DNA of 64,000 nt from positions 133,136 to 197,135 of the forward strand of contig NZ_JXCA02000002.1 of NCBI RefSeq assembly GCF_000828085.3, in the 5' to 3' direction. The position numbers were made by a program, and so were the translations under genes. Below, one piece after another: positions 1-64,000 of this stretch. Below the pieces are notes generated by a model that did not search any database, was not told the DNA's origin, and was given only the letters and a program-made list of their open reading frames with translations. Source of the DNA: Scytonema tolypothrichoides VB-61278 (GTDB taxonomy: Bacteria > Cyanobacteriota > Cyanobacteriia > Cyanobacteriales > Nostocaceae). Position 1 is the first letter of the stretch; each line of letters begins with the position of its first letter.

Positions 1-605
1 GTCTCAGCAACAATCAGAGTCAACCACATCACTCCCAAAGCGTAACGTACGCCAATCAAAATAGAAGGCATTGCACCAGGAAAAATGATTTCCCAAAACA
101 AAGACCAAGGATTAAGTCCATATACTTTTCCCATTTCAATCAAGTCTGGGTCAATAGTTCGGACACCATGAAACGTATTTATATAAATGGGAAAAGATAC
201 ACCGATAGCAACCAAAAAAATCCTCCCTTCTTCTCCAACACCAAACCATAAGATCACCAAAGGAATCATGGCTAAATGCGGAATGTTACGCAACATTTGA
301 ATCGAGGTATCTAATAGCTTTTCTGCTATGGTAAAGATACCATTTAATAATCCCAAAACAAAAGCAATACTACCACCTATTAAAAAGCCAAGAACTGCCC
401 GTTGTGCACTAATACCAAGGTGAAAAAAAAGTTCTCCCGATTTAGCAAGACGAATTCCTGCCAGCAAAACATTTATGGGAGCGGGTAATACTCTTGAAGA
501 AACTAAACCAAATTGCACAAGTAATTGCCAAATGACAAGTAACAGAAGAGGGACGCACCAAGGAACTAATCTGTTGAGGTATAGCTTGAGAAATTTAATT
601 TTCAT
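1..605 (-). CDS. ssuC: Alkanesulfonate ABC transporter permease SsuC (partial, 3' end beyond the window)
   Basis: Inner-membrane permease of an aliphatic sulfonate importer. About 201 codons are visible, starting from the ATG at 603-605 and running off the left edge. The translation begins MKIKFLKLYLNRLVPW, has several hydrophobic segments, and carries the binding-protein-dependent permease signature near IDPDLIEMGKVYGLNPWSLF followed by a proline-rich turn (FPGAMPSILIGVRY), the loop that contacts the ATPase. SsuC proteins are usually about 250-270 residues, so some 60 residues are missing. It lies 24 bases downstream of ssuD on the same strand and is probably cotranscribed. The family is clear; sulfonate specificity is inferred from the adjacent ssuD and ssuA. 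Confidence 0.9.
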   Translation of the reverse strand, partial: MKIKFLKLYLNRLVPWCVPLLLLVIWQLLVQFGLVSSRVLPAPINVLLAGIRLAKSGELFFHLGISAQRAVLGFLIGGSIAFVLGLLNGIFTIAEKLLDTSIQMLRNIPHLAMIPLVILWFGVGEEGRIFLVAIGVSFPIYINTFHGVRTIDPDLIEMGKVYGLNPWSLFWEIIFPGAMPSILIGVRYALGVMWLTLIVAE

Positions 606-629
606 TATGCACGTCCCTTGGACTGTCTG

Positions 630-1763
630 TTATTGCTGTTTAGGAAAATTTTCAAAGCCAATAAGTTCGCCAACAGGACTGAACATTTGTGCTTGATTTG
701 TGTGAGACGATTTTTGCAGCTGTAGACGAGGAAATAGTAATTCAGCAACTCGATAGGCTTCTTCTAAGTGAGGATAACCAGAAAGAATAAAAGTATCAAT
801 TCCTAGTTTTGCATACTCCTCCATTCTGGCGATGACGGTGTCAGTATCTCCTACCAAAGCGGTACCTGCACCACCCCGCACTAACCCAACTCCCGTCCAT
901 AAGTTTGGGCTGATTTCTAGTGCTTTGCGATCGCCATTGTGCAGCTGTGTCATCCGCCGCTGTCCTTCAGAGTCCATTCTGGCAAAGATTTTTTGTGCAT
1001 TGGTGATCGCCTCATCACTCACATATTTAATCAAGTCATTTGCCGCGTCCCAGGCTTGAATTTCAGTATCCCGGACAATGACATGTAGCCGAATACCAAA
1101 GCGTAGAGTTCTGCCCTGTTCTGCAGCTAATTGACGCACCGATGCAATTTTTTGAGCCACTTGTTGCGGTGGTTCTCCCCAAGTCAGATAGACATCAACA
1201 TGCTTGGCAGCAATCTGTTGTGCAATCAATGACGAGCCTCCAAACCATAAGGGAGGATGGGGTTTTTGTACAGAAGGAAATAGGAGTTTACCACCTTTTA
1301 TTTGGAAATACTTCCCACTAAAGTTAGTTTCCAAGCCAGCGGAAATGTCTTTCCAAACTGTCAAAAATTCCTCGGTTAATTCATAACGCGCATCATGAGA
1401 AAGATGCACCCCATCCCCTGCTAATTCTACGGGATCACCACCAGTGACAACGTGAACCTGCAAGCGTCCGTTAGATAAACGGTCAAATGTTGCTGCCATT
1501 CGTGCTGACAACCCAGGAGACATCAACCCAGGACGGATCGCAATCATAAAACGCATTTGACGAGTTACAGCAATGAGAGATGAAGCCAATACCCAAGCAT
1601 CTTCACAAGAACGTCCAGTGGGTAGCAAAGCCCCAGCAAATCCCAAATTGTCTACAGCTTGAGCAATTTGTTGAAAGTAATAAAAGTTACACTCGCGGCC
1701 ACCAAATGCTGTTGCTAAATAACGACCATCTCCATGTGTCGGGATAAACCAAAGTAATTCCAT
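630..1763 (-). CDS. ssuD: FMNH2-dependent alkanesulfonate monooxygenase SsuD
   Basis: Flavin-dependent enzyme that cleaves alkanesulfonates to the aldehyde and sulfite, releasing sulfur for assimilation in the cytoplasm; it needs reduced FMN from a partner reductase that is not in this window. 377 residues, close to the family length, with a luciferase-like TIM barrel throughout. The N-terminal [16 protein letters not shown] and the segment TGRSCEDAW, which holds the conserved active-site-region Cys near residue 53, are typical of SsuD. It sits between ssuA upstream and ssuC downstream on the same strand. Its gap to ssuA is about 460 bases, so it may have its own promoter. Alternative: another group of bacterial luciferase-like monooxygenases, less likely given the context. 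Confidence 0.95.
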
Positions 1764-2224
1764 GTCCCTGTGTGCTCATTACTAATTACCTCTTTATAGC
1801 AATCTTATTTGAGTTGTAAAAGTCCTCGTTATTGCGTCCTTAGTTATTTGTTATTTTTTACTACTTTGGACTAAAGACTCTAGACTTTTGACACTCTCAA
1901 TCGAAGATTTCACGAATCATTTAAGATTGCTATAACTGTTTTAACTGCTTAAAAAATCAAACATTTCTATTTATTCTAAATGCTACTCATAGCAGTTTTC
2001 TTTGATAAGTGCGTTGCATTCATACGCATCATCATATCACCCCACACTTCCGGCAAATAAATTTAAAACTTTCAATTCAAAATTCAAAACTATTTTTCTC
2101 AGTGTGCGAATGCGTGATAGCGCAGCGTGGCACGTTGCAAGAGCGTGTCCTCTGGACATAGTGCCATATTTTGAATTTGAGTATAGCGAGTGGGCTGGGG
2201 TCATTGACCCACAACTTGGTATCA
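1764..2224. other. Intergenic region between ssuA and ssuD
   Basis: About 460 bases with no convincing gene. The ORFs here run through low-complexity and repeat-like DNA on both strands. It contains one copy (2143-2160) of the short dispersed sequence GCGTGTCCTCTGGACATA, which recurs with one change at 45081-45098. No clear terminator or riboswitch was recognised. Confidence 0.5.
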
Positions 2225-3310
2225 CTATTTAGGTTTCCAAACAGCATCTGTGACTTTGATTTCTTTGGGTATTAATTTCTGACGTAAGAAAGTATCAGCA
2301 ACTTTTTGTTGCTCTGCAATCACTTCATTGCTAAAGGGTAGTACATCGTAGCGTTTGCGGCGAGTTTCTGCTAACTCCAACGAAGCAACATCAATACCCA
2401 TTTGCGAGGATAGTACTTCAGCGACTTGGCGGGGATTTTTCTTTGCCCAATTCCCTACCTTGTCAACTGATTCAAGAATTTGCTTGACAAGTTCTGGGTT
2501 TGCGTCTGCAAAGCTTCGCGATGTCACATAAAATTCCCTCCATGACGCCAAACCCTTACCATCTCTTAATATCCGCGCTCCTCCACTCTTTTGAGCTGCT
2601 GCTAGAAATGGATCCCATATTCCCCAAGCATCAATCTTACCTTGTTCAAAGACAGCACGAGCATCTGCAGGGGAAAGATAAGTAGGCTGAATGTCAGTGT
2701 ATTGTAATCCTGTAGATGACAACGCTTGCACCAACAAGAAATGAGCACTTGAACCTTTAGCAACGGCAACTTTTTTACCTTTGAGGTCGGCTACAGTCTG
2801 AATTGGGGAATCGTTACGAACTAAAATCGCCAAACCTTCTGGACTTGCTGAAGAGTTACCAACATACACCAGTGGAACACCAGCTGATTGAGCAAATACT
2901 GGTGGTCCCTCGCCTACAGCCGCGAAGTCGATACTGTTTGCGTTCAAGGCTTCCATCATTGGAGGACCTGAGGGAAATTCTAGCCACTTGACACTAACGC
3001 CAGAAGGGGACAATTGTTTTTCTAAAGTGCCTTGTTGCTTCACCAAAGCGAGAACTGCAGATTTTTGAAAACCCATCCGCACAACCTTAACAGCAGCTAT
3101 CGAGGTATTAGCTATAGGCTTAGCAGCAGAACTTTGAGTAGAACTTTTGCCGTAACTGGGACTAAAAGCAGAAAAGCTCAAACTTAGGCACAAACCAAAA
3201 GTAAATAGCACAGCAAAAGATTTAGCTGAATCCGGCTTCAGTAGCTTGATAGACTGGCGAAAAAAACTTGTGATGCTTAAGAGGGGCTTTAACAGATTGA
3301 AAAGATTCAT
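2225..3310 (-). CDS. ssuA: Aliphatic sulfonate ABC transporter substrate-binding protein SsuA
   Basis: Periplasmic binding protein delivering alkanesulfonates to SsuBC. 361 residues; the first 55 or so contain a hydrophobic stretch (FAVLFTFGLCLSLSFSAFS) consistent with a long N-terminal export signal. The rest is an NMT1/SsuA-type type-II binding fold: VRMGFQKSAVLALVKQQGTLE at the start of the mature domain, then MMEALNANSIDFAAVGEGPP and LKGKKVAVAKGSSAH, all characteristic. It is the first gene of the minus-strand ssu cluster. A perfect inverted repeat lies about 36 bases upstream of the ATG. Binding of a related sulfonate or taurine cannot be excluded. Confidence 0.92.
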   Translation of the reverse strand: MNLFNLLKPLLSITSFFRQSIKLLKPDSAKSFAVLFTFGLCLSLSFSAFSPSYGKSSTQSSAAKPIANTSIAAVKVVRMGFQKSAVLALVKQQGTLEKQLSPSGVSVKWLEFPSGPPMMEALNANSIDFAAVGEGPPVFAQSAGVPLVYVGNSSASPEGLAILVRNDSPIQTVADLKGKKVAVAKGSSAHFLLVQALSSTGLQYTDIQPTYLSPADARAVFEQGKIDAWGIWDPFLAAAQKSGGARILRDGKGLASWREFYVTSRSFADANPELVKQILESVDKVGNWAKKNPRQVAEVLSSQMGIDVASLELAETRRKRYDVLPFSNEVIAEQQKVADTFLRQKLIPKEIKVTDAVWKPK

Positions 3311-3345
3311 AGCTCCACCACAACCCTGATTCTATTGAGATTTTC

Positions 3346-3373
3346 GCATGGTAGACGTCAAAATATACCATGC
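3346..3373 (-). promoter_or_regulatory. Inverted repeat upstream of ssuA (possible operator)
   Basis: GCATGGTA (3346-3353) and its perfect complement TACCATGC (3366-3373) flank a 12-base spacer, 36 bases before the ssuA start codon. The symmetry fits a dimeric regulator site or a 5'-leader hairpin. No known consensus was matched. Confidence 0.35.
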
Positions 3374-3487
3374 AATTTAATACTTTCTCTAGGGTGTTCA
3401 GTCTTTTCTCGAAGACACAGAATGGCAGGCGCAGCATTGACTACTCCTGCTTTCATAATGTTGTGTTGATTGAAGGTTACAAACGGC

Positions 3488-3664
3488 TTAAAAGACGTTT
3501 AGTTGCTGAGTTAACCAGGCGCAAAAACTGGAATGATATAGACTGTAACGGGTTTCTTCTTTTGTGTGTTCTAGCTGTAAGAACTCCAGCCAATTCTCCA
3601 GCACTTTCTTTACATCAAATTCATCTTCATCAATAATTTGAGCAATATCTTCAACAGACACTCC
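3488..3664 (-). pseudogene. C-terminal remnant of a STAND/NACHT-type ATPase
   Basis: An open reading stretch on the minus strand encodes SVEDIAQIIDEDEFDVKKVL followed by a segment reading RYSLYHSSFCAWLTQQLNVF and then TAA at 3488-3490. The R-Y-x-L-Y-H-x-S-F pattern is typical of the winged-helix end of the NTPase module in large cyanobacterial STAND proteins (AP-ATPase or NACHT with WD40 or TPR repeats). There is no start codon and nothing homologous upstream: the frame runs into a poly-C/T tract at 3661-3680. I read it as a decayed fragment; the family assignment is by pattern only. Confidence 0.45.
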
Positions 3665-4122
3665 CCCCCTTTTTTTGGCTGGGGGGATCTACGAGAACGC
3701 GAAGAACACTCAACGAAATTCCAGACAAACTCTCACCTTGCATCGATGGCGGTGAAGATGAATGGGCGATCGCCGGAGGCGCAGCTAGCTTAACGCCTAC
3801 CGCAGAACTAGCGCCTAAGAAGGCGCACTCAAAGGACGCTTAACGCCAAAGTTTTGGCTTTTTTCTTGAATGACTTGCACAAACTCCCTTGGGTAGGAAG
3901 CGGTATTGATCAGGGTTGGGTGTCGAGGTGGAGTGTTCATGGTTACGTCTCCATCCCTTCGAGGCGGAGGAAATGTATACGTCCTCTACGACAGAGAAAT
4001 AAGAAATTTACCCCCAAAGCAGTAACCAATAATACAACATATATTTTTCCAGGCAGATGTCGCCATTTATCCAACCTTATATATTCAAATGTAATGAAAC
4101 CCTGATAGGAGATAACAGTACT
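3665..4122. other. Non-coding, repeat-like region before the BON-domain gene
   Basis: About 450 bases without a supportable gene. It holds a C/T homopolymeric tract at 3661-3680, a GCGATCGC octamer near 3768, and imperfect short palindromic repeats (around 3780-3850, with repeated TTAACGCC and GGCGC blocks). The ORF at 3854-4105 has no recognisable product. Confidence 0.4.
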
Positions 4123-4491
4123 ATGGGTTGGTTAAAAAGACTTTTTGGACTAGAAAAACCTCAAGATGCACAAGTCAATCCAGCTCCACAGCCAGTGGAA
4201 CAAGCACAGCAAGCTGCAGCTCCCGCTGCGACAACTCAACAAGTTCCCCCAGAACGCGTGGGATTGAATGGAGAATATGATCAAAGTGGTTTGGCAAAGC
4301 GCGTAGCACTTGCATTTGACCAAGATCAACAATTGGATGATATTGACACTCTCTGGGTTGCTCAAACAGGTAGCACTGTCGTCCTTAAAGGCAAAGTTCC
4401 CAGTCAAGACATTCTCAACAAGATGGTTTCTGTCGCGCGTTCAGTTAATGGTGCGACTGCGGTTGACAGCCATCAAGTTACCGTCGGATAA
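4123..4491 (+). CDS. BON-domain protein
   Basis: Small protein of 122 residues. The first 12 residues (MGWLKRLFGLEK) are amphipathic, residues 13-45 are a Pro/Gln/Ala-rich linker, and residues 52-120 form a BON domain, including STVVLKGKVPSQDILNKMV. BON domains bind phospholipids or small ligands and occur in envelope and osmotic-stress proteins; here the molecular role is unknown. I choose the ATG at 4123 because GATAGGAGAT (4104-4113) gives a good ribosome binding site. The longer frame from 4057 has no such site and its extra residues look non-coding. It stands alone, flanked by repeats. Confidence 0.8.
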   Translation: MGWLKRLFGLEKPQDAQVNPAPQPVEQAQQAAAPAATTQQVPPERVGLNGEYDQSGLAKRVALAFDQDQQLDDIDTLWVAQTGSTVVLKGKVPSQDILNKMVSVARSVNGATAVDSHQVTVG

Positions 4492-4632
4492 AGATTTTTC
4501 ATCAGGTGGCCATAACAAAACATAACCCACCTGACAAAATTTAAAGCAGAAAACCTACACTACAACTTTTAACAGTCATCAGTTATGAGTCATCAAGCAA
4601 TTGATGACTGTTCACTGTTCACTGATTTAATC

Positions 4633-5005
4633 TTTTGACATCCTCACCGCCCTATAAGTGCGGTGATTCCTCACCACGCCAGCAACCTACAAAGTAGTAG
4701 GATAACTGGTCGCTGAATGGGGTTGACGCTTCATTGAGAAATGCTTGGAACCAAGTCTTACACTCTCTCCACATCCGTTTTGAGTCTCGGAATGTCCTTC
4801 CGCGACTAACTGACAGTTGAACTATTGAATTTTGTCTTTTTCCTTTGGGTTGGATTTATGTTTACTACCATTGCCCATCAGTCTTTCTCTACGCCTGCTC
4901 TCATCGTAGCTGTTTCAACGCGTCTTGAGCCTAGAGGGGGATTGCTAAATCCTTTGTATATTTTAGCGCAAAAGCCGCCCTAGAAGTGCGGGGCTTGTAT
5001 CCCTT
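4633..5005. mobile_element. Non-autonomous IS200/IS605-derived remnant
   Basis: Both borders carry the same subterminal hairpin core, CCGCCCTA(T/G)AAGTGCGG: left at about 4646-4664 (preceded by TTTTGACATCCTCA), right at about 4973-4991. TTGACA followed by a GC-rich hairpin is the typical end of IS200/IS605-family (tnpB) elements in cyanobacteria. No transposase frame remains between the ends. Exact boundaries are uncertain. Confidence 0.45.
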
Positions 5006-5172
5006 TATTTTTGGTCAAGAATAAGTAAATTTCATGTAAAACTTGTTACGGTAAAAACGCCGCACAGGTCTATATTTGCTAAAGTAAAAACAAATAAAAT
5101 AGAGAGCAATAGTGCAAAGCATCCACCAGGACGCAGTTGCATATCCAAAGCTCTTATTATCAACTGGGTAGT

Positions 5173-6292
5173 ATGGAAGTTTTAGAACTCAAACGCGAAA
5201 TCGAAACGTTGTCTGATCGCCTGGGTAAAACCCAGGACTATCTTTGACATACCTGCACTTTCTGCGAAAATTCAAGACCTAGAACAAATAGCAGCTCAAC
5301 CAGAGTTGTGGAACGACCAAACGCAGGCACAGAAGACACTGCAAGAGCTCAACGACCTCAAATCACATCTGCAACAGTATCACCAGTGGCAAACGAGTTT
5401 AGAAGACACTAAAGCAGTTTTAGAACTGTTGGAGTTAGACACAGATGAAGGGCTTTTGCAAGAAGCTGAGTCTAATGTTGATAAACTCAAGCGCGAACTA
5501 GACCAATGGGAGTTACTCCAGTTGCTTTCCGGTCCTTATGATGAAAAGGGCGCTGTACTCACCATCAATGCAGGGGCTGGAGGTACTGATGCTCAAGACT
5601 GGGCAGAAATGTTGCTGCGAATGTACACCCGCTGGGGAGAAAAGTATGGCTATAAAGTCAGTTTAAGCGAACTTTCCGAAGGTGATGAAGCGGGGATCAA
5701 ATCGGCAACTGTAGAAATAACCGGGCGCTATGCCTATGGTTACTTGCGTTCCGAAACGGGCACACATCGTCTCGTGCGGATTTCACCCTTCAATGCCAAC
5801 GGTAAGCGGCAAACAAGCTTTGCTGGCGTGGAAGTCATGCCCGAGATAGATAATAATATACAACTGGAAATTCCAGAGAAAGATTTGGAAGTGACTACAA
5901 CTCGCTCTGGAGGTAAGGGTGGACAAAACGTTAACAAAGTAGAAACAGCAGTACGTATTGTTCACATTCCAACCGGGATAGCTGTTCGTTGTACGGAAGA
6001 ACGTAGCCAATTACAAAACAAAGAAAAAGCCCTCGCCCGCTTGAAGGCAAAACTGCTGGTGATCGCTCAAGAACAACACGCCAAAGAAGTCGCCGAAATC
6101 CGGGGTGATATGGTAGAAGCCTCTTGGGGTAACCAAATCCGGAACTACGTTTTTCATCCTTACCAGATGGTGAAGGATTTGCGGACTGGTGAGGAAACAA
6201 CTGCGATCGCCGATGTCATGAACGGTGAAATCGATATGTTCATCCAAGCCTATCTGCGGCAAGAAAACCAGTTGGTGGAAGCTTCTGCGTAA
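5173..6292 (+). CDS. prfB: Peptide chain release factor 2, with programmed +1 frameshift
   Basis: Releases nascent peptides at UGA and UAA. The gene is in two frames. The ATG at 5173 opens 24 codons ending CTT (5242-5244), then an in-frame TGA (5245-5247) followed by C. Shifting +1 continues as [10 protein letters not shown] and reads to the stop at 6292, giving 372 residues. The slip site CTTTGAC is the classic RF2 autoregulatory one, with an AGGA (5234-5237) just upstream acting as the internal Shine-Dalgarno. The SPF stop-recognition tripeptide falls at residues 204-206 and the GGQ catalytic motif at 249-251, as in E. coli RF2. A frame taken from the Met codon at 5306 would miss the first 44 residues. 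Confidence 0.95.
5234..5248 (+). promoter_or_regulatory. prfB programmed +1 frameshift site
   Basis: AGGACTATCTTTGAC: a Shine-Dalgarno-like AGGA, a short spacer, the slippery CTT and the in-frame TGA followed by C. When RF2 is scarce the ribosome pauses at the poor UGA-C context and slips +1, so RF2 controls its own synthesis. This is well established for prfB; the site here is read directly. Confidence 0.93.
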
Positions 6293-6447
6293 TTGGAATG
6301 AGGGAGATGGGGGACAAGACAATTCACACATTTGCTTATTATTACCATCTCTCTCATCCTGTTTATCTCCTCCAAGGGGGCACAATGGCAACTTGGTGCG
6401 ATCAGAACTGTTACATTATGAGAAGAGTTTGTTAACAAATCATTATT

Positions 6448-6603
6448 ATGAGCGACTCTCGTTCTGCGGAACCGAAACCTAGCTACGTCAAACTTGCCAT
6501 GCGAAACATGGTGCAAAAGCGCCTCACCTCCTTGAAGCATTTTGTACTAACGGCTGTAGGTCTTTTAGCAGTACTTGTAGGTCTGGCTTACCTCACTCGC
6601 TAA
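6448..6603 (+). CDS. DUF3285-type small membrane protein
   Basis: 51 residues, too short for usual ORF cut-offs. It begins MSDSRSAEPKPSYVKLAMRN, then a basic stretch (MVQKRLTSLKH), then one membrane-spanning helix (FVLTAVGLLAVLVGLAYLTR) that runs to the C-terminus. This layout matches the short cyanobacterial family annotated as DUF3285, usually found between prfB and ybeY, as here. Function unknown; likely a single-span membrane protein with its N-terminus in the cytoplasm. Confidence 0.8.
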   Translation: MSDSRSAEPKPSYVKLAMRNMVQKRLTSLKHFVLTAVGLLAVLVGLAYLTR

Positions 6604-6643
6604 GGAAGAAATTTATACGTAGGTTTAGGAGACTTTGTATCTG

Positions 6644-7177
6644 GTGCGAGTTGAACTGTATGTGCAGGATTGTTATTATGAATCATCCCAGTCAGAAGCT
6701 CTCTGCTCTGGAGAGAAGGATGCCCATATTACTGTTGAAACTTGGAAAGACTGGTTTGAGTGCTGGTTAGAAATATTACAGCCGAGTATTTCTCCAGCGT
6801 CTGGTTACGAAGTTGGACTACGTTTAACAGACAACAGTGAAATTCTGACACTCAACCAGCAGTATCGTCATCAAAATAAACCGACAGACGTTTTATCTTT
6901 TGCCGCACTAGAGGTAGATACTCCGCAACTGGCAGAAATAGATGCTCAAGAACCGTTGTATCTCGGTGATATTGTTATATCTGTCGAAACAGCTCAGCAG
7001 CAAGCTCAACAGCAAGAGCATCCTTTACCAACAGAGTTAGCTTGGTTAGCAGCTCATGGGTTACTGCATCTTTTAGGATGGGATCATCCTGATGAAGAAA
7101 GTTTGAGCCAAATGCTCAAGCAGCAAGTCATGTTACTAAAGGCGGTAGGTATTGACACTGACTTTGAAGAGCAATGA
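6644..7177 (+). CDS. ybeY: Endoribonuclease YbeY (rRNA maturation factor)
   Basis: Zn-dependent endoribonuclease of 16S rRNA 3'-end processing and ribosome quality control. The metal-binding motif H-G-x-L-H-L-x-G-x-D-H is intact near the C-terminus (AAHGLLHLLGWDHPDEE). The central segment QQYRHQNKPTDVLSFAALE, with NKPTDVLSF, is also a family hallmark. No ATG exists. I favour GTG at 6644 (product MRVELYVQDC, 177 residues) with GGAG at 6628-6631; TTG at 6635 is possible but very close to that site. It is followed by dgkA and a glutamine amidotransferase. Confidence 0.92.
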   Translation: MRVELYVQDCYYESSQSEALCSGEKDAHITVETWKDWFECWLEILQPSISPASGYEVGLRLTDNSEILTLNQQYRHQNKPTDVLSFAALEVDTPQLAEIDAQEPLYLGDIVISVETAQQQAQQQEHPLPTELAWLAAHGLLHLLGWDHPDEESLSQMLKQQVMLLKAVGIDTDFEEQ

Positions 7178-7312
7178 CTTACCACAATAATCTAAGTGTT
7201 ATTCTGTATTTAAGATTTGATATTTTTCTGTTAAAAATTGCTGATCAGTGCACTATTCTCCTAACATCTGCTGTTTGTTCCCCACCTACTCTGCTGTTTG
7301 GTTTTTACACTT

Positions 7313-7792
7313 ATGTCTCAACAAGTCTCATCTCCAGCAAAAGCTTCGCTCCCGCCAGTACCGGAGTGCATAGAAACGGTTGTTAGTAAGCAACGTGAAT
7401 TCTCGTGGCAAGTCGCCTCTAATTTATTTATCAGTTTTAAGTATGCTTGGTGCGGAATTAGCTACGCTTTTCAAACACAACGTAATTTTCGCATTCATGT
7501 TAGTGTTGGTGCTTTCGCAATTGGCTTGAGCATTTTTTTACATCTTAAATCTGTGGAAATAGCCGTCATTGGACTGACGATCGGTTTGGTTTTGGCGTTG
7601 GAGTTACTAAATACGGCGATCGAGTCAATTGTGGACTTAACAGTTAAGCAGACTTACCATGAGTTGGCAAAAATTGCCAAAGACTGCGCTGCTGGTGCTG
7701 TGCTTGTCTCTGCTTTGGTAGCAGTGACCGTAGCTGCTACACTCTTACTTCCTCCCCTCTTAGCTTTAGTGTTGGGACTTGTATCATCCTAA
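7313..7792 (+). CDS. dgkA: Diacylglycerol/undecaprenol kinase family protein
   Basis: Small integral-membrane lipid kinase of the DgkA family, 159 residues. The diagnostic stretch ELLNTAIESIVDLTV followed by HELAKIAKDCAAGAV holds the conserved Glu, Asn and Asp residues that bind Mg-ATP. About three membrane helices follow the usual DgkA layout, after an N-terminal cytoplasmic extension of some 40 residues common in cyanobacteria. ATG 7313 is preferred over TTG 7298. In Gram-positives such enzymes phosphorylate undecaprenol; which lipid is used here is unknown. Coding order with ybeY and the amidotransferase suggests one unit. Confidence 0.88.
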   Translation: MSQQVSSPAKASLPPVPECIETVVSKQREFSWQVASNLFISFKYAWCGISYAFQTQRNFRIHVSVGAFAIGLSIFLHLKSVEIAVIGLTIGLVLALELLNTAIESIVDLTVKQTYHELAKIAKDCAAGAVLVSALVAVTVAATLLLPPLLALVLGLVSS

Positions 7793-7900
7793 GTGTTGGG
7801 CAGAAGTGTCTTTTTTCAAAATGAGTAAAACAAACATTAAAATCTTCTGGTTTCTACCAATCAGATAATTATGATTGATAAAAACCAGAAAATATAACTT

Positions 7901-8509
7901 TTGATTATTATTATTGATAACTACGATAGTTTTACCTATAACTTAGTCCAGTATCTGGGAGAATTGGCAGCTGAGTTCCCAGTAGCCGGTGAGATGAAGG
8001 TTTTTCGTAACGACAAAATTACCGTAGAGGAAATTCGTGATCTCAAGCCAAATGGAGTCGTGATTTCCCCAGGACCAGGTCGCCCAGAAGATGCAGGAAT
8101 TTCCTTAGAGGTCATTTCTGTCCTTGGACCAAGCTTACCAATCTTGGGGGTTTGCTTAGGGCATCAAAGTATCGGTCAAGTGTTTGGTGCTAAAATTGTT
8201 CCTGCCCCAGAGTTGATGCACGGCAAAACTTCTCAGGTCTATCACACAGGCGTAGGAATCTTCAACAAAATAGAAACTCCGATGACCGCAACCAGGTATC
8301 ATAGTCTAGTGATTTCGCGCGACACTTGCCCAAATGTGCTAGAAATCACTGCTTGGCTTGAGGATGGCACAATTATGGGGGTGCGACACCGGAACTATCC
8401 TCATATTGAGGGCGTCCAGTTTCATCCAGAAAGTATCCTGACAACTTCAGGGAAGCAACTACTGCAAAACTTTCTGAAACAATTGCAGTCTGGAGAAATG
8501 AATCCATGA
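7901..8509 (+). CDS. pabA: Anthranilate/aminodeoxychorismate synthase glutamine amidotransferase subunit
   Basis: Class I glutamine amidotransferase that supplies ammonia to the chorismate-using partner (TrpE or PabB), 202 residues. Catalytic Cys85 lies in GVCLGHQSIG, and the His175-Glu177 pair in FHPES. The N-terminal IDNYDSFTYNLVQYLGE is diagnostic of the TrpG/PabA family. The start is TTG at 7901: a TAA lies in frame 6 bases upstream, so no ATG is possible. The sequence alone does not separate trpG from pabA; many bacteria use one protein for both. Its stop overlaps the next start (ATGA). Confidence 0.9.
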   Translation: MIIIIDNYDSFTYNLVQYLGELAAEFPVAGEMKVFRNDKITVEEIRDLKPNGVVISPGPGRPEDAGISLEVISVLGPSLPILGVCLGHQSIGQVFGAKIVPAPELMHGKTSQVYHTGVGIFNKIETPMTATRYHSLVISRDTCPNVLEITAWLEDGTIMGVRHRNYPHIEGVQFHPESILTTSGKQLLQNFLKQLQSGEMNP

Positions 8510-9276
8510 AACGACGACAGTTATTGGGCTATGCAGGGGCGGGATTAGCAACAACATTAGTTACGAGTTTGGGTTCCTCCCTTCAAGCGAATGCCCAATC
8601 TGGCGGTTCATTATCAATTCAGTCGCTAGGTCATACTAGCTTTCTATTTACTGGTGGGGGAGTCAAAATTCTCACGAATCCCTTTCGGACAGTTGGCTGT
8701 ACCGCTGGTTATCGTGCGCCAAAGGTTGCGGCTAATTTAGTTCTGATTAGCAGTCAACTGCTAGATGAAGGTGCTGTAGAAGACCTTGTTGGAAATCCAA
8801 AACTTATTTATGAAGCGGGAGTTTACGAGTTTAATGGCATTAAGTTGCAGGGAATTGCCATAAACCATGACCGTAGAGGCGGTAGGCAATTTGGTGTAAA
8901 TACCGCTTGGCTTTGGAAGCAAGGGGGAATTAGTATCCTTCATCTAGGAGGGGCTGCAGCACCCATTTCCATTGAACAAAAAATCCTTATGGGGCGTCCT
9001 GACGTGGCGTTAGTACCTGTCGGAGGAGGTGCAAAAGCCTATAATCCTGAAGAAGCCAGACTTGCAATTCAAACCCTCAATCCCAAGATAGTTATTCCGA
9101 CCCATTACCGTACACAAGCTGCAGATGCTGCGAAGTGCGATATTTCACCTTTGGATGACTTCTTAAAAGTGATGAATGGAATGACAGTACGTTCTAGCAG
9201 TAGTGACACAATTACTGTCAGTTCTGGTAAATTGCCCGACAAGAGTGTGATTCAAGTTTTGGGTTATAAGTTTTAA
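8506..9276 (+). CDS. Exported metallo-beta-lactamase-fold protein with degenerate metal site
   Basis: 256 residues. The N-terminus MKRRQLLGYAGAGLATTLVT resembles a Tat signal (twin Arg, hydrophobic core, ANA before the likely cleavage site near residue 30). The remainder follows the UlaG-like MBL fold: LGHTSFLFTGGGVKILTNPF, then RPDVALVPVGGG and IPTHYRTQ. Where active enzymes carry H-x-H-x-D-H after the VLVT strand, this protein has ISSQLLDEG (residues 81-89), so the first metal site is missing. It may be a non-catalytic binding protein. It overlaps the preceding gene by 4 bases (ATGA), indicating translational coupling. Confidence 0.8.
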   Translation: MKRRQLLGYAGAGLATTLVTSLGSSLQANAQSGGSLSIQSLGHTSFLFTGGGVKILTNPFRTVGCTAGYRAPKVAANLVLISSQLLDEGAVEDLVGNPKLIYEAGVYEFNGIKLQGIAINHDRRGGRQFGVNTAWLWKQGGISILHLGGAAAPISIEQKILMGRPDVALVPVGGGAKAYNPEEARLAIQTLNPKIVIPTHYRTQAADAAKCDISPLDDFLKVMNGMTVRSSSSDTITVSSGKLPDKSVIQVLGYKF

Positions 9277-9555
9277 CTTCAGTCTAAAATAAACCCACAC
9301 CGACATGATCGGGAGGTGTTGGGATGGGAGTTAGTTGCGGGACTCAAGCTTTGCACTGCCCTCATGAACTTTGGGGCAATAACAAAGGCATACACAGCTT
9401 GACTCAAAAGTCTTATAATAATATTTGTGAAGAGTATATTTACTTATATGATAATTTTCAGAAACAATAGTAGATAAAGATTTTCTGGGGATTTCTACGA
9501 GACCAGGAATCACTCTATTAAAATCAGAAAGTCTTTCGTAAAGGGTAACAAACAT

Positions 9556-9678
9556 ATGGATGTAAAGCTGGTTTTAGCTGCACTAACAATTGTCTTCACA
9601 GTTTCGTGCTTGTTTTTTGGTACGAAAAATGGATTCTACGATTCAGATAACTATCATGGCAATGGCTCTGCCCACTGA
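9556..9678 (+). CDS. ndhP: NdhP-like small NDH-1 subunit
   Basis: 40 residues: one membrane helix (LVLAALTIVFTVSCLFFG) followed by a short polar tail with GFYDSDNYHGNGSAH. The size, single helix and tail match my recollection of NdhP, the small subunit of the cyanobacterial NDH-1 complex that supports ferredoxin-dependent cyclic electron flow in thylakoids. It is conserved in cyanobacteria and often missed because of its length. It has a leader of about 280 bases with no other gene. If it is not NdhP, it is another conserved single-span photosynthetic-membrane peptide. Confidence 0.65.
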   Translation: MDVKLVLAALTIVFTVSCLFFGTKNGFYDSDNYHGNGSAH

Positions 9679-9781
9679 AGTTACAAAAGCAATCAGCACC
9701 ACCCCCAGTCTGTATAGTTGAAGAATTTTTATTACCCATTGGGCAAATGTCCATAGAAATGAGCTTAGAGGGGAAAAGAGC

Positions 9782-11455
9782 ATGAGCGATCGCCTGTCGG
9801 TATCCTCCAGATTTGATGCGGGGGAGACGGCGAGTGAATTAGAATGTTTGCCTTTTGGGGTTCATCACGATGATGAGGGTGTTTGTCTATTAGTACGGAT
9901 GGGACCACATCGGATTTTGCTTGACTGTGGTTTGGCTGATGTATCAACCTTGGTGCAGGGATTGAAAAAATCGGCACGTGGAGGAAGTTCGCCCGAACCC
10001 GCAGATTTCGTCCTGGTGAGTCATGCGCATCCAGATCATGCCAGAGGGTTGTTAGCTCTACATAAGGCATTTCCGCTGCTACCAATATACGCCAGCGAAG
10101 TGACCAGCAAGTTGCTGCCCCTAAATTGGTTGGAGCAACCTCTCCAGGAAGTACCATCATTTTGTCAAGCGCTGCCATTGCGATCGCCAGTAGAATTCAA
10201 AGATGGTCTGGTGGCAGAAATCATTCCTGGTGGTCACCTACCAGGGGCTGTGGCAATTCTACTCACGTATACCACAAAAGAGCGCTCTTACAGGCTACTG
10301 TATACAGGCGACTTTTTTTTGTCTAATTCACGGCTTGTAGAAGGTTTGCGTTTGGAAGAATTGCGGGGAATAAATTTGGATGTGCTGATTATTGAAGGAA
10401 GCTATGGAACTTCCCGTCATCCCCACCGCCGGACTCAAGAAAATCAACTTGCGGAGAGAATTAACCGAGCGATCGCAGAACGTTGTTCTGTACTGCTTCC
10501 CACACCAGCTTTGGGACTGGGTCAAGAACTGCTGATGCTTTTACGCAGTCATCACCATTTTACAGGAAGAGATTTAGACATCTGGGTTGATGGTAGTGTT
10601 GCCGTTGGATGTGACGCTTACCTGGAATTGCTATCCCATCTCCCCCCCTCGGTACAAAACTTTGCCCGCCATCAACCCCTATTTTGGGATGAACGAATAC
10701 GCCCACGTGTACGGCGGATGCAGCCAGAACAACGCCTTGATGTGGGCAACCCTTGTATTATCCTGACTGACTCTACGGCTGACCTCAGCAAATACTGGCA
10801 AAACGGTACTGGCTATTGGCTTACCCTTTTCCCAGAGAAAACCAATATAAAAATTAACGACCAATACTCACGGGTAACAACCGTCGAAACCTATCTTCTA
10901 GCTCAACATAGTGACGGTCCTGGGACAACCCAACTCATTCATAATTTGCGACCGCAGCACGTCATCTTCGTCCACGGTTCTCCTGCTTACTTGGCAGACC
11001 TAACAAGCCTAGAAGAGTTGCAAAATCGTTACCATCTGCATTCTCCTGCGGCTGGCACACTTGTGGAATTGCCTATAGGTGAAACATTTCTACAACCAGC
11101 TGCCCCAGAAACAAATTATGAAGGCGAACTGACGGAATTAGGAACTGTAGTCACAATTACCCTACCCGATGCAATCACTGCTGACCCCAGGTGGCGACAC
11201 TTTGCCGACACAGGTTTAATTGAAGCCAAGTGGCAGGGCGAAGATCTCGTATTACGAGGACTATCCCAAAGAGAACTGCTGAACCAAAATAGCGATCGCT
11301 TTACTTGGTCTGATATTGATTGCTGCGGTACTTGCCGACATCAAAGGGGACAGAGGTGTTGGAATCCTGCGTCCCCATTGTATAATTTCAAAGTCACTCT
11401 TGAGGGTTACTGTCCTGGATTTGAACGCAACATCGAAAAGAATCCTGAGTCTTGA
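9782..11455 (+). CDS. MBL-fold (beta-CASP-like) hydrolase with Cys-rich C-terminus
   Basis: 557 residues. The N-terminal MBL domain has the metal motif SHAHPDHARG (His81, His83, Asp85, His86) and a downstream GGHLPGAVA and YTGDF, the pattern of the CPSF/RNase J-type beta-CASP branch. The middle (about 200-400) corresponds to the beta-CASP insertion and ends with VIFVHGSPAYL. Residues about 500-545 form a separate Cys-rich patch (CGTCRHQRGQRC ... YCPGF) that could bind zinc or an Fe-S cluster. Likely an RNA- or DNA-processing nuclease; substrate unknown. ATG 9782 is supported by a G-rich site just upstream. Confidence 0.8.
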   Translation: MSDRLSVSSRFDAGETASELECLPFGVHHDDEGVCLLVRMGPHRILLDCGLADVSTLVQGLKKSARGGSSPEPADFVLVSHAHPDHARGLLALHKAFPLLPIYASEVTSKLLPLNWLEQPLQEVPSFCQALPLRSPVEFKDGLVAEIIPGGHLPGAVAILLTYTTKERSYRLLYTGDFFLSNSRLVEGLRLEELRGINLDVLIIEGSYGTSRHPHRRTQENQLAERINRAIAERCSVLLPTPALGLGQELLMLLRSHHHFTGRDLDIWVDGSVAVGCDAYLELLSHLPPSVQNFARHQPLFWDERIRPRVRRMQPEQRLDVGNPCIILTDSTADLSKYWQNGTGYWLTLFPEKTNIKINDQYSRVTTVETYLLAQHSDGPGTTQLIHNLRPQHVIFVHGSPAYLADLTSLEELQNRYHLHSPAAGTLVELPIGETFLQPAAPETNYEGELTELGTVVTITLPDAITADPRWRHFADTGLIEAKWQGEDLVLRGLSQRELLNQNSDRFTWSDIDCCGTCRHQRGQRCWNPASPLYNFKVTLEGYCPGFERNIEKNPES

Positions 11456-11583
11456 GTGCTCAGTCCTAAGTTTCGACAGATAAGTGCTGAGTGATGGTTT
11501 GCCAATTCCCGAAATTTTACTCAGCAGTTACGTGTCGTTTACAACAGGGTTATCCTTTTGCAACGCTGGCTCATAAACACTGA

Positions 11584-11895
11584 TTAGTCTGGATTTGAAT
11601 CAGTGAAACGATTACGGATACGCTCAGCTTCTGGACAGTCTTCAGTTAAAAGAGGTTCAACATTGCCGCGTGGCACTGAAGCTAATTTTTGCGTTACAGC
11701 GCCAATGCTTTCAAGGCGAACCATTTCCTCCCAAGAACAAACTTCGTCTTCTTCTTCTGTTTCATAACGTAGGGTGACTAAATCTCCCTCTATATCAAGA
11801 ATGCGGGCACGCTCGATCCAGCGTTGCTGGTCCCGCAAGAACACACAGACTTCTCGCCCGTCGCAACACAATTGATAAATCTTGCGGTGTAGCAT
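11584..11895 (-). CDS. Conserved cyanobacterial hypothetical protein
   Basis: 103 residues, start MLHRKIYQLCCDGREVCVFL. Predicted mainly beta, with an acidic centre (RYETEEEDEVCSWEEM) and no signal or membrane segment. The sequence has the look of a small, highly conserved Nostocales cytoplasmic protein, possibly the family annotated as DUF6679, but I cannot confirm that. It faces the beta-CASP-like gene tail to tail. Function unknown. Confidence 0.6.
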   Translation of the reverse strand: MLHRKIYQLCCDGREVCVFLRDQQRWIERARILDIEGDLVTLRYETEEEDEVCSWEEMVRLESIGAVTQKLASVPRGNVEPLLTEDCPEAERIRNRFTDSNPD

Positions 11896-12468
11896 CTACT
11901 GCTTCTGCCTTTTTATACTTAGTTATATCTATCAACAACATCTGGGCTTTATCCCCAGCATAGGATACCCCATCATGGTTCGTGGATCGACCCCACTCAA
12001 GGTATCTTTCTTGACTCAAGCCAAAGACTTGTTTGTCGTTGTCTGCTTTGTGAGCTTTTTGAGCCATAAAGTTCACGGTTACTGCACCAGCTAAACTTCA
12101 TTTTTGTCGGGTCATTCAAAAAATGTTTACTTCATAGAAGTCACAGATTTCGGGATTTTTCCTGGCAAAGATAAGATGAATTGGTGAGTTTTGACAACCA
12201 TTGTGTTATATTTTATACTCCAAAACAAACGTTAGTTGCGGTTGTTTGAATTGCCTGCCTATAGTCCTTGACATCGCTGGGAAGTCCGGGGACTTTGCTT
12301 TACTTTTACCCCTATGTATTTGATCTTAGCTTATTCTCTTGTAACCTTGATGGTTTTAAACAACAACACCTTAACTTTAAATTCTTTGCTTGATTTGATA
12401 TGTCTGTCAGCCTTAACCACACAAGGCTTGCTTGACACTTTTGCTGCTATTAGTCTATTTTATCAAAA
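11896..12468. other. Intergenic region between two minus-strand genes
   Basis: About 570 bases. A minus-strand frame at 11795-12076 overlaps the start of the preceding hypothetical gene and shows no recognisable domain. A 53-codon plus-strand frame (12314-12475) runs into the end of the Nif3-like gene and is hydrophobic but unsupported. No terminator or RNA gene identified. Confidence 0.4.
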
Positions 12469-13296
12469 TCAATAAAGTAATCTAAAATCCTCATCTGTTT
12501 GACTCAACTGTACCCAATCTAGATTTAAGTCTCGAAATTTTTGCACGAGGCGATCGCACGCTGGACGTTCTGTAGCGTAATGTCCGGCGTCAATCAAAAT
12601 CACACCGCGATCGCGGCTTTCCTGAAACTGATGGAACTTACAGTCAGAAGTCAAGTAGGCTTGAGCACCTGTTTTCACAACTGCTGAAAGAAAACTCGCT
12701 CCTGAACCACCCAAAACAGCAACTCGGGAAATCGCCTGCTTTAAATCTACCACTGGAGAGGAAATCAGATGAGAAGGCGCAAGTCGAGTTTGAATGATTG
12801 TGAGTAACTCCTCTAAAGCTATGGACTGGTCTAAATTTCCAACACGCCCATATCCTAATCCTGCTTGAGTGGGTACAACAGGAGAGACTTCCTTAAGTTC
12901 TAGAATTTGAGCCAAAACGTCAGCAGTTCCATCCTCAACTTGGTCGAAATTTGTATGAGCACTGTAAATACCAATATTATGGGTAAATGCTAATCGTGCC
13001 ATTTCGCCGATGGCGTCGCCACGACGTAAAGACTTGGGGGGACTGAAAATTAAAGGATGGTGGGCAAAAATCAGATTGACGGGGATACCAGCATTTTGGG
13101 ATGCGATACGCGAAGCGTCAACCCGGAGGCTTATCGCTTCTTGCATAACAGCCAAAGTTGGAGTCAAACAGACCAAAACCCGTGCATCTTCTTGCAAGAC
13201 TCCAGGTTCAATTTGCCAGCCACAATTATCCCAGCTTTCTTGCCAAGCCGGATTTGCCCATTTTTCAAACCAGGTGATTAAATCAGCTATTTTCAT
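12469..13296 (-). CDS. Nif3-like dinuclear metal-centre protein
   Basis: 275 residues of the Nif3/GTP-cyclohydrolase-1-type-2 family, which forms hexameric rings with a two-metal centre. Conserved landmarks: WDNCGWQIEPG near the N-terminus, FAHHPLIFSP (metal-binding His pair), YSAHTNFDQVEDGTADVLA, and the C-terminal ILIDAGHYATERP. Biochemical function in bacteria is debated (possibly folate or tRNA related). The start codon ATG 13294-13296 abuts a TCATTAG tandem repeat, so the whole upstream leader is repeat DNA and no normal ribosome binding site is visible. Confidence 0.88.
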   Translation of the reverse strand: MKIADLITWFEKWANPAWQESWDNCGWQIEPGVLQEDARVLVCLTPTLAVMQEAISLRVDASRIASQNAGIPVNLIFAHHPLIFSPPKSLRRGDAIGEMARLAFTHNIGIYSAHTNFDQVEDGTADVLAQILELKEVSPVVPTQAGLGYGRVGNLDQSIALEELLTIIQTRLAPSHLISSPVVDLKQAISRVAVLGGSGASFLSAVVKTGAQAYLTSDCKFHQFQESRDRGVILIDAGHYATERPACDRLVQKFRDLNLDWVQLSQTDEDFRLLY

Positions 13297-13350
13297 TAGT
13301 CATTAGTCATTGGTCATTGGTCATTAGTCATTAGTCATTAGTTATTAGTT
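13293..13350. repeat. Heptanucleotide tandem repeat (TCATTAG/TCATTGG)
   Basis: About eight copies of TCATTAG or TCATTGG in series, a short tandemly repeated sequence of the kind known in heterocystous cyanobacteria. It reaches right up to the start codon of the Nif3-like gene on the minus strand, where each unit reads AATGACT and thus contains an ATG. Confidence 0.85.
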
Positions 13351-13400
13351 TTAAACTATAGGATTCTATCTGATTTTTGCGAAGCTTCGTACAATTTATC

Positions 13401-13452
13401 TTCCCTGTTCCCTGTTCCCTGTTCCCTGTTCCCTGTTCCCTGTTCCCTGTTC
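13401..13452. repeat. Heptanucleotide tandem repeat (TTCCCTG)
   Basis: Seven perfect copies of TTCCCTG plus a partial one. The same unit occurs at 22849-22890 and 43144-43179. It lies just downstream of the YjbQ gene's stop codon (minus strand). Confidence 0.9.
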
Positions 13453-13462
13453 AAAGTTGTTT

Positions 13463-13879
13463 TCACGACCCAGAGATATGAATAACCAGTTCTCTGGCGT
13501 GACTTCTTTGCCTATGTTCCCAAATATAAATTCCTTGCCAAGTTCCTAGTACTAAATGACCTTTATTGATGGGAATGATTTCGGAAGTATGAGTCAAAAC
13601 TGTACGGATATGTGCTGGCATATCATCAGGGCCCTCAGTATCGTGGATGTACTGGGCTGATTCTGGTACGAGTTTTGCCATAAAATTGGCTAAATCTTTC
13701 AGGACATCTGGATCAGCATTTTCTTGAATCAGCAAACTGGCTGAGGTGTGGCGCAAAAATAGAACACATAGTCCAGTTTCAACTCCTGATTCAGCGACTG
13801 TATCTTCAACTTTTCGGGTAATGTTATGCAAAGATTTGCCTGTCGTGGAAATCCTCAGTAGCTTTTGGTAGTCAGTCAT
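13463..13879 (-). CDS. YjbQ family protein (UPF0047)
   Basis: 138 residues, full length for the YjbQ/UPF0047 family, small trimeric proteins reported to have weak thiamine-phosphate synthase activity. Signatures: FLRHTSASLLIQENADPDV, then HTSEIIPINKGHLVLGTWQG and IYIWEHR, with the conserved His and Asp residues. Physiological role uncertain. It is followed by TTCCCTG repeats and lies upstream of the Nif3-like gene on the same strand. Confidence 0.9.
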   Translation of the reverse strand: MTDYQKLLRISTTGKSLHNITRKVEDTVAESGVETGLCVLFLRHTSASLLIQENADPDVLKDLANFMAKLVPESAQYIHDTEGPDDMPAHIRTVLTHTSEIIPINKGHLVLGTWQGIYIWEHRQRSHARELVIHISGS

Positions 13880-14348
13880 TTTTGCATTAATTATTAGTGA
13901 GACTAGTGCTATATATAGCGTTTTTCATTCGCATGAGGTACCCCATCCGCGAAACAGCATTGCCCCAAGCCGGGAAACCCTTACTCGGGCGCATTGGCTC
14001 CCCGAACTCCGGGGAGGGTTGGGAGGGGTGTACTTTACTTAGTTACAATCCGCTATAAATTTAACGGAAAATACAGAGCATTTAAGTTCCTACGCGTTGT
14101 TTGACCTTAAAAAGTAGTGGGAATAAGCACACAGTGGATTATTCAGTATAGAAAATAACCGTATAATCCTTTACAATAGTTACCGATAATCTTTCCGCGA
14201 AAGCTTATTAACACAAAAATAAGCGGTCTTCCGCCAAATGCAGCTATTTCCACGCATCACCACCAAATGGTTCTTCGTTATTTTCTGCTTACTCGCCAAC
14301 TGGCAGTTTAACTTCGACCAACTACTTTTGATTACAGGGAGGCAAATA
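13880..14348. other. Intergenic region upstream of the phage-like gene
   Basis: About 470 bases. It contains a GC-rich imperfect palindrome near 13990-14020 (CCCCGAACTCCGGGG) and no gene. The frame upstream of 14349 (14238-14348) is open but lacks a ribosome binding site and is probably leader. Confidence 0.4.
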
Positions 14349-15641
14349 ATGGCGGGTTCACTCGAATTACTCGGGCAAGATAATACCCTACACAATAAGA
14401 TTCTCGCTAACTTTAACATAGCTAACCAGGCGTTAGCTGGCGGACTAGAACAAAACCAGGAACTTTTACACAACACACAACAAACCTTTCGTCAAGCGAA
14501 CGCGGCGATACGTGAATCGATTGATGTACAGGCCCAAGCGACTAGCGCCCAAGCACAAGCGATCGCCCGGAATAATGGTGCTGTTGGTAATTTGTTATCC
14601 GGCATAGCACAGTACGACCAAAACAAACAACTACAAAACTACCACCTAGAGTTAGAACCTCGTAAAGCAGAAGATGAAAAAGCGGCGCGACAAGCACAGT
14701 TAAACGCAAAAGTAGCGAGAGAAAAACAACAGCAAGTTTCTGCACAAGAGTTTAACGTATCGACGGTAGCTGTAGATGATTTCCGAAACAGGTTTGTTGT
14801 GGGAGACGGTTTCCCAAAGCAAGGTCGTTTAATGTTTCGTGACCAAGCCTTAGATATTATCTCTGGCTATCAAAACTTAACTCCTACGCAGAACCAAGAG
14901 TTGACGGGCAAAGTTATAAAAGACCTCGACGACCACTTTGACAAGCAAACGACAACACAACAAAAGTTTATCGACGACGCGCAGAAACAAAAGACAGATT
15001 CAACACAACAGGCGTTTAATTTCCAAGTGCCTGTGAAAAAAGGGTACGTTCCAAACGTCGCTTACCCCGAAGACAATATAGACAATACACACGGCTACGC
15101 GTACCTTCATAAAAACGTTGCCTTCCGACGTGCAATAAACACAACCGCTAACAAACTCGGTATTCCTGGGTCGTGGATAGCGGACATTATCGCCGTTGAA
15201 ACTAGTTTCAACCCGAGAGAGTTCCATAGAACTAACTCGTGTGGGTACGGGGGTTTGATAGGTTTCGGCACAGATGACGCCCAAGAGTTTGGTACGACGC
15301 TTAGGCACATACTTTCGTTACCACCAGAAAAACAGATGGTATACGTCGAAAAGTATTTAAGCAGACCGAAGATCAAACGTCACTTAAATAAAGGTGTTGA
15401 ATACGTAGCAGCGGCTGTTTTCGGTGGTAGGGGACTACTCAACAAACTCATTAAAAACCCATCGAAAGCCTTACGCACAAGCGACGGCGCTATTAACTTA
15501 CAAACGTATATGCAAAGGTTGGGGCGTGATGTAGGGCGACGTTACGACTTTACAACAGACAGACAGACGCCAACTACTTTCAGCATCTCACCAGACTTAC
15601 AAAGCAGGCTGCGCGTTCTGTCAATAGATGCAGCAAACTAA
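14349..15641 (+). CDS. Phage-like protein with lytic transglycosylase domain
   Basis: 430 residues from ATG 14349, chosen because AGGGAGG (14336-14342) sits 6 bases upstream; the longer frame from 14238 has no such site. Residues 1-220 are Gln/Ala-rich and probably coiled coil. Residues about 260-400 resemble an SLT-type muramidase: GIPGSWIADIIAVETSFNP holds the likely catalytic Glu, followed by GYGGLIGFGTDD. This layout is typical of tail or internal virion proteins that digest peptidoglycan during phage entry. Codon choice differs from neighbours (many AAC, TAC, GAC, ACG). No other phage gene is adjacent. Probably horizontally acquired; substrate not tested by sequence. Confidence 0.65.
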   Translation: MAGSLELLGQDNTLHNKILANFNIANQALAGGLEQNQELLHNTQQTFRQANAAIRESIDVQAQATSAQAQAIARNNGAVGNLLSGIAQYDQNKQLQNYHLELEPRKAEDEKAARQAQLNAKVAREKQQQVSAQEFNVSTVAVDDFRNRFVVGDGFPKQGRLMFRDQALDIISGYQNLTPTQNQELTGKVIKDLDDHFDKQTTTQQKFIDDAQKQKTDSTQQAFNFQVPVKKGYVPNVAYPEDNIDNTHGYAYLHKNVAFRRAINTTANKLGIPGSWIADIIAVETSFNPREFHRTNSCGYGGLIGFGTDDAQEFGTTLRHILSLPPEKQMVYVEKYLSRPKIKRHLNKGVEYVAAAVFGGRGLLNKLIKNPSKALRTSDGAINLQTYMQRLGRDVGRRYDFTTDRQTPTTFSISPDLQSRLRVLSIDAAN

Positions 15642-15727
15642 ATGTTTTGCAACTAGCCCCCGAGTCCTGCAACTGTTGTGCTGATGGATGCAGATGAACA
15701 TGTAGTTTATCCGAAGGAAAACTACTC

Positions 15728-15806
15728 TTTTTGACACTCCCACGGCTTGTGAAACTTATGCCCTACGGGCACGTTGCGCGAACACAAAAAGCCGTGGGAT
15801 TCTTGA
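15728..15806. mobile_element. IS200/IS605-type end remnant
   Basis: TTTTTGACACTCCCACGGC opens a hairpin: CCCACGGCTT (15739-15748) pairs perfectly with AAGCCGTGGG (15789-15798), followed by ATTCTTG. TTGACACTCCC plus a GC-rich stem and ATTCTTG is the usual end of tnpB-type elements in cyanobacteria. No transposase is nearby. It lies between the phage-like gene and the glycosyltransferase. Confidence 0.5.
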
Positions 15807-15896
15807 ATCAAGAACTAGGGATGCACAAAAATATAATCCCTTCTTACCCCGTGACCCCCCTACACCCTTAGTTTTGGTCATAGAGGCTTTCTGCTT

Positions 15897-16976
15897 TCAA
15901 CGCTGTAAATAGTTCAGCACAGCATGGGCTATCGTTTCATTTCCATCCTTAGCAATGAGTTGAGATTCCTTCGGTTGATTGGGTTGTTGGTTGAGAAAAT
16001 CCCAAGTTCCTTGGAAAAACTCAGATGGTTTGAGGATTTGATGTTGGTTGTAATTCGTAATACCTTCTAATAAAAAAGCAGCTTCTGCAAAGTCATCACG
16101 AGTCACTGAAATAATCGGCACGTCTAAACGTGTGGCTTCAGCAAAAGTACTGAAACCAGGTTTAGACACAACTCGCCCACAAATGGGCATAAAATCCACT
16201 GGGCGGTATTTTTGGTCAGTCGCTGACACTAAGTTTGGCAAATCAGGGGCAGACTGATCAAATGTGATAAATTGCCAATCTGGAAATTGCTTCAGGTTCT
16301 CGTAGGGAATTTGCTGCAAACCCAATCCACCAAAGGTGAGTAAGATAGTTTTTTCTTTTGGGGCTGTGATTCCCCATTTGGATCGTACTTCTTCGGGAGT
16401 ATAACGAGGAGAACCGCCTGTTAAGCCGACGTTTGTGATATTGTTGAAGGCTTGCATGGGTTCGTGGAAAGGAAGACGGAACAGGCGATCGCACTTCGAG
16501 TAACAATCACTTATCCAATCAGCAATCTCTGTAAAGCCACTACCCCAATCTCGATAGATAAAGTCAAAGCCAAAGTTACTCATCATCCAACAGGGTATCT
16601 TAGCTGCTTTGGCAATTTCACAGGCGAGAAAGGGGACATCTGCCAAAATAAGATTAACGCGATTTTGACGGATAAAGTTGACTTCAGAAGCAATAATAGA
16701 ATTTTGATTTTTTTTAATCTCAAGTAACTTTTCTAGAGTTGCAGTCTTATCCATTGTCAAGCTATCTGCTTGCACCACACCTAAATCCATCGCACGAGGA
16801 CGATGGATAAAATCGCCTTCTATGTAGGACTCTAGCAACCATCGTGGTGCTGTGCTGACTATGATCAGCAGAACTTCTGGACATAATTTTTGAATTGTCG
16901 CGGCGACAGCTGCTGCGCGGGTAGCATGACCAAAGCCATGACTGGTAATTGCTATGTATAAAATTGGTCTATCCAT
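15897..16976 (-). CDS. MurG-like glycosyltransferase family protein
   Basis: 359 residues from ATG 16976 (MDRPILYIAITSHGFGHATR). A TTG at 17018 would add 14 residues lying partly in a neighbouring repeat, so I reject it. The GHGxGH-like N-terminus (TSHGFGHATR), the central LLTFGGLGLQQIPYENL and C-terminal VVSKPGFSTFAEATRLDVP (nucleotide-sugar-binding loop) place it in the GT-B superfamily near GT28/MurG and the N-terminal domain of L-arabinokinase-like proteins. Acceptor and sugar unknown. It stands alone, with a MITE directly upstream. Confidence 0.75.
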   Translation of the reverse strand: MDRPILYIAITSHGFGHATRAAAVAATIQKLCPEVLLIIVSTAPRWLLESYIEGDFIHRPRAMDLGVVQADSLTMDKTATLEKLLEIKKNQNSIIASEVNFIRQNRVNLILADVPFLACEIAKAAKIPCWMMSNFGFDFIYRDWGSGFTEIADWISDCYSKCDRLFRLPFHEPMQAFNNITNVGLTGGSPRYTPEEVRSKWGITAPKEKTILLTFGGLGLQQIPYENLKQFPDWQFITFDQSAPDLPNLVSATDQKYRPVDFMPICGRVVSKPGFSTFAEATRLDVPIISVTRDDFAEAAFLLEGITNYNQHQILKPSEFFQGTWDFLNQQPNQPKESQLIAKDGNETIAHAVLNYLQR

Positions 16977-17018
16977 TAGGTGATTATTGAGGGAACGCTT
17001 AACAGAGAATAGATCCAA

Positions 17019-17133
17019 GACTTACGCAAAATAACGGATAAATAAACCGCAAAGGACGCGTAGACGCGGAGTGGCTTTCCGAAGGGTAGAACAGGAAGTT
17101 AAGAGAGTTTCAAAGAGTTTTTGCGTAAGTCCT
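17019..17133. mobile_element. MITE with ACTTACGCAAAA terminal inverted repeats
   Basis: About 115 bases bounded by ACTTACGCAAAA (17020-17031) and TTTTGCGTAAGTCCT (17119-17133). The interior contains AAACCGCAAAGGACGC and no coding potential. Both halves are matched, in reverse orientation, by sequences at 40995 and 43127 that flank the IS110 element, so it is a dispersed family. Confidence 0.7.
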
Positions 17134-17239
17134 AAGGTCAATAGTATGGTAGCTTTATTGCAGGCATACTGACTCGCTGCTGACTCTGTTGGAATTTCCA
17201 CTACAATTGGAAAGCAGAGCAAAAATTTGTTGCAAAAGC

Positions 17240-19567
17240 ATGAGCGAGAACGAAACGATCACACCAGATACGCTTGACTTAAGCAATTGCGACAAGGAAC
17301 CAATTCACCTACCGGGTTCTATCCAGCCTCATGGTCTTCTGTTCGTTCTCACTGAACCTGAGTTAAGGATCATTCAGATCAGCAACAATACCGCTCAATT
17401 TCTGGGGCGCGAACCAGAGGAATTGCTAAATACGCGATTACACGACTTGCTTGAGTTCCCGCAAGTTAACGCAATAGACAAGTGTTTGTCAAAAGATTTT
17501 GAAAGCGTCAATCCGTTGAAAATTGTTCTACATCAACAGGGCAAAAACTTGATTTTCGATGGGATTGTGCATCGCTTTGATAACGTACTTATTTTAGAGT
17601 TAGAACCAAGTCAAACTCAAGAAAATGTGAGTTTCTTCGGGTTTTATCATTTGGTCAAAGGCGCGATTAGTAAAATTCAAGCAGCATCAACAACTGAGGA
17701 AATGTGTCGAGTTGCAGTGCAACAGGTGCAGCAGCTAACGGAATTTGATCGTGTCATGGTCTATCAATTAGACGCAGAGGGTGCAGGTCATGTCATAGCC
17801 GAAACTGCACAAGATGAGTTGACACCCTATCTCGGTTTACGCTACCCTGCCTCAGATATCCCCACACAGGCAAAGCAACTTTACCGATTGAATAAGTTGC
17901 GCTTGATTCCTGATACCGATTATCAACCTGCTGCCTTAGTCCCACCACTGCATCCGGTTACCCAACGCCCCACAGATTTAAGTTTAGCGGTTTTACGCAG
18001 CGTGTCGCCGCTCCACATAGAGTACTTGCACAATATGGGTGTAAGTGCATCAATGTCAATCTCTCTGGTCAAAAACAAACAACTTTGGGGATTGATCGCT
18101 TGTCACCATACATCGCCCAAATACCTGAGTTACGAAGTGCGGACAGCGTGTGAATTTATTGGTGAAGTTATGTCCTTGGATTTAGTGACAAAACAAGCCA
18201 ATGACGACTATGACTACAAGATGAATTTAAAGTCGATTCTGGCTAGATTCATAGAATTGATTCCTCAACATGAAAATTTGGTGGAGACGTTAGCCCAGTC
18301 CGAAGCTGATTTGCTGGGTATAGTCAGCGCAACTGGAGTGGCGATTTGCTGGAATGACGTCTGGACGTGCATCGGTCAGACTCCCGAACCTGATGAGTTG
18401 CAAAAATTGCTGGCTTGGGTGGGAACGAAGATTGAGGGTGAAAACCTTTTATACACAGACGCTTTACCTAAAATTTTTCCGCTTCTGGAAAAATTCAAAC
18501 AGCGAGCTTGTGGATTAATAGCATTAGCCATATCAAAAGTCAAGCATAACTACATTTTGTGGTTTCGTCCCGAAGTGATTCAAACTGTGAATTGGGGAGG
18601 GAATCCCAATAAACCTGTGGAAGTGCTGCAAGATCATAGCGTGCGACTATCGCCGCGTAAATCCTTTGCTTTGTGGCAAGAAACAGTGCAAGGACGGTCT
18701 TTACCTTGGAAGGCTTCTGAAATTGAGGCTGTTTTAGAACTGCGGGGAGCAATTGTCAGCATTGTCTTGCGCAAAGCAGATGAATTGGCGAAACTCAATT
18801 TGGAGTTAGAACGAAGCAATACAGAACTAGATGCCTTTGCTTATATCGCCTCTCACGATTTGAAGGAACCCCTACGGGGTATTCACAATTACGCGAGTTT
18901 TTTGATCGAAGACTACGCGGATGTCCTCCAAGAAGATGGACTCCAGAAGTTAGAAACGTTGTTGCGCTTAACCCATCGCATGGAAGACTTGATCGAGTCT
19001 TTGCTGCAATTCTCCCGCGTGGGACGGGTGGAACTGAATTTGCAACTGATAGACACAAACGAACTGGTGCAACACGCAACTGAAGTGGTGAAACTGAGTA
19101 TGAAATCAAAGGACGTGGAGTTTCGGATTCCTCGCCCCTTACCGATTGTCAGGTGCGATCGCATACAGCTTGCTCAAGTTTTCACTAACTTAATGAGCAA
19201 TGCGATAAAGTACAACAGCAGTCCCAAAAAATGGGTTGAAATTGGCTATTTAGATTCAGCGGACACGCCCAATAACTGCTTGTTAGAAAACTCTCACAAT
19301 GGAGAGACGCCAATCGTGTTTTACGTGCGCGACAATGGCATCGGAATAAAAAAACAGTATCTTGAAACTGTCTTCCGTATCTTCAAACGACTGCACGGCA
19401 AAAATCAGTATGGAGGCGGTACGGGAGCTGGGTTAACGATTGCCAAGAAGATAGTTGAACGTCACAACGGTAGAATATGGGTGGAGTCAACCTATGGGAA
19501 TGGGAGTACTTTCTACTTTGCCTTACCGCAAGCAAATCAACTTTATGAAACCAGTGCTGAACAATAG
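17240..19567 (+). CDS. cphB: Biliverdin-type cyanobacterial phytochrome, histidine kinase (CphB)
   Basis: Red/far-red photoreceptor kinase, 775 residues from ATG 17240. Order: PAS with the chromophore Cys17 in DLSNCDKEPIHLPGSIQPHG, GAF with PASDIP (203-208), PHY, HisKA with SHDLKEPL near residue 540, and HATPase (GGGTGAGLTIAKKIVE). The GAF site that binds phycocyanobilin in Cph1 (Cys-His) reads Leu258-His259 here, so biliverdin should attach to the N-terminal Cys, as in Calothrix CphB and bacteriophytochromes. The 3' end overlaps the next response regulator gene by 23 bases, giving the standard cphB-rcpB pair. The start at 17189 is not needed. Confidence 0.92.
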   Translation: MSENETITPDTLDLSNCDKEPIHLPGSIQPHGLLFVLTEPELRIIQISNNTAQFLGREPEELLNTRLHDLLEFPQVNAIDKCLSKDFESVNPLKIVLHQQGKNLIFDGIVHRFDNVLILELEPSQTQENVSFFGFYHLVKGAISKIQAASTTEEMCRVAVQQVQQLTEFDRVMVYQLDAEGAGHVIAETAQDELTPYLGLRYPASDIPTQAKQLYRLNKLRLIPDTDYQPAALVPPLHPVTQRPTDLSLAVLRSVSPLHIEYLHNMGVSASMSISLVKNKQLWGLIACHHTSPKYLSYEVRTACEFIGEVMSLDLVTKQANDDYDYKMNLKSILARFIELIPQHENLVETLAQSEADLLGIVSATGVAICWNDVWTCIGQTPEPDELQKLLAWVGTKIEGENLLYTDALPKIFPLLEKFKQRACGLIALAISKVKHNYILWFRPEVIQTVNWGGNPNKPVEVLQDHSVRLSPRKSFALWQETVQGRSLPWKASEIEAVLELRGAIVSIVLRKADELAKLNLELERSNTELDAFAYIASHDLKEPLRGIHNYASFLIEDYADVLQEDGLQKLETLLRLTHRMEDLIESLLQFSRVGRVELNLQLIDTNELVQHATEVVKLSMKSKDVEFRIPRPLPIVRCDRIQLAQVFTNLMSNAIKYNSSPKKWVEIGYLDSADTPNNCLLENSHNGETPIVFYVRDNGIGIKKQYLETVFRIFKRLHGKNQYGGGTGAGLTIAKKIVERHNGRIWVESTYGNGSTFYFALPQANQLYETSAEQ

Positions 19568-20003
19568 CCTATTAGTCGTCGAAGACAGTGACGAAGATTT
19601 TGAAGCGTTTCAACGGATAGTCCGCAAATCCTCAGTTTATCCTTCCATCTACCGTTGCGTAGACGGCGAAGATGCATTAAACTATCTCCTTCAAGTCGGT
19701 GACTACGCGAATCATACCTCAGCATCGCGTCCAGCCATGATTTTGCTCGATTTGAATTTACCAGGTATGGACGGACGGGATGTGTTGATGCAGATCAAGC
19801 AAGACGCAACTCTTAAAATGATACCCGTCATTATTTTTACAACCTCTTCTAATCCTAAAGATATTGACGTGTGTTACGAACATGGGGTAAATGGTTATAT
19901 TGTCAAGCCGATAGATCTTAGCAAACTTAAGGAAACGATCGAAGTATTTATCCAATATTGGTTCGAGATCACTACGCTTCCTAGTTTTATGGGTTTACCC
20001 TGA
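19545..20003 (+). CDS. rcpB: Phytochrome-coupled response regulator (RcpB-like)
   Basis: 152 residues, one receiver domain. Phospho-acceptor Asp is in MILLDLNLPGMDG; acidic residues lie in LLVVEDSDED, and the conserved Thr-Lys pair in FTTSSNPKD and VKPIDLSK. No output domain. Starts inside the 3' end of cphB (23-base overlap), so it is translationally coupled and is the obvious phosphotransfer partner. The C-terminal extension (YWFEITTLPSF) fits the Rcp family dimer surface. ATG 19545 gives MKPVLNNSLLVVED, a natural start. Confidence 0.92.
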   Translation: MKPVLNNSLLVVEDSDEDFEAFQRIVRKSSVYPSIYRCVDGEDALNYLLQVGDYANHTSASRPAMILLDLNLPGMDGRDVLMQIKQDATLKMIPVIIFTTSSNPKDIDVCYEHGVNGYIVKPIDLSKLKETIEVFIQYWFEITTLPSFMGLP

Positions 20004-20140
20004 GCGAAGTCGAAGGGTAGATAAATCAGCGATCGCTCATAGACGAAAAATCCAGAAACTCGTCCGAAACAAACTAAAATTAAAGAATTTTTTGATAATT
20101 TTTTCTAAAATATTGGAACTCCTACTTCTTGCAGCAGTGC

Positions 20141-22537
20141 ATGGATACACAAGAACCAGTGAAAATCTTAATTATCGACGATAGCGCAGAGGACAGGTTT
20201 GCCTATTGCCGCTACTTGCTGCAAGAAATCGAGTATCAATATAAGATATTGGAAGAAGAAACTGGAGAGGCAGGGTTGAGTTTGTGTCTCCAAGAGCAAC
20301 CAGATTTGATTTTGCTCGATTTCTTGTTGCCTGATTTAGACGGATTAGAGTTTTTGAGCCAGTTGCAGCATCAAATTGGCAAGAATCACCCACCTGTAGT
20401 TATATTAACAGGTCAAGGCGATGAATCAGTTGCCGTGCAAGTCATGAAACGTGGCGCTCAAGACTATCTGATTAAGGGTAAGACGACTTCAGAGACATTA
20501 CGCTTGGCAGTGAAAAGCGCCATTAAGAATGCGCTATTACAGCAGCAATTACAACAAAGCCAAGCAGCCCTACGCGACAGTGAGGAGCGATTTCGCATGC
20601 TGAGTGCCTTCGCTCCAATTGGGATTTTTCAAACTGATAAAGCAGGTCATTACCTCTATACTAACCCTCAATGGCAAGCGATCGCTGGTTTAACTTTACA
20701 AGAAAGTTTGGGTGATGGCTGGGCAAGGGCAATTCATCCTGATGATCAAAAGCAGGTTTGGCGAGAGTGGAACCGTTGCACGCAGGAGGGAAGTGAGTTT
20801 TCAATGGAGTTCCGCTTCTTAACGCCTCAAGGCGGGGCGCATTGGGTACAGGTAAATGCGGCAGCTATCCGTTCTGAGTTAGGGGAAATCATCGGTTATG
20901 TAGGCACCGATCAAGACATTACTGTTCGCAAACAAGCAGGAGAAGCCTTGCAAAATGCTCTGCAAAAGCTCAACTTTCATGTCGAAAATTCTCCGCTAGG
21001 GGTGATTGAATGGGATAGCGACTTGCGAATTATCCGTTGGTCGCAATCAGCAGAGAATATTTTCGGCTGGACAGCGCAGGAAATATTGGGCAAGCAAATG
21101 AATGAATGGCAATTCATTTATCCAGAGGATGCAGCTGCGGTGAGTGATGTTGTCCGGCGTATCCTCAGTGGCGATCAAGCACAAACTGTTTGCTGTAATC
21201 GCAACTATGCCAAGGATGGCTCGGTGATTTATTGTGAGTGGTACAACTCAACGTTAACAGACGAAGCGGGTAATCTGGTGTCTGTGCTATCTCTCATTAT
21301 GGACGTGAGCGATCGCGTCCGCTTAGCGTTTGAACGCGATCGCATCCTACAACTCGAACAAGCAGCCCGAAGCGAAGCCGAACGAGCAAATCGAGTTAAA
21401 GATGAGTTTTTGGCAGTTCTCTCCCATGAGTTGCGATCGCCGCTGAATCCAATCTTAGGCTGGTCTAAAATCTTGAGAACCCGCAAGCTTGACCCAGACA
21501 TGACAACACAAGCTTTAGAAATTATCGAACGCAATGCCCAAGCACAAGCCCAACTGATTGAAGATTTGCTGGATGTTTCGCGGATTTTACAAGGCAAACT
21601 GAAACTGAATGTTTATTCAATAGACCTAACAACTGTTATTTACGCAGCCTTAGAAACTGTCCGCTTGGCAGCACAAGCAAAATCTATTGAACTGCAGCCA
21701 ATATTTGAAGCTGGTGTGTGGCAAGTTTCTGGCGATCCAACTCGGCTGCAACAAGTCTTTTGGAATTTTCTCTCGAATGCTGTCAAGTTTACTCCCAATG
21801 GCGGTCGAGTAGAAGTCCGCTTGCGGGAAGTTGCTTCTGGTGCTCAAATTATAATAAGTGACACAGGTAAGGGCATCACTCCAGAGTTTCTGCCTTACGT
21901 GTTTGAATCTTTTCGTCAAGCAGATAGCACCACCACGCGTCAATTCGGCGGCTTAGGATTGGGGCTGGCGATCGCCCGTAATCTTGTAGAAATGCATGGC
22001 GGTACTGTAATAGCGAATAGTCTAGGGGAAGGACAGGGAGCGACTTTTACAGTGCAGCTACCACTGATTAATAGTAGCAAAAATAACGCCGAGAAGCAAG
22101 ACCACGACAACAATTTCTCTTCGCCTCTTAACTCCTCAATCCTAACTGGCTTGCGGGTCATGGTTGTAGACGACGAGCCTGATTCATTGGAATTGATTGC
22201 TTTTGTGCTGAAGCAGGAAGGAGCAGAAGTAACAGCAGTAGCATCAGCACACGATGCGTTACGAATTATACAACAATGGCAGCCAGTTCTGTTGATCAGC
22301 GATATTGGGATGCCAGAAATGGACGGGTATATGCTTATACGACAAATCCGGAAGTTGCCTCAAGAGCAAGGAGGACAGATTAGTGCAATCGCCCTTACAG
22401 CGTATGCTGGAGAAGCTGATTGCCAAAAGGCTCTTGCAACTGGGTTCCAGGCACATATATCTAAACCAGTGGAGCCAACTCAATTGGTTGAAATTGTCAC
22501 CAAACTCTTAAAAGAACGAGTGTCGTCGTGGCTTTGA
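20141..22537 (+). CDS. Hybrid sensor histidine kinase (REC-PAS-PAS-HisKA-HATPase-REC)
   Basis: 798 residues from ATG 20141 (MDTQEPVKILIIDDSAEDRF). Order: receiver (about 8-125, Asp in LILLDFLLPDLDG), coiled linker, two PAS/PAC domains (about 150-270 and 275-395), HisKA with SHELRSPLNPILGW (about 430), HATPase with GKGITPEF and GGLGLGLAIARNLVE, and a second receiver (about 675-795, Asp in LLISDIGMPEMDG). No membrane segment, so a soluble kinase. It lies about 140 bases after rcpB on the same strand, which suggests but does not prove a role in the phytochrome pathway. The PAS ligand is unknown. Confidence 0.9.
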   Translation: MDTQEPVKILIIDDSAEDRFAYCRYLLQEIEYQYKILEEETGEAGLSLCLQEQPDLILLDFLLPDLDGLEFLSQLQHQIGKNHPPVVILTGQGDESVAVQVMKRGAQDYLIKGKTTSETLRLAVKSAIKNALLQQQLQQSQAALRDSEERFRMLSAFAPIGIFQTDKAGHYLYTNPQWQAIAGLTLQESLGDGWARAIHPDDQKQVWREWNRCTQEGSEFSMEFRFLTPQGGAHWVQVNAAAIRSELGEIIGYVGTDQDITVRKQAGEALQNALQKLNFHVENSPLGVIEWDSDLRIIRWSQSAENIFGWTAQEILGKQMNEWQFIYPEDAAAVSDVVRRILSGDQAQTVCCNRNYAKDGSVIYCEWYNSTLTDEAGNLVSVLSLIMDVSDRVRLAFERDRILQLEQAARSEAERANRVKDEFLAVLSHELRSPLNPILGWSKILRTRKLDPDMTTQALEIIERNAQAQAQLIEDLLDVSRILQGKLKLNVYSIDLTTVIYAALETVRLAAQAKSIELQPIFEAGVWQVSGDPTRLQQVFWNFLSNAVKFTPNGGRVEVRLREVASGAQIIISDTGKGITPEFLPYVFESFRQADSTTTRQFGGLGLGLAIARNLVEMHGGTVIANSLGEGQGATFTVQLPLINSSKNNAEKQDHDNNFSSPLNSSILTGLRVMVVDDEPDSLELIAFVLKQEGAEVTAVASAHDALRIIQQWQPVLLISDIGMPEMDGYMLIRQIRKLPQEQGGQISAIALTAYAGEADCQKALATGFQAHISKPVEPTQLVEIVTKLLKERVSSWL

Positions 22538-22736
22538 TGTCTCCCAGGATTGCACAAACCTTACAAAGGAGTTGGGTTTATTAACAGTGAACAGTGAACA
22601 GTGAATAGTGAACAGTGAACAATTGATAACTGATAACTGATAACTGAGTTGGTCAGAAGTGCGACTCGTTCTAGAGTTAAAATGGAAACATATAGCTCTA
22701 TGTGAAAACGTGGGCGCTACAGTTATCAGTTATCAG

Positions 22737-22813
22737 TGAGACAGCGCTGCAGGAGGGTCTCCCTCACTTGGCGACTGCGTTCACCGAAGGTGTGCCGAAG
22801 GCATACCCGAAGG
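22737..22813. repeat. Dispersed palindromic element, copy 1
   Basis: Shares GAGACAGCGC at its left and GGCGACTGCGTTC ... GTGCCGAAGGCATACCCGAA at its right with 30016-30092. The small stem CACC-GAA-GGTG here becomes CGTC-GAA-GACG in the other copy, so both arms change together and pairing is kept. Confidence 0.7.
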
Positions 22814-22848
22814 GTTATCAGTCATCAATTGCTTGATAATTGTTCATT

Positions 22849-22890
22849 GTTCCCTGTTCCCTGTTCCCTGTTCCCTGTTCCCTGTTCCCT
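22849..22890. repeat. Heptanucleotide tandem repeat (TTCCCTG)
   Basis: Five to six copies of TTCCCTG, one with an extra C, the same unit as at 13401-13452 and 43144-43179. Confidence 0.85.
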
Positions 22891-22942
22891 ACTATATGTA
22901 TTATACCTGACAGTTGCGTAAGTCCTGATAAGAATAGATAAG

Positions 22943-24550
22943 ATGCAAGATAGAAAAAGCAGACTCTTCCGAGAAGAAGCACTAGAACAGCTGTCATCAC
23001 CAGAAAAACTTGACCAACTGATGCAGGTCACAAGCCAGCAAGCTTGGTTACCTTTGCTTTCTATGGGCTTTTTGGTCGTTATAGCTGGTGTTTGGAGTGT
23101 AGTTGGGCGAATTCCACTCACTGTCACAGGTTCCGGCGTGTTGATCCGACCTCGTCATGTGTTGCAATTTCAAGCACTTAGTGCTGGACAATTATTAACT
23201 CTGAATATCAAGCCAGGAGATGTCGTTAGGCAAGGTCAAGTACTCGCCACAATCGACCAATCCAATATTAGGCAACAACTACAACAAGAAATAGCAAAGT
23301 TGAACCAACTTTTAGAGCAGAATCTAAACACCGATAGGCTGCAAAAGCAGCAAACAGTGCTGGCGCTAAGAACGCTTCAACAGCAGCAAAAAGACTTTGA
23401 AGAAAACCTACGTCGAGAATCAGTAGCACCGATACTGCACTCACAAACCCTTCAGGCGTTAAAGCAAAAACGACAAAGCCTTGAGCAAAGCGTGTCAAGA
23501 GAACAAGTCGCGCCAGTACTGTACAAACAAACTCTCACTGCACTAGCAGAAAAACGGAAAAGTCTTGAAGAGCAAAAGCAACAAATCAGTGCATTGGTAA
23601 AAACCTTGCAACAACGAGTTGAAACGCGTCGTAGTCTTTTTCAACAGAAGATTATTAGCCAAGATACACTACTGCAATCTCAGCAGGAATTGTTAAACGC
23701 TCAGCAGCAAATATCAGAGATTTCAACACAACTCAAAGACCTTGATGTTCAAAAAACGAGTAGCGAACGTGAATATCTACAAAACTTGAGTAAAATTGAT
23801 GATATCAAAAATAATATTCAAGAGCTTGAAGTTCAAAGAACAAATGCAGAGCGCGATTATCTGCAAAATCTGAATAAGCTAGATGAAATCAAAACCAAAA
23901 TCAAAGATACCGAAACCCAAAAAACGAAACTGGTTCAACAAGATTTAGAAAAGTCAATAAATAAGTTAAATCAAATTCAGGAAGTGAGACGGAAGATTGC
24001 CCAGTTAAAACTGCAATTAACGAAATCAAGCCAAGTTATTAGTAAATTTGATGGTCGGATTTTAGAAGTTGGCGTCTTGCCTGGTCAAGTCGTCAATTCT
24101 GGCACTCGTATTGGGACTATCGAAGCTGAAGATCGTAATGCCAAACTAGAAAGTCTTGTTTACTTTGCTGATAAGGATGGCAAGCAGATAAAACCAGGTA
24201 TGACGGTACAGGTGACACCTAGCGTTGTCAAGCGCGATCGCTTCGGTGGAATTGTCGGGACGGTAACAAAAGTTTCTCCCTTCCCTGTGACAACTGGCGA
24301 TATCATAGCGCAAGTTGGCAACGAAGACTTAGCTAAAAGCCTTGCTAATAGTAACGCAGCTCGCGTGCAAGTTTTTGTCCACCTGCAAAAAGATCCAGAC
24401 ACTGTCAGCGGTTACAAGTGGTCTTCTTCTAATGGACCAGCGCTACAAATCTCATCAGGTACGACTACGCAAGTGCGGGTCAAAGTTGGAGAAGTAGCTC
24501 CTATTTCTTACATTATTCCAATATTACGCTCTTGGACGGGTGTATATTAA
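22943..24550 (+). CDS. NHLP bacteriocin system secretion protein (HlyD family adaptor)
   Basis: Periplasmic adaptor of a peptide export system, 535 residues. One membrane helix (about 35-55) follows a short cytoplasmic tail; then comes a biotinyl-lipoyl-like half (SAGQLLTLNIKPGDVVRQGQ), a long coiled coil (about 110-370) and a second lipoyl half (SKFDGRILEVGVLPGQVVNS). Inside the coiled coil, DVQKTSSEREYLQNLSKIDD and EVQRTNAERDYLQNLNKLDE are near-identical repeats of about 34 residues, indicating a recent internal duplication. Followed 7 bases later by the C39-peptidase ABC transporter. The family name is from recognition; the export role is well established for HlyD-type adaptors. Confidence 0.87.
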   Translation: MQDRKSRLFREEALEQLSSPEKLDQLMQVTSQQAWLPLLSMGFLVVIAGVWSVVGRIPLTVTGSGVLIRPRHVLQFQALSAGQLLTLNIKPGDVVRQGQVLATIDQSNIRQQLQQEIAKLNQLLEQNLNTDRLQKQQTVLALRTLQQQQKDFEENLRRESVAPILHSQTLQALKQKRQSLEQSVSREQVAPVLYKQTLTALAEKRKSLEEQKQQISALVKTLQQRVETRRSLFQQKIISQDTLLQSQQELLNAQQQISEISTQLKDLDVQKTSSEREYLQNLSKIDDIKNNIQELEVQRTNAERDYLQNLNKLDEIKTKIKDTETQKTKLVQQDLEKSINKLNQIQEVRRKIAQLKLQLTKSSQVISKFDGRILEVGVLPGQVVNSGTRIGTIEAEDRNAKLESLVYFADKDGKQIKPGMTVQVTPSVVKRDRFGGIVGTVTKVSPFPVTTGDIIAQVGNEDLAKSLANSNAARVQVFVHLQKDPDTVSGYKWSSSNGPALQISSGTTTQVRVKVGEVAPISYIIPILRSWTGVY

Positions 24551-24557
24551 ACAGAAT

Positions 24558-26834
24558 ATGCCTTTTGCCCGCCTTAAAAGTATTCTACGCTCATCTCAAA
24601 CCAGTCGCGTCCGTACCCCGACGCTGCTGCAAATCGAAGCAACCGAATGCGGTGCAGCAGCACTTGGAATTATTCTAGGCTATTACTCGCGCATTGTCCC
24701 CTTGGCAGAATTACGGCGTGAGTGTGGCGTTTCGCGAGATGGTAGCAACGCTTTTAATGTCATCAAAGCAGCGAGGAACTATGGCTTAAATGCTAAAGGT
24801 TTGAAACTGTCTCTGGAAAGCCTCAAAACCCTTCCTCCTCCCTACATTGTCTTTTGGAATTTCAACCACTTTCTTGTGGTGGAAGGTTTTGGAAAAAACT
24901 ACGTCTACCTCAACGACCCCGCCACAGGACGCCGGACAGTTTCCCTAGAAGAGTTTAGTCGCGCCTACACTGGAGTTGTCCTGGCTATGCAACCAGGACC
25001 AGACTTTCAAAAAAGAGGTAAAAAAAATAACGTTATTTCTGCCTTAGCCTCACGCTTGCGAAACTCACAGAGCACTATCTTATTCTGCCTCCTCGCAGGA
25101 TTATTACTGACTTTTCCTAGATTAGCTGTGCCAGCTTTTACTCAGGTGTTTGTTGATGAAATTCTCGTCACTGAGCGATCTGACTGGATACGACCGCTGG
25201 TGTTAGGAATGGTTCTCACAGCTGTAGGAAGGGGCTTTCTTGCTTGGCTGCGGCTGACTTACTTGCGGCGGCTGATGGTTAAGTTGTCGGTGACAAACTC
25301 AGGGCAGTTTCTCTGGCATATTTTACGCTTACCAGTTGGGTTTTATGCTCAACGGTTTGCAGGTGAAATTAGCTCTCGGGTGCAACTGAATAATAAAGTT
25401 GCAAATGTGCTTTCAGGTACCCTTGCCACCACGGTTATTGACGCGGTGATGATGGTGCTTTACTTTCTGATTATGCTCCAGTACGATTCGGTACTGACGG
25501 GTGTTGCTCTGAGTTTTGCTGGGATAAACTTTTTCGCCCTACAGTTTTTATCGCGAACGAGAGTGGATGCCAATATGAAGCTGGCGCAGGAATATGGTAA
25601 GGTCAATGGGGTGGCGATCGCCGGCATTCAAACCATAGAAACAATCAAAGCTTCCGGGCTTGAGTCTGACTCGTTTGCTAAATTCGCCGGGAACTATGCC
25701 AAAGCACTCAACGCTCAGCAAGAATTAGCTCTACAAACTCAAATTCTGACAGTATTACCTACATTTTTGACAGCACTGACAACTACCTCTATTTTATTTC
25801 TCGGCGGCTATCGGGTGATGAACGGTAACCTGAGTATTGGGATGTTAGTTGCTTACCAAAGTTTAACAGCCAGCTTCCTAGAGCCAATCAACAGTTTGAT
25901 TAATTTTGGCAGTATATTGCAAGATTTAGAGGCTGACTTAAACCGCCTTGATGATGTACTGCAAAATTCGGTGGATGCAGAAGCTTTACGGGGAGCAAGG
26001 GGAGCAGGGGAGCAGGGGAGCAGGGGAGCAGGGGAGGCAGGGGAGGCAGGGGAGGCAGGGGAGGCAGGGAAATTTATTGAAAATTATAATCAATTACCAA
26101 TATCCTTTCAGTTGCGGGGTTATGTTGAGTTACGAGATATCACCTTTGGGTATAGCCGTGTGGACAATCCTTTGATTGAGAACTTTAGCTTAATTTTGGA
26201 GCCAGGACAACGAGTGGCGATCGTAGGGGGGAGTGGTTCTGGTAAGTCTACAATTGCCAAGCTTGTTTGCGGTTTATACGAACCTTGGAATGGGGAAATT
26301 TGTTTTGATGGCGTACCCAGAACTCAGATTCCTCGCTCTGTTTTGGCGAATTCTTTGGCAATGGTAGAACAGGATATTTTTCTGTTTGCTGGGACAGTTC
26401 GGGAAAATCTTACCTTATGGGATTCCACAGTATCACAAACTGATTTGGTGCGGGCTTGCTCTGATGCAGTTATTCACGATTTGATTGAATCTCTGCCTGG
26501 GGGATACGAAGCCAAGCTGATTGAAGGAGGAATGAACATCAGTGGTGGACAGCGCCAACGTTTAGAAATTGCTCGCGCTTTGGTTCGGAATCCGTCAGTA
26601 TTGGTCATGGATGAAGCAACTTCTGCGCTGGATGCTCAAACAGAATTGATGATTGATAGGAATCTGCGGCGACGCGGTTGTTCTTGTATTGTGATAGCGC
26701 ACCGACTCAGCACGATTCGAGATTGTGATGAAATTATTGTACTGGAGCACGGTAAAGTTGTGCAGCGGGGCACTCATGAGGAGTTATGGCACTCAGGGGG
26801 GAAATATACCAGCTTGCTTCGTACTGAAGAATGA
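24558..26834 (+). CDS. NHLP-family bacteriocin export ABC transporter (C39 peptidase-permease-ATPase)
   Basis: Cleaves double-glycine leaders and exports the core peptide, 758 residues from ATG 24558 (GTG 24540 would overlap the previous gene). C39 peptidase about 18-145: Cys31 in ATECGAAALG, His in FNHFLVVEG, Asp in NDPATG, all present. Six-helix domain about 155-440. NBD about 530-758 with Walker A GGSGSGKST, signature SGGQRQR, Walker B VLVMDEATSALD. The linker (about 479-504) contains a Gly-Ala-Glu repeat encoded by an in-frame GGGGAGCA/GGGGAGGCA minisatellite. Partner of the adjacent adaptor. Any precursor must carry a GG leader; one candidate lies at 28718-28909. Confidence 0.9.
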   Translation: MPFARLKSILRSSQTSRVRTPTLLQIEATECGAAALGIILGYYSRIVPLAELRRECGVSRDGSNAFNVIKAARNYGLNAKGLKLSLESLKTLPPPYIVFWNFNHFLVVEGFGKNYVYLNDPATGRRTVSLEEFSRAYTGVVLAMQPGPDFQKRGKKNNVISALASRLRNSQSTILFCLLAGLLLTFPRLAVPAFTQVFVDEILVTERSDWIRPLVLGMVLTAVGRGFLAWLRLTYLRRLMVKLSVTNSGQFLWHILRLPVGFYAQRFAGEISSRVQLNNKVANVLSGTLATTVIDAVMMVLYFLIMLQYDSVLTGVALSFAGINFFALQFLSRTRVDANMKLAQEYGKVNGVAIAGIQTIETIKASGLESDSFAKFAGNYAKALNAQQELALQTQILTVLPTFLTALTTTSILFLGGYRVMNGNLSIGMLVAYQSLTASFLEPINSLINFGSILQDLEADLNRLDDVLQNSVDAEALRGARGAGEQGSRGAGEAGEAGEAGEAGKFIENYNQLPISFQLRGYVELRDITFGYSRVDNPLIENFSLILEPGQRVAIVGGSGSGKSTIAKLVCGLYEPWNGEICFDGVPRTQIPRSVLANSLAMVEQDIFLFAGTVRENLTLWDSTVSQTDLVRACSDAVIHDLIESLPGGYEAKLIEGGMNISGGQRQRLEIARALVRNPSVLVMDEATSALDAQTELMIDRNLRRRGCSCIVIAHRLSTIRDCDEIIVLEHGKVVQRGTHEELWHSGGKYTSLLRTEE
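25993..26072 (+). repeat. G-rich minisatellite inside the transporter gene
   Basis: Tandem GGGGAGCA units followed by GGGGAGGCA units, translated in frame as repeated Gly-Ala-Gly-Glu and Gly-Glu-Ala. The frame stays open on both sides. Position matches the linker between the membrane domain and the NBD, which tolerates length change. Confidence 0.85.
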
Positions 26835-27144
26835 TTTGATTGCTGTGCTCAAGGAAGGATGATTACAAATTCTGCACGGATTGCTATATATGAAATATAT
26901 AGCAGTCGCCACAATTGTTAGGACATTTCCTTGTTCCCTGTTAAGAGTTCCCTCTTAATCAAAGTACGATGTCCTAAACGATATGTCTGTTGCTATATCA
27001 TCATCAAGATTGATAAAAAAGCAATTGATTATCAGCAACTGACACAACTATTAAACCATCTTGAACTCAAGTCAATCAGTCAGCGAAGTCAACTAACAGA
27101 GGAAAGTGCGGCTGAAGATCGCGAATGAAATCGACTCTACATTA
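26835..27144. other. Intergenic region after the C39 transporter
   Basis: About 310 bases. A frame at 26931-27128 ends in a polar stretch (IDKKAIDYQQLTQLLNHLEL) that looks like a degraded protein tail but matches nothing I recognise. A short TTCCCTG-like motif is at 26930-26940. No terminator was identified. Confidence 0.35.
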
Positions 27145-27335
27145 TCATCTGTCAAATATTGATTCAAAGAGGGATCGCGCCTGCGCCAATGCTTGATGCT
27201 GTGTAATAAGCTTGATATCGCCATTCTCTTCATGAATGGTCACAATATCCCCTTCCGCCATATTCAGCTTTTTACGAATAACAGCAGGTATTTGTACTGT
27301 TTGCGCCTTTTTGTATCTGGTGCCCGATAGTCCAT
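27145..27335 (-). pseudogene. Decayed AbrB/MazE-type antitoxin gene, copy 1
   Basis: Minus-strand frame encodes TVQIPAVIRKKLNMAEGDIV followed by TIHEENGDIKLITQHQALAQ and ends FESIFDR-stop at 27145. V-x-I-P-A-x-I-R-K-x-L-x-x-x-x-G-D is the AbrB/SpoVT swapped-hairpin signature. The only ATG upstream (27333-27335) is in another frame and separated by an A-run (about 27309-27313), so a frameshift broke the start. The DNA-binding half is intact but unlikely to be made. Confidence 0.6.
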
Positions 27336-27437
27336 TTTTTTAATTTTCTACAATTTTACTTAATTTGTACAAAATTATTTTCATCCAAAAAATTAAAAAT
27401 TGACACTTCCCTGGCTAAAGCCCTACAGTGTACACAC

Positions 27438-27529
27438 CGTGATCGCGCCTGCGCCAACGCTTGATGCTGTGTAATAAGCTTGATATCGCCATTCTCTTCA
27501 CGAATGGTCACAATATGGCCTTCTGCCAT
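27438..27529 (-). pseudogene. Decayed AbrB-type gene, copy 2 (partial duplication)
   Basis: About 92 bases nearly identical to 27175-27266, reading MAEGHIVTIREENGDIKLIT and then diverging after ALAQARS. It lacks the N-terminal IPAVIRKKL half. A short direct duplication of the neighbouring antitoxin gene, in the same orientation. Confidence 0.6.
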
Positions 27530-27561
27530 ATCTATTGATATTTCTCACAAGTTTAAGTGCA

Positions 27562-27879
27562 TTATTCGTAGTGATACCGACAAGTGAGAAAATCAATCTG
27601 GGTGTTTCCCACCCGATAGACAAGCCGATGCTCTAAATCTATTCGCCGCGACCAGATATCTACATCCATATACTTCAATGGTTCCGGTTTACCAATACCC
27701 TCAAATGGATCTTGCATAACAGCCGTCACCAAATCCAAAATTTTTGAAGCTTTGTCAAAATCTTGCTTGAACCACCAAGCTAAATCTTCTTTAAATTTAG
27801 AACTAAAACCAGGAGTGCGATTCACTACAACTGGCTTGATTTCATCAGTTTCAACCTTCTTTTTCTTCTTCTTGCCCAA
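27562..27879 (-). CDS. yoeB: Toxin of the YoeB/Txe family
   Basis: Ribosome-dependent mRNA interferase of the RelE fold, 105 residues. The core KEDLAWWFKQDFDKASKILD, then PFEGIGKPEPLKY, then DIWSRRIDLEHRLVYRV and TCRYHYE follow the YoeB pattern, with the catalytic C-terminal His and Tyr and the WSRRI...EHRLVY motif intact. The N-terminal basic run (GKKKKKKVETDE, residues 2-13) is extra. Its start lies inside the antitoxin gene (29-base overlap), the usual arrangement. Confidence 0.9.
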   Translation of the reverse strand: MGKKKKKKVETDEIKPVVVNRTPGFSSKFKEDLAWWFKQDFDKASKILDLVTAVMQDPFEGIGKPEPLKYMDVDIWSRRIDLEHRLVYRVGNTQIDFLTCRYHYE

Positions 27880-28156
27880 TCCCCAACTCCTGCTGAAGTT
27901 CTGCGATAGTTTGAGGTTGAATCTTTCCTGTTTTCGACTCTTCTATTGCTTCCAGCAGGCGACGTGCATTCGCAGGCGATCGCAATAGATAAACCGTTTC
28001 AACCAAACTCACTAAATCTGACTCAGCAATCAAGGCTACATTTTCGCTATCACGACGGTTGATGATATACACTTGATGATTTTCTACTACCAGGTCTAAC
28101 AGCTTAAAAAAGTCATTTCTGGCATCGGTTGGGGATGTGATTTTGTAGGGTAGCAT
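27851..28156 (-). CDS. yefM: Antitoxin of the Phd/YefM family
   Basis: 101 residues. The N-terminal MLPYKITSPTDARNDFFKLL and the following IINRRDSENVALIAESDL form the YefM DNA-binding and dimerisation fold; the C-terminal half (helical, TIAELQQELGIGQEEE) neutralises the toxin and is rich in Glu. Pairs with the overlapping YoeB gene. Expected autoregulation through its own promoter. Its position inside a bacteriocin locus may help keep that region. Confidence 0.9.
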   Translation of the reverse strand: MLPYKITSPTDARNDFFKLLDLVVENHQVYIINRRDSENVALIAESDLVSLVETVYLLRSPANARRLLEAIEESKTGKIQPQTIAELQQELGIGQEEEKEG

Positions 28157-28717
28157 CAGTTTATGTACAAACTTCTGTACATCTATTCTAAATTGTCAAT
28201 CATCTTGCTGACAATTTCCAAAAAAGAATCTTTCATGGGTATGAATGCTAGGGGAGTGTCAAAAACCAAAACCAGCTAGCAAGTCTTACTCGGTAAGATA
28301 AGTAAGCTGCTAGCTGGTCATCAAAGTTATTGTAATATGCTCTGGAGTCTAGTTAGATGCAAAGGTTCACCTGGTCTATTGACACTTACACAACCAGCAG
28401 TGCCACGTATCAATTGTTTAATTTAGCAAGGCTGTTTCATTCGAGCAGGTAGGATTTTATCAATATCATGAGCGAGAAATTTGAGATGTTGGAAATAGAA
28501 ATATTACTACAAGACTCCATAAATTTAAGTGCAATCGCCATGATAATTGTCCAATCAGATTTTTCTTAGATTGCTTACCCTAGACGGCTTTAAATCAGCG
28601 TCTTTGTGCAAATGAAACAGCTCTGCCCTGTTGAGTCGAAGTAGTAGAAAACTTTATCACTGCTAATCGAGCATTGTGTATTTAATGCACGTTTAGGCTA
28701 TAGAAGTATAAAGTCTA
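28157..28717. other. Intergenic region between antitoxin gene and peptide gene
   Basis: About 560 bases. It holds a two-level hairpin at 28270-28317 and a 33-codon plus-strand frame (28468-28569, MSEKFEMLEIEILLQDSINL) without a convincing ribosome site. AT-rich otherwise. Confidence 0.45.
28270..28317 (-). terminator. Two-level hairpin downstream of the peptide gene
   Basis: ACCAGCTAGC (28270-28279) pairs with GCTAGCTGGT (28308-28317), and inside it CTTAC-TCG-GTAAG forms a second stem. It is about 400 bases past the peptide gene's stop on the minus strand. No clear U-run, so a terminator is only one option; a structured RNA end or repeat remnant is possible. Confidence 0.35.
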
Positions 28718-28909
28718 TTACTTGTTAGCAGTACCAAGGGTAGCAACTAAAGTACCCACAGGAGGAACAACAGGCGTAAGTGCTATACCCGCAGTAACTA
28801 GAAGATCATCAACAGCAGTACCAACAGATCCACCGTTGATTGCCATTAAATCAGCATCAGACAGTTCTTGAAGCTCAACAGTGGTTTCAGATTCGTTACG
28901 TGCGTTCAT
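28718..28909 (-). CDS. Candidate bacteriocin precursor with double-glycine leader
   Basis: 63 residues. The N-terminal 27 end in ELSDADLMAINGG, a standard class II double-glycine leader (L-S-x-x-x-L-x-x-I-x-G-G). The predicted core is 36 residues, starts SVGTAVDDLLVTAGIAL, is hydrophobic and Gly/Val/Thr/Pro-rich, has no Cys, and ends GTANK. ATG 28907-28909 is preceded by AAGGT (28918-28922) and by a TATTATA box further upstream. It lies on the opposite strand, between the C39 transporter (ends 26834) and the second ABC transporter (starts 30262), and is a plausible substrate for that export system. Lacking any recognised family, it may be new. Confidence 0.7.
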   Translation of the reverse strand: MNARNESETTVELQELSDADLMAINGGSVGTAVDDLLVTAGIALTPVVPPVGTLVATLGTANK

Positions 28910-29450
28910 TTTTTGTTACCTTGTGTTTTGTGTGTTTTCACTCTGTACTGAGTGCATGCTTGTATAATATAGCTGTTCAATATTGATTCTTATCTATCTA
29001 AAGAGGTAGTTATGTTTAGTGACAAATTTACCTAAAAAATGCGTAGTCAAATATCCAAAAAAAAGAGATTGACGTCATTCTATAAATAGAGTATGTGCTT
29101 TTTAAGTCTGAATTTTAATAGTACAAGTGTAATATTCAAGTTGGAAATCCTTGCTGTACAGTCAATAGAAAGTGTGGTTAATGCACTGTACCCATGTTGT
29201 CATTGCTGGAAATAAAAGCACATCAATAGGTATGCAAAAAAGTAGGGGAAATGTGTTGCTATCAATCTGCCGTATAATAACTGTACTGTATTGCTGCCAA
29301 TATCTGTGTCAAAAAAATATTATTAGCGTCAATAGTCCGCAGTGGGTGGAACAATGTAAAAGTACTACCACCGGTGCGCCATATGCACAAGCTAAAGCGT
29401 ATGCGCAAAGCGCACGGTGCGCCAACGACTGACTTGTGCTGAGCCTGTCG
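28910..29450. other. Promoter region of the peptide gene and spacer
   Basis: About 540 AT-rich bases. On the minus strand, AAGG and a TATTATA box lie within 70 bases of the peptide start. A frame at 29172-29432 has no recognisable product and ends in repeats. Confidence 0.4.
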
Positions 29451-29615
29451 AAGTAGCGCGGTTCGGCGCTCGCGCTCACCGTCGATAGGCGTAACCGTAC
29501 CGCAGGCGAGGCTTATCGCCCTTGTTTGCCTGCAGTTCAGATCTTGCGCCATAATTCTCGTCCGCCAAGAAATAAATTCTGGGGCTAAGAGTTCAAGTCC
29601 GTTAAAACTCAGATT

Positions 29616-29716
29616 TTGCAGCAGTATCAACAACGAGGCTCTGCCTCGACATCTCGTTCCCAGGCTGAGCCTGGGAACGAGGGTTGGGAGGCTCAGCCTC
29701 CTGATTATTGAGAATG
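29616..29716. repeat. Dispersed hairpin repeat, copy 1
   Basis: About 100 bases shared with 41029-41130. Contains three stems: AGGC-TCT-GCCT, CTCGTTCCCAGGCT paired with AGCCTGGGAACGAG, and GAGGCTCAGCCTC. In the other copy the loops change while the arms stay paired. Confidence 0.8.
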
Positions 29717-30015
29717 GTGAGCCAGCGCGGTGAGGCAGCCCCCGTCTTGGTGAGTCCACTTGCCGTCTTGGCGGTTCCCGTCACGATGGCAAAGTGGCGA
29801 ACCCGAAGGGCGGTTCCCGTCGATGGGGGACTGCCTCTCCCGTTGGGTCTTGGGGAGCCAGGCGCTAACAGCGGGTCTCCCGACAGTCCCGCGTCTGGCG
29901 TGGTTTCCACGCCAGGTGCACCGTCCTTGGGAACCCTCCGCAGTCGCCTCAACGGGGGGGAACCCCCGCACGGCGCTGCTCTCCGCAACGCACTGGCTCC
30001 CCATGAGCGACTGGT

Positions 30016-30092
30016 GAGACAGCGCGAATGACGGCTCTCCCGACCTAGGCGACTGCGTTCGTCGAAGACGTGCCGAAGGCATACCCGAAGGG
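30016..30092. repeat. Dispersed palindromic element, copy 2
   Basis: Relative of 22737-22813. The inner stem is CGTC-GAA-GACG here against CACC-GAA-GGTG there. Confidence 0.7.
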
Positions 30093-30261
30093 CGAACCCG
30101 GAGGGTGCAAGATCTCAGTTAAAACTGACTGGGTAAGTTTTTCACGAGGCACTGCGTTGGCTTCCCTTAATAAGGGGAGGGGGGGTTTTGGTGTTAAACA
30201 AAACCGGGGTGGGGTTATGCGGGATTTATAAGTGATTAAGCGAACTTGATATAATAGATAT

Positions 30262-33021
30262 ATGGAAGTCCTATATCGCCTGAAAGGAAATGAACGACTA
30301 CTGCTAAATGACCCAGAAAAGGTATGGGTTGTCGTGAGTGGCCATGTATCATTGTTTGCCACAAAAGTCTCCGATGAGATGCCAGAGGCTGTTAAGCGTA
30401 GCTCTGCCGTAGGCAATCGCCTCACACAAGCGGATCAAAACGAGCATCGTCGTTATTTATTCAGTGTAGGTGCAAGAACGGCGTTGTTTGGTGCAGCAAC
30501 CAAAATTGGTGAATCTTTGAGTTTAGTAGCAGTCGCAATTGAGGCAACAGAATTATCCCAAATTTCGATTGCAGATTTAGTCAGGCGAGTGGCGACAGGT
30601 GAAGCGGAAGTGATGCTGCAAACCGCGACGCACGCGAACGCTTTAATAAAAGATTGGATAAATCACTTAAGTGAGACATTCAGCACGGAACCCACACCAG
30701 CAAATTTTTCCCACTATTTACCCTTAATAAAGTCAGAAAATGCTGCTTCACTGCCAAGCATTTTGGCTGATTTACATACTGAATTCTTCCACTATTTAAA
30801 GAAACTGCAACAGCAAGAAACACACACAGCCTTTCGCCAATTTCAACAACGAGAGCAACTCAACCGTCAGGTTGTCAATTCCGCACTCTCTAAGTTAGCT
30901 TCTGTGTTGCAACCGCAGCAAGAAACTGCATCTTTTCAACAAGGAACACCATTATTAGTAGCGGCGGGCGCAGTTGGACGAGCAATGGGGATAACGATAA
31001 ATCCTCCAGCGCAGTCTGAAGACATCAGTCGAGTCAAAGATCCAGTGGAGGCTATTGCTCGCTCCTCGCAAATTCGGACTCGTCGCGTCGTGCTAGAGTA
31101 TGGCTGGTGGCTGCGTGAGTATGGTCCACTTTTAGCTTATACCCAAGAAGAAAAGCGTCCGATCGCTTTGTTGCCAACAGGTAAACGTTATATTTTCTTT
31201 GATCCTGTTGCACAAACTCGCACGTTTGTCAACCAAACAGTAGCGGCAACGCTAGCACCGCAAGCATACCAGTTTTACCGACCGTTACCCAAAGTTATCA
31301 ATAATGCACTGGTGTTGTTTCAGTTTGGGATTAAGGGTTATGAAAAAGACATCATTTTAATTCTGGTAACTGGGATAATTGGTAGCTTGTTGGGGATGGT
31401 GGTGCCGCAAGCAACAGCGCTTTTGGTGGATAATGCAATTCCAGATAGCGATCAGAGTTTATTATCGCAAATAGGACTGGCATTGTTTGTGATCGCCTTT
31501 GGAAGATCAGCTTTTAGCTTGTCCCAAGGGATTATTTCATTGCGAGTGGAAAACGCTGCTGATAGTACTTTGCAGCCTGCGATTTGGGATCGACTCCTGA
31601 GATTAAGTCCAGCATTTTTTCGCTCTTATTCTTCTGGCGACTTACTAAACCGGACTTTATCAGTAAACCAAATTCGTCGGCTACTGTCGGGCGCAACGCA
31701 ACGCACCCTGTTAAGTGGACTGTTTGCTTTACTGAATGTAGTGCTAATGTTTGTTTACAGTTGGCAACTCGCCTTAGTTGGGGTGGGCGTAGCTTTGCTA
31801 ACAGCTGCAATCACTGCTGTCTCTGGCTTGCTATTAGTTCGCTTTTCGCGACGGCTGCAAAAACTGGATGGTGAAATTAGTGGGTTAACAGTACAACTTA
31901 TAAATGGAGTCGCCAAGTTGCGGGTGGCGCAGGCAGAAGAACGAGCGTTTGCAGCTTGGGCAAATCAGTACAGCCAAAGAACCAGACTAACAGCAACATC
32001 GCAACAAATTAAAGACAGTGTTTCTGTGTTGAACGAAATATTATCTTTGCTTACTTCGGCACTGTTGTTTGGGTTGGCGGTGGTGTTTCTGCAAAAAGCT
32101 CAAGCCAGTGGTAGCGGCGGGTTCACAACAGGAACATTTTTGGCGTTTAATTCCGCGTTGGGAATTTTTATCGGGGGAGTCAGCAACCTCAGCAATACTT
32201 TGATTACTATTTTGGCAATTGTACCACTATGGGAGCGGGCAAAGCCGATTTTGCAGCAGGAACTAGAGTACGATTCTAACAAGGTTGATCCAGGGCGCTT
32301 AATGGGTCGTGTCACTTTAGACCATGTTACCTTTCGTTATCGTGAAGATGGTCCGCCGATTCTTGATGATGTCAGTCTTTATGCAGAACCTGGGGAATTT
32401 GTGGCGATAGTTGGACCATCGGGAAGTGGGAAGTCAACTATACTCAGGTTATTACTGGGGTTTGAAACTCCGCTCTCAGGAAAAGTATACTACGATAACT
32501 TTGACTTAGCTCAATTAGACCTTGTGGCGGTGCGAAGGCAATTAGGAGTCGTGCTGCAAAATGGTCGAATTGGATCTGGCTCAATTTTTGAAAACATATC
32601 CGCTTCTGCGTTGATATCGCACGATGAAGCTTGGGAAGCCGCGCGGATGGCGGGTTTTGCTGCTGATATTGAGCTTTTTCCAATGGGGATGCACACCGTT
32701 ATTAGTGAAGGTGGTACCAATCTTTCAGGAGGACAACGCCAACGATTATTGATTGCTAGAGCACTTGTCAATAAGCCGAAAATTATCTTAATGGATGAGG
32801 CGACTAGTTCTTTGGATAACCGGACACAAGCGATTGTAACTGAAAGTTTAGATCAATTGAATGCGACTCGGATAGTGATTGCCCACCGCCTTAGTACAAT
32901 TCGCAATGCTGACCGAATTTATGTGATGGAAGCGGGGCGCGTCGTACAGGTGGGTACATTTGAGGAACTAGCCGAACAAGAGGGGTTGTTTTCTCAACTA
33001 GTCGCCAGACAAATGGAATAA
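30262..33021 (+). CDS. NHLP-system export ABC transporter permease/ATPase (no peptidase)
   Basis: Second ABC transporter of the NHLP/NHLM bacteriocin export system, 919 residues. Residues 1-120 resemble a cyclic-nucleotide-binding-like cupin domain (LLNDPEKVWVVVSGHVSLF). A variable region follows, then a membrane domain (about 365-640), then an NBD (about 670-919) with Walker [10 protein letters not shown], signature SGGQRQR and Walker B IILMDEATSSLD. It lacks the C39 peptidase, as expected for this subunit. A TATAAT lies about 10 bases before the ATG, so the leader is very short or the start is further downstream. Probably works with the adaptor and PCAT at 22943-26834. Confidence 0.87.
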   Translation: MEVLYRLKGNERLLLNDPEKVWVVVSGHVSLFATKVSDEMPEAVKRSSAVGNRLTQADQNEHRRYLFSVGARTALFGAATKIGESLSLVAVAIEATELSQISIADLVRRVATGEAEVMLQTATHANALIKDWINHLSETFSTEPTPANFSHYLPLIKSENAASLPSILADLHTEFFHYLKKLQQQETHTAFRQFQQREQLNRQVVNSALSKLASVLQPQQETASFQQGTPLLVAAGAVGRAMGITINPPAQSEDISRVKDPVEAIARSSQIRTRRVVLEYGWWLREYGPLLAYTQEEKRPIALLPTGKRYIFFDPVAQTRTFVNQTVAATLAPQAYQFYRPLPKVINNALVLFQFGIKGYEKDIILILVTGIIGSLLGMVVPQATALLVDNAIPDSDQSLLSQIGLALFVIAFGRSAFSLSQGIISLRVENAADSTLQPAIWDRLLRLSPAFFRSYSSGDLLNRTLSVNQIRRLLSGATQRTLLSGLFALLNVVLMFVYSWQLALVGVGVALLTAAITAVSGLLLVRFSRRLQKLDGEISGLTVQLINGVAKLRVAQAEERAFAAWANQYSQRTRLTATSQQIKDSVSVLNEILSLLTSALLFGLAVVFLQKAQASGSGGFTTGTFLAFNSALGIFIGGVSNLSNTLITILAIVPLWERAKPILQQELEYDSNKVDPGRLMGRVTLDHVTFRYREDGPPILDDVSLYAEPGEFVAIVGPSGSGKSTILRLLLGFETPLSGKVYYDNFDLAQLDLVAVRRQLGVVLQNGRIGSGSIFENISASALISHDEAWEAARMAGFAADIELFPMGMHTVISEGGTNLSGGQRQRLLIARALVNKPKIILMDEATSSLDNRTQAIVTESLDQLNATRIVIAHRLSTIRNADRIYVMEAGRVVQVGTFEELAEQEGLFSQLVARQME

Positions 33022-33079
33022 AGCAAAATGAATATGGGTTTCTAGCCCAGTCAACGAATAAAAACGGGAGATATAGGAC

Positions 33080-33094
33080 AATACGGTTCAGTTA
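33080..33094. repeat. AATACGGTTCAGTTA repeat end
   Basis: The same 15 bases occur at 61107-61121, where they form the left arm of a hairpin. Here only one arm is present, so it is probably a remnant of a small mobile element. Confidence 0.5.
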
Positions 33095-33120
33095 AGAATT
33101 GTTGGTAACAAGTCCACACC

Positions 33121-33150
33121 TGTAGAGACGTTGCATGCAACGTCTCTACA
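33121..33150. repeat. 30-base perfect palindrome
   Basis: Two 15-base arms (left arm TGTAGAGACGTTGCA, right arm its exact complement) meet with no spacer. This type of palindrome, with the TGCA centre, is common between cyanobacterial genes. It lies 72 bases before the Uma2 gene. Confidence 0.85.
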
Positions 33151-33221
33151 TTGCCTTTATTGCCTGTTGCCTACCTCTACTTTGTCAATTCACACTCATC
33201 AAACCGGATTTATATACTGCT

Positions 33222-33797
33222 ATGACAGCACTTACATTAAACCTCAATTCTATAATTAAACTGACAAGAGAGCAGTTTTATCAATTGTGTGAAGAAAACC
33301 CCGATTTAAAATTAGAACGCAATGCCCAAGGAGAGTTGATTATAATGCCACCTACGGGAGGAGAAACAGGAAAAAGTAATTCTACTATTAACGCTCAAAT
33401 ATGGTTCTGGAACGACCAAAATCAATTGGGCGAAGTTTTTGATTCATCAACTGGATTTACTTTACCTTCAGGGGCTGATCGTTCTCCAGATGTTTCTTGG
33501 GTGGAAAAATCTCGTTGGGATGCTTTGACTAAAGACCAAAGAGAAAAATTTATTCCCCTATGTCCTGATTTTGTCATTGAGATACTTTCACTTAATGACA
33601 GCTTGAAAAAAACTCAAAAGAAGATGCAAGAGTATATCGAAAATGGTTGTCGTCTAGGTTGGTTGATCAACCGAAAAAAAGAGGAAGTAGAAATTTATCG
33701 CCCAGGACAAGAGGTGGAAGTTTTAAAATTACCTCAAACTCTTGACGGGGAGGGTATTTTACCTGGTTTTGTACTCAATATGCAACGAATTTGGTAA
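33222..33797 (+). CDS. Uma2 family endonuclease-like protein
   Basis: 191 residues from ATG 33222 (MTALTLNLNSIIKLTREQFY). The longer frame from 33135 starts inside a palindrome and is unlikely. Landmarks of the Uma2/DUF820 PD-(D/E)XK fold: NAQGELIIMPPTGGETG, then LPSGADRSPDVSWVEKSRWD and FVIEILSLNDSLKKTQKKM with the catalytic Glu and Lys. The family expanded strongly in cyanobacteria; activity is usually unproven. Confidence 0.88.
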   Translation: MTALTLNLNSIIKLTREQFYQLCEENPDLKLERNAQGELIIMPPTGGETGKSNSTINAQIWFWNDQNQLGEVFDSSTGFTLPSGADRSPDVSWVEKSRWDALTKDQREKFIPLCPDFVIEILSLNDSLKKTQKKMQEYIENGCRLGWLINRKKEEVEIYRPGQEVEVLKLPQTLDGEGILPGFVLNMQRIW

Positions 33798-33903
33798 AAG
33801 TTCGTAGCGTGGAAACTGTCGCGCTTTTAATCTGCATATTTTTAACTTTGAACAAAAACCTCAAACCCTCTCCCTCCCTCCCTTACTCCCTCCTCATAAC
33901 ACC

Positions 33904-35103
33904 TTACCTTTTGCCTTCTTCAACAAATCGCTGAATTCCTTCCACCAGTTCGTCGATTTCTGATTCTAGAGTTAAATAGTGAACACAAGCACGTACGCAG
34001 TCAGGATCGACGATTGTTCTGGTTAATAACTTTTGTGATTCTAAAAACAGCACGAGTTGGCGGCTAGTTGATGGTGTTTGATTTGTCAGTTGAAACGAGA
34101 CTAAACCGCTTTCTGGTGGAGAAGTTCGCAAAGTTTTGATATCGGGTAAAACTTGTAATTGTCGCCACAAGTACTCACTATTGCGGCAAATTTGCTGATA
34201 ACGTTCCTCTGGTGTTCCCCACTGCTGATGAGTTGCGATCGCCTCCCTTAGCGCCGTATAAAGTGGATAATTCGATGTAGCTACTTCATACCGTTTTCCA
34301 TCGCTTTGCCAATCCACAGGCTTTCCTTTACTGTCTAAAGTAACGCCGCGCCAACCGATAAACGTAGGCTTCAAACTGTCTCGGGCTTCTGGTCGCACAT
34401 ACAAACCTCCCGTACCACCAGGACCGCACAGCCATTTGTGACCCGTAAATGCGTAAAAATCCGCTTTCAATTCAGTGAGATTTAATGGCAGTAAGCCTAC
34501 AGATTGAGCCGCATCTATCAGAAGTTTGACTGATTTACTTATGCATAACTCAGCTATCTTGTCAATCGGCAAAACTTGACCTGTATTCCAAAGAACGTGA
34601 CTCAATATCACAAGACGAGTGTTTGGACGTAAGTGTTGGGCAATCACTTCAACGGGGTCACCTTCATTTAAAGTTGCCATTAGGGGACAGGTGGTGAGTT
34701 CAACACCGAACCTCCGCCCGATTTCCTGAGCTGTCGCTATAATACCAGGGTGTTCGCAATCGCTAAGTAGTATATGGTCGCCAGCTTGCCATTGCTGACC
34801 CCACATAGCAATATTACAGCCGACGGTGACATCTTCAGTCAGGGTGATTGTTTCGGCTGGGACACTTAACTCAGAGGCGATCGCGTTTCTCGCAGCCTTT
34901 GTCTCCTCTATTATCCAACTGTTCACCTCAGTCCCAAAAGGACCTATTTGTTGGATATAAGCTTGCGCGTCAGAGATCGCATCTAAAGCCCTTTGTGGCA
35001 TTGGTCCTTGACCGCCGTAGTTAAAATATGCTTTATTTGCCAAACCTGGAAATAGCTGTCGATGGTGAAGTAATTTAGTTGGTGATGCAGAAAGACTAGT
35101 CAT
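33904..35103 (-). CDS. Class V aminotransferase (cysteine desulfurase-like)
   Basis: PLP enzyme of the NifS/CsdA-like group, 399 residues. The PLP lysine lies in FTGHKWLCGPGGTGGLY, with DAAQSVGLLPLNL (PLP-pyridine Asp) and SDCEHPGIIATAQEIG. No active-site Cys loop typical of class I NifS/IscS could be assigned with certainty, so it could be a desulfurase, an isopenicillin-N-epimerase-like enzyme or another lyase. No Fe-S assembly genes nearby. Start ATG 35101-35103. Confidence 0.85.
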   Translation of the reverse strand: MTSLSASPTKLLHHRQLFPGLANKAYFNYGGQGPMPQRALDAISDAQAYIQQIGPFGTEVNSWIIEETKAARNAIASELSVPAETITLTEDVTVGCNIAMWGQQWQAGDHILLSDCEHPGIIATAQEIGRRFGVELTTCPLMATLNEGDPVEVIAQHLRPNTRLVILSHVLWNTGQVLPIDKIAELCISKSVKLLIDAAQSVGLLPLNLTELKADFYAFTGHKWLCGPGGTGGLYVRPEARDSLKPTFIGWRGVTLDSKGKPVDWQSDGKRYEVATSNYPLYTALREAIATHQQWGTPEERYQQICRNSEYLWRQLQVLPDIKTLRTSPPESGLVSFQLTNQTPSTSRQLVLFLESQKLLTRTIVDPDCVRACVHYLTLESEIDELVEGIQRFVEEGKR

Positions 35104-35597
35104 CAGTGATCAATTAGTCATGACATATTAATTATTTTTATACAAAATTTTCAAATTATTTTTCTCAAGTGCCTGTCCGTAGGGCATACTTTTTCAAGTG
35201 CTTGTCTGTTCGCGCCCAAGCCAAGTGCTGTAGGCATAGGGTTGACGGGCGAATTCTCAATCTCCCGCGAGTTGAAGGCTTTGCGAAATACCACCACATC
35301 TTTTGGTGATAGCCTGATTTGGTGATTAGACTTCGTGGCAGTTGTCGGGGAAAAGGTCAAAGGGGAAGGTGGGGTCCCCTCTGGGGATAAGGGGCAGGGG
35401 AAGGGAAAACAAAAACCCTTTAACCTTTACCCAACTCGTGGCAATTGTGACAATTGCCACGAGTTCCATTGTGCCAAACTCAGAAATTTCCAGGCAGCAC
35501 CTGATTTTTCAGGGTGAAGTGTATCCGTTAACAATAAATTCAACTTTAGTTGTCCGACTCACTGCCAGAAAGTAATAATTCTTGTTACCTTAAAAGA
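35104..35597. other. Intergenic region with a perfect palindrome
   Basis: About 490 bases without a clear gene. It contains a 33-base palindrome at 35433-35465 and short dispersed repeats near 35165-35230. The frames here show no domain. Confidence 0.45.
35433..35465. repeat. 33-base inverted repeat
   Basis: AACTCGTGGCAATTG and its perfect complement (CAATTGCCACGAGTT) flank a 3-base TGA spacer. It lies 132 bases before the nuclease start. There is no T-run, so it is not a clear terminator. Confidence 0.75.
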
Positions 35598-37148
35598 ATG
35601 TTAATCAATGCTGAACTACTGCTGCAATACCAACGCTGTAAGCGCCGACCTTTTTTAGACGTTCACGGAGATAAAAGTCGGCGAGAACCTGAGAATGAGT
35701 TACTGTTGAAACTTTACCAGGACAGGATTGCTAATCACAGAAGTATTTTGACAGAGTTTACGTATCAGCGACCAGTCTATCGACAGGGAGACTGGAAAGC
35801 AGGAGTGACAGCAACCTTAGAGTTAATGGAACAAGGGGCTGAGTCCATTTATCAAGGGGTGCTGGTAACAGGTTATTCTCAAACACATACACTACTAAGC
35901 CGTCCAGATATTCTTGTCAAACATAGAGGAGAGTCCCGCTTTGGAGATTGGATGTACGTTCCAGTCAATATTGAACTGGGTAAGCGTCCTAAACAGGAGT
36001 ATCAGGTTGTAGCAGCATTTCACGCCTATGTGTTGGCAATGGTACAACAAAGTGAGTTGGAAATAGCTTGGCTGATGCTGCGTGGTAGAGAGGCGGGTTA
36101 TTCTGTGGATCTACTCAAATGGATGCCACAAATGCATCGTGTTCTGGAAGAGTATATTCAAACTCTGGAAACAGAGGAAGCACCAGAAGTCTTTATTTCT
36201 CGTCAACGGTGTAATCTTTGCCCTTGGTACGATTATTGTTATACTGTTGCCCAATCTCAGAAACACCTTTCTTTGTTACCAGGAGTGACACCTGTTCGCT
36301 ACACACAACTGCAAGCGCTGGAAATCACAACAGTAGAATCTTTGGCACAAACTCATCCCACTCAATTAGAAAACCTGCCAGGTTTCGACAGCGCAGTCGC
36401 ACCTAAGCTGATACTACAAGCAAAATCTATCCTGGAAAACCGTCCGTTCATCATACCCTACTTGCCATCCAAGCAAGAATACGTCTTAAATTCTTGCACT
36501 GTTGATACTTCTATTTGCCTCGACACAACTATAGAAATTGATACAGAAGCTACACAGTTGCTTACCCCTAAAAATGACACCATTACTACAGCACCTGTAG
36601 AAATGTTTTTTGATATTGAGGCGCAACCAGATTTGAATTTAGATTTTCTGTTAGGAGTTTTGGTCGTTGATAGGCAAGCTAAAACAGAAAAGTTTTATTC
36701 CTTTTTAGCAGAAAACCCAGAAGAAGAAGAATTGATTTGGCAGCAATTTCTGAATCTGGTTTGGCAATATCCAGATGCGCCAATTTATCATTTTTGTGTT
36801 TACGAACTGGATACAGTCAAACGACTCGCAAAGCTTTACCAGACTCCGCAAACTTATGTGTTGCCTGTGCTAAATCGGTTTGTGGATATTTATAAAATTT
36901 TAACACAAAACGTGGCATTACCTATAGAAAGTTATGCTTTAAAAGCGATCGCACGATGGTTAGGGTTTGAGTGGCGTGATCCAGAAGCCAGCGGCATGAA
37001 GTGTATTTACTGGTATGATCAGTGGTTAGAAATGGGCGATCGCTCCTTACTTGAAATTATCCAACGTTACAACGAAGACGACTGCCACGCAACCCGCAGC
37101 GTAAAAGATTGGCTAGTAAACTTTTTTCAAAAAAACAATGGTTCGTAA
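35598..37148 (+). CDS. TM0106 family RecB-like nuclease
   Basis: 516 residues from ATG 35598 (MLINAELLLQYQRCKRRPFL). N-terminal half is a Cas4/RecB-like nuclease (LLSRPDILVKHRGESR with the catalytic Asp, then YVPVNIELGKRPKQEYQVV). A Cys group (RCNLCPWYDYCY, about 207-219) could hold a zinc or Fe-S site together with the N-terminal Cys. The C-terminal half is an RNase-H-like exonuclease (EMFFDIEAQPD, then YNEDDCHATRSV). About 200 bases of its 3' end are duplicated at 37896-38100. Role unknown, probably DNA repair or element control. Confidence 0.85.
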   Translation: MLINAELLLQYQRCKRRPFLDVHGDKSRREPENELLLKLYQDRIANHRSILTEFTYQRPVYRQGDWKAGVTATLELMEQGAESIYQGVLVTGYSQTHTLLSRPDILVKHRGESRFGDWMYVPVNIELGKRPKQEYQVVAAFHAYVLAMVQQSELEIAWLMLRGREAGYSVDLLKWMPQMHRVLEEYIQTLETEEAPEVFISRQRCNLCPWYDYCYTVAQSQKHLSLLPGVTPVRYTQLQALEITTVESLAQTHPTQLENLPGFDSAVAPKLILQAKSILENRPFIIPYLPSKQEYVLNSCTVDTSICLDTTIEIDTEATQLLTPKNDTITTAPVEMFFDIEAQPDLNLDFLLGVLVVDRQAKTEKFYSFLAENPEEEELIWQQFLNLVWQYPDAPIYHFCVYELDTVKRLAKLYQTPQTYVLPVLNRFVDIYKILTQNVALPIESYALKAIARWLGFEWRDPEASGMKCIYWYDQWLEMGDRSLLEIIQRYNEDDCHATRSVKDWLVNFFQKNNGS

Positions 37149-37172
37149 TCAGTACTTTTGATTTGCATACAC

Positions 37173-37778
37173 TCAACGAGGAAGAATATCATCTAAGCGA
37201 AGTTGAAGACGGGGTAAAAGTGGTGATTTTATGAATTGATTTAATCGATATTGTTGTTGAGTATAAGTGTCTTCAAGTAGTTGACAGACAGTAAAAGTAG
37301 GTTGTTTAGGTTTGCCAATAAATGCGATTCCACCTAATCCTCGATAATCTATAATCCAATATTCAGGTATGCCTAAAAGTGCATACTCTTCAACTTTGCG
37401 AGCATAATCAGTTTCCCAGTTGCTACTCACAACTTCCACCACTAATTTAATTGAGCGTCCCAATGTAATTACGGGTTCTCGTTCCCAAAGGGGTTCACGA
37501 TCAAGAACGGTTTCATCAAGAACCACAACGTCAGGACGACGAATTGTGGCTGCATCCGCGAAGGGGTAAATTAAACAAGTGCGAGGAATAAACCAGGGGA
37601 GTTTTTCTCCAACAAGGTGTATACCAATTTGGGTTGCAACTTTGCCACTTACGGTTTCGTGGGGGCCAGTCGGTTCCATGTCAATGAGTTCTCCGTCTGC
37701 CAATTCATAGCGGGGATTATCTCGGTATTGGGAGAGAAAATCTTCTTTAGTGAGGGTTCTTTGGGAGATATATGTCAT
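37173..37778 (-). CDS. Uma2 family endonuclease-like protein
   Basis: 201 residues, the second Uma2/DUF820 protein in the window. NPRYELADGELIDMEPTGPH, then FADAATIRRPDVVVLDE, then LVVEVVSSNWETDYARKV and YALLGIPEYWIIDYRG are typical of the family, with the active-site Asp, Glu and Lys/Arg positions. It lies on the minus strand between the two copies of the TM0106 3' end, so it may have arrived by insertion. Confidence 0.88.
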   Translation of the reverse strand: MTYISQRTLTKEDFLSQYRDNPRYELADGELIDMEPTGPHETVSGKVATQIGIHLVGEKLPWFIPRTCLIYPFADAATIRRPDVVVLDETVLDREPLWEREPVITLGRSIKLVVEVVSSNWETDYARKVEEYALLGIPEYWIIDYRGLGGIAFIGKPKQPTFTVCQLLEDTYTQQQYRLNQFIKSPLLPRLQLRLDDILPR

Positions 37779-37895
37779 TGAGCTAATCTCCTGAAAGTAT
37801 GTTGTTTTAATCTTAAAGTATCTAACCAGTGTGAAAGCGGCAGTTCCATAGGACGCTTGATTGTTTCGTAAAAGCTAAATTCTCAATTGCCCAAC

Positions 37896-38100
37896 AGCGA
37901 TCGCTCGATGGTTCGGGTTTGAGTGGCGTGATCCAGAAGCCAGCGGCATGAAGTGTATTTACTGGTATGATCAGTGGTTAGAAATGGGCGATCGCTCTTT
38001 ACTTGAAATTATCCAACGTTACAACTCAGACGACTGCCGCGCAACCCGCAGTGTGAAAGACTGGCTAGTGAACTTCTTCCAGAATGAGTATCGTGATTAG
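37896..38100 (+). pseudogene. Duplicated 3' end of the TM0106 nuclease gene
   Basis: About 205 bases closely matching 36944-37148 (offset 952), from the GCGATCGC near codon 450 to the stop, reading WRDPEASGMKCIYWYDQWLE and ending with TAG. Several synonymous changes and a different last few codons show that the copies have drifted. No start codon and no upstream partner, so it is not a gene. Confidence 0.85.
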
Positions 38101-38324
38101 TCCTTAGTAACCATGACTGATAGACTTCACTTGAAAATAGAGCCAATTGTACTATGTTTGCTTAGGTTTGACGACATTTTCATCGAATTACAATACTTCT
38201 TGGTCATAGGGTAGATGCGCTTCTGGTTATTGGCTCAACAAAAGTTATTTATTTAGATTACCCTTAAGCGCTACCCATCAAGCTAGCCTTGATGGTCTAT
38301 TGTAAAGTCTGAAGTAAAGTGTGA

Positions 38325-39209
38325 CTAAATGACCGACTTCAGACGACGACGGCAGCGACGTAATAGAGCAATACCACCAGTGAGGACACCAAGGGCAAAA
38401 CTAGACTCAGGGACAGGCTGAGCTGTCACTCCTACGATTTTCCTACTACCATCGCCGATGGTGCCTATTTGCGTAGCGGCACCTGTAGACAAGTTGATGT
38501 TGTATAGATTGGAGCCAGTTGAATTGACTGGAGTCAGTGCCGCAACGGCAGTATTCACCCCATTCTGTGTGAAGATGTCGAACCCTCCTCTTGAGTCGAT
38601 ATCAATACCGAGGGAGCCTACCCTTTGCAAGGTGCCATTATTCGGCGGGTTCTGTATAAATAATGCGTCGCTGATGTAGTCAATGTCGTACAGCGTAGTT
38701 CCGGTGTTCGGGTCATTATCCGCATTGGTGTAGGCTGCAGCAGTGATGTTGGGGTCCCCAGGGTTCAGTGTCCCATCAACGATGACCGCACCAGTATCCA
38801 CATTGATGCGGAGGTTCTGGTCATTGGCACCGACAACCCGTAGACGATCAGGTACTGGATTGAAGTCCACCCCGGAAACAAACCCTCCGGTGAAGGCAGT
38901 GGAGAGGTTACTTACAAAAGTAGCAGCACCAGTAAACGGGTTAATGGTGTAGATTTTGTTGGCAGTCGTCAGACCGTAGGTTTGATTGTTAGCTGGACGA
39001 GTGTCAATGCCCAACACAAGACCATCGACCCCAGTGATTGAGACAGTGGTAGTAGCGGTGGGATTGTTGGAGTCAAAAAGAACTAGATTGTTGTTGTCAG
39101 TTAGACCAACCAGACCCAAAGCAGCCGCAGGTTTGGTATCGCTGACCAGATTAAATATCGTGACTACAGCCAGTGCGGATATGACTGTTCTAAACCGATT
39201 GAGTTTCAT
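38325..39209 (-). CDS. DUF4394 domain protein with PEP-CTERM sorting signal
   Basis: 294 residues from ATG 39209 (MKLNRFRTVISALAVVTIFN). Signal peptide about 1-30. The body is a repetitive beta-propeller-like DUF4394 domain (LTTANKIYTINPFTGAATF, then SGVDFNPVPDRLRVVGANDQ). C-terminal VPESSFALGVLTGGIALL plus a basic tail (RRCRRRLKS) is a PEP-CTERM export and processing tag, here with VPES in place of PEP. Likely an extracellular or surface protein in an exopolysaccharide context; no exosortase is in the window. Confidence 0.87.
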   Translation of the reverse strand: MKLNRFRTVISALAVVTIFNLVSDTKPAAALGLVGLTDNNNLVLFDSNNPTATTTVSITGVDGLVLGIDTRPANNQTYGLTTANKIYTINPFTGAATFVSNLSTAFTGGFVSGVDFNPVPDRLRVVGANDQNLRINVDTGAVIVDGTLNPGDPNITAAAYTNADNDPNTGTTLYDIDYISDALFIQNPPNNGTLQRVGSLGIDIDSRGGFDIFTQNGVNTAVAALTPVNSTGSNLYNINLSTGAATQIGTIGDGSRKIVGVTAQPVPESSFALGVLTGGIALLRRCRRRLKSVI

Positions 39210-39747
39210 TAAAAAGCCCTCAAGTGCTAACTTTTTCCAGTTAATTGAGCAATCTTTATACAACAACCTTGTCCTTGTTACGTAATTCTATGTAAGATTG
39301 TCAATAGATATTTGCTCTGTCAAAAATAGTACATTAAATAACAGAATCAATTCTACAAATGAGATATACCTTTATTAAATCTTTAATTCTTTGAGCAAGG
39401 CTTTAAGGCAATCTTTTAAATCAAGACTCCAGCAAGACAAATGGAAGGGGAGTTGCTATTGCTACCATAAACCCTATGCACTAGTCAGGAGCGATCGCAC
39501 TCTTTGGTAAATGATTGATTTTATAAATTTGTAATTTTTTATACTATAATGAATTTGCAACTCAATGCTGCTGACAATAGCTACCGCGCCCTGTTCCCGT
39601 TCAGTTTTGCTCTGAGGCAAGCGGTATGCTCAAATCTGCTGCGTAGCGCTCAAACCAATCGACTACGAAAAAATCTGCAATAAATATGCGTATTTGCTTA
39701 ACCATGATATCTTGTTTGTGATTTTCACAGTTTAGCAATGACTCACA
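39210..39747. other. Intergenic region between divergent genes
   Basis: About 540 AT-rich bases between the PEP-CTERM gene (minus) and the esterase-like gene (plus), so both promoters must lie here. A GCGATCGC octamer is at 39491-39498. No RNA gene recognised. Confidence 0.4.
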
Positions 39748-40947
39748 ATGCAGTACCTCAAAAAACTTTTGAAGTTTCCACGCATTCTTTTCTTTTTTAT
39801 TCCTATTGTAATTCTTATCAGCATCTTTCTCATTAATGTACCTGTTCCAAATTTTCCCATAACTGAAATAAATTTTCTTGGTACTGCGACTTTTCCCACT
39901 GGTTCTGCTTTCAAAAAAACTCCAATGGGAGGGTTTTCTGGAATAACCTACGATGCCAAAAAACAACTTTATTACACGATATCTGATGATCGCAGCGAAA
40001 AAGCTGCGGCTCGCTTCTACACATTAAAAATTGACCAGAGCAATGGAACACTAACAAATGATAAAGTTGTCCCTGTTGGTGTCACGACACTCTTAAATGA
40101 AAGTAGTCAAACTTTCCCAACTGGTACTATCGATTCAGAAGGCATCGCCTTAACTAACAAAGAAACGGTTTATATTTCTTCTGAAGGTGATAATCTCAAA
40201 CAAATAACGCTTTTTATTAAAGAATTTTCACTATCTTCTGGAAAAGTGTTGAAAACACTACCAATTCCCAACAAGTTTTTGCCAGATCAAAGTGGTAAAC
40301 AGGGTGTCCGCAACAACTTAGCGTTTGAATCTTTGACTATCACACCTAACAACAAGTCTTTGTTTACAGCCACAGAAAATGCTCTGATTCAAGATGGTCC
40401 AGAAGCCAAACCAAAAATCAGCAGTCCTTGCCGCATTTTGCAATACAATTTGCTGACTCAACAACCAGAGAAAGAATTTCTTTACCAAACTGAAGCAGTC
40501 GCACCAATCTTGAATATTTTTTCGAGATTGTCTCCTCAATTTTCAAGTGGTTTAACTGATTTAGCCGCGCTTGACAATCAAGGTCATTTCCTCAGTTTAG
40601 AGCGGACTTTTACTGGCTTAGGGTTTTCCATTGCCCTGTTTCAGATTTCTTTAGAAGGTGCTGATGATATTCATAATATTGACAGGCTTTTAGCTGTTGA
40701 CCTCAACAAAATCAAACCTATTAAGAAAGAGCTACTTTTGGATTTGAGAACACTAAATGTAGCGCTAGATAATATCGAAGGCTTAACTCTCGGTCCCAAA
40801 CTACCTGATGGTCAGCTTTCATTAATCCTTGTAAGCGATAATAACTTTAATCGTCTTCAGCGAACCCAGATACTTGCCTTTAGCCTGAAGATGGAACCAC
40901 CGCTTATCAGGTTATTTCGGCGTTTTGTGCCTAATTTCAATCGTTGA
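39748..40947 (+). CDS. Phytase-like esterase family protein
   Basis: 399 residues. N-terminal membrane anchor or signal (about 11-30, RILFFFIPIVILISIFLI), then a beta-propeller domain of the 'esterase-like activity of phytase' family: GGFSGITYDAKKQLYYTISD, then IDSEGIALTNKETVYISSEG and NNLAFESLTITPNNKSLFTA. Such proteins are exported and may cleave phosphate esters; the substrate is not predictable. No operon partner. Confidence 0.8.
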   Translation: MQYLKKLLKFPRILFFFIPIVILISIFLINVPVPNFPITEINFLGTATFPTGSAFKKTPMGGFSGITYDAKKQLYYTISDDRSEKAAARFYTLKIDQSNGTLTNDKVVPVGVTTLLNESSQTFPTGTIDSEGIALTNKETVYISSEGDNLKQITLFIKEFSLSSGKVLKTLPIPNKFLPDQSGKQGVRNNLAFESLTITPNNKSLFTATENALIQDGPEAKPKISSPCRILQYNLLTQQPEKEFLYQTEAVAPILNIFSRLSPQFSSGLTDLAALDNQGHFLSLERTFTGLGFSIALFQISLEGADDIHNIDRLLAVDLNKIKPIKKELLLDLRTLNVALDNIEGLTLGPKLPDGQLSLILVSDNNFNRLQRTQILAFSLKMEPPLIRLFRRFVPNFNR

Positions 40948-40994
40948 TAATATAGGATTCCTCCGCAGATTTTTGCGAAGCTTCCTACAGTGTT

Positions 40995-41025
40995 AGGACT
41001 TACGCAAAAACTCTTTTTAACTGAG
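40995..41025. mobile_element. Left part of a MITE split by IS110
   Basis: AGGACTTACGCAAAAACTC is the reverse complement of the right end of the MITE at 17019-17133. Its matching other half lies at about 43045-43127, some 2 kb away, on the far side of the IS110 gene. Confidence 0.6.
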
Positions 41026-41028
41026 ATC

Positions 41029-41130
41029 TTGCACCAGTATCAACAATGAGGCAGAGCCTCGATATCTCGTTCCCAGGCTGCAGCCTGGGAACGAGGGTTG
41101 GGAGGCTTTGCCTCCCGATTATTGAGAATG
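41029..41130. repeat. Dispersed hairpin repeat, copy 2
   Basis: Second copy of the 29616-29716 repeat. Stems: AGGC-AGA-GCCT, CTCGTTCCCAGGCT/AGCCTGGGAACGAG with one extra loop base, and GAGGCTTTGCCTC. Loops differ from copy 1, arms do not. Confidence 0.8.
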
Positions 41131-41233
41131 CTGCAAGATATGAGCCTCTAACTAGCGGCGTACTCCGCTAGTGATATATGGAAGAAACACAGGAAAGAGG
41201 AAAATTTAATAGCTTGAGACTATAATTAACGGT

Positions 41234-41392
41234 TACCCTAACAGTTAAAACCGTCTTTACAGTGGTGCTAACTACGCCCGTATATGAGCCTGGTTCTGAG
41301 TGGTATTGGTGAATTTATTGGTGAAGTAAGAGTTGGACTGTTACTATCCCGGTTAGGAGATTAGATTTGGACACTACACTCAGGTTAGGGTA
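41234..41392 (+). ncRNA. Candidate IS110 bridge RNA
   Basis: The 200-270 bases before the IS110 transposase are non-coding, and TACCCTAAC (41234-41242) is perfectly complementary to GTTAGGGTA (41384-41392). That would close a stem around about 159 nt. In IS110-group elements a structured bridge RNA of similar length is encoded in the left non-coding end. No target-specific loops were assigned. Confidence 0.35.
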
Positions 41393-41436
41393 CATAATTA
41401 CTGTAAAAAAGCGCGATTGCCATGACGGAGGTTCTC

Positions 41437-42822
41437 ATGAGCAAAAAAGAATCGCCTCAAGAGTCACTAAATTCTAATTTACCACTCATTAACCCCAATG
41501 CAGCAGGTATAGATATTGGTGCAGACAGACATTGGGTAAGCGTTCCTGTCAATAGAGATCAAGACCCAGTACGTAGTTTTGGCTGTTTTACTGCTGAGTT
41601 ATATGCAATGGCAGACTGGTTAAAGCAATGCCATATTGAAACTGTGGCAATGGAATCAACAGGAGTTTACTGGATACCAGTCTTCCAAATTTTGGAAAGT
41701 AGGGGGTTTGAAGTTAAACTCGTTAATGCCCATTATGTGAAAACCGTTCCTGGTCGGAAAACTGACGTACTGGATTGTCAGTGGCTGCAACAGTTGCACA
41801 CTTACGGGTTGTTGGCAGGATCATTTCGTCCTGATGACCAAATTTGCGCTCTCCGCAGCTACATTCGGCAACGCGACAATTTGATCAAAAGTGCTTGTAT
41901 TCACGTTCAACGGATGCAAAAAGCCTTAACTGAAATGAATGTACAATTACATCGCGTAATTAGTGACATTACAGGTACTACGGGTATGGCAATTATCCAT
42001 GCCATTGTTTCTGGCGAGCGCAACCCTACTAAGTTAGCCGCACTCAAAGATCAACATATTAAAGCAAGTTGCACGAATATTGCCGCCGCTTTGACTGGGG
42101 ACTATCGAAGCGAACTCGTTTTTGTGTTGTCACAAGAACTCGCACTCTATAAATTTTACCAGGCACAAATTACTGAATGCGACGCTCAAATTGAGCAGTG
42201 CCTAGCTCGATTCCCAGATAAAATCGATGTTAAAAGCAACCCTCTTGGTAAACCAAAACGTCGAGGAAAAAAGCAACCAGGAAACGCCCCCCAATTTGAT
42301 TTACGCACTCACTTGTACCGTATTACTGGCGTAGACTTCACTCAAATTAATGGTTTTGGTGCTCTAACTGTGTTAATTATATTGTCTGAAGTCGGGTTAG
42401 ATCCATCCCGTTTTCCCACAGTTAAACATTTCGTTTCTTGGTTGGGGTTATGTCCTGGTAGTCGCATCACTGGAGGAAAAGTCAAAAGCTCCAAAACCCG
42501 TCCTGTTATCAATCGGGCTGCCAATGCTTTCCGTATGGCAGCACAAACCCTTTGTCGCAGTAATTCTGCATTGGGAGGATTTTACAGACGGATGCAGTCC
42601 CGTATGGGAGCACCAAAGGCAATAACTGCCGCCGCCCACAAACTCGCACGTATTTTCTACCGTCTTTGGACATCAGGAGCTGCTTATGCAGACCCTGGTA
42701 TTGATGCTTATGAGCAAAACTACCATGAACGCATGGTGAACAACTTAAAGAAAAAAGCTCATGCTTTAGGCTTTGATCTAATTCCCCAGCCTACTCTTGG
42801 TGAGGAACAGTACGCTTTGTGA
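41437..42822 (+). CDS. IS110 family transposase (bridge-RNA-guided recombinase)
   Basis: 461 residues from ATG 41437, supported by GGAGG at 41427-41431. The N-terminal RuvC-like DEDD domain includes AGIDIGADRH (Asp), AMESTGVYW (Glu) and GRKTDVLDCQW (Asp pair). The C-terminal Tnp_20 domain includes INGFGALTVLIILSEVG, LGLCPGSRITGGK and the segment around NRAANAFRMAAQTL that holds the catalytic Ser region. Complete and probably active. It lies within a split MITE; element ends are unknown, as IS110 lacks long terminal repeats. Confidence 0.92.
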   Translation: MSKKESPQESLNSNLPLINPNAAGIDIGADRHWVSVPVNRDQDPVRSFGCFTAELYAMADWLKQCHIETVAMESTGVYWIPVFQILESRGFEVKLVNAHYVKTVPGRKTDVLDCQWLQQLHTYGLLAGSFRPDDQICALRSYIRQRDNLIKSACIHVQRMQKALTEMNVQLHRVISDITGTTGMAIIHAIVSGERNPTKLAALKDQHIKASCTNIAAALTGDYRSELVFVLSQELALYKFYQAQITECDAQIEQCLARFPDKIDVKSNPLGKPKRRGKKQPGNAPQFDLRTHLYRITGVDFTQINGFGALTVLIILSEVGLDPSRFPTVKHFVSWLGLCPGSRITGGKVKSSKTRPVINRAANAFRMAAQTLCRSNSALGGFYRRMQSRMGAPKAITAAAHKLARIFYRLWTSGAAYADPGIDAYEQNYHERMVNNLKKKAHALGFDLIPQPTLGEEQYAL

Positions 42823-42839
42823 ATGCATCTTTGATTCAT

Positions 42840-42988
42840 CTAACTTACTAATATACTTGGCACTGCCGATCCAACCACGGATTAATGGCTTGCCACTTTA
42901 CAATCATTACAGCACTCAGATGCCACGCTATTTGTTGAGAATCAAGCGTGATTATTGGCATACCAATCCTAGTCACTTTCAAGCATGA
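42840..42988 (+). pseudogene. Possible protein tail downstream of IS110
   Basis: Frame reads LPIQPRINGLPLYNHYSTQM and ends NPSHFQA-stop. It looks like a natural C-terminus more than random sequence, but I recognise no family and there is no start or upstream half. It could be the tail of a gene broken by the insertion. Confidence 0.25.
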
Positions 42989-43044
42989 AGTTCCTACCAA
43001 CTCTACTGCGATGGGATGTGTTTCTTAGGAGTTTAACCCTCTTA

Positions 43045-43127
43045 CCTATGCGAAGACAGCGCACGCTACGCGAACGTGTTCTTTGCGTCCTTAGCGGTTT
43101 ATTTTTTCATAATTTTGCGTAAGTCCT
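43045..43127. mobile_element. Right part of a MITE split by IS110
   Basis: Contains GCGTCCTTAGCGGTTTATTT and ends TTTTGCGTAAGTCCT (43113-43127), the reverse complement of the left half of the MITE at 17019-17133. Confidence 0.6.
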
Positions 43128-43143
43128 GAGTGTATGTCAAGCG

Positions 43144-43179
43144 TTCCCTGTTCCCTGTTCCCTGTTCCCTGTTCCCTGT
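43144..43179. repeat. Heptanucleotide tandem repeat (TTCCCTG)
   Basis: Five copies of TTCCCTG, 90 bases before the tRNA gene. Same unit as at 13401 and 22849. Confidence 0.88.
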
Positions 43180-43268
43180 GAATCATCACTCAATAACTAA
43201 TAACGAATTTCAAAAAAAGCTTGACAATGTTCAGCTAAATAGTCATAATAAATAAAGTGACCAATTAA

Positions 43269-43342
43269 GGGACTGTAGTTCAATTGGTTAGAGCACCGCC
43301 CTGTCACGGCGGAAGTTGCGGGTTCGAGCCCCGTCAGTCCCG
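43269..43342 (+). tRNA. tRNA-Asp (anticodon GTC)
   Basis: 74 nt cloverleaf. Acceptor GGGACTG pairs with CAGTCCC, discriminator G; anticodon stem CCGCC/GGCGG with loop CTGTCAC gives anticodon GTC; T-arm GCGGG-TTCGAGC-CCCGT. The 3' CCA is not encoded. It lies 124 bases before gltX. Confidence 0.96.
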
Positions 43343-43466
43343 TTGAAAGTTATGAGTGCTGAGTTCTGAGTCGTGACTTATTCAGAATTCAGCGCTCATT
43401 GTTTAAAGCTTAGCATTAAGCTAGATGAGTCGTGTTTTACAAATATAGACAAGAGAGAAAAAGCCC

Positions 43467-44909
43467 GTGACTGTTAGAGTCCGTATTGCCCCCAGTCCAA
43501 CTGGGAATCTACATATTGGAACAGCTAGGACAGCTGTATTTAACTGGTTGTTTGCCCGCCACCACGGTGGTCAGTTTATCCTGCGCATTGAAGACACAGA
43601 CTTGGAGCGATCGCGTCCCGAATACACCGAAAATATTTTCCAAGGTCTGCGTTGGCTGGGACTGAACTGGGATGAGGGACCATTTTTTCAAACGAAGCGT
43701 CTGGAAATTTACAAAAGTGCGGTTCAAACCCTTTTTGATAAAGGACTTGCATATCGCTGCTACACCACGCCAGAAGAATTAGAAGCGCTGCGTGAGGCTC
43801 AGAAAGCCAGAAATGAAGCTCCGCGCTATGATAACCGTCACCGCAATCTTACACCAGAACAAGAAGCCGCATATAAAGCCGAAGGGCGTAACTTTGTCAT
43901 TCGTTTCAAAATTGATGACGACCGAGAAATTGTCTGGAATGACTTAGTACGGGAAAAGATGGTTTGGCGAGGTAGCGATTTAGGCGGTGATATGGTTATT
44001 GCTCGCGCCGCAGCAGATGGTATTGGTATCCCACTCTACAATTTTGCTGTTGTCGTGGATGACATGGATATGCAAATTACCCATGTCATTCGAGGAGAAG
44101 ACCACATCGCCAACACCGCTAAGCAAATTCTGCTGTATGAAGCTTTTGGGGCAAAAGTGCCAGAGTTTGCCCATACGCCTTTGATTTTAAATCAAGAAGG
44201 ACGCAAGCTTTCCAAGCGGGATGGAGTCACATCCATTTTTGACTTTAAGCAAATGGGCTTTACTGCTGAAGCTATGGTGAATTATATGACATTGCTGGGT
44301 TGGTCAGCCCCAGACTCAACTCAGGAAATTTTCACTCTAGAAGAAGCAGCCAACCTATTTAGTTTTGAGCGTGTTAATAAAGCCGGGGCAAAATTTGACT
44401 GGGCGAAGCTGGATTGGATCAACAGCCAGTATCTTCACAATATGCCTGTGGATAAGCTGACAGATTTGCTCATTCCCGTTTGGGAAGAAGCTGGATATCA
44501 ACTGACAGGAGGACGCGATCGTGCTTGGTTAGAACAGCTTGTCGCTTTAATTGGTCCGAGTTTGACGCGCCTGGTTGATGCAGTGGCGATGAGCAAACTA
44601 TTTTTTACAGAAACAGTTGAATTTAGTGAAGAAGCAACAGCTCAATTAAAACAGGAAGGTTCTGCTGCTACCCTCAACAGTGTCATCGCTGCTTTGGAGA
44701 ATCATCAATTCACTGAAACTAGCGCTCAAGAAATTATAAAGCAAGTCGTTAAAGAACAAAACGTCAAGAAAGGCTTGGTGATGAAAGCACTTCGCGCTGG
44801 CTTAACAGGAGATTTGCATGGTCCTGACTTGATTCAATCGTGGTTACTTTTGAATCAAATTGGTTTAGACAAGCCACGTTTGATTGAGGCGGTAAAAGAA
44901 GCGAGTTAG
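43467..44909 (+). CDS. gltX: Glutamyl-tRNA synthetase
   Basis: Charges tRNA-Glu, and in cyanobacteria usually tRNA-Gln as well for later transamidation; also feeds tetrapyrrole synthesis through Glu-tRNA. 480 residues, start GTG 43467. Class I signatures: HIGH as HIGT in [18 protein letters not shown], and KMSKS as [22 protein letters not shown] is characteristic of the anticodon-side domain. Complete, monocistronic after tRNA-Asp. Confidence 0.97.
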
Positions 44910-45349
44910 CAGTAATTATCCTTTGGAAACGTGCTTAACAGTTATCAGTGAACAGTGAACAATGAACTGATAACTGTTTACTGTTTGAATTTCTACGTGT
45001 AAGAGCCGGTGACTACTGAGTTGGTGATTTCTGAGTTTTATCTTCGGTCAATTTGATGGGCGGTTTTTCCGTTCAAACAAGCGTGTCCTCTAGACATAAG
45101 TAGCTGGATTTTTACATGGATTTTACTCCAACCCCAATTGGTTTTACCAACGGAAAACTGCTGTAATAGTAGGAGTGTATTAATCTGCATCTCTGCTTGT
45201 GAATCTGAATTGTCTAAAGCTAAGCTAATTGACAATTAACAAGTTATTTGATGTTTAAAAAGTAAAAAAACTAGTCAAAAACCTCGCCTTGGGAACTTCG
45301 AGTGTAGTACTCATGTCTCTAAAAATACTTAAAAAAGTATGTTATTGGA
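44910..45349. other. Intergenic region after gltX
   Basis: About 440 bases. AGTGAACA-type repeats lie at 44940-44990 and a short dispersed repeat GCGTGTCCTCTAGACATA at 45081-45098 (compare 2143-2160). No gene. Confidence 0.45.
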
Positions 45350-45847
45350 ATGCTGACAAAAGAGATATCTCGAAGGATAAGATTATCTTTGATGATAGCT
45401 GCGCTGGCGATCGCGTCAGCAATCAATACAATATCTCGTGCGCAGGAAACATCCCCACCTTTTTTTGAGGATGTCGTTATCGATCAAAAGTTTTCTCCAG
45501 ATCCGTTTATTGTTCGTGGTATGAGTGGCGGTTCTGTACCGGGCAGGGAAATTGCTCGTAGAAGAGAAACTCCCACAGGAACTTGTACTGGATATTTTGA
45601 TGAAGAACCAGACCATACTATTGAGCTAACAAGTAAATTTGACTACCTAAAAATAGAACTGAGAAGTCCTGAGGATACCACCTTAATTATTAGAGGTCCC
45701 GGAGGTAGCTGGTGCAATGACGATTTTGATGGCAAGAATCCTGGCATGATTGGAGAATGGCTACCAGGAACATATTATGTATGGATTGGTTCGTTTAAAA
45801 AAGATAGGTATTTTCCTTACACCCTACGAATTACAGAAATTAAGTAG
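45350..45847 (+). CDS. Secreted hypothetical protein
   Basis: 165 residues. N-terminal signal peptide (RLSLMIAALAIASAI, about 11-25, cleavage likely after the Ala near residue 31). The C-terminal part resembles a bacterial pre-peptidase-like beta sandwich: HTIELTSKFDYLKIELRSPE, TTLIIRGPGGSWCNDDFDGK and GEWLPGTYYVWIGSF, with two Cys that could pair. Probably a periplasmic or outer-membrane-associated protein; function unknown. Confidence 0.7.
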   Translation: MLTKEISRRIRLSLMIAALAIASAINTISRAQETSPPFFEDVVIDQKFSPDPFIVRGMSGGSVPGREIARRRETPTGTCTGYFDEEPDHTIELTSKFDYLKIELRSPEDTTLIIRGPGGSWCNDDFDGKNPGMIGEWLPGTYYVWIGSFKKDRYFPYTLRITEIK

Positions 45848-45957
45848 AGACCCTGAATGCCAAAGTTTACAGGCTATGATTTTTGGTCAAAACTAGAACT
45901 GTCACCTGCGCTTCGCAGACAACAAACAATCCTTAGCTTCTTCGCGCCCTCGCCCCG

Positions 45958-45982
45958 CACCATAACTGTACTCAGTTTGGTG
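45958..45982. repeat. 25-base segment identical to the end of the TnpB gene
   Basis: The segment beginning CACCATAACTGTACTCAG occurs here and at 47717-47741 (3' end of the TnpB gene). It contains a short hairpin (CACCA/TGGTG). The bases upstream also look like a degraded tail of the same gene, so this is probably a remnant of another element copy. Confidence 0.55.
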
Positions 45983-45997
45983 ACGGGATATAAGGCG

Positions 45998-46071
45998 GGC
46001 AAAAGCGAGGTGTACCCCCAACCTATGTTAAATGTCATTTAACGCGGGAGTGGGGTACCCTCGCTTTTGCC
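45998..46071. terminator. Long hairpin between convergent genes
   Basis: GGCAAAAGCGAGG(TG)TACCCC (45998-46018) pairs with its complement at 46052-46071 with one bulge; inside it GTTAAAT-GTC-ATTTAAC forms a second stem. It separates two convergent genes (ending 45847 and 46095), so a bidirectional terminator is possible; there is no T-run, so a repeat is equally likely. Confidence 0.4.
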
Positions 46072-46094
46072 TATCTCCGTGCTATCAAAAACAG

Positions 46095-46289
46095 TCAAAG
46101 TTCTAGCTCGGTTGCTATTTTTTCGAGTAATTCACTAACACTAATACCACTATTTATTGCTTTGCTTTGTAATCGCTCCCAAGCTTGAGGTGTAAGCCAT
46201 ACTGTATGTTTAGCTTTTAACTCTTCATGGAATATCGGTACATTTTTTACAGCTTTTTTACCTTTCCTGCTTGACACATTTATCTCCAA
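46095..46289 (-). CDS. Small ribbon-helix-helix-like DNA-binding protein
   Basis: 64 residues. HTVWLTPQAWERLQSKAINS followed by GISVSELLEKIATELEL follows the ribbon-helix-helix pattern (beta strand, then two helices with the S-x-S-E-L-L turn) of CopG/Arc-type regulators. The N-terminus is basic. It is divergent from the TnpB gene with 54 bases between starts, so it may repress the element. Could also be a lone antitoxin, but no toxin is next to it. Confidence 0.65.
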   Translation of the reverse strand: MEINVSSRKGKKAVKNVPIFHEELKAKHTVWLTPQAWERLQSKAINSGISVSELLEKIATELEL

Positions 46290-46343
46290 CGTCTAAGCTA
46301 AGTATAGACATGCTAAGAATATTTGACAAGGGGTGATTTCTAA

Positions 46344-47744
46344 GTGCTGCTTAACTATCAATACCGTGCTTATCCAAATACTAATCAAAAACAACAACTC
46401 AATAGTTGGCTACGTATCGGTCAATATTGGTACAACAAGCAGCTTGGAGAGAGATTCAGTTGGTATGAAAATAACCGATGCAGTATTGATTCATGTCCGT
46501 TAATTTGTTCACTACCTGAGCTACGAGAAAATTCAGGCTTTTATTCTCAGAAAAAACAGTTACCAGCTATCAAAGAAGACTTGGTTATTGTTCAACATTC
46601 TGGTGAATTACTGGATTTTACGTCTGTACCATCTCAGACATTGCAGGACGTGTCAAAGCGTGTAGACCTAGGATTTAAACGCTTCCTTCAAGGAGACAGT
46701 AACGGAAAACGTAGTGGTAAGCCACGCTTTAAGAATTCAGCACGTTATAGGACTTTGAGAATTGAAGGACAAGCCATAGCCATCGAAAGAATAGAAAAAG
46801 ATTGGTTGTTTCTGTCAATCTCAAAGCTTAAAGGTTGGTTCAAGGTACGCTTACACCGTTCTTTACCGGATGGGTTTGCCCTCAAAAATATGTTGCTTAC
46901 TAAGAAATCCGATGGGTGGTACGCAACTATTTGCTTGGAAGACTCAACTGTCCCAGTCTTTAACCCGGATGAAATCATCCCCACATGGGAAAACACTTTG
47001 GGAATGGATGCGGTACTGCACGAAAACGATTACTTGGCAACGAGTGATGGAACTAAGCTACCTTCTTTGAAATCGTTCAGGAAGTCTGAGAAACGTCTAT
47101 CAGAGGTTCAACGCCGCAAGGAAAAGAAGCGCAAAGGTAGTAAAGCTCGTCGTAAACTTGCCAAAAGCCAAGGACGTGAACATCAACGTATTGCAAGAGC
47201 AAGGATTGACCATGCTTACAAAACTGCTCATGCGTTGATACGAACGGGTAGAAAGGTTTTTGTCCACGAAGACTTAAACCTAAAAGCGTTATCAAAACGC
47301 AACAAAACAAAACTTGATGAGGACGGCAAGTATTTACCAAACGGGCAGTCGGCTAAATCAGGTTTAAACAAATCTTGGAGTGATGCTGCGTTTGGACAAT
47401 TTTTTACAATCCTAGGATACATAGCCGGGAAAGCTGGGTCTAGGGTAATCGCAGTAAGGACTGCATACACATCTCAATTACTGGCATATCGTGACGAGAT
47501 AGTCTTTACCGACTGCGATATGCGCGAATTTTGGGATACTGAACTTTCGCTTAACGTTGACCGCGATATAAATGCGGGAATCAACATTAAGCGCATGGGG
47601 CTGGGACTTTTCCCCACGTTAAAACGCCGTAAAGGGAATCTAGTAGTGGGTGACTCTACTACCAATAGTACCTTGAAGGAAGTTCTGGCAGTGTTGAAAA
47701 ACGCGCCGGAAGCCTACACCATAACTGTACTCAGTTTGGTGTAG
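46344..47744 (+). CDS. tnpB: TnpB-type RNA-guided nuclease with degenerate zinc ribbon
   Basis: Transposon-associated nuclease of the IS200/IS605 superfamily, 466 residues, start GTG 46344 with AAGGGG upstream. RuvC residues: Asp222 in LGMDAVLHEND, Glu309 in VFVHEDLNLK, Asp406 in VDRDINAGIN, all present. The zinc ribbon normally reads T-S-x-x-C-x-x-C ... C-x-x-C; here it is TSQLLAYRDE and TDCDMREFWD (about 376-398), so the Cys pairs are gone. The guide RNA is expected to overlap the 3' end. No tnpA is nearby. A divergent RHH gene lies upstream. Whether cleavage still occurs is unknown. Confidence 0.85.
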   Translation: MLLNYQYRAYPNTNQKQQLNSWLRIGQYWYNKQLGERFSWYENNRCSIDSCPLICSLPELRENSGFYSQKKQLPAIKEDLVIVQHSGELLDFTSVPSQTLQDVSKRVDLGFKRFLQGDSNGKRSGKPRFKNSARYRTLRIEGQAIAIERIEKDWLFLSISKLKGWFKVRLHRSLPDGFALKNMLLTKKSDGWYATICLEDSTVPVFNPDEIIPTWENTLGMDAVLHENDYLATSDGTKLPSLKSFRKSEKRLSEVQRRKEKKRKGSKARRKLAKSQGREHQRIARARIDHAYKTAHALIRTGRKVFVHEDLNLKALSKRNKTKLDEDGKYLPNGQSAKSGLNKSWSDAAFGQFFTILGYIAGKAGSRVIAVRTAYTSQLLAYRDEIVFTDCDMREFWDTELSLNVDRDINAGINIKRMGLGLFPTLKRRKGNLVVGDSTTNSTLKEVLAVLKNAPEAYTITVLSLV

Positions 47745-48179
47745 GTAGTTCACTCCAAAGATGATAGCCGCTATCCAATAACGATTGAACATCGTGGCAT
47801 TAGGGCTGATTTGATTTTCGCTCTATCGGACTAAGATGGGCATAATGTCAAAAACGCATATAGCAACAAAAATAGCAATAATTGCCCCATTACTGGATGG
47901 GTGGGATTGCTGTTGATCTGATCACAAGCAGCGAACATTGGTGGCGATCGCGATCACTCCCTTCCCCTTCGTTCAGACTGGAGGCAAGTCAAAGATGAGT
48001 TTATGAAGAAGGCTGTATAGCAGGGAACACGGAACACAGAACGCTTAACTCTTAACAGCCGTGTGATTGTCTCGTGGTGTCCGTATTTTCTCATGAGTTC
48101 ATGTCCTAATCTACCTGGCAAGTGCTATAGCTAAATTCCAAAACTCAGACGAGAGTGATGAAAAAGGGCTAAACTCAAG
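47745..48179. other. Intergenic region downstream of TnpB
   Basis: About 430 bases without a gene. The first 100 would be the expected guide-RNA region of the TnpB element, but I see no clear scaffold. GCGATCGC lies at 47944-47951. Confidence 0.35.
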
Positions 48180-48707
48180 TTAGAAATATTTACTGATATG
48201 AAATTTATCTATCGGTTCAGTTATAATATTGCTTCTTCCAATTAGCTGGCTTAAAACTAAAAGAGCTGCTTGGTGACAATTGTCACCTCCATTTGATGCT
48301 GAATAATACTCTAAAATATAAGGATTAATATTGTTTTCAAAAAAATCAATAGCAGTTTTTAAGACACAAGCTTCAGTATCAATTCCACAAATAAAGACTT
48401 GATGAATATCTCTTTTTTTGAGATAGTTAAGAGTTTCTTCATTGCAAGCAGTATATATAGTTTTCTGAAAAACCAATTTAGCAAATGGTTCAAGCTCATC
48501 AACAATTTTTTGCTCTGTTTTGGAAAAAAGTTTGTTCCAATTTAGATATCTCACATAAGGACTATCCAAGGTATTTAGAAATCTTGTGAAGATAACGTAC
48601 TCAAATAGATTTTGCTCTAATAAACACTTCACGCGTTGTATCACATGACTTGTATTTGGAGCGATGAACCCGTTTTGAATATCAATGACAAATAGGCATA
48701 AGTTCAT
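48180..48707 (-). CDS. Isochorismatase-like cysteine hydrolase
   Basis: 175 residues. Catalytic triad of the isochorismatase/nicotinamidase superfamily: Asp in FVIDIQNGFI, Lys in VFQKTIYTA, Cys in CGIDTEACVLKTA. Also the cis-peptide-type region before the Cys. AT-richer than its neighbours, which may reflect transfer. Substrate unknown: such enzymes act on isochorismate, nicotinamide, N-carbamoyl compounds or others. Confidence 0.82.
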   Translation of the reverse strand: MNLCLFVIDIQNGFIAPNTSHVIQRVKCLLEQNLFEYVIFTRFLNTLDSPYVRYLNWNKLFSKTEQKIVDELEPFAKLVFQKTIYTACNEETLNYLKKRDIHQVFICGIDTEACVLKTAIDFFENNINPYILEYYSASNGGDNCHQAALLVLSQLIGRSNIITEPIDKFHISKYF

Positions 48708-49409
48708 ATTGTTAAACCTGAGAAAATCTTGGAATTATAGCTTTTCAGTATCAGTTATTAAAATTATACGAATTCCAAAAATGTTTGCGGCAAATAACGC
48801 ATTCAAGATACAATAGAGTAGTGTTCATAAGTTGCGTACACTAGCACGCATGAAAAATTTTTCAATCTCCCCGGCAAGAGACCTCCCTGCTCCCCTGATG
48901 CGGCTCGGTTAAGCTCTAAGCAGTATTGACTATAAAAAAGCTGAGTGTTTGAAGTTTGACACCTGCTTTCTTGTGTATGCGTTTCTTGGAGGGAAATTGA
49001 CCTCTAGTTTTTTTTGACAACTCGGCGGTTGCTTCTTCCTCACGGTGGCTCTATCTACTTCCACGCAAATTTCCATTACAAGCCAAGTTCAAAAAAAGGA
49101 AGTGCTTCTTCCTTCAAGCTGCGCAAAACTTAGGAAACGTACAAGCATTGCCCAAACGTAAAGGAGAGTATGAAGCATGTCCGGCAACCTGAAACATGAA
49201 TAAGCGTACACCCGTAGTAAAACGACGCAAAATTAAGTTAAATTTAATTAAGATTCTTAATAATGTTTTGGCTCGTTAGCTTTAAGGCTAACGACGAACT
49301 TATCGTGTGTCATAACATTGGATAAAAAACGTAGTTATAGACATCGGTTTGAAAAGCCCTATCTATAGGCTGTTGATTTGTTGTATATGCATCTAGAGGC
49401 AAAATTAAG
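48708..49409. other. Long leader region upstream of ftsH
   Basis: About 700 bases between divergent genes. A hairpin CGTTAGC-TTTAAG-GCTAACG lies at 49274-49293, 117 bases before ftsH. Two tiny overlapping frames follow AAAGGAG near 49140-49150 (starts near 49169 and 49197, the second a Lys/Arg-rich 27-residue frame beginning MNKRTPVVKRRK) and could be leader peptides, but this is weak. Confidence 0.45.
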
Positions 49410-51296
49410 ATGAAATTTTCCTGGAGAGTCCTAGTACTCTGGACATTGCCTGCATTGGTGATTGGCTTTTTCTTCTGGCAAGGAGCATTTTCTGGTACTC
49501 CGACAGACATGAGTAAGAATACAGCCACTACCCGCATGACCTATGGTCGATTTTTAGAATACTTAGACGCTAATCGCATAAGCAACGTTGATTTATATGA
49601 AGGTGGGAGAACGGCTATTGTAGAAGCCGTTGATCCAGAACTCGACAACCGTGTACAACGGGTACGTGTGGATCTGCCTACTAATGCTCCGGAAGTGATT
49701 AGCAAGCTAAAAGAAAAAGGAGTTAGCTTTGACGCTCATCCCATGCGGAATGATGGGGCAATTTGGGGACTGCTAGGTAATCTCATTTTTCCTATTTTGT
49801 TGATTACCGGGCTGTTCTTTTTGTTCCGTCGTTCTAGCAACCTACCTGGTGGTCCAGGTCAAGCCATGAACTTCGGAAAATCAAGAGCTCGCTTCCAGAT
49901 GGAAGCAAAAACTGGAGTGAAATTTGACGACGTTGCAGGTATTGAAGAAGCAAAAGAAGAACTGCAAGAAGTTGTCACCTTCCTCAAACAGCCAGAAAAA
50001 TTCACTGCTGTAGGTGCACGCATTCCCAAAGGAGTTCTGTTAGTTGGACCTCCAGGAACAGGTAAAACATTGCTGGCAAAAGCGATCGCTGGTGAAGCAG
50101 GCGTACCCTTCTTCAGCATTTCTGGTTCAGAATTTGTAGAAATGTTCGTAGGTGTGGGTGCATCCCGCGTCCGCGACCTCTTTAAGAAAGCAAAAGATAA
50201 CGCCCCCTGTATCATCTTTATTGATGAAATCGACGCCGTCGGACGCCAAAGAGGTGCAGGTATCGGTGGTGGAAACGATGAACGGGAACAAACCCTCAAC
50301 CAACTGCTCACCGAAATGGACGGTTTTGAAGGTAACACTGGTATTATTATCATTGCTGCTACCAACCGTCCTGATGTTTTAGATGCAGCACTGTTACGTC
50401 CTGGGCGATTTGACAGGCAAGTCACTGTCGATGCACCCGACGTTAAAGGACGTTTGGAAGTTTTAAAAGTTCACGCTCGTAATAAGAAACTAGACCCCAG
50501 CGTTTCTTTAGAAGTCATTGCCCGCCGTACCCCTGGTTTTACAGGTGCAGATTTAGCAAACTTGCTCAATGAAGCTGCTATTCTCACAGCCAGACGCCGC
50601 AAGGAAGCGATCACCATTTTAGAAATCGACGATGCTGTGGATCGGGTTGTTGCTGGAATGGAAGGCACACCTTTGGTTGATAGCAAGAGCAAGCGTTTGA
50701 TAGCTTACCACGAAATTGGACATGCGATTGCAGGTACATTACTCAAAGACCACGACCCAGTTCAAAAAGTGACCTTAATTCCAAGGGGACAAGCACAGGG
50801 GTTAACTTGGTTTACTCCTAATGAGGAGCAAGGATTAATCACTCGCGCTCAACTCAAAGCCAGAATTACTGGTGCTTTAGGTGGTCGTGCAGCAGAAGAC
50901 GTGATTTTTGGTTCTGCGGAAGTCACAACTGGTGCTGGAGGAGACTTACAGCAAGTCAGTGGTATGGCACGGCAAATGGTGACAAGGTTTGGGATGTCTG
51001 ATTTAGGACCGATATCCTTGGAAAGCCAGCAGGGAGAAGTGTTCTTGGGTCGTGACTGGATGACTCGTTCGGAATATTCGGAAGCGATTGCATCTCGTGT
51101 TGATGCACAAGTTCGCGTCATTGTCGAAGAATGCTACCAGACAGCAAAGCGGTTTATACAGGAAAATCGCATCGTAATAGATCGGTTAGTGGACTTGCTG
51201 ATTGAAAAAGAAACTATTGACGGTGAAGAATTCCGTCAAATAGTGGCTGAGTACACTAGCGTACCTGAAAAGCCGCAGTTTATGCCTAGTATTTAA
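49410..51296 (+). CDS. ftsH: ATP-dependent zinc metalloprotease FtsH
   Basis: Membrane-bound AAA+ protease for quality control, in cyanobacteria notably for turnover of photodamaged photosystem II. 628 residues: two membrane helices (about 7-25 and 113-133) flanking a lumenal loop, AAA+ module with Walker A GPPGTGKT and Walker [12 protein letters not shown], second region of homology [20 protein letters not shown], and the zinc site HEIGH (about 430) with a downstream Asp. The N-terminus [20 protein letters not shown] is like the FtsH2 class. A strong hairpin terminator follows. Expected partner is another FtsH elsewhere. Confidence 0.97.
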
Positions 51297-51336
51297 TTTA
51301 AAGTTTGGTAGGGTATAGCCTTACTTTACTAAATAG

Positions 51337-51368
51337 AAATAGGGATGGTTTACACCATCCCTATTTTT
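51337..51368 (+). terminator. Rho-independent terminator after ftsH
   Basis: AAATAGGGATGGT (51337-51349), loop TTAC, then ACCATCCCTATTT (51354-51366) and further T. A 13-base perfect stem ending in T, 41 bases past the ftsH stop. Confidence 0.9.
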
Positions 51369-51473
51369 CAGGGAGAAAAAGACTATTGAAAAAAATCATG
51401 GTGAAAACCAAAAGTAAAAAGCTCAACTTATTCCGATAAGCACTTATCAAACACAAGCAAGACACACGGGAAA

Positions 51474-52025
51474 ATGCAAACATTAGAAACCTACAAGTCG
51501 ATTCTTGAAACTGGTCAAACGACAACCGAAAAAGCTTTACAATTGTTTGACGCTCTCGAACCCGTTGATTTAGCTTTTATGCTCGGTCGTTGGCAAGGAT
51601 CTGGATTTCATACCAATCACCCTATGGATGGCTTATTAGAAAAATTTAATTGGTATGGAAAAGAATTTGTTGATCCTGAGAATGTTCACCCTTTGTTATT
51701 TTTAGATAGCCAGGGAAAAGTTATAAAAGTTGCGCCCAGTTATATGGGAGCGACAAACTGGGTTTTGAAGTTTACAATACTCAAAAATGATTTAGTGAAA
51801 CCTTTGGTGATTCTGACTAATTCCTTACTGAAAACAGAGAAAAGTCAAGCAAGACTCCGCATGACGGAATATCGAGGAAAAGTCAGCGCCACGATGATTT
51901 ATGATAATTTTCCAGTTAATGACTCTTTTCGGAAAGTAGATGATAATACGGTGTTAGGAATTATGGACTATAAAAACTTACCCCAGCCTTTCTTTTTTAT
52001 TCTTCGGCGTAGTGTCACAAATTAA
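51474..52025 (+). CDS. DUF4334/GXWXG family protein
   Basis: 183 residues. GRWQGSGFHTNHP (the GXWXG motif) near residue 38 and LEKFNWYGKEFVDPENVHPL are typical of GXWXG/DUF4334 proteins, small beta-barrel proteins related to lipocalins and of unknown role. C-terminal VLGIMDYKNLPQPFFFILRR is also characteristic. Cytoplasmic, with no signal. The 3' end overlaps an old transposase fragment on the other strand. Confidence 0.82.
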   Translation: MQTLETYKSILETGQTTTEKALQLFDALEPVDLAFMLGRWQGSGFHTNHPMDGLLEKFNWYGKEFVDPENVHPLLFLDSQGKVIKVAPSYMGATNWVLKFTILKNDLVKPLVILTNSLLKTEKSQARLRMTEYRGKVSATMIYDNFPVNDSFRKVDDNTVLGIMDYKNLPQPFFFILRRSVTN

Positions 52026-52029
52026 GCTT

Positions 52030-52162
52030 GCAAAGAACTGGAACTAAAGTAGTAAAACCAGGGAGTTCATATCTATGTTTAATTAATTCGGCAATTGCCA
52101 CATCCATTAAATCAGCAGGATTATCCATGACCGTTGCTGATTCACTCACAATTTTTACTGCT
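52030..52162 (-). pseudogene. Fragment of a Tn3-family transposase (DUF4158 region)
   Basis: Minus-strand frame reads MDNPADLMDVAIAELIKHRY followed by ELPGFTTLV, the N-terminal signature of Tn3-like TnpA (DUF4158: A-x-x-E-L-x-x-x-R-x-E-L-P-x-F-x-T-L). Upstream codons stay open (AVKIVSESATV), but the rest of the gene is missing. Old insertion remnant. Confidence 0.55.
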
Positions 52163-52174
52163 ATATGCAAAAAG

Positions 52175-52705
52175 ATGCAAAACAACCAATGTATAGTGTT
52201 GGAAACTCAACGTTTAATTTTGCGAGAGATGACGCTTGATGACTTGGATAATTTGCTTGCAGTCCTCTGTGATCCCGAAGCTATGCAGTTTTATCCAAAG
52301 CCTTTTGATCGTCAGATGGTTCAGGCGTGGATTAAGCGGAATATGCAGAGGTACACTCAACATGGTTTTGGTTTGTGGGCACTTGTTCTCAAACAGAACA
52401 GTAAACTTATTGGTGATTGTGGATTAGTTTTGCAAGACGTTGATGGTGTTGAAGAGGTAGAAATTGGCTACCATGTTCGTCGTGATTTGTGGGGACAAGG
52501 TTTAGCAACTGAAGCCGCTCAAGCCTGTCGCGATTATGGGTTTAATCAGTTGGGCTTTAACAAACTTATTTCATTGATTCATCCTGACAACATTGCCTCG
52601 TGTCGAGTAGCCCAGAAAAATGGAATGAGATTGTCTAAGAAAACAGAGTGGAGAAACAAGCCAACCTGTATTTATACAGTTGAACGTAGTAATTTACCAA
52701 TTTAA
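52175..52705 (+). CDS. GNAT family N-acetyltransferase (RimJ/RimL type)
   Basis: 176 residues from ATG 52175 (MQNNQCIVLETQRLILREM). The longer frame from 52028 covers the transposase fragment and is rejected. ETQRLILREMTLDDLDNL, then IGDCGLVLQDVDG, then IGYHVRRDLWGQGLATEAAQ (acetyl-CoA loop) and LISLIHPDNIASCRVAQKNG are typical of the RimJ/RimL-like GNAT branch that acetylates protein N-termini or small amines. Acceptor unknown. Confidence 0.88.
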   Translation: MQNNQCIVLETQRLILREMTLDDLDNLLAVLCDPEAMQFYPKPFDRQMVQAWIKRNMQRYTQHGFGLWALVLKQNSKLIGDCGLVLQDVDGVEEVEIGYHVRRDLWGQGLATEAAQACRDYGFNQLGFNKLISLIHPDNIASCRVAQKNGMRLSKKTEWRNKPTCIYTVERSNLPI

Positions 52706-52947
52706 CCCTATACTGGATTAGCAGACATAAATTATGTGGAATTCTTAGCAACAATCCTTACCAGCAACCCTATTGAGATATAGACTGCTGCCACGGGAGT
52801 ACACAATGCAGTAAGATAACACGCCACGACTTGGTATTGCAAATATAATACATTAAAAAACCCCACCCCAGCTTTAGCGTCAGCTACTTACTGGCATGGG
52901 ATTCTAGTGTTTTGCAATGAAGTGAAAAGCGCTATATTTTTAGGTCA

Positions 52948-53973
52948 TCATCTTGCTGCATAAGCAGGAGCAGGAAAAACTTTTGCCTGCTTCGATGTAA
53001 CATAGACACGCTGCTCCTCCTTGAGGTTGAGCTTACTAAAGTGGTCACGACTGAGGAAAGCGTTTACTGTTTCTCCAGACTTGAGAACCAATTCAACCCG
53101 AATTTCCCATCCTAAGTTAAGAATGCGCAATACCTTGGCGGGTGTCGCATCCTCACTAGGATTGGTTTGAATCAAAACGTCATGAGGACGCAAAAAGACT
53201 TGCTCGTTTGTTCGAGGATTCAAATCCCTATCTGGTAAAACACCAGAAGTCGGTGGAAGAACATTCACAGGACCAATAAAGCTCATGACAAAAGGTGTTG
53301 CAGGGTGGTCATAAATCTCACTAGAGGTACCAACTTGCTCCACCCGACCATTATTCATCACCACAATTTGGTCTGCAACTTCCATTGCTTCTTCTTGGTC
53401 GTGGGTGACAATGACAGTTGTTATACCAACCTCTTCATGCAGTTTTCGTAACCCTGCTCTTAATTCCTTACGGACTTTAGCATCTAACGCTCCAAAGGGT
53501 TCATCCAACAGCAATGTTCTCGGCTGAACTGCTAAAGCTCTTGCTAGCGCTACCCGTTGGCGTTGACCTCCAGAGAGTTGGGAAGGATAGCGATCGCCAA
53601 ATCCCTGCAACCTCACCAAATCCAGAAGTTCCTCAACTCGCGGCGCAATCTTGCTCTTGGCAAACTTGCGGATTTCCAGTGGAAAGGCAATGTTCTGCCG
53701 TACAGTCAAGTGCTTAAACAAGGCGTAATGCTGAAACACAAAGCCTATTTGACGTTCCTGCACCGATTTGTATGTCGCGTCTTCACCAAGTAGCCAGATA
53801 TAACCCGAATTAGGCGTATCTAACCCCGCAATCATCCGCAACAAAGTTGATTTCCCAGATCCTGATGGTCCTAACAGCGCCACAAGAGAACCTGTTGGAA
53901 TTTCTAAACTGACGTTGTCAACAGCAAGAAAAGAACCATACTGCTTAGTTACATTCTCAACGACTATGCCCAT
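52948..53973 (-). CDS. cysA: Sulfate/thiosulfate ABC transporter ATPase CysA
   Basis: ATPase of the sulfate importer, 341 residues. Start ATG 53971-53973 with AAGGA just upstream; the TTG at 53988 is not needed. Walker [10 protein letters not shown], signature [17 protein letters not shown], Walker [12 protein letters not shown], then a C-terminal MOP-like domain (about 240-341) typical of CysA. Divergent from the CysR-like regulator with 67 bases between starts. The permeases and binding proteins follow at 55600-61102. Confidence 0.95.
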
Positions 53974-54040
53974 AGTAATATCCTTCAAGAAACTGATATT
54001 GTAAAAAAGTACGGCTTGTCTATCGAAAAGAGAGATTCAT

Positions 54041-54634
54041 ATGACAATGTCTATTTCATCACGTTTTCAAAATCCTCCTGAACAAAACACCAAACTTAGC
54101 TTTAAGGCCCGTTCATTCTTACCCCTGAAGCACAATAGTTTGTTGAAGATTGAAACAGGAGTTGTGCGGATTGTCACTTGGCATGAAGATGGTACGCTTG
54201 TGACTTTGGGTATTTGGGGACCTGGAGATATCGTTGGTCAAGCGTTTTCTAAACTTGAACCATATCAAATTGAGTGTCTCACTAAAGTAGAGGTAACAAT
54301 CTTGCCTTTAGAAGGCTGGTTTGCATTCACGGATGTTATGCTTGCCCACATTCAACAGGCAGAAGAATTGATGGTTATTCGTAGCTATAAAACAGTGGAA
54401 ATCATGCTCATTAAACTCCTAGGTTGGTTAGCAAAAAAATTTGGTCGAGAGGTAAAAAGCGGACATCTCATTGACTTGCGCCTCACTCATCAAGACATTG
54501 CTGATATGCTCAATTCAACTCGCGTGACAATCACTCGCGTCCTCACTCAGTTGGAGGAACAAGGGTTGATTCATCGTCTTCCCCTGCATCGGATTGTCTT
54601 AAAAGAAGAAGAAGTTTGGCACTATGAAATATAG
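54041..54634 (+). CDS. cysR: Crp/Fnr family regulator, CysR-like
   Basis: 197 residues. N-terminal cAMP-binding-like cupin (SLLKIETGVVRIVTWHEDGT, then LGIWGPGDIVGQ) and C-terminal HTH_CRP (LTHQDIADMLNSTRVTITRVL). Divergent from cysA within a sulfate-transport locus, the position held by CysR in Synechococcus elongatus, where it activates sulfur-limitation genes. Small effector and sites unknown; the shared upstream motifs at 58654-58679 and 59926-59951 are candidates. Confidence 0.82.
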   Translation: MTMSISSRFQNPPEQNTKLSFKARSFLPLKHNSLLKIETGVVRIVTWHEDGTLVTLGIWGPGDIVGQAFSKLEPYQIECLTKVEVTILPLEGWFAFTDVMLAHIQQAEELMVIRSYKTVEIMLIKLLGWLAKKFGREVKSGHLIDLRLTHQDIADMLNSTRVTITRVLTQLEEQGLIHRLPLHRIVLKEEEVWHYEI

Positions 54635-54645
54635 CTGTCCATGCG

Positions 54646-54936
54646 TCAGCAAGACCAGCCATCTCCTTCAGTACTTGGCTTACCTACAATTTTTAAATTT
54701 AAAGATTCTAGGTAAGCTAAACCATGCCTAATTTGTGGTATTGTTCCACGAAGTTCCAAGTCAAAGCGTCCCTCTCCATTGGTCTGTTTTTCTAGCATTG
54801 CCCCCGTAATGTTAACGACTAAACCATGAATGGCAATCAGCCGAGAAATCACAGGTTCTTGTTGGTAATGTCCGGGAATATGCAGGCGTAAGCGAATCTT
54901 TGTGATATTACTGCTTTGAAAGGCTGGTGCAATCAT
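54646..54936 (-). CDS. NIL-domain protein
   Basis: 96 residues. A single NIL (ACT-like) domain: KIRLRLHIPGHYQQEPVISR, LIAIHGLVVNITGAML and GEGRFDLELRGTIPQIRHGL. NIL domains occur at the C-terminus of MetN-type ATPases and as stand-alone proteins that bind small ligands such as amino acids. Placed after the sulfate permease genes on the same strand with a second NIL gene, so a sensory or regulatory role in sulfur uptake is plausible. Confidence 0.85.
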   Translation of the reverse strand: MIAPAFQSSNITKIRLRLHIPGHYQQEPVISRLIAIHGLVVNITGAMLEKQTNGEGRFDLELRGTIPQIRHGLAYLESLNLKIVGKPSTEGDGWSC

Positions 54937-55147
54937 AGTTATTAATAATTCGTAATTGATAACTTTTAGATCGTCATGATATTTCTTACAAAAATCGGAA
55001 TTAAGAATATTTGAAACCGCAGAGAAATAGAGATAAATTATCTATGTACATCTGTAAAGCTCTGTGGTTTCATCTTCCAAAAGTTAACTTTTGTAAGAGA
55101 CTTTCTGAGGTCTATTAACTTAGTCATTACAAATTACGAATGAATCA

Positions 55148-55441
55148 TCACCAACTCCCTGTATCAATGTCATGCCAAATTTCTAGATTCAAGTCATTGA
55201 TGTAGATCAGCGCACTATCAATTTGTGCGGAAGTTCCTTGTAAATCTAGGTCAAACCAACCATCTCCAATACCATTGGAACCCAAAATAGCAGCGGAGAT
55301 ATTCACAGTCAGACCGTAGTTTGACACCAAGCGAGAAATGACAGGTTCTTGGTGATAGTCTTTTGGAATTCTAAGCCGAATTCGTTTGTGGGTGAGTTGA
55401 TTGTCTGAAACCATAGGTAAATTTACCCCTTGACTAACCAT
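55148..55441 (-). CDS. NIL-domain protein
   Basis: 97 residues, paralogue of the protein at 54646-54936. HKRIRLRIPKDYHQEPVISR and LVSNYGLTVNISAAILGSNG are clearly related. The start could be the second Met (MVSDNQLTHKR). It lies between cysW (upstream) and the other NIL gene. Confidence 0.83.
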   Translation of the reverse strand: MVSQGVNLPMVSDNQLTHKRIRLRIPKDYHQEPVISRLVSNYGLTVNISAAILGSNGIGDGWFDLDLQGTSAQIDSALIYINDLNLEIWHDIDTGSW

Positions 55442-55599
55442 CTGCTTTAACAGTTATCAGTTATCAGTTTGAAAAAGAATTCAGCAATTCTGAATTCAGT
55501 ATTCAGAAGGAAGAAATAAAGAATTGCGACTTCCGACTTCTGACGACTGACGTCACGACTCCTGACTCCTGAACTGTTTACTGTTCACTGTTCACTGAT

Positions 55600-56493
55600 T
55601 TAATGTTTCATCTTTGTTTTTGTACCTGTTTTTCGTTCCAAAATCTCCTTCAGCACCAAAGTTACCACTGCAAGCAAGGTTAATAGAACAGCAACTGAGA
55701 AGGCGGCTTCAGTTTCATACTGTTTGTAAGCGTCTTCCACGTATAGTGGTAAGCTTTGAGTTTTTCGGGCAATATTTCCAGAGACGACTGCGATCGCACC
55801 AAATTCACCCATAGATCTCGCATTGGTCAAAATTAAACCGTAGAGTAACCCCCAACGAATACTGGGTAAAGTCACGCGCCAGAATATCTGTCGTTCATTC
55901 GCACCCAGTGTTTTCGCAGCTTCTTCTTGATCAGCCCCTAATTCCTCAAGAACGGGAATCACTTCGCGGGCAACAAATGGCATACTGACGAATGCTGTAG
56001 CCAGTACCATACCAGGAAAAGCGAAGACGACTTTGATATCAAGCGCCTGTAACAAACCACCAAACCACCCATTGCGTCCGTAGAGTAGGACAATCATCAA
56101 CCCTGCAACCACAGGCGAGATTGAAAACGGTAGGTCAATAATACTCAGCAATAAAGCACGACCAGGGAATTTATTGCGGGCGATCGCCAAAGCTGCACAT
56201 AAGCCAAATACCATATTTATTGGTACAGTAATCAGAGCTAGTATCAATGTTAACCAAGCTGCATGAGTAAATTCTGGGCGTGTCAGATTAGAGAAAAACA
56301 CACCAAGTCCTTTATGAAAAGCTTGGACAAAGACATTAAGCGTGGGAAGGTACAGCACTAAAGTGAGATATAACACTGCTATCCCAATGAGAAGAGTTGG
56401 AACCCAACTCTTAGGCTTAACTGGCTTTTGATTGCCTTGCTGTCCTGTCGTTGAATGAAAATGTGGTTGTGGAAATCCCTCACTTTGCGTCAT
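55600..56493 (-). CDS. cysW: Sulfate ABC transporter permease CysW
   Basis: 297 residues, about six membrane helices. [20 protein letters not shown] (EAA loop contacting CysA), [19 protein letters not shown] and [20 protein letters not shown] are characteristic of CysW. Start overlaps cysT by 14 bases, indicating one transcript. Cytoplasmic N-terminus has a His-rich stretch. Confidence 0.95.
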
Positions 56494-57367
56494 ATCTTCT
56501 TCCCCAAGCTTGTAACATATTGATTCCCAGTAGTATCACCAGAGAAATGATGAGTAGCACAATGCCAATGACGGTAGCACCGGAATAGTCATACTGTTCC
56601 AATCTTTGAAAGATGAGCACAGGTGCGATCAAATCATTGAAAGGAGTATTGGAAGCGATAATTACAGTTGAGCCATACTCCCCAACTGCACGTGCAAAAC
56701 CTAAGGCAACACCAGTCAAAATAGAGGGAAACAAGGGCGGTAAAATGACTTTCGTGAAGGTTTGCCATTCAGATGCACCTAAACTCCAAGCAGCCTCTTC
56801 TATTTCCTTTTCGATTTCCAGAAGGACTGGTTGCACCGTCCGCACGACAAAAGATAATGAGATGAATATCATCGCCACCCCTACGCCCAAGCGGGTGAAA
56901 GCGATCTTAATGCCAAATGGTGCTAATAGTGAGCCAATCCAACCGTTATCGCTATAAACTGTTGCGAGGGTTAATCCTGCTACCGCTGTTGGTAACGAAA
57001 ATGGTAGATCTATCGTGGCATCAAGCACCTTTTTAAAGGGAAATTCATAGCGGACAAAAACCCAAGCAATCAGAGTTCCAAAGACACCGTTGATGAGGGA
57101 AGCCACCAGTGCTGTCACGAAAGTCACTTCGTAAGTAGCTAGTCCGATTGGACTAGTCGCGATTTCCCAAAACCGAGCAGGAGGTTCAGTACTTGCTTTC
57201 AGGAACATAGCAAGTATTGGGACAAACAACATCACGGTTAGGTATGCGAACGTGATGCGCCATGTCCAGGGAACCTTAGACAAACGAAGTAGGTAATTCT
57301 TCCAAGCCGGAGGTTCTTGAGGAGCGAGTTTTCTTTGAGAAGATGATCGAGGTGAAGATATAGCCAT
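56480..57367 (-). CDS. cysT: Sulfate ABC transporter permease CysT
   Basis: 295 residues from ATG 57367; GTG 57415 would add 16 residues. [20 protein letters not shown] (EAA loop) and [19 protein letters not shown] are diagnostic of CysT/CysU. The 3' end overlaps the cysW start by 14 bases. It follows the sulfate-binding protein gene on the same strand (about 125 bases apart). Confidence 0.95.
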
Positions 57368-57492
57368 AAGCAGTGAGTTAGGAAGTAAGGGAGTGAGGGA
57401 ATCATTAGTAGTCACGTCTGACTAATGAACGCCAGGTGCTGTAGCCTGACCGAACCCTAGTCGATCACTGGCTCCTAATGACTAATGACTAT

Positions 57493-58638
57493 TTATTTTT
57501 TTGCTTGAATTTTGTCAAAAGTTGCCCCATCTTCAAAGAACTTCTTCTGAATAGAATCCCATCCACCGTAATCTTGAACTGTACCCAGATTTTTGATTTT
57601 GGGATATTTACTTGCAAGTTCTTTCGTCTGTGGAGTTTCCTCTACAGGTCGGAATCCGACTTTGGCAAACTCCTGCTGTGCTTCTGGAGTGTACAGATAT
57701 TTAACAAAAGCTTCAGCGACTTCACGGTTACCGTGTTTATCGACGTTCTTATCTACAATTGCGATTGGATTATCAATGGAGATATTCACATCAGGAATGA
57801 TGTAATCTAGTTTCTCGCCCTTCTGTTGTGCCAGAATAATTTCGTTTTCGTAGTTGATCAGCGCGTCTCCTTGACCCCGCTTGGCAAAGATATCAGTTGC
57901 TTCACGTGCATCTCTTGTTAAGACAGGGACATTTTTATAAACTTTAGTTACAAAGTCCAGCGCTTTTTGCTCTCCTCCACCAGTTTTAATGACAGAATTC
58001 CAAAGCGCTAAGAAATTCCAACGAGCAATACCAGAAGTTTTGGGGTCAGCGGTAATGAGTTTTACATCATCTTTTGCCAAATCTGCCCAAGTTTTGAGAC
58101 CTTTTGGATTACCTGAACGAGTGATTAATGCAGCAACAGATTTTGAGACAACGCCATTATTGGGGAATTCTTTCTCCCATCCTGGCGAAATCAATCCAGC
58201 CTTCTGAATTTTGTCTACATCTAAGCCAAGTGCTAAGTGAACAACATCTGCTTCTAAACCATCAATCACAGCACGAGTTTGAGAACCAGAACCTCCGTAG
58301 CTTTGCTCAAAGGTGACATTTTGGTTATGTTCTTTTTTCCACTGTTCCACAAATTTTGGAATAATAGCGTCATGAGCTACTTTTGTGACAGCAAAAGAAA
58401 CAAGAGTTAATTTAACATCCTGATTATTCGCAGCCACAGGTTTTGCAGTAGAACCACCTGCATCAGTGCTAGTGGAGGAATTACTCGCACCATTACCAGA
58501 GCAAGCAGCGATCGCTATACTCAAGCTGACTCCTACCAAAAAGAGTGATAGAAAGCTTTTTATAGAATTAAATCTAATTTTCTTAGCAATTGTTATGAAT
58601 GTTTGCCCTGATTCCAAGATACGCTGCCAAAAACTCAT
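57493..58638 (-). CDS. sbpA: Sulfate-binding protein (lipoprotein), first copy
   Basis: 381 residues from ATG 58638 (AAGGAAAG upstream; the start at 58656 is not needed). Signal sequence ends SIAIAACSGNG, a lipobox-like Cys suggesting a lipoprotein anchor. The mature domain has VTFEQSYGGSGSQTRAVIDG, then ALGLDVDKIQKAGLISPGWE and LITADPKTSGIARWNFL, the PstS/Sbp pattern binding sulfate through main-chain amides. Heads the minus-strand operon with cysT, cysW and the NIL genes. A paralogue lies at 59981. Confidence 0.95.
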   Translation of the reverse strand: MSFWQRILESGQTFITIAKKIRFNSIKSFLSLFLVGVSLSIAIAACSGNGASNSSTSTDAGGSTAKPVAANNQDVKLTLVSFAVTKVAHDAIIPKFVEQWKKEHNQNVTFEQSYGGSGSQTRAVIDGLEADVVHLALGLDVDKIQKAGLISPGWEKEFPNNGVVSKSVAALITRSGNPKGLKTWADLAKDDVKLITADPKTSGIARWNFLALWNSVIKTGGGEQKALDFVTKVYKNVPVLTRDAREATDIFAKRGQGDALINYENEIILAQQKGEKLDYIIPDVNISIDNPIAIVDKNVDKHGNREVAEAFVKYLYTPEAQQEFAKVGFRPVEETPQTKELASKYPKIKNLGTVQDYGGWDSIQKKFFEDGATFDKIQAKK

Positions 58639-58653
58639 GTTATCTTTCCTTGA

Positions 58654-58679
58654 CATTTTACGGCATATTGGTTATTTAA
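58654..58679 (-). promoter_or_regulatory. TACG-N18-CGTA motif upstream of the first sulfate-binding gene
   Basis: On the minus strand, TACG GTTAAATAACC ... CCGTA with exactly 18 bases between TACG and CGTA, about 15 bases before the start codon. The same spacing occurs before the other sulfate-binding gene. Candidate CysR-type site. Confidence 0.35.
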
Positions 58680-58823
58680 CCGTACTTTTACCTTATTGTC
58701 AGAGATAATACATAGAACTCGCCGAAAAAGCAAGAGAAGTTCATCACTTTCTTAATAAAAAAAGTGAAAATTTTTGAATGCTATTTTGGATGCTATTGTT
58801 GTAGGAACTGTTGTGGAAAGCAG

Positions 58824-59597
58824 TTATGCAAACTTTTGGGGTAAGCCATCTTGAAAGACCAGGAGTTCTCCAGGTAGGATTTGCGTCCAAACTTCGTTGT
58901 CAGTTAAAGGAGTGGTGGCGATGACAGCAACGCGATCGCTTGGAGTCGTCAATTCACTAAAATCAACAGTCATGTCTTGGTCAATTAAATGAGCAGCTGC
59001 GAAAGGTGCTTGACGTACGATGTAGCTAAGTTTTGTTGAGCAGTGAGCAAAGAAGTGCTCTCCATCCGAAAGTAAGTAGTTAAAAGTACCTTTTTCGGCT
59101 AGTGTTTGAGTGATTTCCCCAAGTACTGAGTAAAGTTTCTCCAAAGGAGGCTTCTTCTGAGGGAAACATTCTCGTAATCTATCTAGTATGAGACAAAAAG
59201 CTTTTTCACTATCCGTGTTGCCTACAGGTTGATAAAAATTAAAGTCCTTGGGATGAAAATCTTTCAAATCTCCATTGTGAGCAAACACCCAGTATCTTCC
59301 CCACAGTTCCCGCCGAAAGGGATGGCAGTTTTCTAAAATCACTTCACCTTGGGTAGCTTTGCGGATATGAGCAATGACATGGGTGGAGTGGATGGGATAA
59401 TGTCGCACTAAATCGGCTATGGGAGAAAAGATAGAGGGTTTAGCATCTAAAAAAATTCGACAACCTTTTCCTTCAAAGAAAGCAATACCCCAACCATCGC
59501 GATGATCATCAGTTTTGCCTCCCCGCTTTGCAAAGCCCTCAAAGGAAAAGCAAATATCAGTTGGTACATTGCAATTCATTCCCAGCAGTTGGCACAT
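58824..59597 (-). CDS. Class II glutamine amidotransferase
   Basis: 257 residues, YafJ/EgtC-like. Nucleophile Cys2 follows the initiator Met (MCQLLGMNCN). HRDGWGIAFFEGKGCRIFLD, then HIRKATQGEVILENCHPFRR and VFAHNGDL form the Ntn amidotransferase active site. Hydrolyses glutamine or a gamma-glutamyl amide. Convergent with nothing; the sulfur genes on both sides may hint at thiol chemistry such as the ergothioneine-like EgtC, but the ergothioneine genes are absent. Confidence 0.85.
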   Translation of the reverse strand: MCQLLGMNCNVPTDICFSFEGFAKRGGKTDDHRDGWGIAFFEGKGCRIFLDAKPSIFSPIADLVRHYPIHSTHVIAHIRKATQGEVILENCHPFRRELWGRYWVFAHNGDLKDFHPKDFNFYQPVGNTDSEKAFCLILDRLRECFPQKKPPLEKLYSVLGEITQTLAEKGTFNYLLSDGEHFFAHCSTKLSYIVRQAPFAAAHLIDQDMTVDFSELTTPSDRVAVIATTPLTDNEVWTQILPGELLVFQDGLPQKFA

Positions 59598-59980
59598 GGA
59601 TGTTGAAACTCTAAAACTTTAGACTAGTGGCTGGGTTCAAGATAATCCAGAATTGCTCAATTGATCTGGTACTAATGTTTCATTCTAGAAGATTTCGCTC
59701 TTGAGTTCCGTAGGAGCTTGGGATTAACAATGGGATGTAAGCGAAAATTCTTCGCTTGGCTCCCCACTTAATACCTGACAATGGTAATTGTTTCAAGTTA
59801 GGAAACCAGCTTACAGTAATGGTTTTAGCCCACTGAGTATTAATAAATAAGTTTATTACATGAGTGTTAAGTAGCACAGATACTTGATTTTTTAATTCGT
59901 CTATGGAATTGTATTAGATCAAGAAAATACGTTTTTTAAATCAAATAACCGTATTTTGAGTGATGGAGGAGTTCTTAATC
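59598..59980. other. Intergenic region upstream of the second sulfate-binding gene
   Basis: About 380 AT-rich bases containing the promoter. The minus-strand frame at 59680-59877 is not supported. It includes the TACG-N18-CGTA motif. Confidence 0.45.
59926..59955 (+). promoter_or_regulatory. TACG-N18-CGTA motif upstream of the second sulfate-binding gene
   Basis: TACG TTTTTTAAATCAAATAAC CGTA: 18 bases between TACG and CGTA, flanked by AA on the left and TTTT on the right, about 25-30 bases before the start codon at 59981. Same spacing as upstream of the first copy. Confidence 0.4.
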
Positions 59981-61102
59981 ATGCGTCTATTCAAAGCTTG
60001 TTCGTCTTGGTCACAACCTTGGCAAAAGTCTTCAACTCGCGCCCGTACCCTGCTTGTTGCTGCTGGTATCAGCTTTGGTGCGATCGTGCCTGTTTATGCA
60101 GGAATTAGCTCGCAAACCTCGCAAAACCCACTTTCTAGCAGCAAACCACAGCTCATCAGTCAGAACCAAAAACCAGTTGAGTTAACTCTGGTTTCCTATG
60201 CTGTGACCAAAGAGGCTTACTCAAAAATTATTCCTCTGTTTGTCAAAAAGTGGAAGCAAGAGCGTAAGCAGGATGTCACTATTCGGGAAAGTTATGGCGG
60301 TTCTGGTTCCCAAACACGAGCAGTGGTGGATGGTTTAGAAGCAGATGTAGTGGCGCTGGCGTTAGGACAAGACGTGAATCAAATCCAGAAGGCAGGGCTA
60401 ATCGGTCCTAACTGGGAAAAAGAGGTTCCTAACAATGGCATTGTCACGAAGTCGGTGGTTGCTTTGGTGACTCGTAAAGGCAATCCTAAACAAATTCGTG
60501 ATTGGAATGACTTGGTTAAACCAGGAGTCAGCGTCATAACAGCCAATCCCAAAACCTCCGGAGGTGCCCGTTGGAACTTCTTGGGACTGTGGGGTTCAGT
60601 GACTCAATCAGGAGGGGATGACGCAAAAGCCCTCGATTACGTCACTAAGGTTTACAAAAATACCCCTGTGCTGCCAAAGGATGCGCGAGAAGCCAGTGAT
60701 ACTTTCTACAAGCGAAATCAAGGGGATGTATTGTTGAACTATGAAAATGAAGAGATCCTAGCTAAACAGAAAGGTGAAGCTGACAATGACGTAGTGATTC
60801 CTCAAGTCAATATTTCCATTGACGCCCCAGTTGCTGTGGTAGACAAGGTGGTGGATAAACGCGGTACTCGGCAAGTCGCAGAAGCTTTTGTCAAGTTCCT
60901 CTTCACACCAGAAGCACAACGAGAATTTGCGAAAGTTGGGTTTCGTTCTGTCAACTCTACAGTAGCTAGCGAAACACAGAAGCAGTTTCCCAAAGTTGCC
61001 AAGCTTTACACAGTTTCAAACTTCGGTGGCTGGGACGCAGTTCAGAAAAAGTTCTTTGCAGATGGAACTGTTTTTGACAAGATTCAGGGAGGAAGACGCT
61101 AA
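59981..61102 (+). CDS. sbpA: Sulfate-binding protein, second copy
   Basis: 373 residues from ATG 59981, chosen because GGAGGAG (59965-59971) gives a good spacing; earlier ATGs at 59960 and 59963 lie in that site. N-terminal signal (RTLLVAAGISFGAIVPVYAG) without an obvious lipobox Cys, so probably soluble in the periplasm, unlike the other copy. VTIRESYGGSGSQTRAVVDG, then ALGQDVNQIQKAGLIGPNWE and VITANPKTSGGARWNFLGLW mark the Sbp fold. Divergent from the rest of the locus, with a hairpin after the stop. Confidence 0.93.
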   Translation: MRLFKACSSWSQPWQKSSTRARTLLVAAGISFGAIVPVYAGISSQTSQNPLSSSKPQLISQNQKPVELTLVSYAVTKEAYSKIIPLFVKKWKQERKQDVTIRESYGGSGSQTRAVVDGLEADVVALALGQDVNQIQKAGLIGPNWEKEVPNNGIVTKSVVALVTRKGNPKQIRDWNDLVKPGVSVITANPKTSGGARWNFLGLWGSVTQSGGDDAKALDYVTKVYKNTPVLPKDAREASDTFYKRNQGDVLLNYENEEILAKQKGEADNDVVIPQVNISIDAPVAVVDKVVDKRGTRQVAEAFVKFLFTPEAQREFAKVGFRSVNSTVASETQKQFPKVAKLYTVSNFGGWDAVQKKFFADGTVFDKIQGGRR

Positions 61103-61106
61103 AAAA

Positions 61107-61164
61107 AATACGGTTCAGTTAGTAGCTGTAAGCTAAGCGCCTGTAAGCATATCTGAACCGTATT
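61107..61164. repeat. Hairpin/mini-element after the second sulfate-binding gene
   Basis: AATACGGTTCAG (61107-61118) pairs with CTGAACCGTATT (61153-61164), 12 bases perfect, 34-base interior. Could act as a terminator, but AATACGGTTCAGTTA also occurs at 33080-33094, so it is more likely a small repeat element with inverted ends. Confidence 0.6.
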
Positions 61165-61234
61165 GCTCTAGAAAAAGCTTTGTTGTGTGAAGGTTAGGGA
61201 ATGAGTTATGTAAACCCTTTTATTCTTCTCTAAC

Positions 61235-61903
61235 CTAATCAATCGGTGCGTTGGGAACTTGTGCGTCAATTTGCGCTTGAGAAAAATTCGGACCTACCGG
61301 GTTTTGCTCGCTTGCTGGGACAACACCAGCAGGAGGAGCATTCAACTCAATTTCCCCAGTTAATGCATTGGTTCTAGCTATTAACTGAGTTCCATCCACA
61401 ATCTTGACAAATAAAGGCTGCCCTAACTGTTGCTCTTGATTTTCTCCAACTTGCTCTTGATTTTCTCCAACGGGAACCTTTACACCAGCTACGTTCACAC
61501 CACTTGGCACATAAATGCCATCACAGTCCCAGTCCTCGTCTGTCTTTTGACCATTTCCTAAGTAAAAGAGGGTGTTGGCAGAAGAGCCATTTTTGCTGGG
61601 CTTGTGAGCGTAAACTGCAAGTGTCTTTCCAGTTTCATTGCGACATACGCCCCAGTCCTCTGTGGTTTCCATAACGTATTTCTGGAACTGCAAATCAGAG
61701 ATACTCTTTTGAAGTTCTTCTGCGGTATTGTAACCAGCTGCTGAGGGATTACTCCTTGCCTGTAAGAGTTGATTGAGCTGTTGAGTGATCTGGGCATACT
61801 CAGGACTCTTTTCCGCGATTGGATCTGCAAATGAAGGCTGAGCGATAACTAGATTGAGCACCAGGAAAAGAAACGCTAAAACTGCCTTGAATATTTTCAC
61901 CAT
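61235..61903 (-). CDS. Secreted hypothetical protein with internal repeat
   Basis: 222 residues from ATG 61903 (MVKIFKAVLAFLFLVLNLVI), supported by AAGGAG. Signal peptide cut near SFA-DP. A coiled region (QITQQLNQLLQAR) is followed by a Cys-containing part (DWGVCRNETGK, EDWDCDGIYV). The heptad VGENQEQ is repeated exactly twice in a row. No known family recognised. Periplasmic or extracellular. Confidence 0.6.
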   Translation of the reverse strand: MVKIFKAVLAFLFLVLNLVIAQPSFADPIAEKSPEYAQITQQLNQLLQARSNPSAAGYNTAEELQKSISDLQFQKYVMETTEDWGVCRNETGKTLAVYAHKPSKNGSSANTLFYLGNGQKTDEDWDCDGIYVPSGVNVAGVKVPVGENQEQVGENQEQQLGQPLFVKIVDGTQLIARTNALTGEIELNAPPAGVVPASEQNPVGPNFSQAQIDAQVPNAPID

Positions 61904-62326
61904 TTTTCTCCTTTTTGATAACGAAAAGTCTTTTCCACTTAGAACTAAATTAATTATTTTTTTGGAAAAGTTTTTGTCAAAAATTAACTCGTTGAGTTTA
62001 TCATATTCTACCATCTTTAATTCCATCAAATATTCTTATTTATCAAAATCATAAAAGTCATTTCTGAAATTTTGAAAGTGAAAAGCCAGTAGATGTCAAT
62101 GTTATACAGAAGCAAGCTTGCCCAATTTTGTATGTCTAAGACCCCGTGAGACGAAACAACATAAAAATCAATTGGGATTGTTATAGAGAGAAATCAAATC
62201 CTCACAAATTAGAATTAAAAATTCTTATTAATTATAGTTATAAATTCTTCCTTAAAGTGGATGAATGACTAACTTATGGAAAAGTTTGATGAACTCCTCA
62301 AAAGCTAACAATGGAGATTTTCAGCT
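61904..62326. other. Intergenic region
   Basis: About 420 AT-rich bases; the long frame upstream of 61904 on the minus strand lacks a ribosome site and is dismissed. No RNA gene recognised. Confidence 0.4.
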
Positions 62327-63013
62327 TTATGCTTCAGTTGGAGGGATACGGTGGCGCAGCCTGTCATAACTCATCCATCCAAGAGACACAACTGCAACCG
62401 ATAACAGTGCTAGCGTGGAGTTGTCCAAGGCAATGTAAACACCTAAACCAATTAAGAGAAATGGGACTAGCGAGTTGCCATAGCGCTCGATAATGAAGAC
62501 TATGGCTTTTTGGTGAGATAATAGACGAGCTACATAGCACAAGATTCTAACGAGCACAAAGAACACACTCAAAATGACTAGTAAACTTGTGAATTTAGTG
62601 TTAGCAAACAACGGCGTATAGATTCCAATATTGTCACCACCAATAGCAATAGTAAGAAACGCTACACTGTATATTTGAGAAGACAAGAAACTGCGGTTCC
62701 CTAAGGAAACAGAAGACGCCGCTAAGTGTTCATCTGAATCGTCCTCATGCAAATTGACTAGGCGATTTAGACCAATGGCAATGGGAATGAAACCACAAAT
62801 ATCCATCCAAACATTTGGCAGGATTAAGCTTCCGAAAAACCCCAACAGACTAATAGCAACTAACACTGTGAAGCCAAGATACTGCCCTGCTATGATGTGG
62901 CGATAACGAAATGTGGTATTGACTTGAGCAAATAGCAGGGTAAGAATGACGAGATCGTCAAGGTTAGTAGCCAAGAAGGCAGCAACACCTGTGGGGATAG
63001 CAGTTATGAACAT
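62327..63013 (-). CDS. CadD-like cadmium resistance transporter
   Basis: 228 residues, about six membrane helices. AFLATNLDDLVILTLLFAQV with the conserved N-x-D-D, then GDNIGIYTPLFA, is the CadD/LysE-type transporter pattern. Proteins of this family export Cd2+ or related ions; many are only annotated by similarity. Stands alone. Confidence 0.83.
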   Translation of the reverse strand: MFITAIPTGVAAFLATNLDDLVILTLLFAQVNTTFRYRHIIAGQYLGFTVLVAISLLGFFGSLILPNVWMDICGFIPIAIGLNRLVNLHEDDSDEHLAASSVSLGNRSFLSSQIYSVAFLTIAIGGDNIGIYTPLFANTKFTSLLVILSVFFVLVRILCYVARLLSHQKAIVFIIERYGNSLVPFLLIGLGVYIALDNSTLALLSVAVVSLGWMSYDRLRHRIPPTEA

Positions 63014-63337
63014 ATGTATGATTTGATGCTTGGTGACGTGGAGTTGTCAACTGACTTGTTTGTCGTCATGTTGTATAAGTTATTAACTCATTTCTTGGTT
63101 TTCACTTTAGGGAACTTTGCAGGTAGAAGCAAACGTTATTTATTTTCAAATCAATAAATATAAGTGATGAAGGTTTTTCAAGAAATGGAAGCTCTGTAAA
63201 CGTTTTCTATATGCTTGACAAACAGGATATTACTGTGCGTAGTACTGTTAAAAGTAAATTATCGTTACTGACATCTGGCACCTAGTAAAACAAATGTCAA
63301 TAGTCTAAACATATTATTTGACTCCGTTCTCGTCCGC

Positions 63338-63386
63338 CTAGGACTATAAGTCCCAGGCTAATAAATGAAGTCCATTAAAATGGACT
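63338..63386. repeat. Two tandem hairpins
   Basis: GCCTAGGACT-ATA-AGTCCCAGGC followed by AGTCCATT-AA-AATGGACT. Paired stems of this kind occur as dispersed repeats in cyanobacterial intergenic DNA; the second copy was not found in this window. Confidence 0.6.
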
Positions 63387-63893
63387 GAAAAAACTAGGAC
63401 TGATTTTTGAGTAAATTTAAACACTAGTTTCTACAAGGATTAGTGGTTTATTCGTAATAATGCAAGATCTCAGGTTACTCACATTAGTAGCCAATCATGA
63501 AGCATCCTGCACGATTTCAGCTTGAGTAGTGGTCTGGTTATTCTCATGAATTACTTTTATTTATTATTTTCAATAAAAATAATATTTGATTGTATCGACT
63601 AGGAATCCTAAAGTAAAACTAGTCTTCTACATAGACCTCAGCCAAAGGGTAGAATTAACAAATTCAAGTTGAGCCAAGACGCTAAGACTCAGTAGTAGAA
63701 GGCAATGTGTATATATTGTTGCTAATGTGCATCTGTGAGCAAAGCAATTGAAAACAGTTAATGACGATCTAAAACGAGTTCACTTTATTTGTGCCAACAT
63801 AGCTTATCAAGCTTAACAATCTTTCCCTCAAGAAAAATTAATAACAAAAAACCCACAATCTTGCTGTGCATCTACCAACAAATTATATTCTGA

Positions 63894-64000
63894 CTTCTAC
63901 TACTCATTGCTATTCCCGTTATTGGCGTTGCACTTTCGGTATTTACGTTTGTACGACAAGGGGAATTTATTTACAGGGTTATGACATTGTTTGCACTTTC
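63894..64000 (+). other. Possible membrane-protein frame at the right edge
   Basis: After TGA at 63891-63893 the frame reads LLLIAIPVIGVALSVFTF then VRQGEFIYRVMTLFAL to the edge. It looks like a membrane helix plus a loop, but there is no ATG, GTG or TTG near its beginning, so it is either the start of a gene using an unusual codon or a broken one. Confidence 0.25.

Follow-up and report, generated by a model that had tools for sequence, protein, structure and literature searches.

The window (the whole stretch of DNA analysed here, 64,000 nucleotides of a 7.9-Mb genome, label G000) carries an intact gene for a 63-residue double-glycine precursor, located between the two ABC transporter genes of an NHLM exporter and on the strand opposite to them. 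We favour, at a probability of about 0.5, the reading that this gene encodes a microcin-like peptide which would be cut and exported unmodified by the adjacent exporter and would have an antagonistic or recognition role, with its mature part most likely under diversifying selection.

An intact precursor gene inside an exporter locus

The preliminary description of this DNA had called a 63-residue gene with a GG leader and a 36-residue, Cys-free core, lying between two transporter genes on the opposite strand and preceded by the signals AAGG and TATTATA; the frame, the leader and core, the placement and both signals, which lie in a block aligned in four genomes, were all recovered. The features of the locus are the following:

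22943..24550, + strand, HlyD-type adaptor (TIGR03794, 346.7 bits, cut-off 156.2)
24540..26834, + strand, C39 peptidase/permease/ATPase, or C39-ABC (TIGR03796, 1151.6 bits, cut-off 853.3)
27562..28156, - strand, YefM/YoeB toxin-antitoxin pair, on the strand and in the gap of the peptide gene; position or length varies in relatives
28270..28319, - strand, intrinsic-terminator-like hairpin with a T-rich run behind it, some 400 nt past the peptide stop codon
28718..28909, - strand, gene for the 63-residue double-glycine precursor (leader, residues 1-27, 28829-28909; core, residues 28-63, 28721-28828; stop, 28718-28720)
28919..28922, - strand, AAGG, ribosome-binding-site-like, 9 nt before the ATG (counted by eye), in 4/4 aligned genomes
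28963..28969, - strand, TATTATA, -10-like box, about 53 nt upstream of the ATG (counted by eye), identical in G020 and G025, TACTATA in G022
30262..33021, + strand, second ABC permease/ATPase, without peptidase (TIGR03797, 1002.7 bits, cut-off 709.4)

The peptide gene thus lies inside the 3.4-kb gap between the C39-ABC and second ABC genes. It opens with an ATG, and the 27-residue leader ends in ELSDADLMAINGG (residues 15-27, with the GG at residue 27), a short leader of the ELSxxELxxIxGG type, ending in GG or GA, that characterizes double-glycine secreted peptides; the GG-leader consensus is printed as ELSEKELAQIIGG in PMC2887384. The 36-residue core is acidic and hydrophobic. Inspection by eye of the upstream DNA revealed no clear -35 box. 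Downstream, the hairpin at 28270-28319 has a fold z of -5.28, with none of 200 shuffles equally stable and with stem arms aligned in four genomes, and may possibly mark the end of the peptide transcript; an Rfam scan of 26800-30300 gave no match at E 0.1. The conserved block 3′ of the peptide gene occurs in the genome as one full copy and one 45-base match, a copy number that rules out a dispersed repeat.

A chance ORF was rejected on three grounds: the GG-leader pattern retrieved no ORF from first-order Markov sequence totalling 10.7 Mb (its model built from one locus per genome of the 15-genome exporter clade, see below), the gene is found in three further genomes, and its codon pattern is non-random. 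Coding in another frame was likewise discarded; four of the other five frames contain 3 to 8 stops, and the fifth, with a single stop, would make third codon positions the conserved ones.

The C39-ABC protein has a complete catalytic triad (Cys37, His110 and Asp126, numbered from the GTG at 24540), so that the short leader lies near a C39 transporter with the Cys/His/Asp residues; their spacing is the same as that of Cys32, His105 and Asp121 in CvaB of the class II microcins, as given in PMC9746304. A low-complexity stretch, GEAGEAGEAG, separates the membrane and ATPase parts of the protein (window about 25990-26071). Together, the HlyD protein, the short C39-ABC and the ABC protein without peptidase make up the protein set that defines group V clusters; no LanM, which would place the cluster in group IV, was seen by eye among the neighbouring ORFs. 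We infer the following course for the peptide: the leader would dock to the C39 domain of the adjacent exporter (HlyD, C39-ABC and second ABC), the C39-ABC protein would cut the precursor after Gly27, the 36-residue core would leave the cell unmodified through the same exporter, and the mature peptide would have an antagonistic or recognition role towards other cells, of its own strain or of related ones.

In the gap, ORFs of 40-300 codons were compared with those of three relatives, and none was immunity-like: 3/3 relatives matched just the peptide gene, YefM and one ORF lying antisense to YefM/YoeB, and a few others were matched in one or two. Microcin immunity proteins are described in PMC9746304 as having little or no sequence similarity. 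The YefM/YoeB pair, which is probably a passenger outside the peptide system, is complete in the window, in G021 and in G025; G020 and G022 carry shortened versions, and G024 has a YefM-like stretch only. Two relatives carry in their peptide gap a large protein (L022:16370-18082 and L024:11894-13594) that was not seen in the gap of the window; that of L024 is a sulfate permease carrying a STAS domain, and that of L022 starts with identical residues.

Upstream of HlyD lie ORFs that, judged by eye, encode two histidine kinases and a response regulator, relatives of which adjoin HlyD in L023, L048 and L059. This neighbourhood would suit a peptide with a signalling or kin-recognition function, perceived by one of these nearby kinases; the kinases, however, look by eye to be of the phytochrome/PAS type and not peptide sensors, and we hold this role to be improbable.

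The peptide gene within the genus

The peptide gene is found in the same place and orientation between the exporter genes of G020, G022 and G025, i.e., in three of the six other genomes of the genus, or four of seven with G000 included. It was not found at the locus in G021, a draft that is 89% complete and in which the exporter is divided between two contigs, nor in G023, where the ABC genes are only 60 bp apart, nor in G024, where the gap between them is 1.2 kb and a single weak match lies elsewhere (E 0.0096). Absence from the locus in G023 and G024, together with large gap inserts that set genomes apart, could be taken as signs of a non-functional relic whose expression or export has been lost. 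Against this, the start codon, the open frame, AAGG and the leader GG are kept in 4/4 genomes and the -10 box in three, with one change in the fourth (G022), and we consider a relic very improbable.

Alignment of the four genomes shows conservation of the leader and of the upstream DNA (weaker upstream in G022), and again of the 3′ flank; the cores of G022 and G025 cannot be aligned. Further GG peptides lie at L022. At L022:11968-13534 there are four in tandem, with leader and upstream DNA in common with the window peptide. At L022:14459-15797 an 83-residue GG peptide adjoins a protein that combines an MvdD pre-ATP-grasp and a RimK domain, a putative graspetide-like pair within the orthologous locus.

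Sequence change in the peptide and in its exporter

Between G000 and G020 the coding part of the peptide gene differs at 20 sites, of which 11 are first, 8 second and 1 third codon positions. The Nei-Gojobori method counts 0.3 synonymous changes over 51 sites and 19.7 nonsynonymous changes over 138 sites, which gives a dN/dS of about 24, a value that rests on one genome pair and 20 changes. For the same pair, dN/dS is 0.20 for HlyD and 0.18 for both C39-ABC and the second ABC gene. In a null simulation in which 20 changes were placed randomly with the observed transition share (15,230 of 20,000 draws were free of stops and kept), the probability of as few synonymous changes was 6.6e-5. The leaders of G000, G020 and G022 differ by 3 to 6 codons per pair, all nonsynonymously.

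The peptide dS of 0.007 is low compared with 0.27-0.30 for the exporter genes, and the DNA flanking the peptide differs by about 12%; the peptide dN/dS is therefore inflated, because synonymous sites are oddly conserved by something that acts there too, perhaps recent exchange of the region or an RNA constraint. A diversifying core is more in keeping with a microcin-like peptide directed at other cells than with a structural peptide.

Association with the exporter clade across the family

The N-terminal region of the second ABC protein was used to delimit an exporter clade; it matched 15 of the 217 family genomes at 108.7 bits or more (next match, 73.3). All 15 loci were read, and 10 of them (G000, G020, G021, G022, G025, G061, G081, G084, G085 and G192) have at least one short-leader GG peptide, which in G021 is of the chaplin type only (see below); none was found at the locus in G023, G024, G178, G180 and G181 (for G180, on a contig of 6.7 kb). 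By comparison, of the 17 NHLM loci outside the clade, 6 have a GG peptide; in three of these the GG falls no later than residue 50, and one of the three is probably a cut N11P (10/15 vs 3/17; Fisher P 0.010). The strict GG pattern used missed the N11P-type ORF of L036, seen with a looser pattern, and the AG-leader chaplin of G020.

Searches of the family extended this picture. The peptide alone as query matched 10 of 217 genomes at E 0.01, its own and three of the same genus included, and a leader profile matched 38 at the same threshold; of its six matches below 1e-10, five are genomes that supplied rows of the profile, and 11 weak matches that fall in frames of about 500 codons are probably unrelated. 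A scan of genome contigs with the peptide confirmed one relative among the matches listed, L021, which is G020 itself. Leader homologues were also found in L026 and L092, where the stretch read holds no exporter match and where they adjoin orthologues of window genes 15897-17018 and 33904-35103.

The preliminary description had asked for the same leader near other C39 transporters, and had taken the peptide to be the exporter's substrate. The first was found, as homologues at the orthologous exporter of three other genus genomes and, more widely, as short-leader GG peptides in 10 of the 15 exporter-clade genomes. Taken together, the homologues at the same locus and the association across the clade make the peptide a well-supported putative substrate of the adjacent exporter. 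The second claim thus stands as probable cargo by locus association, putatively cut and exported by the adjacent exporter. The genome has 13 C39-family matches, of which the 12 besides the exporter's own might act on the peptide. Secretion by one of these other transporters, a reading compatible with the rest and one that would suit the leader homologues lying away from the exporter, is nonetheless unlikely in view of the locus association in 10/15 genomes.

Five GG peptides share a core stretch GNGGxPT[ST]G (L107:3802-5764, L096:8113-10020, L095:9825-12068, L097:7938-9804 and L101:4799-6631). Each lies just upstream (about 90-570 nt; about 230 nt in L107) of a same-strand protein of 462-496 residues, and the three of these neighbours that were scanned belong to the xanthine/uracil permease family (PF00860); peptide and permease are possibly a pair.

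Core composition and relation to known families

Thirteen clade cores were tabulated, a set that excludes the Cys-containing chaplin-type peptides and two of the four tandem G020 copies; all thirteen are free of Cys, with a net charge of -1 to -3 and a pI of 4.1-4.4. For the window core, GRAVY is 1.00 and the average mass was calculated as 3432.0. A motif P-[LIVP]-V-G is present in 4 of 11 non-redundant cores (shuffle P 5e-5); having been spotted post hoc, it is a lead only.

The core had been described beforehand as not assignable to a known bacteriocin family, and indeed the window peptide (P0001) matched nothing above cut-off in Pfam and NCBIfam; its sole model match was TIGR03949 (14.6 bits, cut-off 21.5), and TIGR01847 did not match it. 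The latter model is matched by five of the nine members of alignment A2 (best E 0.029). Matches to PDB sequences were at chance level (best E 0.92 for the window peptide and 0.26 for a sister chaplin-type peptide), and at E 0.1 nothing in the plasmid collection matched. Three assignments were tried and rejected: an NHLP/N11P precursor, by the GG at residue 27 and the lack of an NCBIfam or Pfam match; a lanthipeptide, by the absence of Cys from the 36-residue core; and a chaplin, by the lack of a ChpA-C (PF03777) match.

The survey in PMC3140520 reports 290 precursors in 145 clusters of 58 genomes, 150 of them classed as 'Other', and NHLP or N11P make up 21 of its 37 group V precursors. With the 'Other' precursors and group V clusters described there, the window locus shares the GG leader, the set of HlyD, short C39-ABC and peptidase-less ABC proteins, a precursor within 20 kb and a poorly conserved core; it differs from group V, as described, in having the gene on the opposite strand inside the exporter and in being neither NHLP nor N11P. 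The proposal of a new peptide class therefore holds only insofar as the core matches no model above cut-off, since unnamed short-leader GG precursors were already known (PMC3140520): the window peptide adds to the known 'Other' GG precursors, with a measured diversification signal. It shares with the NHLM system the exporter families TIGR03794, TIGR03796 and TIGR03797 and the GG cleavage motif, but its leader has 27 residues, against averages of 83 and 70 given for NHLP and N11P, and its core has no Cys (PMC2887384). Class II microcins, as presented in PMC9746304, are alike in the GG leader, the C39 triad spacing, an adaptor protein and a variable core, whereas the window locus, known from its sequence, has two ABC proteins and no recognised immunity gene.

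Chaplin-domain peptides in sister genomes

In three of the seven genus genomes (G025, G020 and G021), a gene for a chaplin-domain peptide lies between HlyD and C39-ABC, on the exporter strand. These peptides have 93-103 residues and a leader ending in VIGG (VIAG in G020); the PF03777 ChpA-C domain was identified in the G025 peptide, L024:17661-17960, with E 1.4e-27 (the best of those scanned; 95.8 bits, cut-off 21). The sister chaplin gene is adjoined by a MauE-type gene (PF07291, E 3.7e-17 in G025), which is present in four of seven genus genomes, i.e., the same three and G022, which has no chaplin, and was not detected in G000, G023 and G024 at E 1e-20. The two Cys residues of the domain and the MauE-type gene suggest that the sister chaplin peptides may undergo a disulfide step. 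A PF03777 search of the family genomes found the domain in 7 of 217, the window's own genome not among them, and in none of 386 genomes of a phylum draw, in which control matches were, however, likewise zero. The seven peptides are:

L024:17661-17960, - strand, chaplin-domain (PF03777) peptide
L048:4102-4413, - strand, chaplin-domain (PF03777) peptide
L059:5123-5404, - strand, chaplin-domain (PF03777) peptide
L057:9761-10033, chaplin-domain (PF03777) peptide
L058:9927-10241, chaplin-domain (PF03777) peptide
L060:9873-10145, chaplin-domain (PF03777) peptide
L061:9763-10122, chaplin-domain (PF03777) peptide

In six of them the leader ends in GG or AG and a MauE-type gene lies next door. Three of these are GG-leader chaplin-type peptides from three genomes of another genus, each accompanied by a MauE-type gene and a further GG peptide, and the 17-20 kb read at these loci hold no match to the exporter proteins of the window apart from one short ABC-ATPase-like match; the fourth peptide outside the genus has no GG and an N-terminus that is, by eye, Sec-signal-like. 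For the chaplin genes, dN/dS is 0.38-0.97 in three pairs. Chaplins are described as assembling on Streptomyces aerial hyphae (PMC4255298; PMC7582709), and among the literature matches whose titles and abstract openings were judged, which are part of the total, none dealt with cyanobacterial chaplins. With these descriptions in mind, the likeness is confined to the sister-genome cargo, which matches the domain behind a leader ending in GG or AG, and does not extend to the window peptide. The GG-leader chaplin lies outside the window and is a more surprising result than the window peptide itself.

This cargo bears on the main rival reading, a surface or matrix peptide whose core would self-assemble on the filament or in the mat and whose diversity would be surface variation. 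The orthologous operon with its GG- or AG-leader chaplin-domain peptide in 3/7 genus genomes speaks for it, as do the hydrophobic and acidic nature of the core and the precedent of EbfG1-4, small GG proteins of Synechococcus elongatus whose secretion is reported to depend on a C39 protein, PteB (PMC4997328), and of which EbfG1-3 are reported to be amyloid-prone (PMC9981879). The window peptide resembles EbfG1-4 in being a small GG protein; a biofilm role and amyloid formation are reported for EbfG (PMC4997328; PMC9981879). On the other side, the window peptide has no chaplin match, the dN/dS of the chaplin genes, at 0.38-0.97, does not rise far above 1, and an AlphaFold model contains helices, not strands, to which little weight can be given at a mean pLDDT of 55.0 and a pTM of 0.20. 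We regard a surface or matrix peptide as possible but, on balance, doubtful.

The microcin-like reading has its own counter-evidence. No immunity-like ORF was found among the gap ORFs of 40-300 codons, the dN/dS comes from one pair with a low dS, five of the 15 clade loci (one on a 6.7-kb contig) show no short-leader GG peptide, leader homologues in L026 and L092 have no exporter match in the stretch read, and the chaplin-like cargo of the operon in three sister genomes points to a surface role. A further and rather unlikely proposal is that the exporter might be a dedicated coating machine for the filament, with a hydrophobic, self-assembling GG-leader chaplin, a MauE-type disulfide partner and diversifying acidic peptides that would tune or individualise the sheath. 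The habitat of Brasilonema is described as mineral and plant surfaces (PMC7261140).

A specific, testable peptide family is thus tied to one NHLM exporter clade, and there is a measured sign of diversification in its mature part; to our knowledge, there are few such measurements for cyanobacterial GG peptides. If the coating proposal were true, filamentous cyanobacteria of rock and plant surfaces would use a coat-protein domain of Streptomyces aerial hyphae by way of a bacteriocin-type exporter. With the chaplin-domain cargo, it becomes directly testable whether these exporters play a part in surface coats or in mats of terrestrial cyanobacteria.
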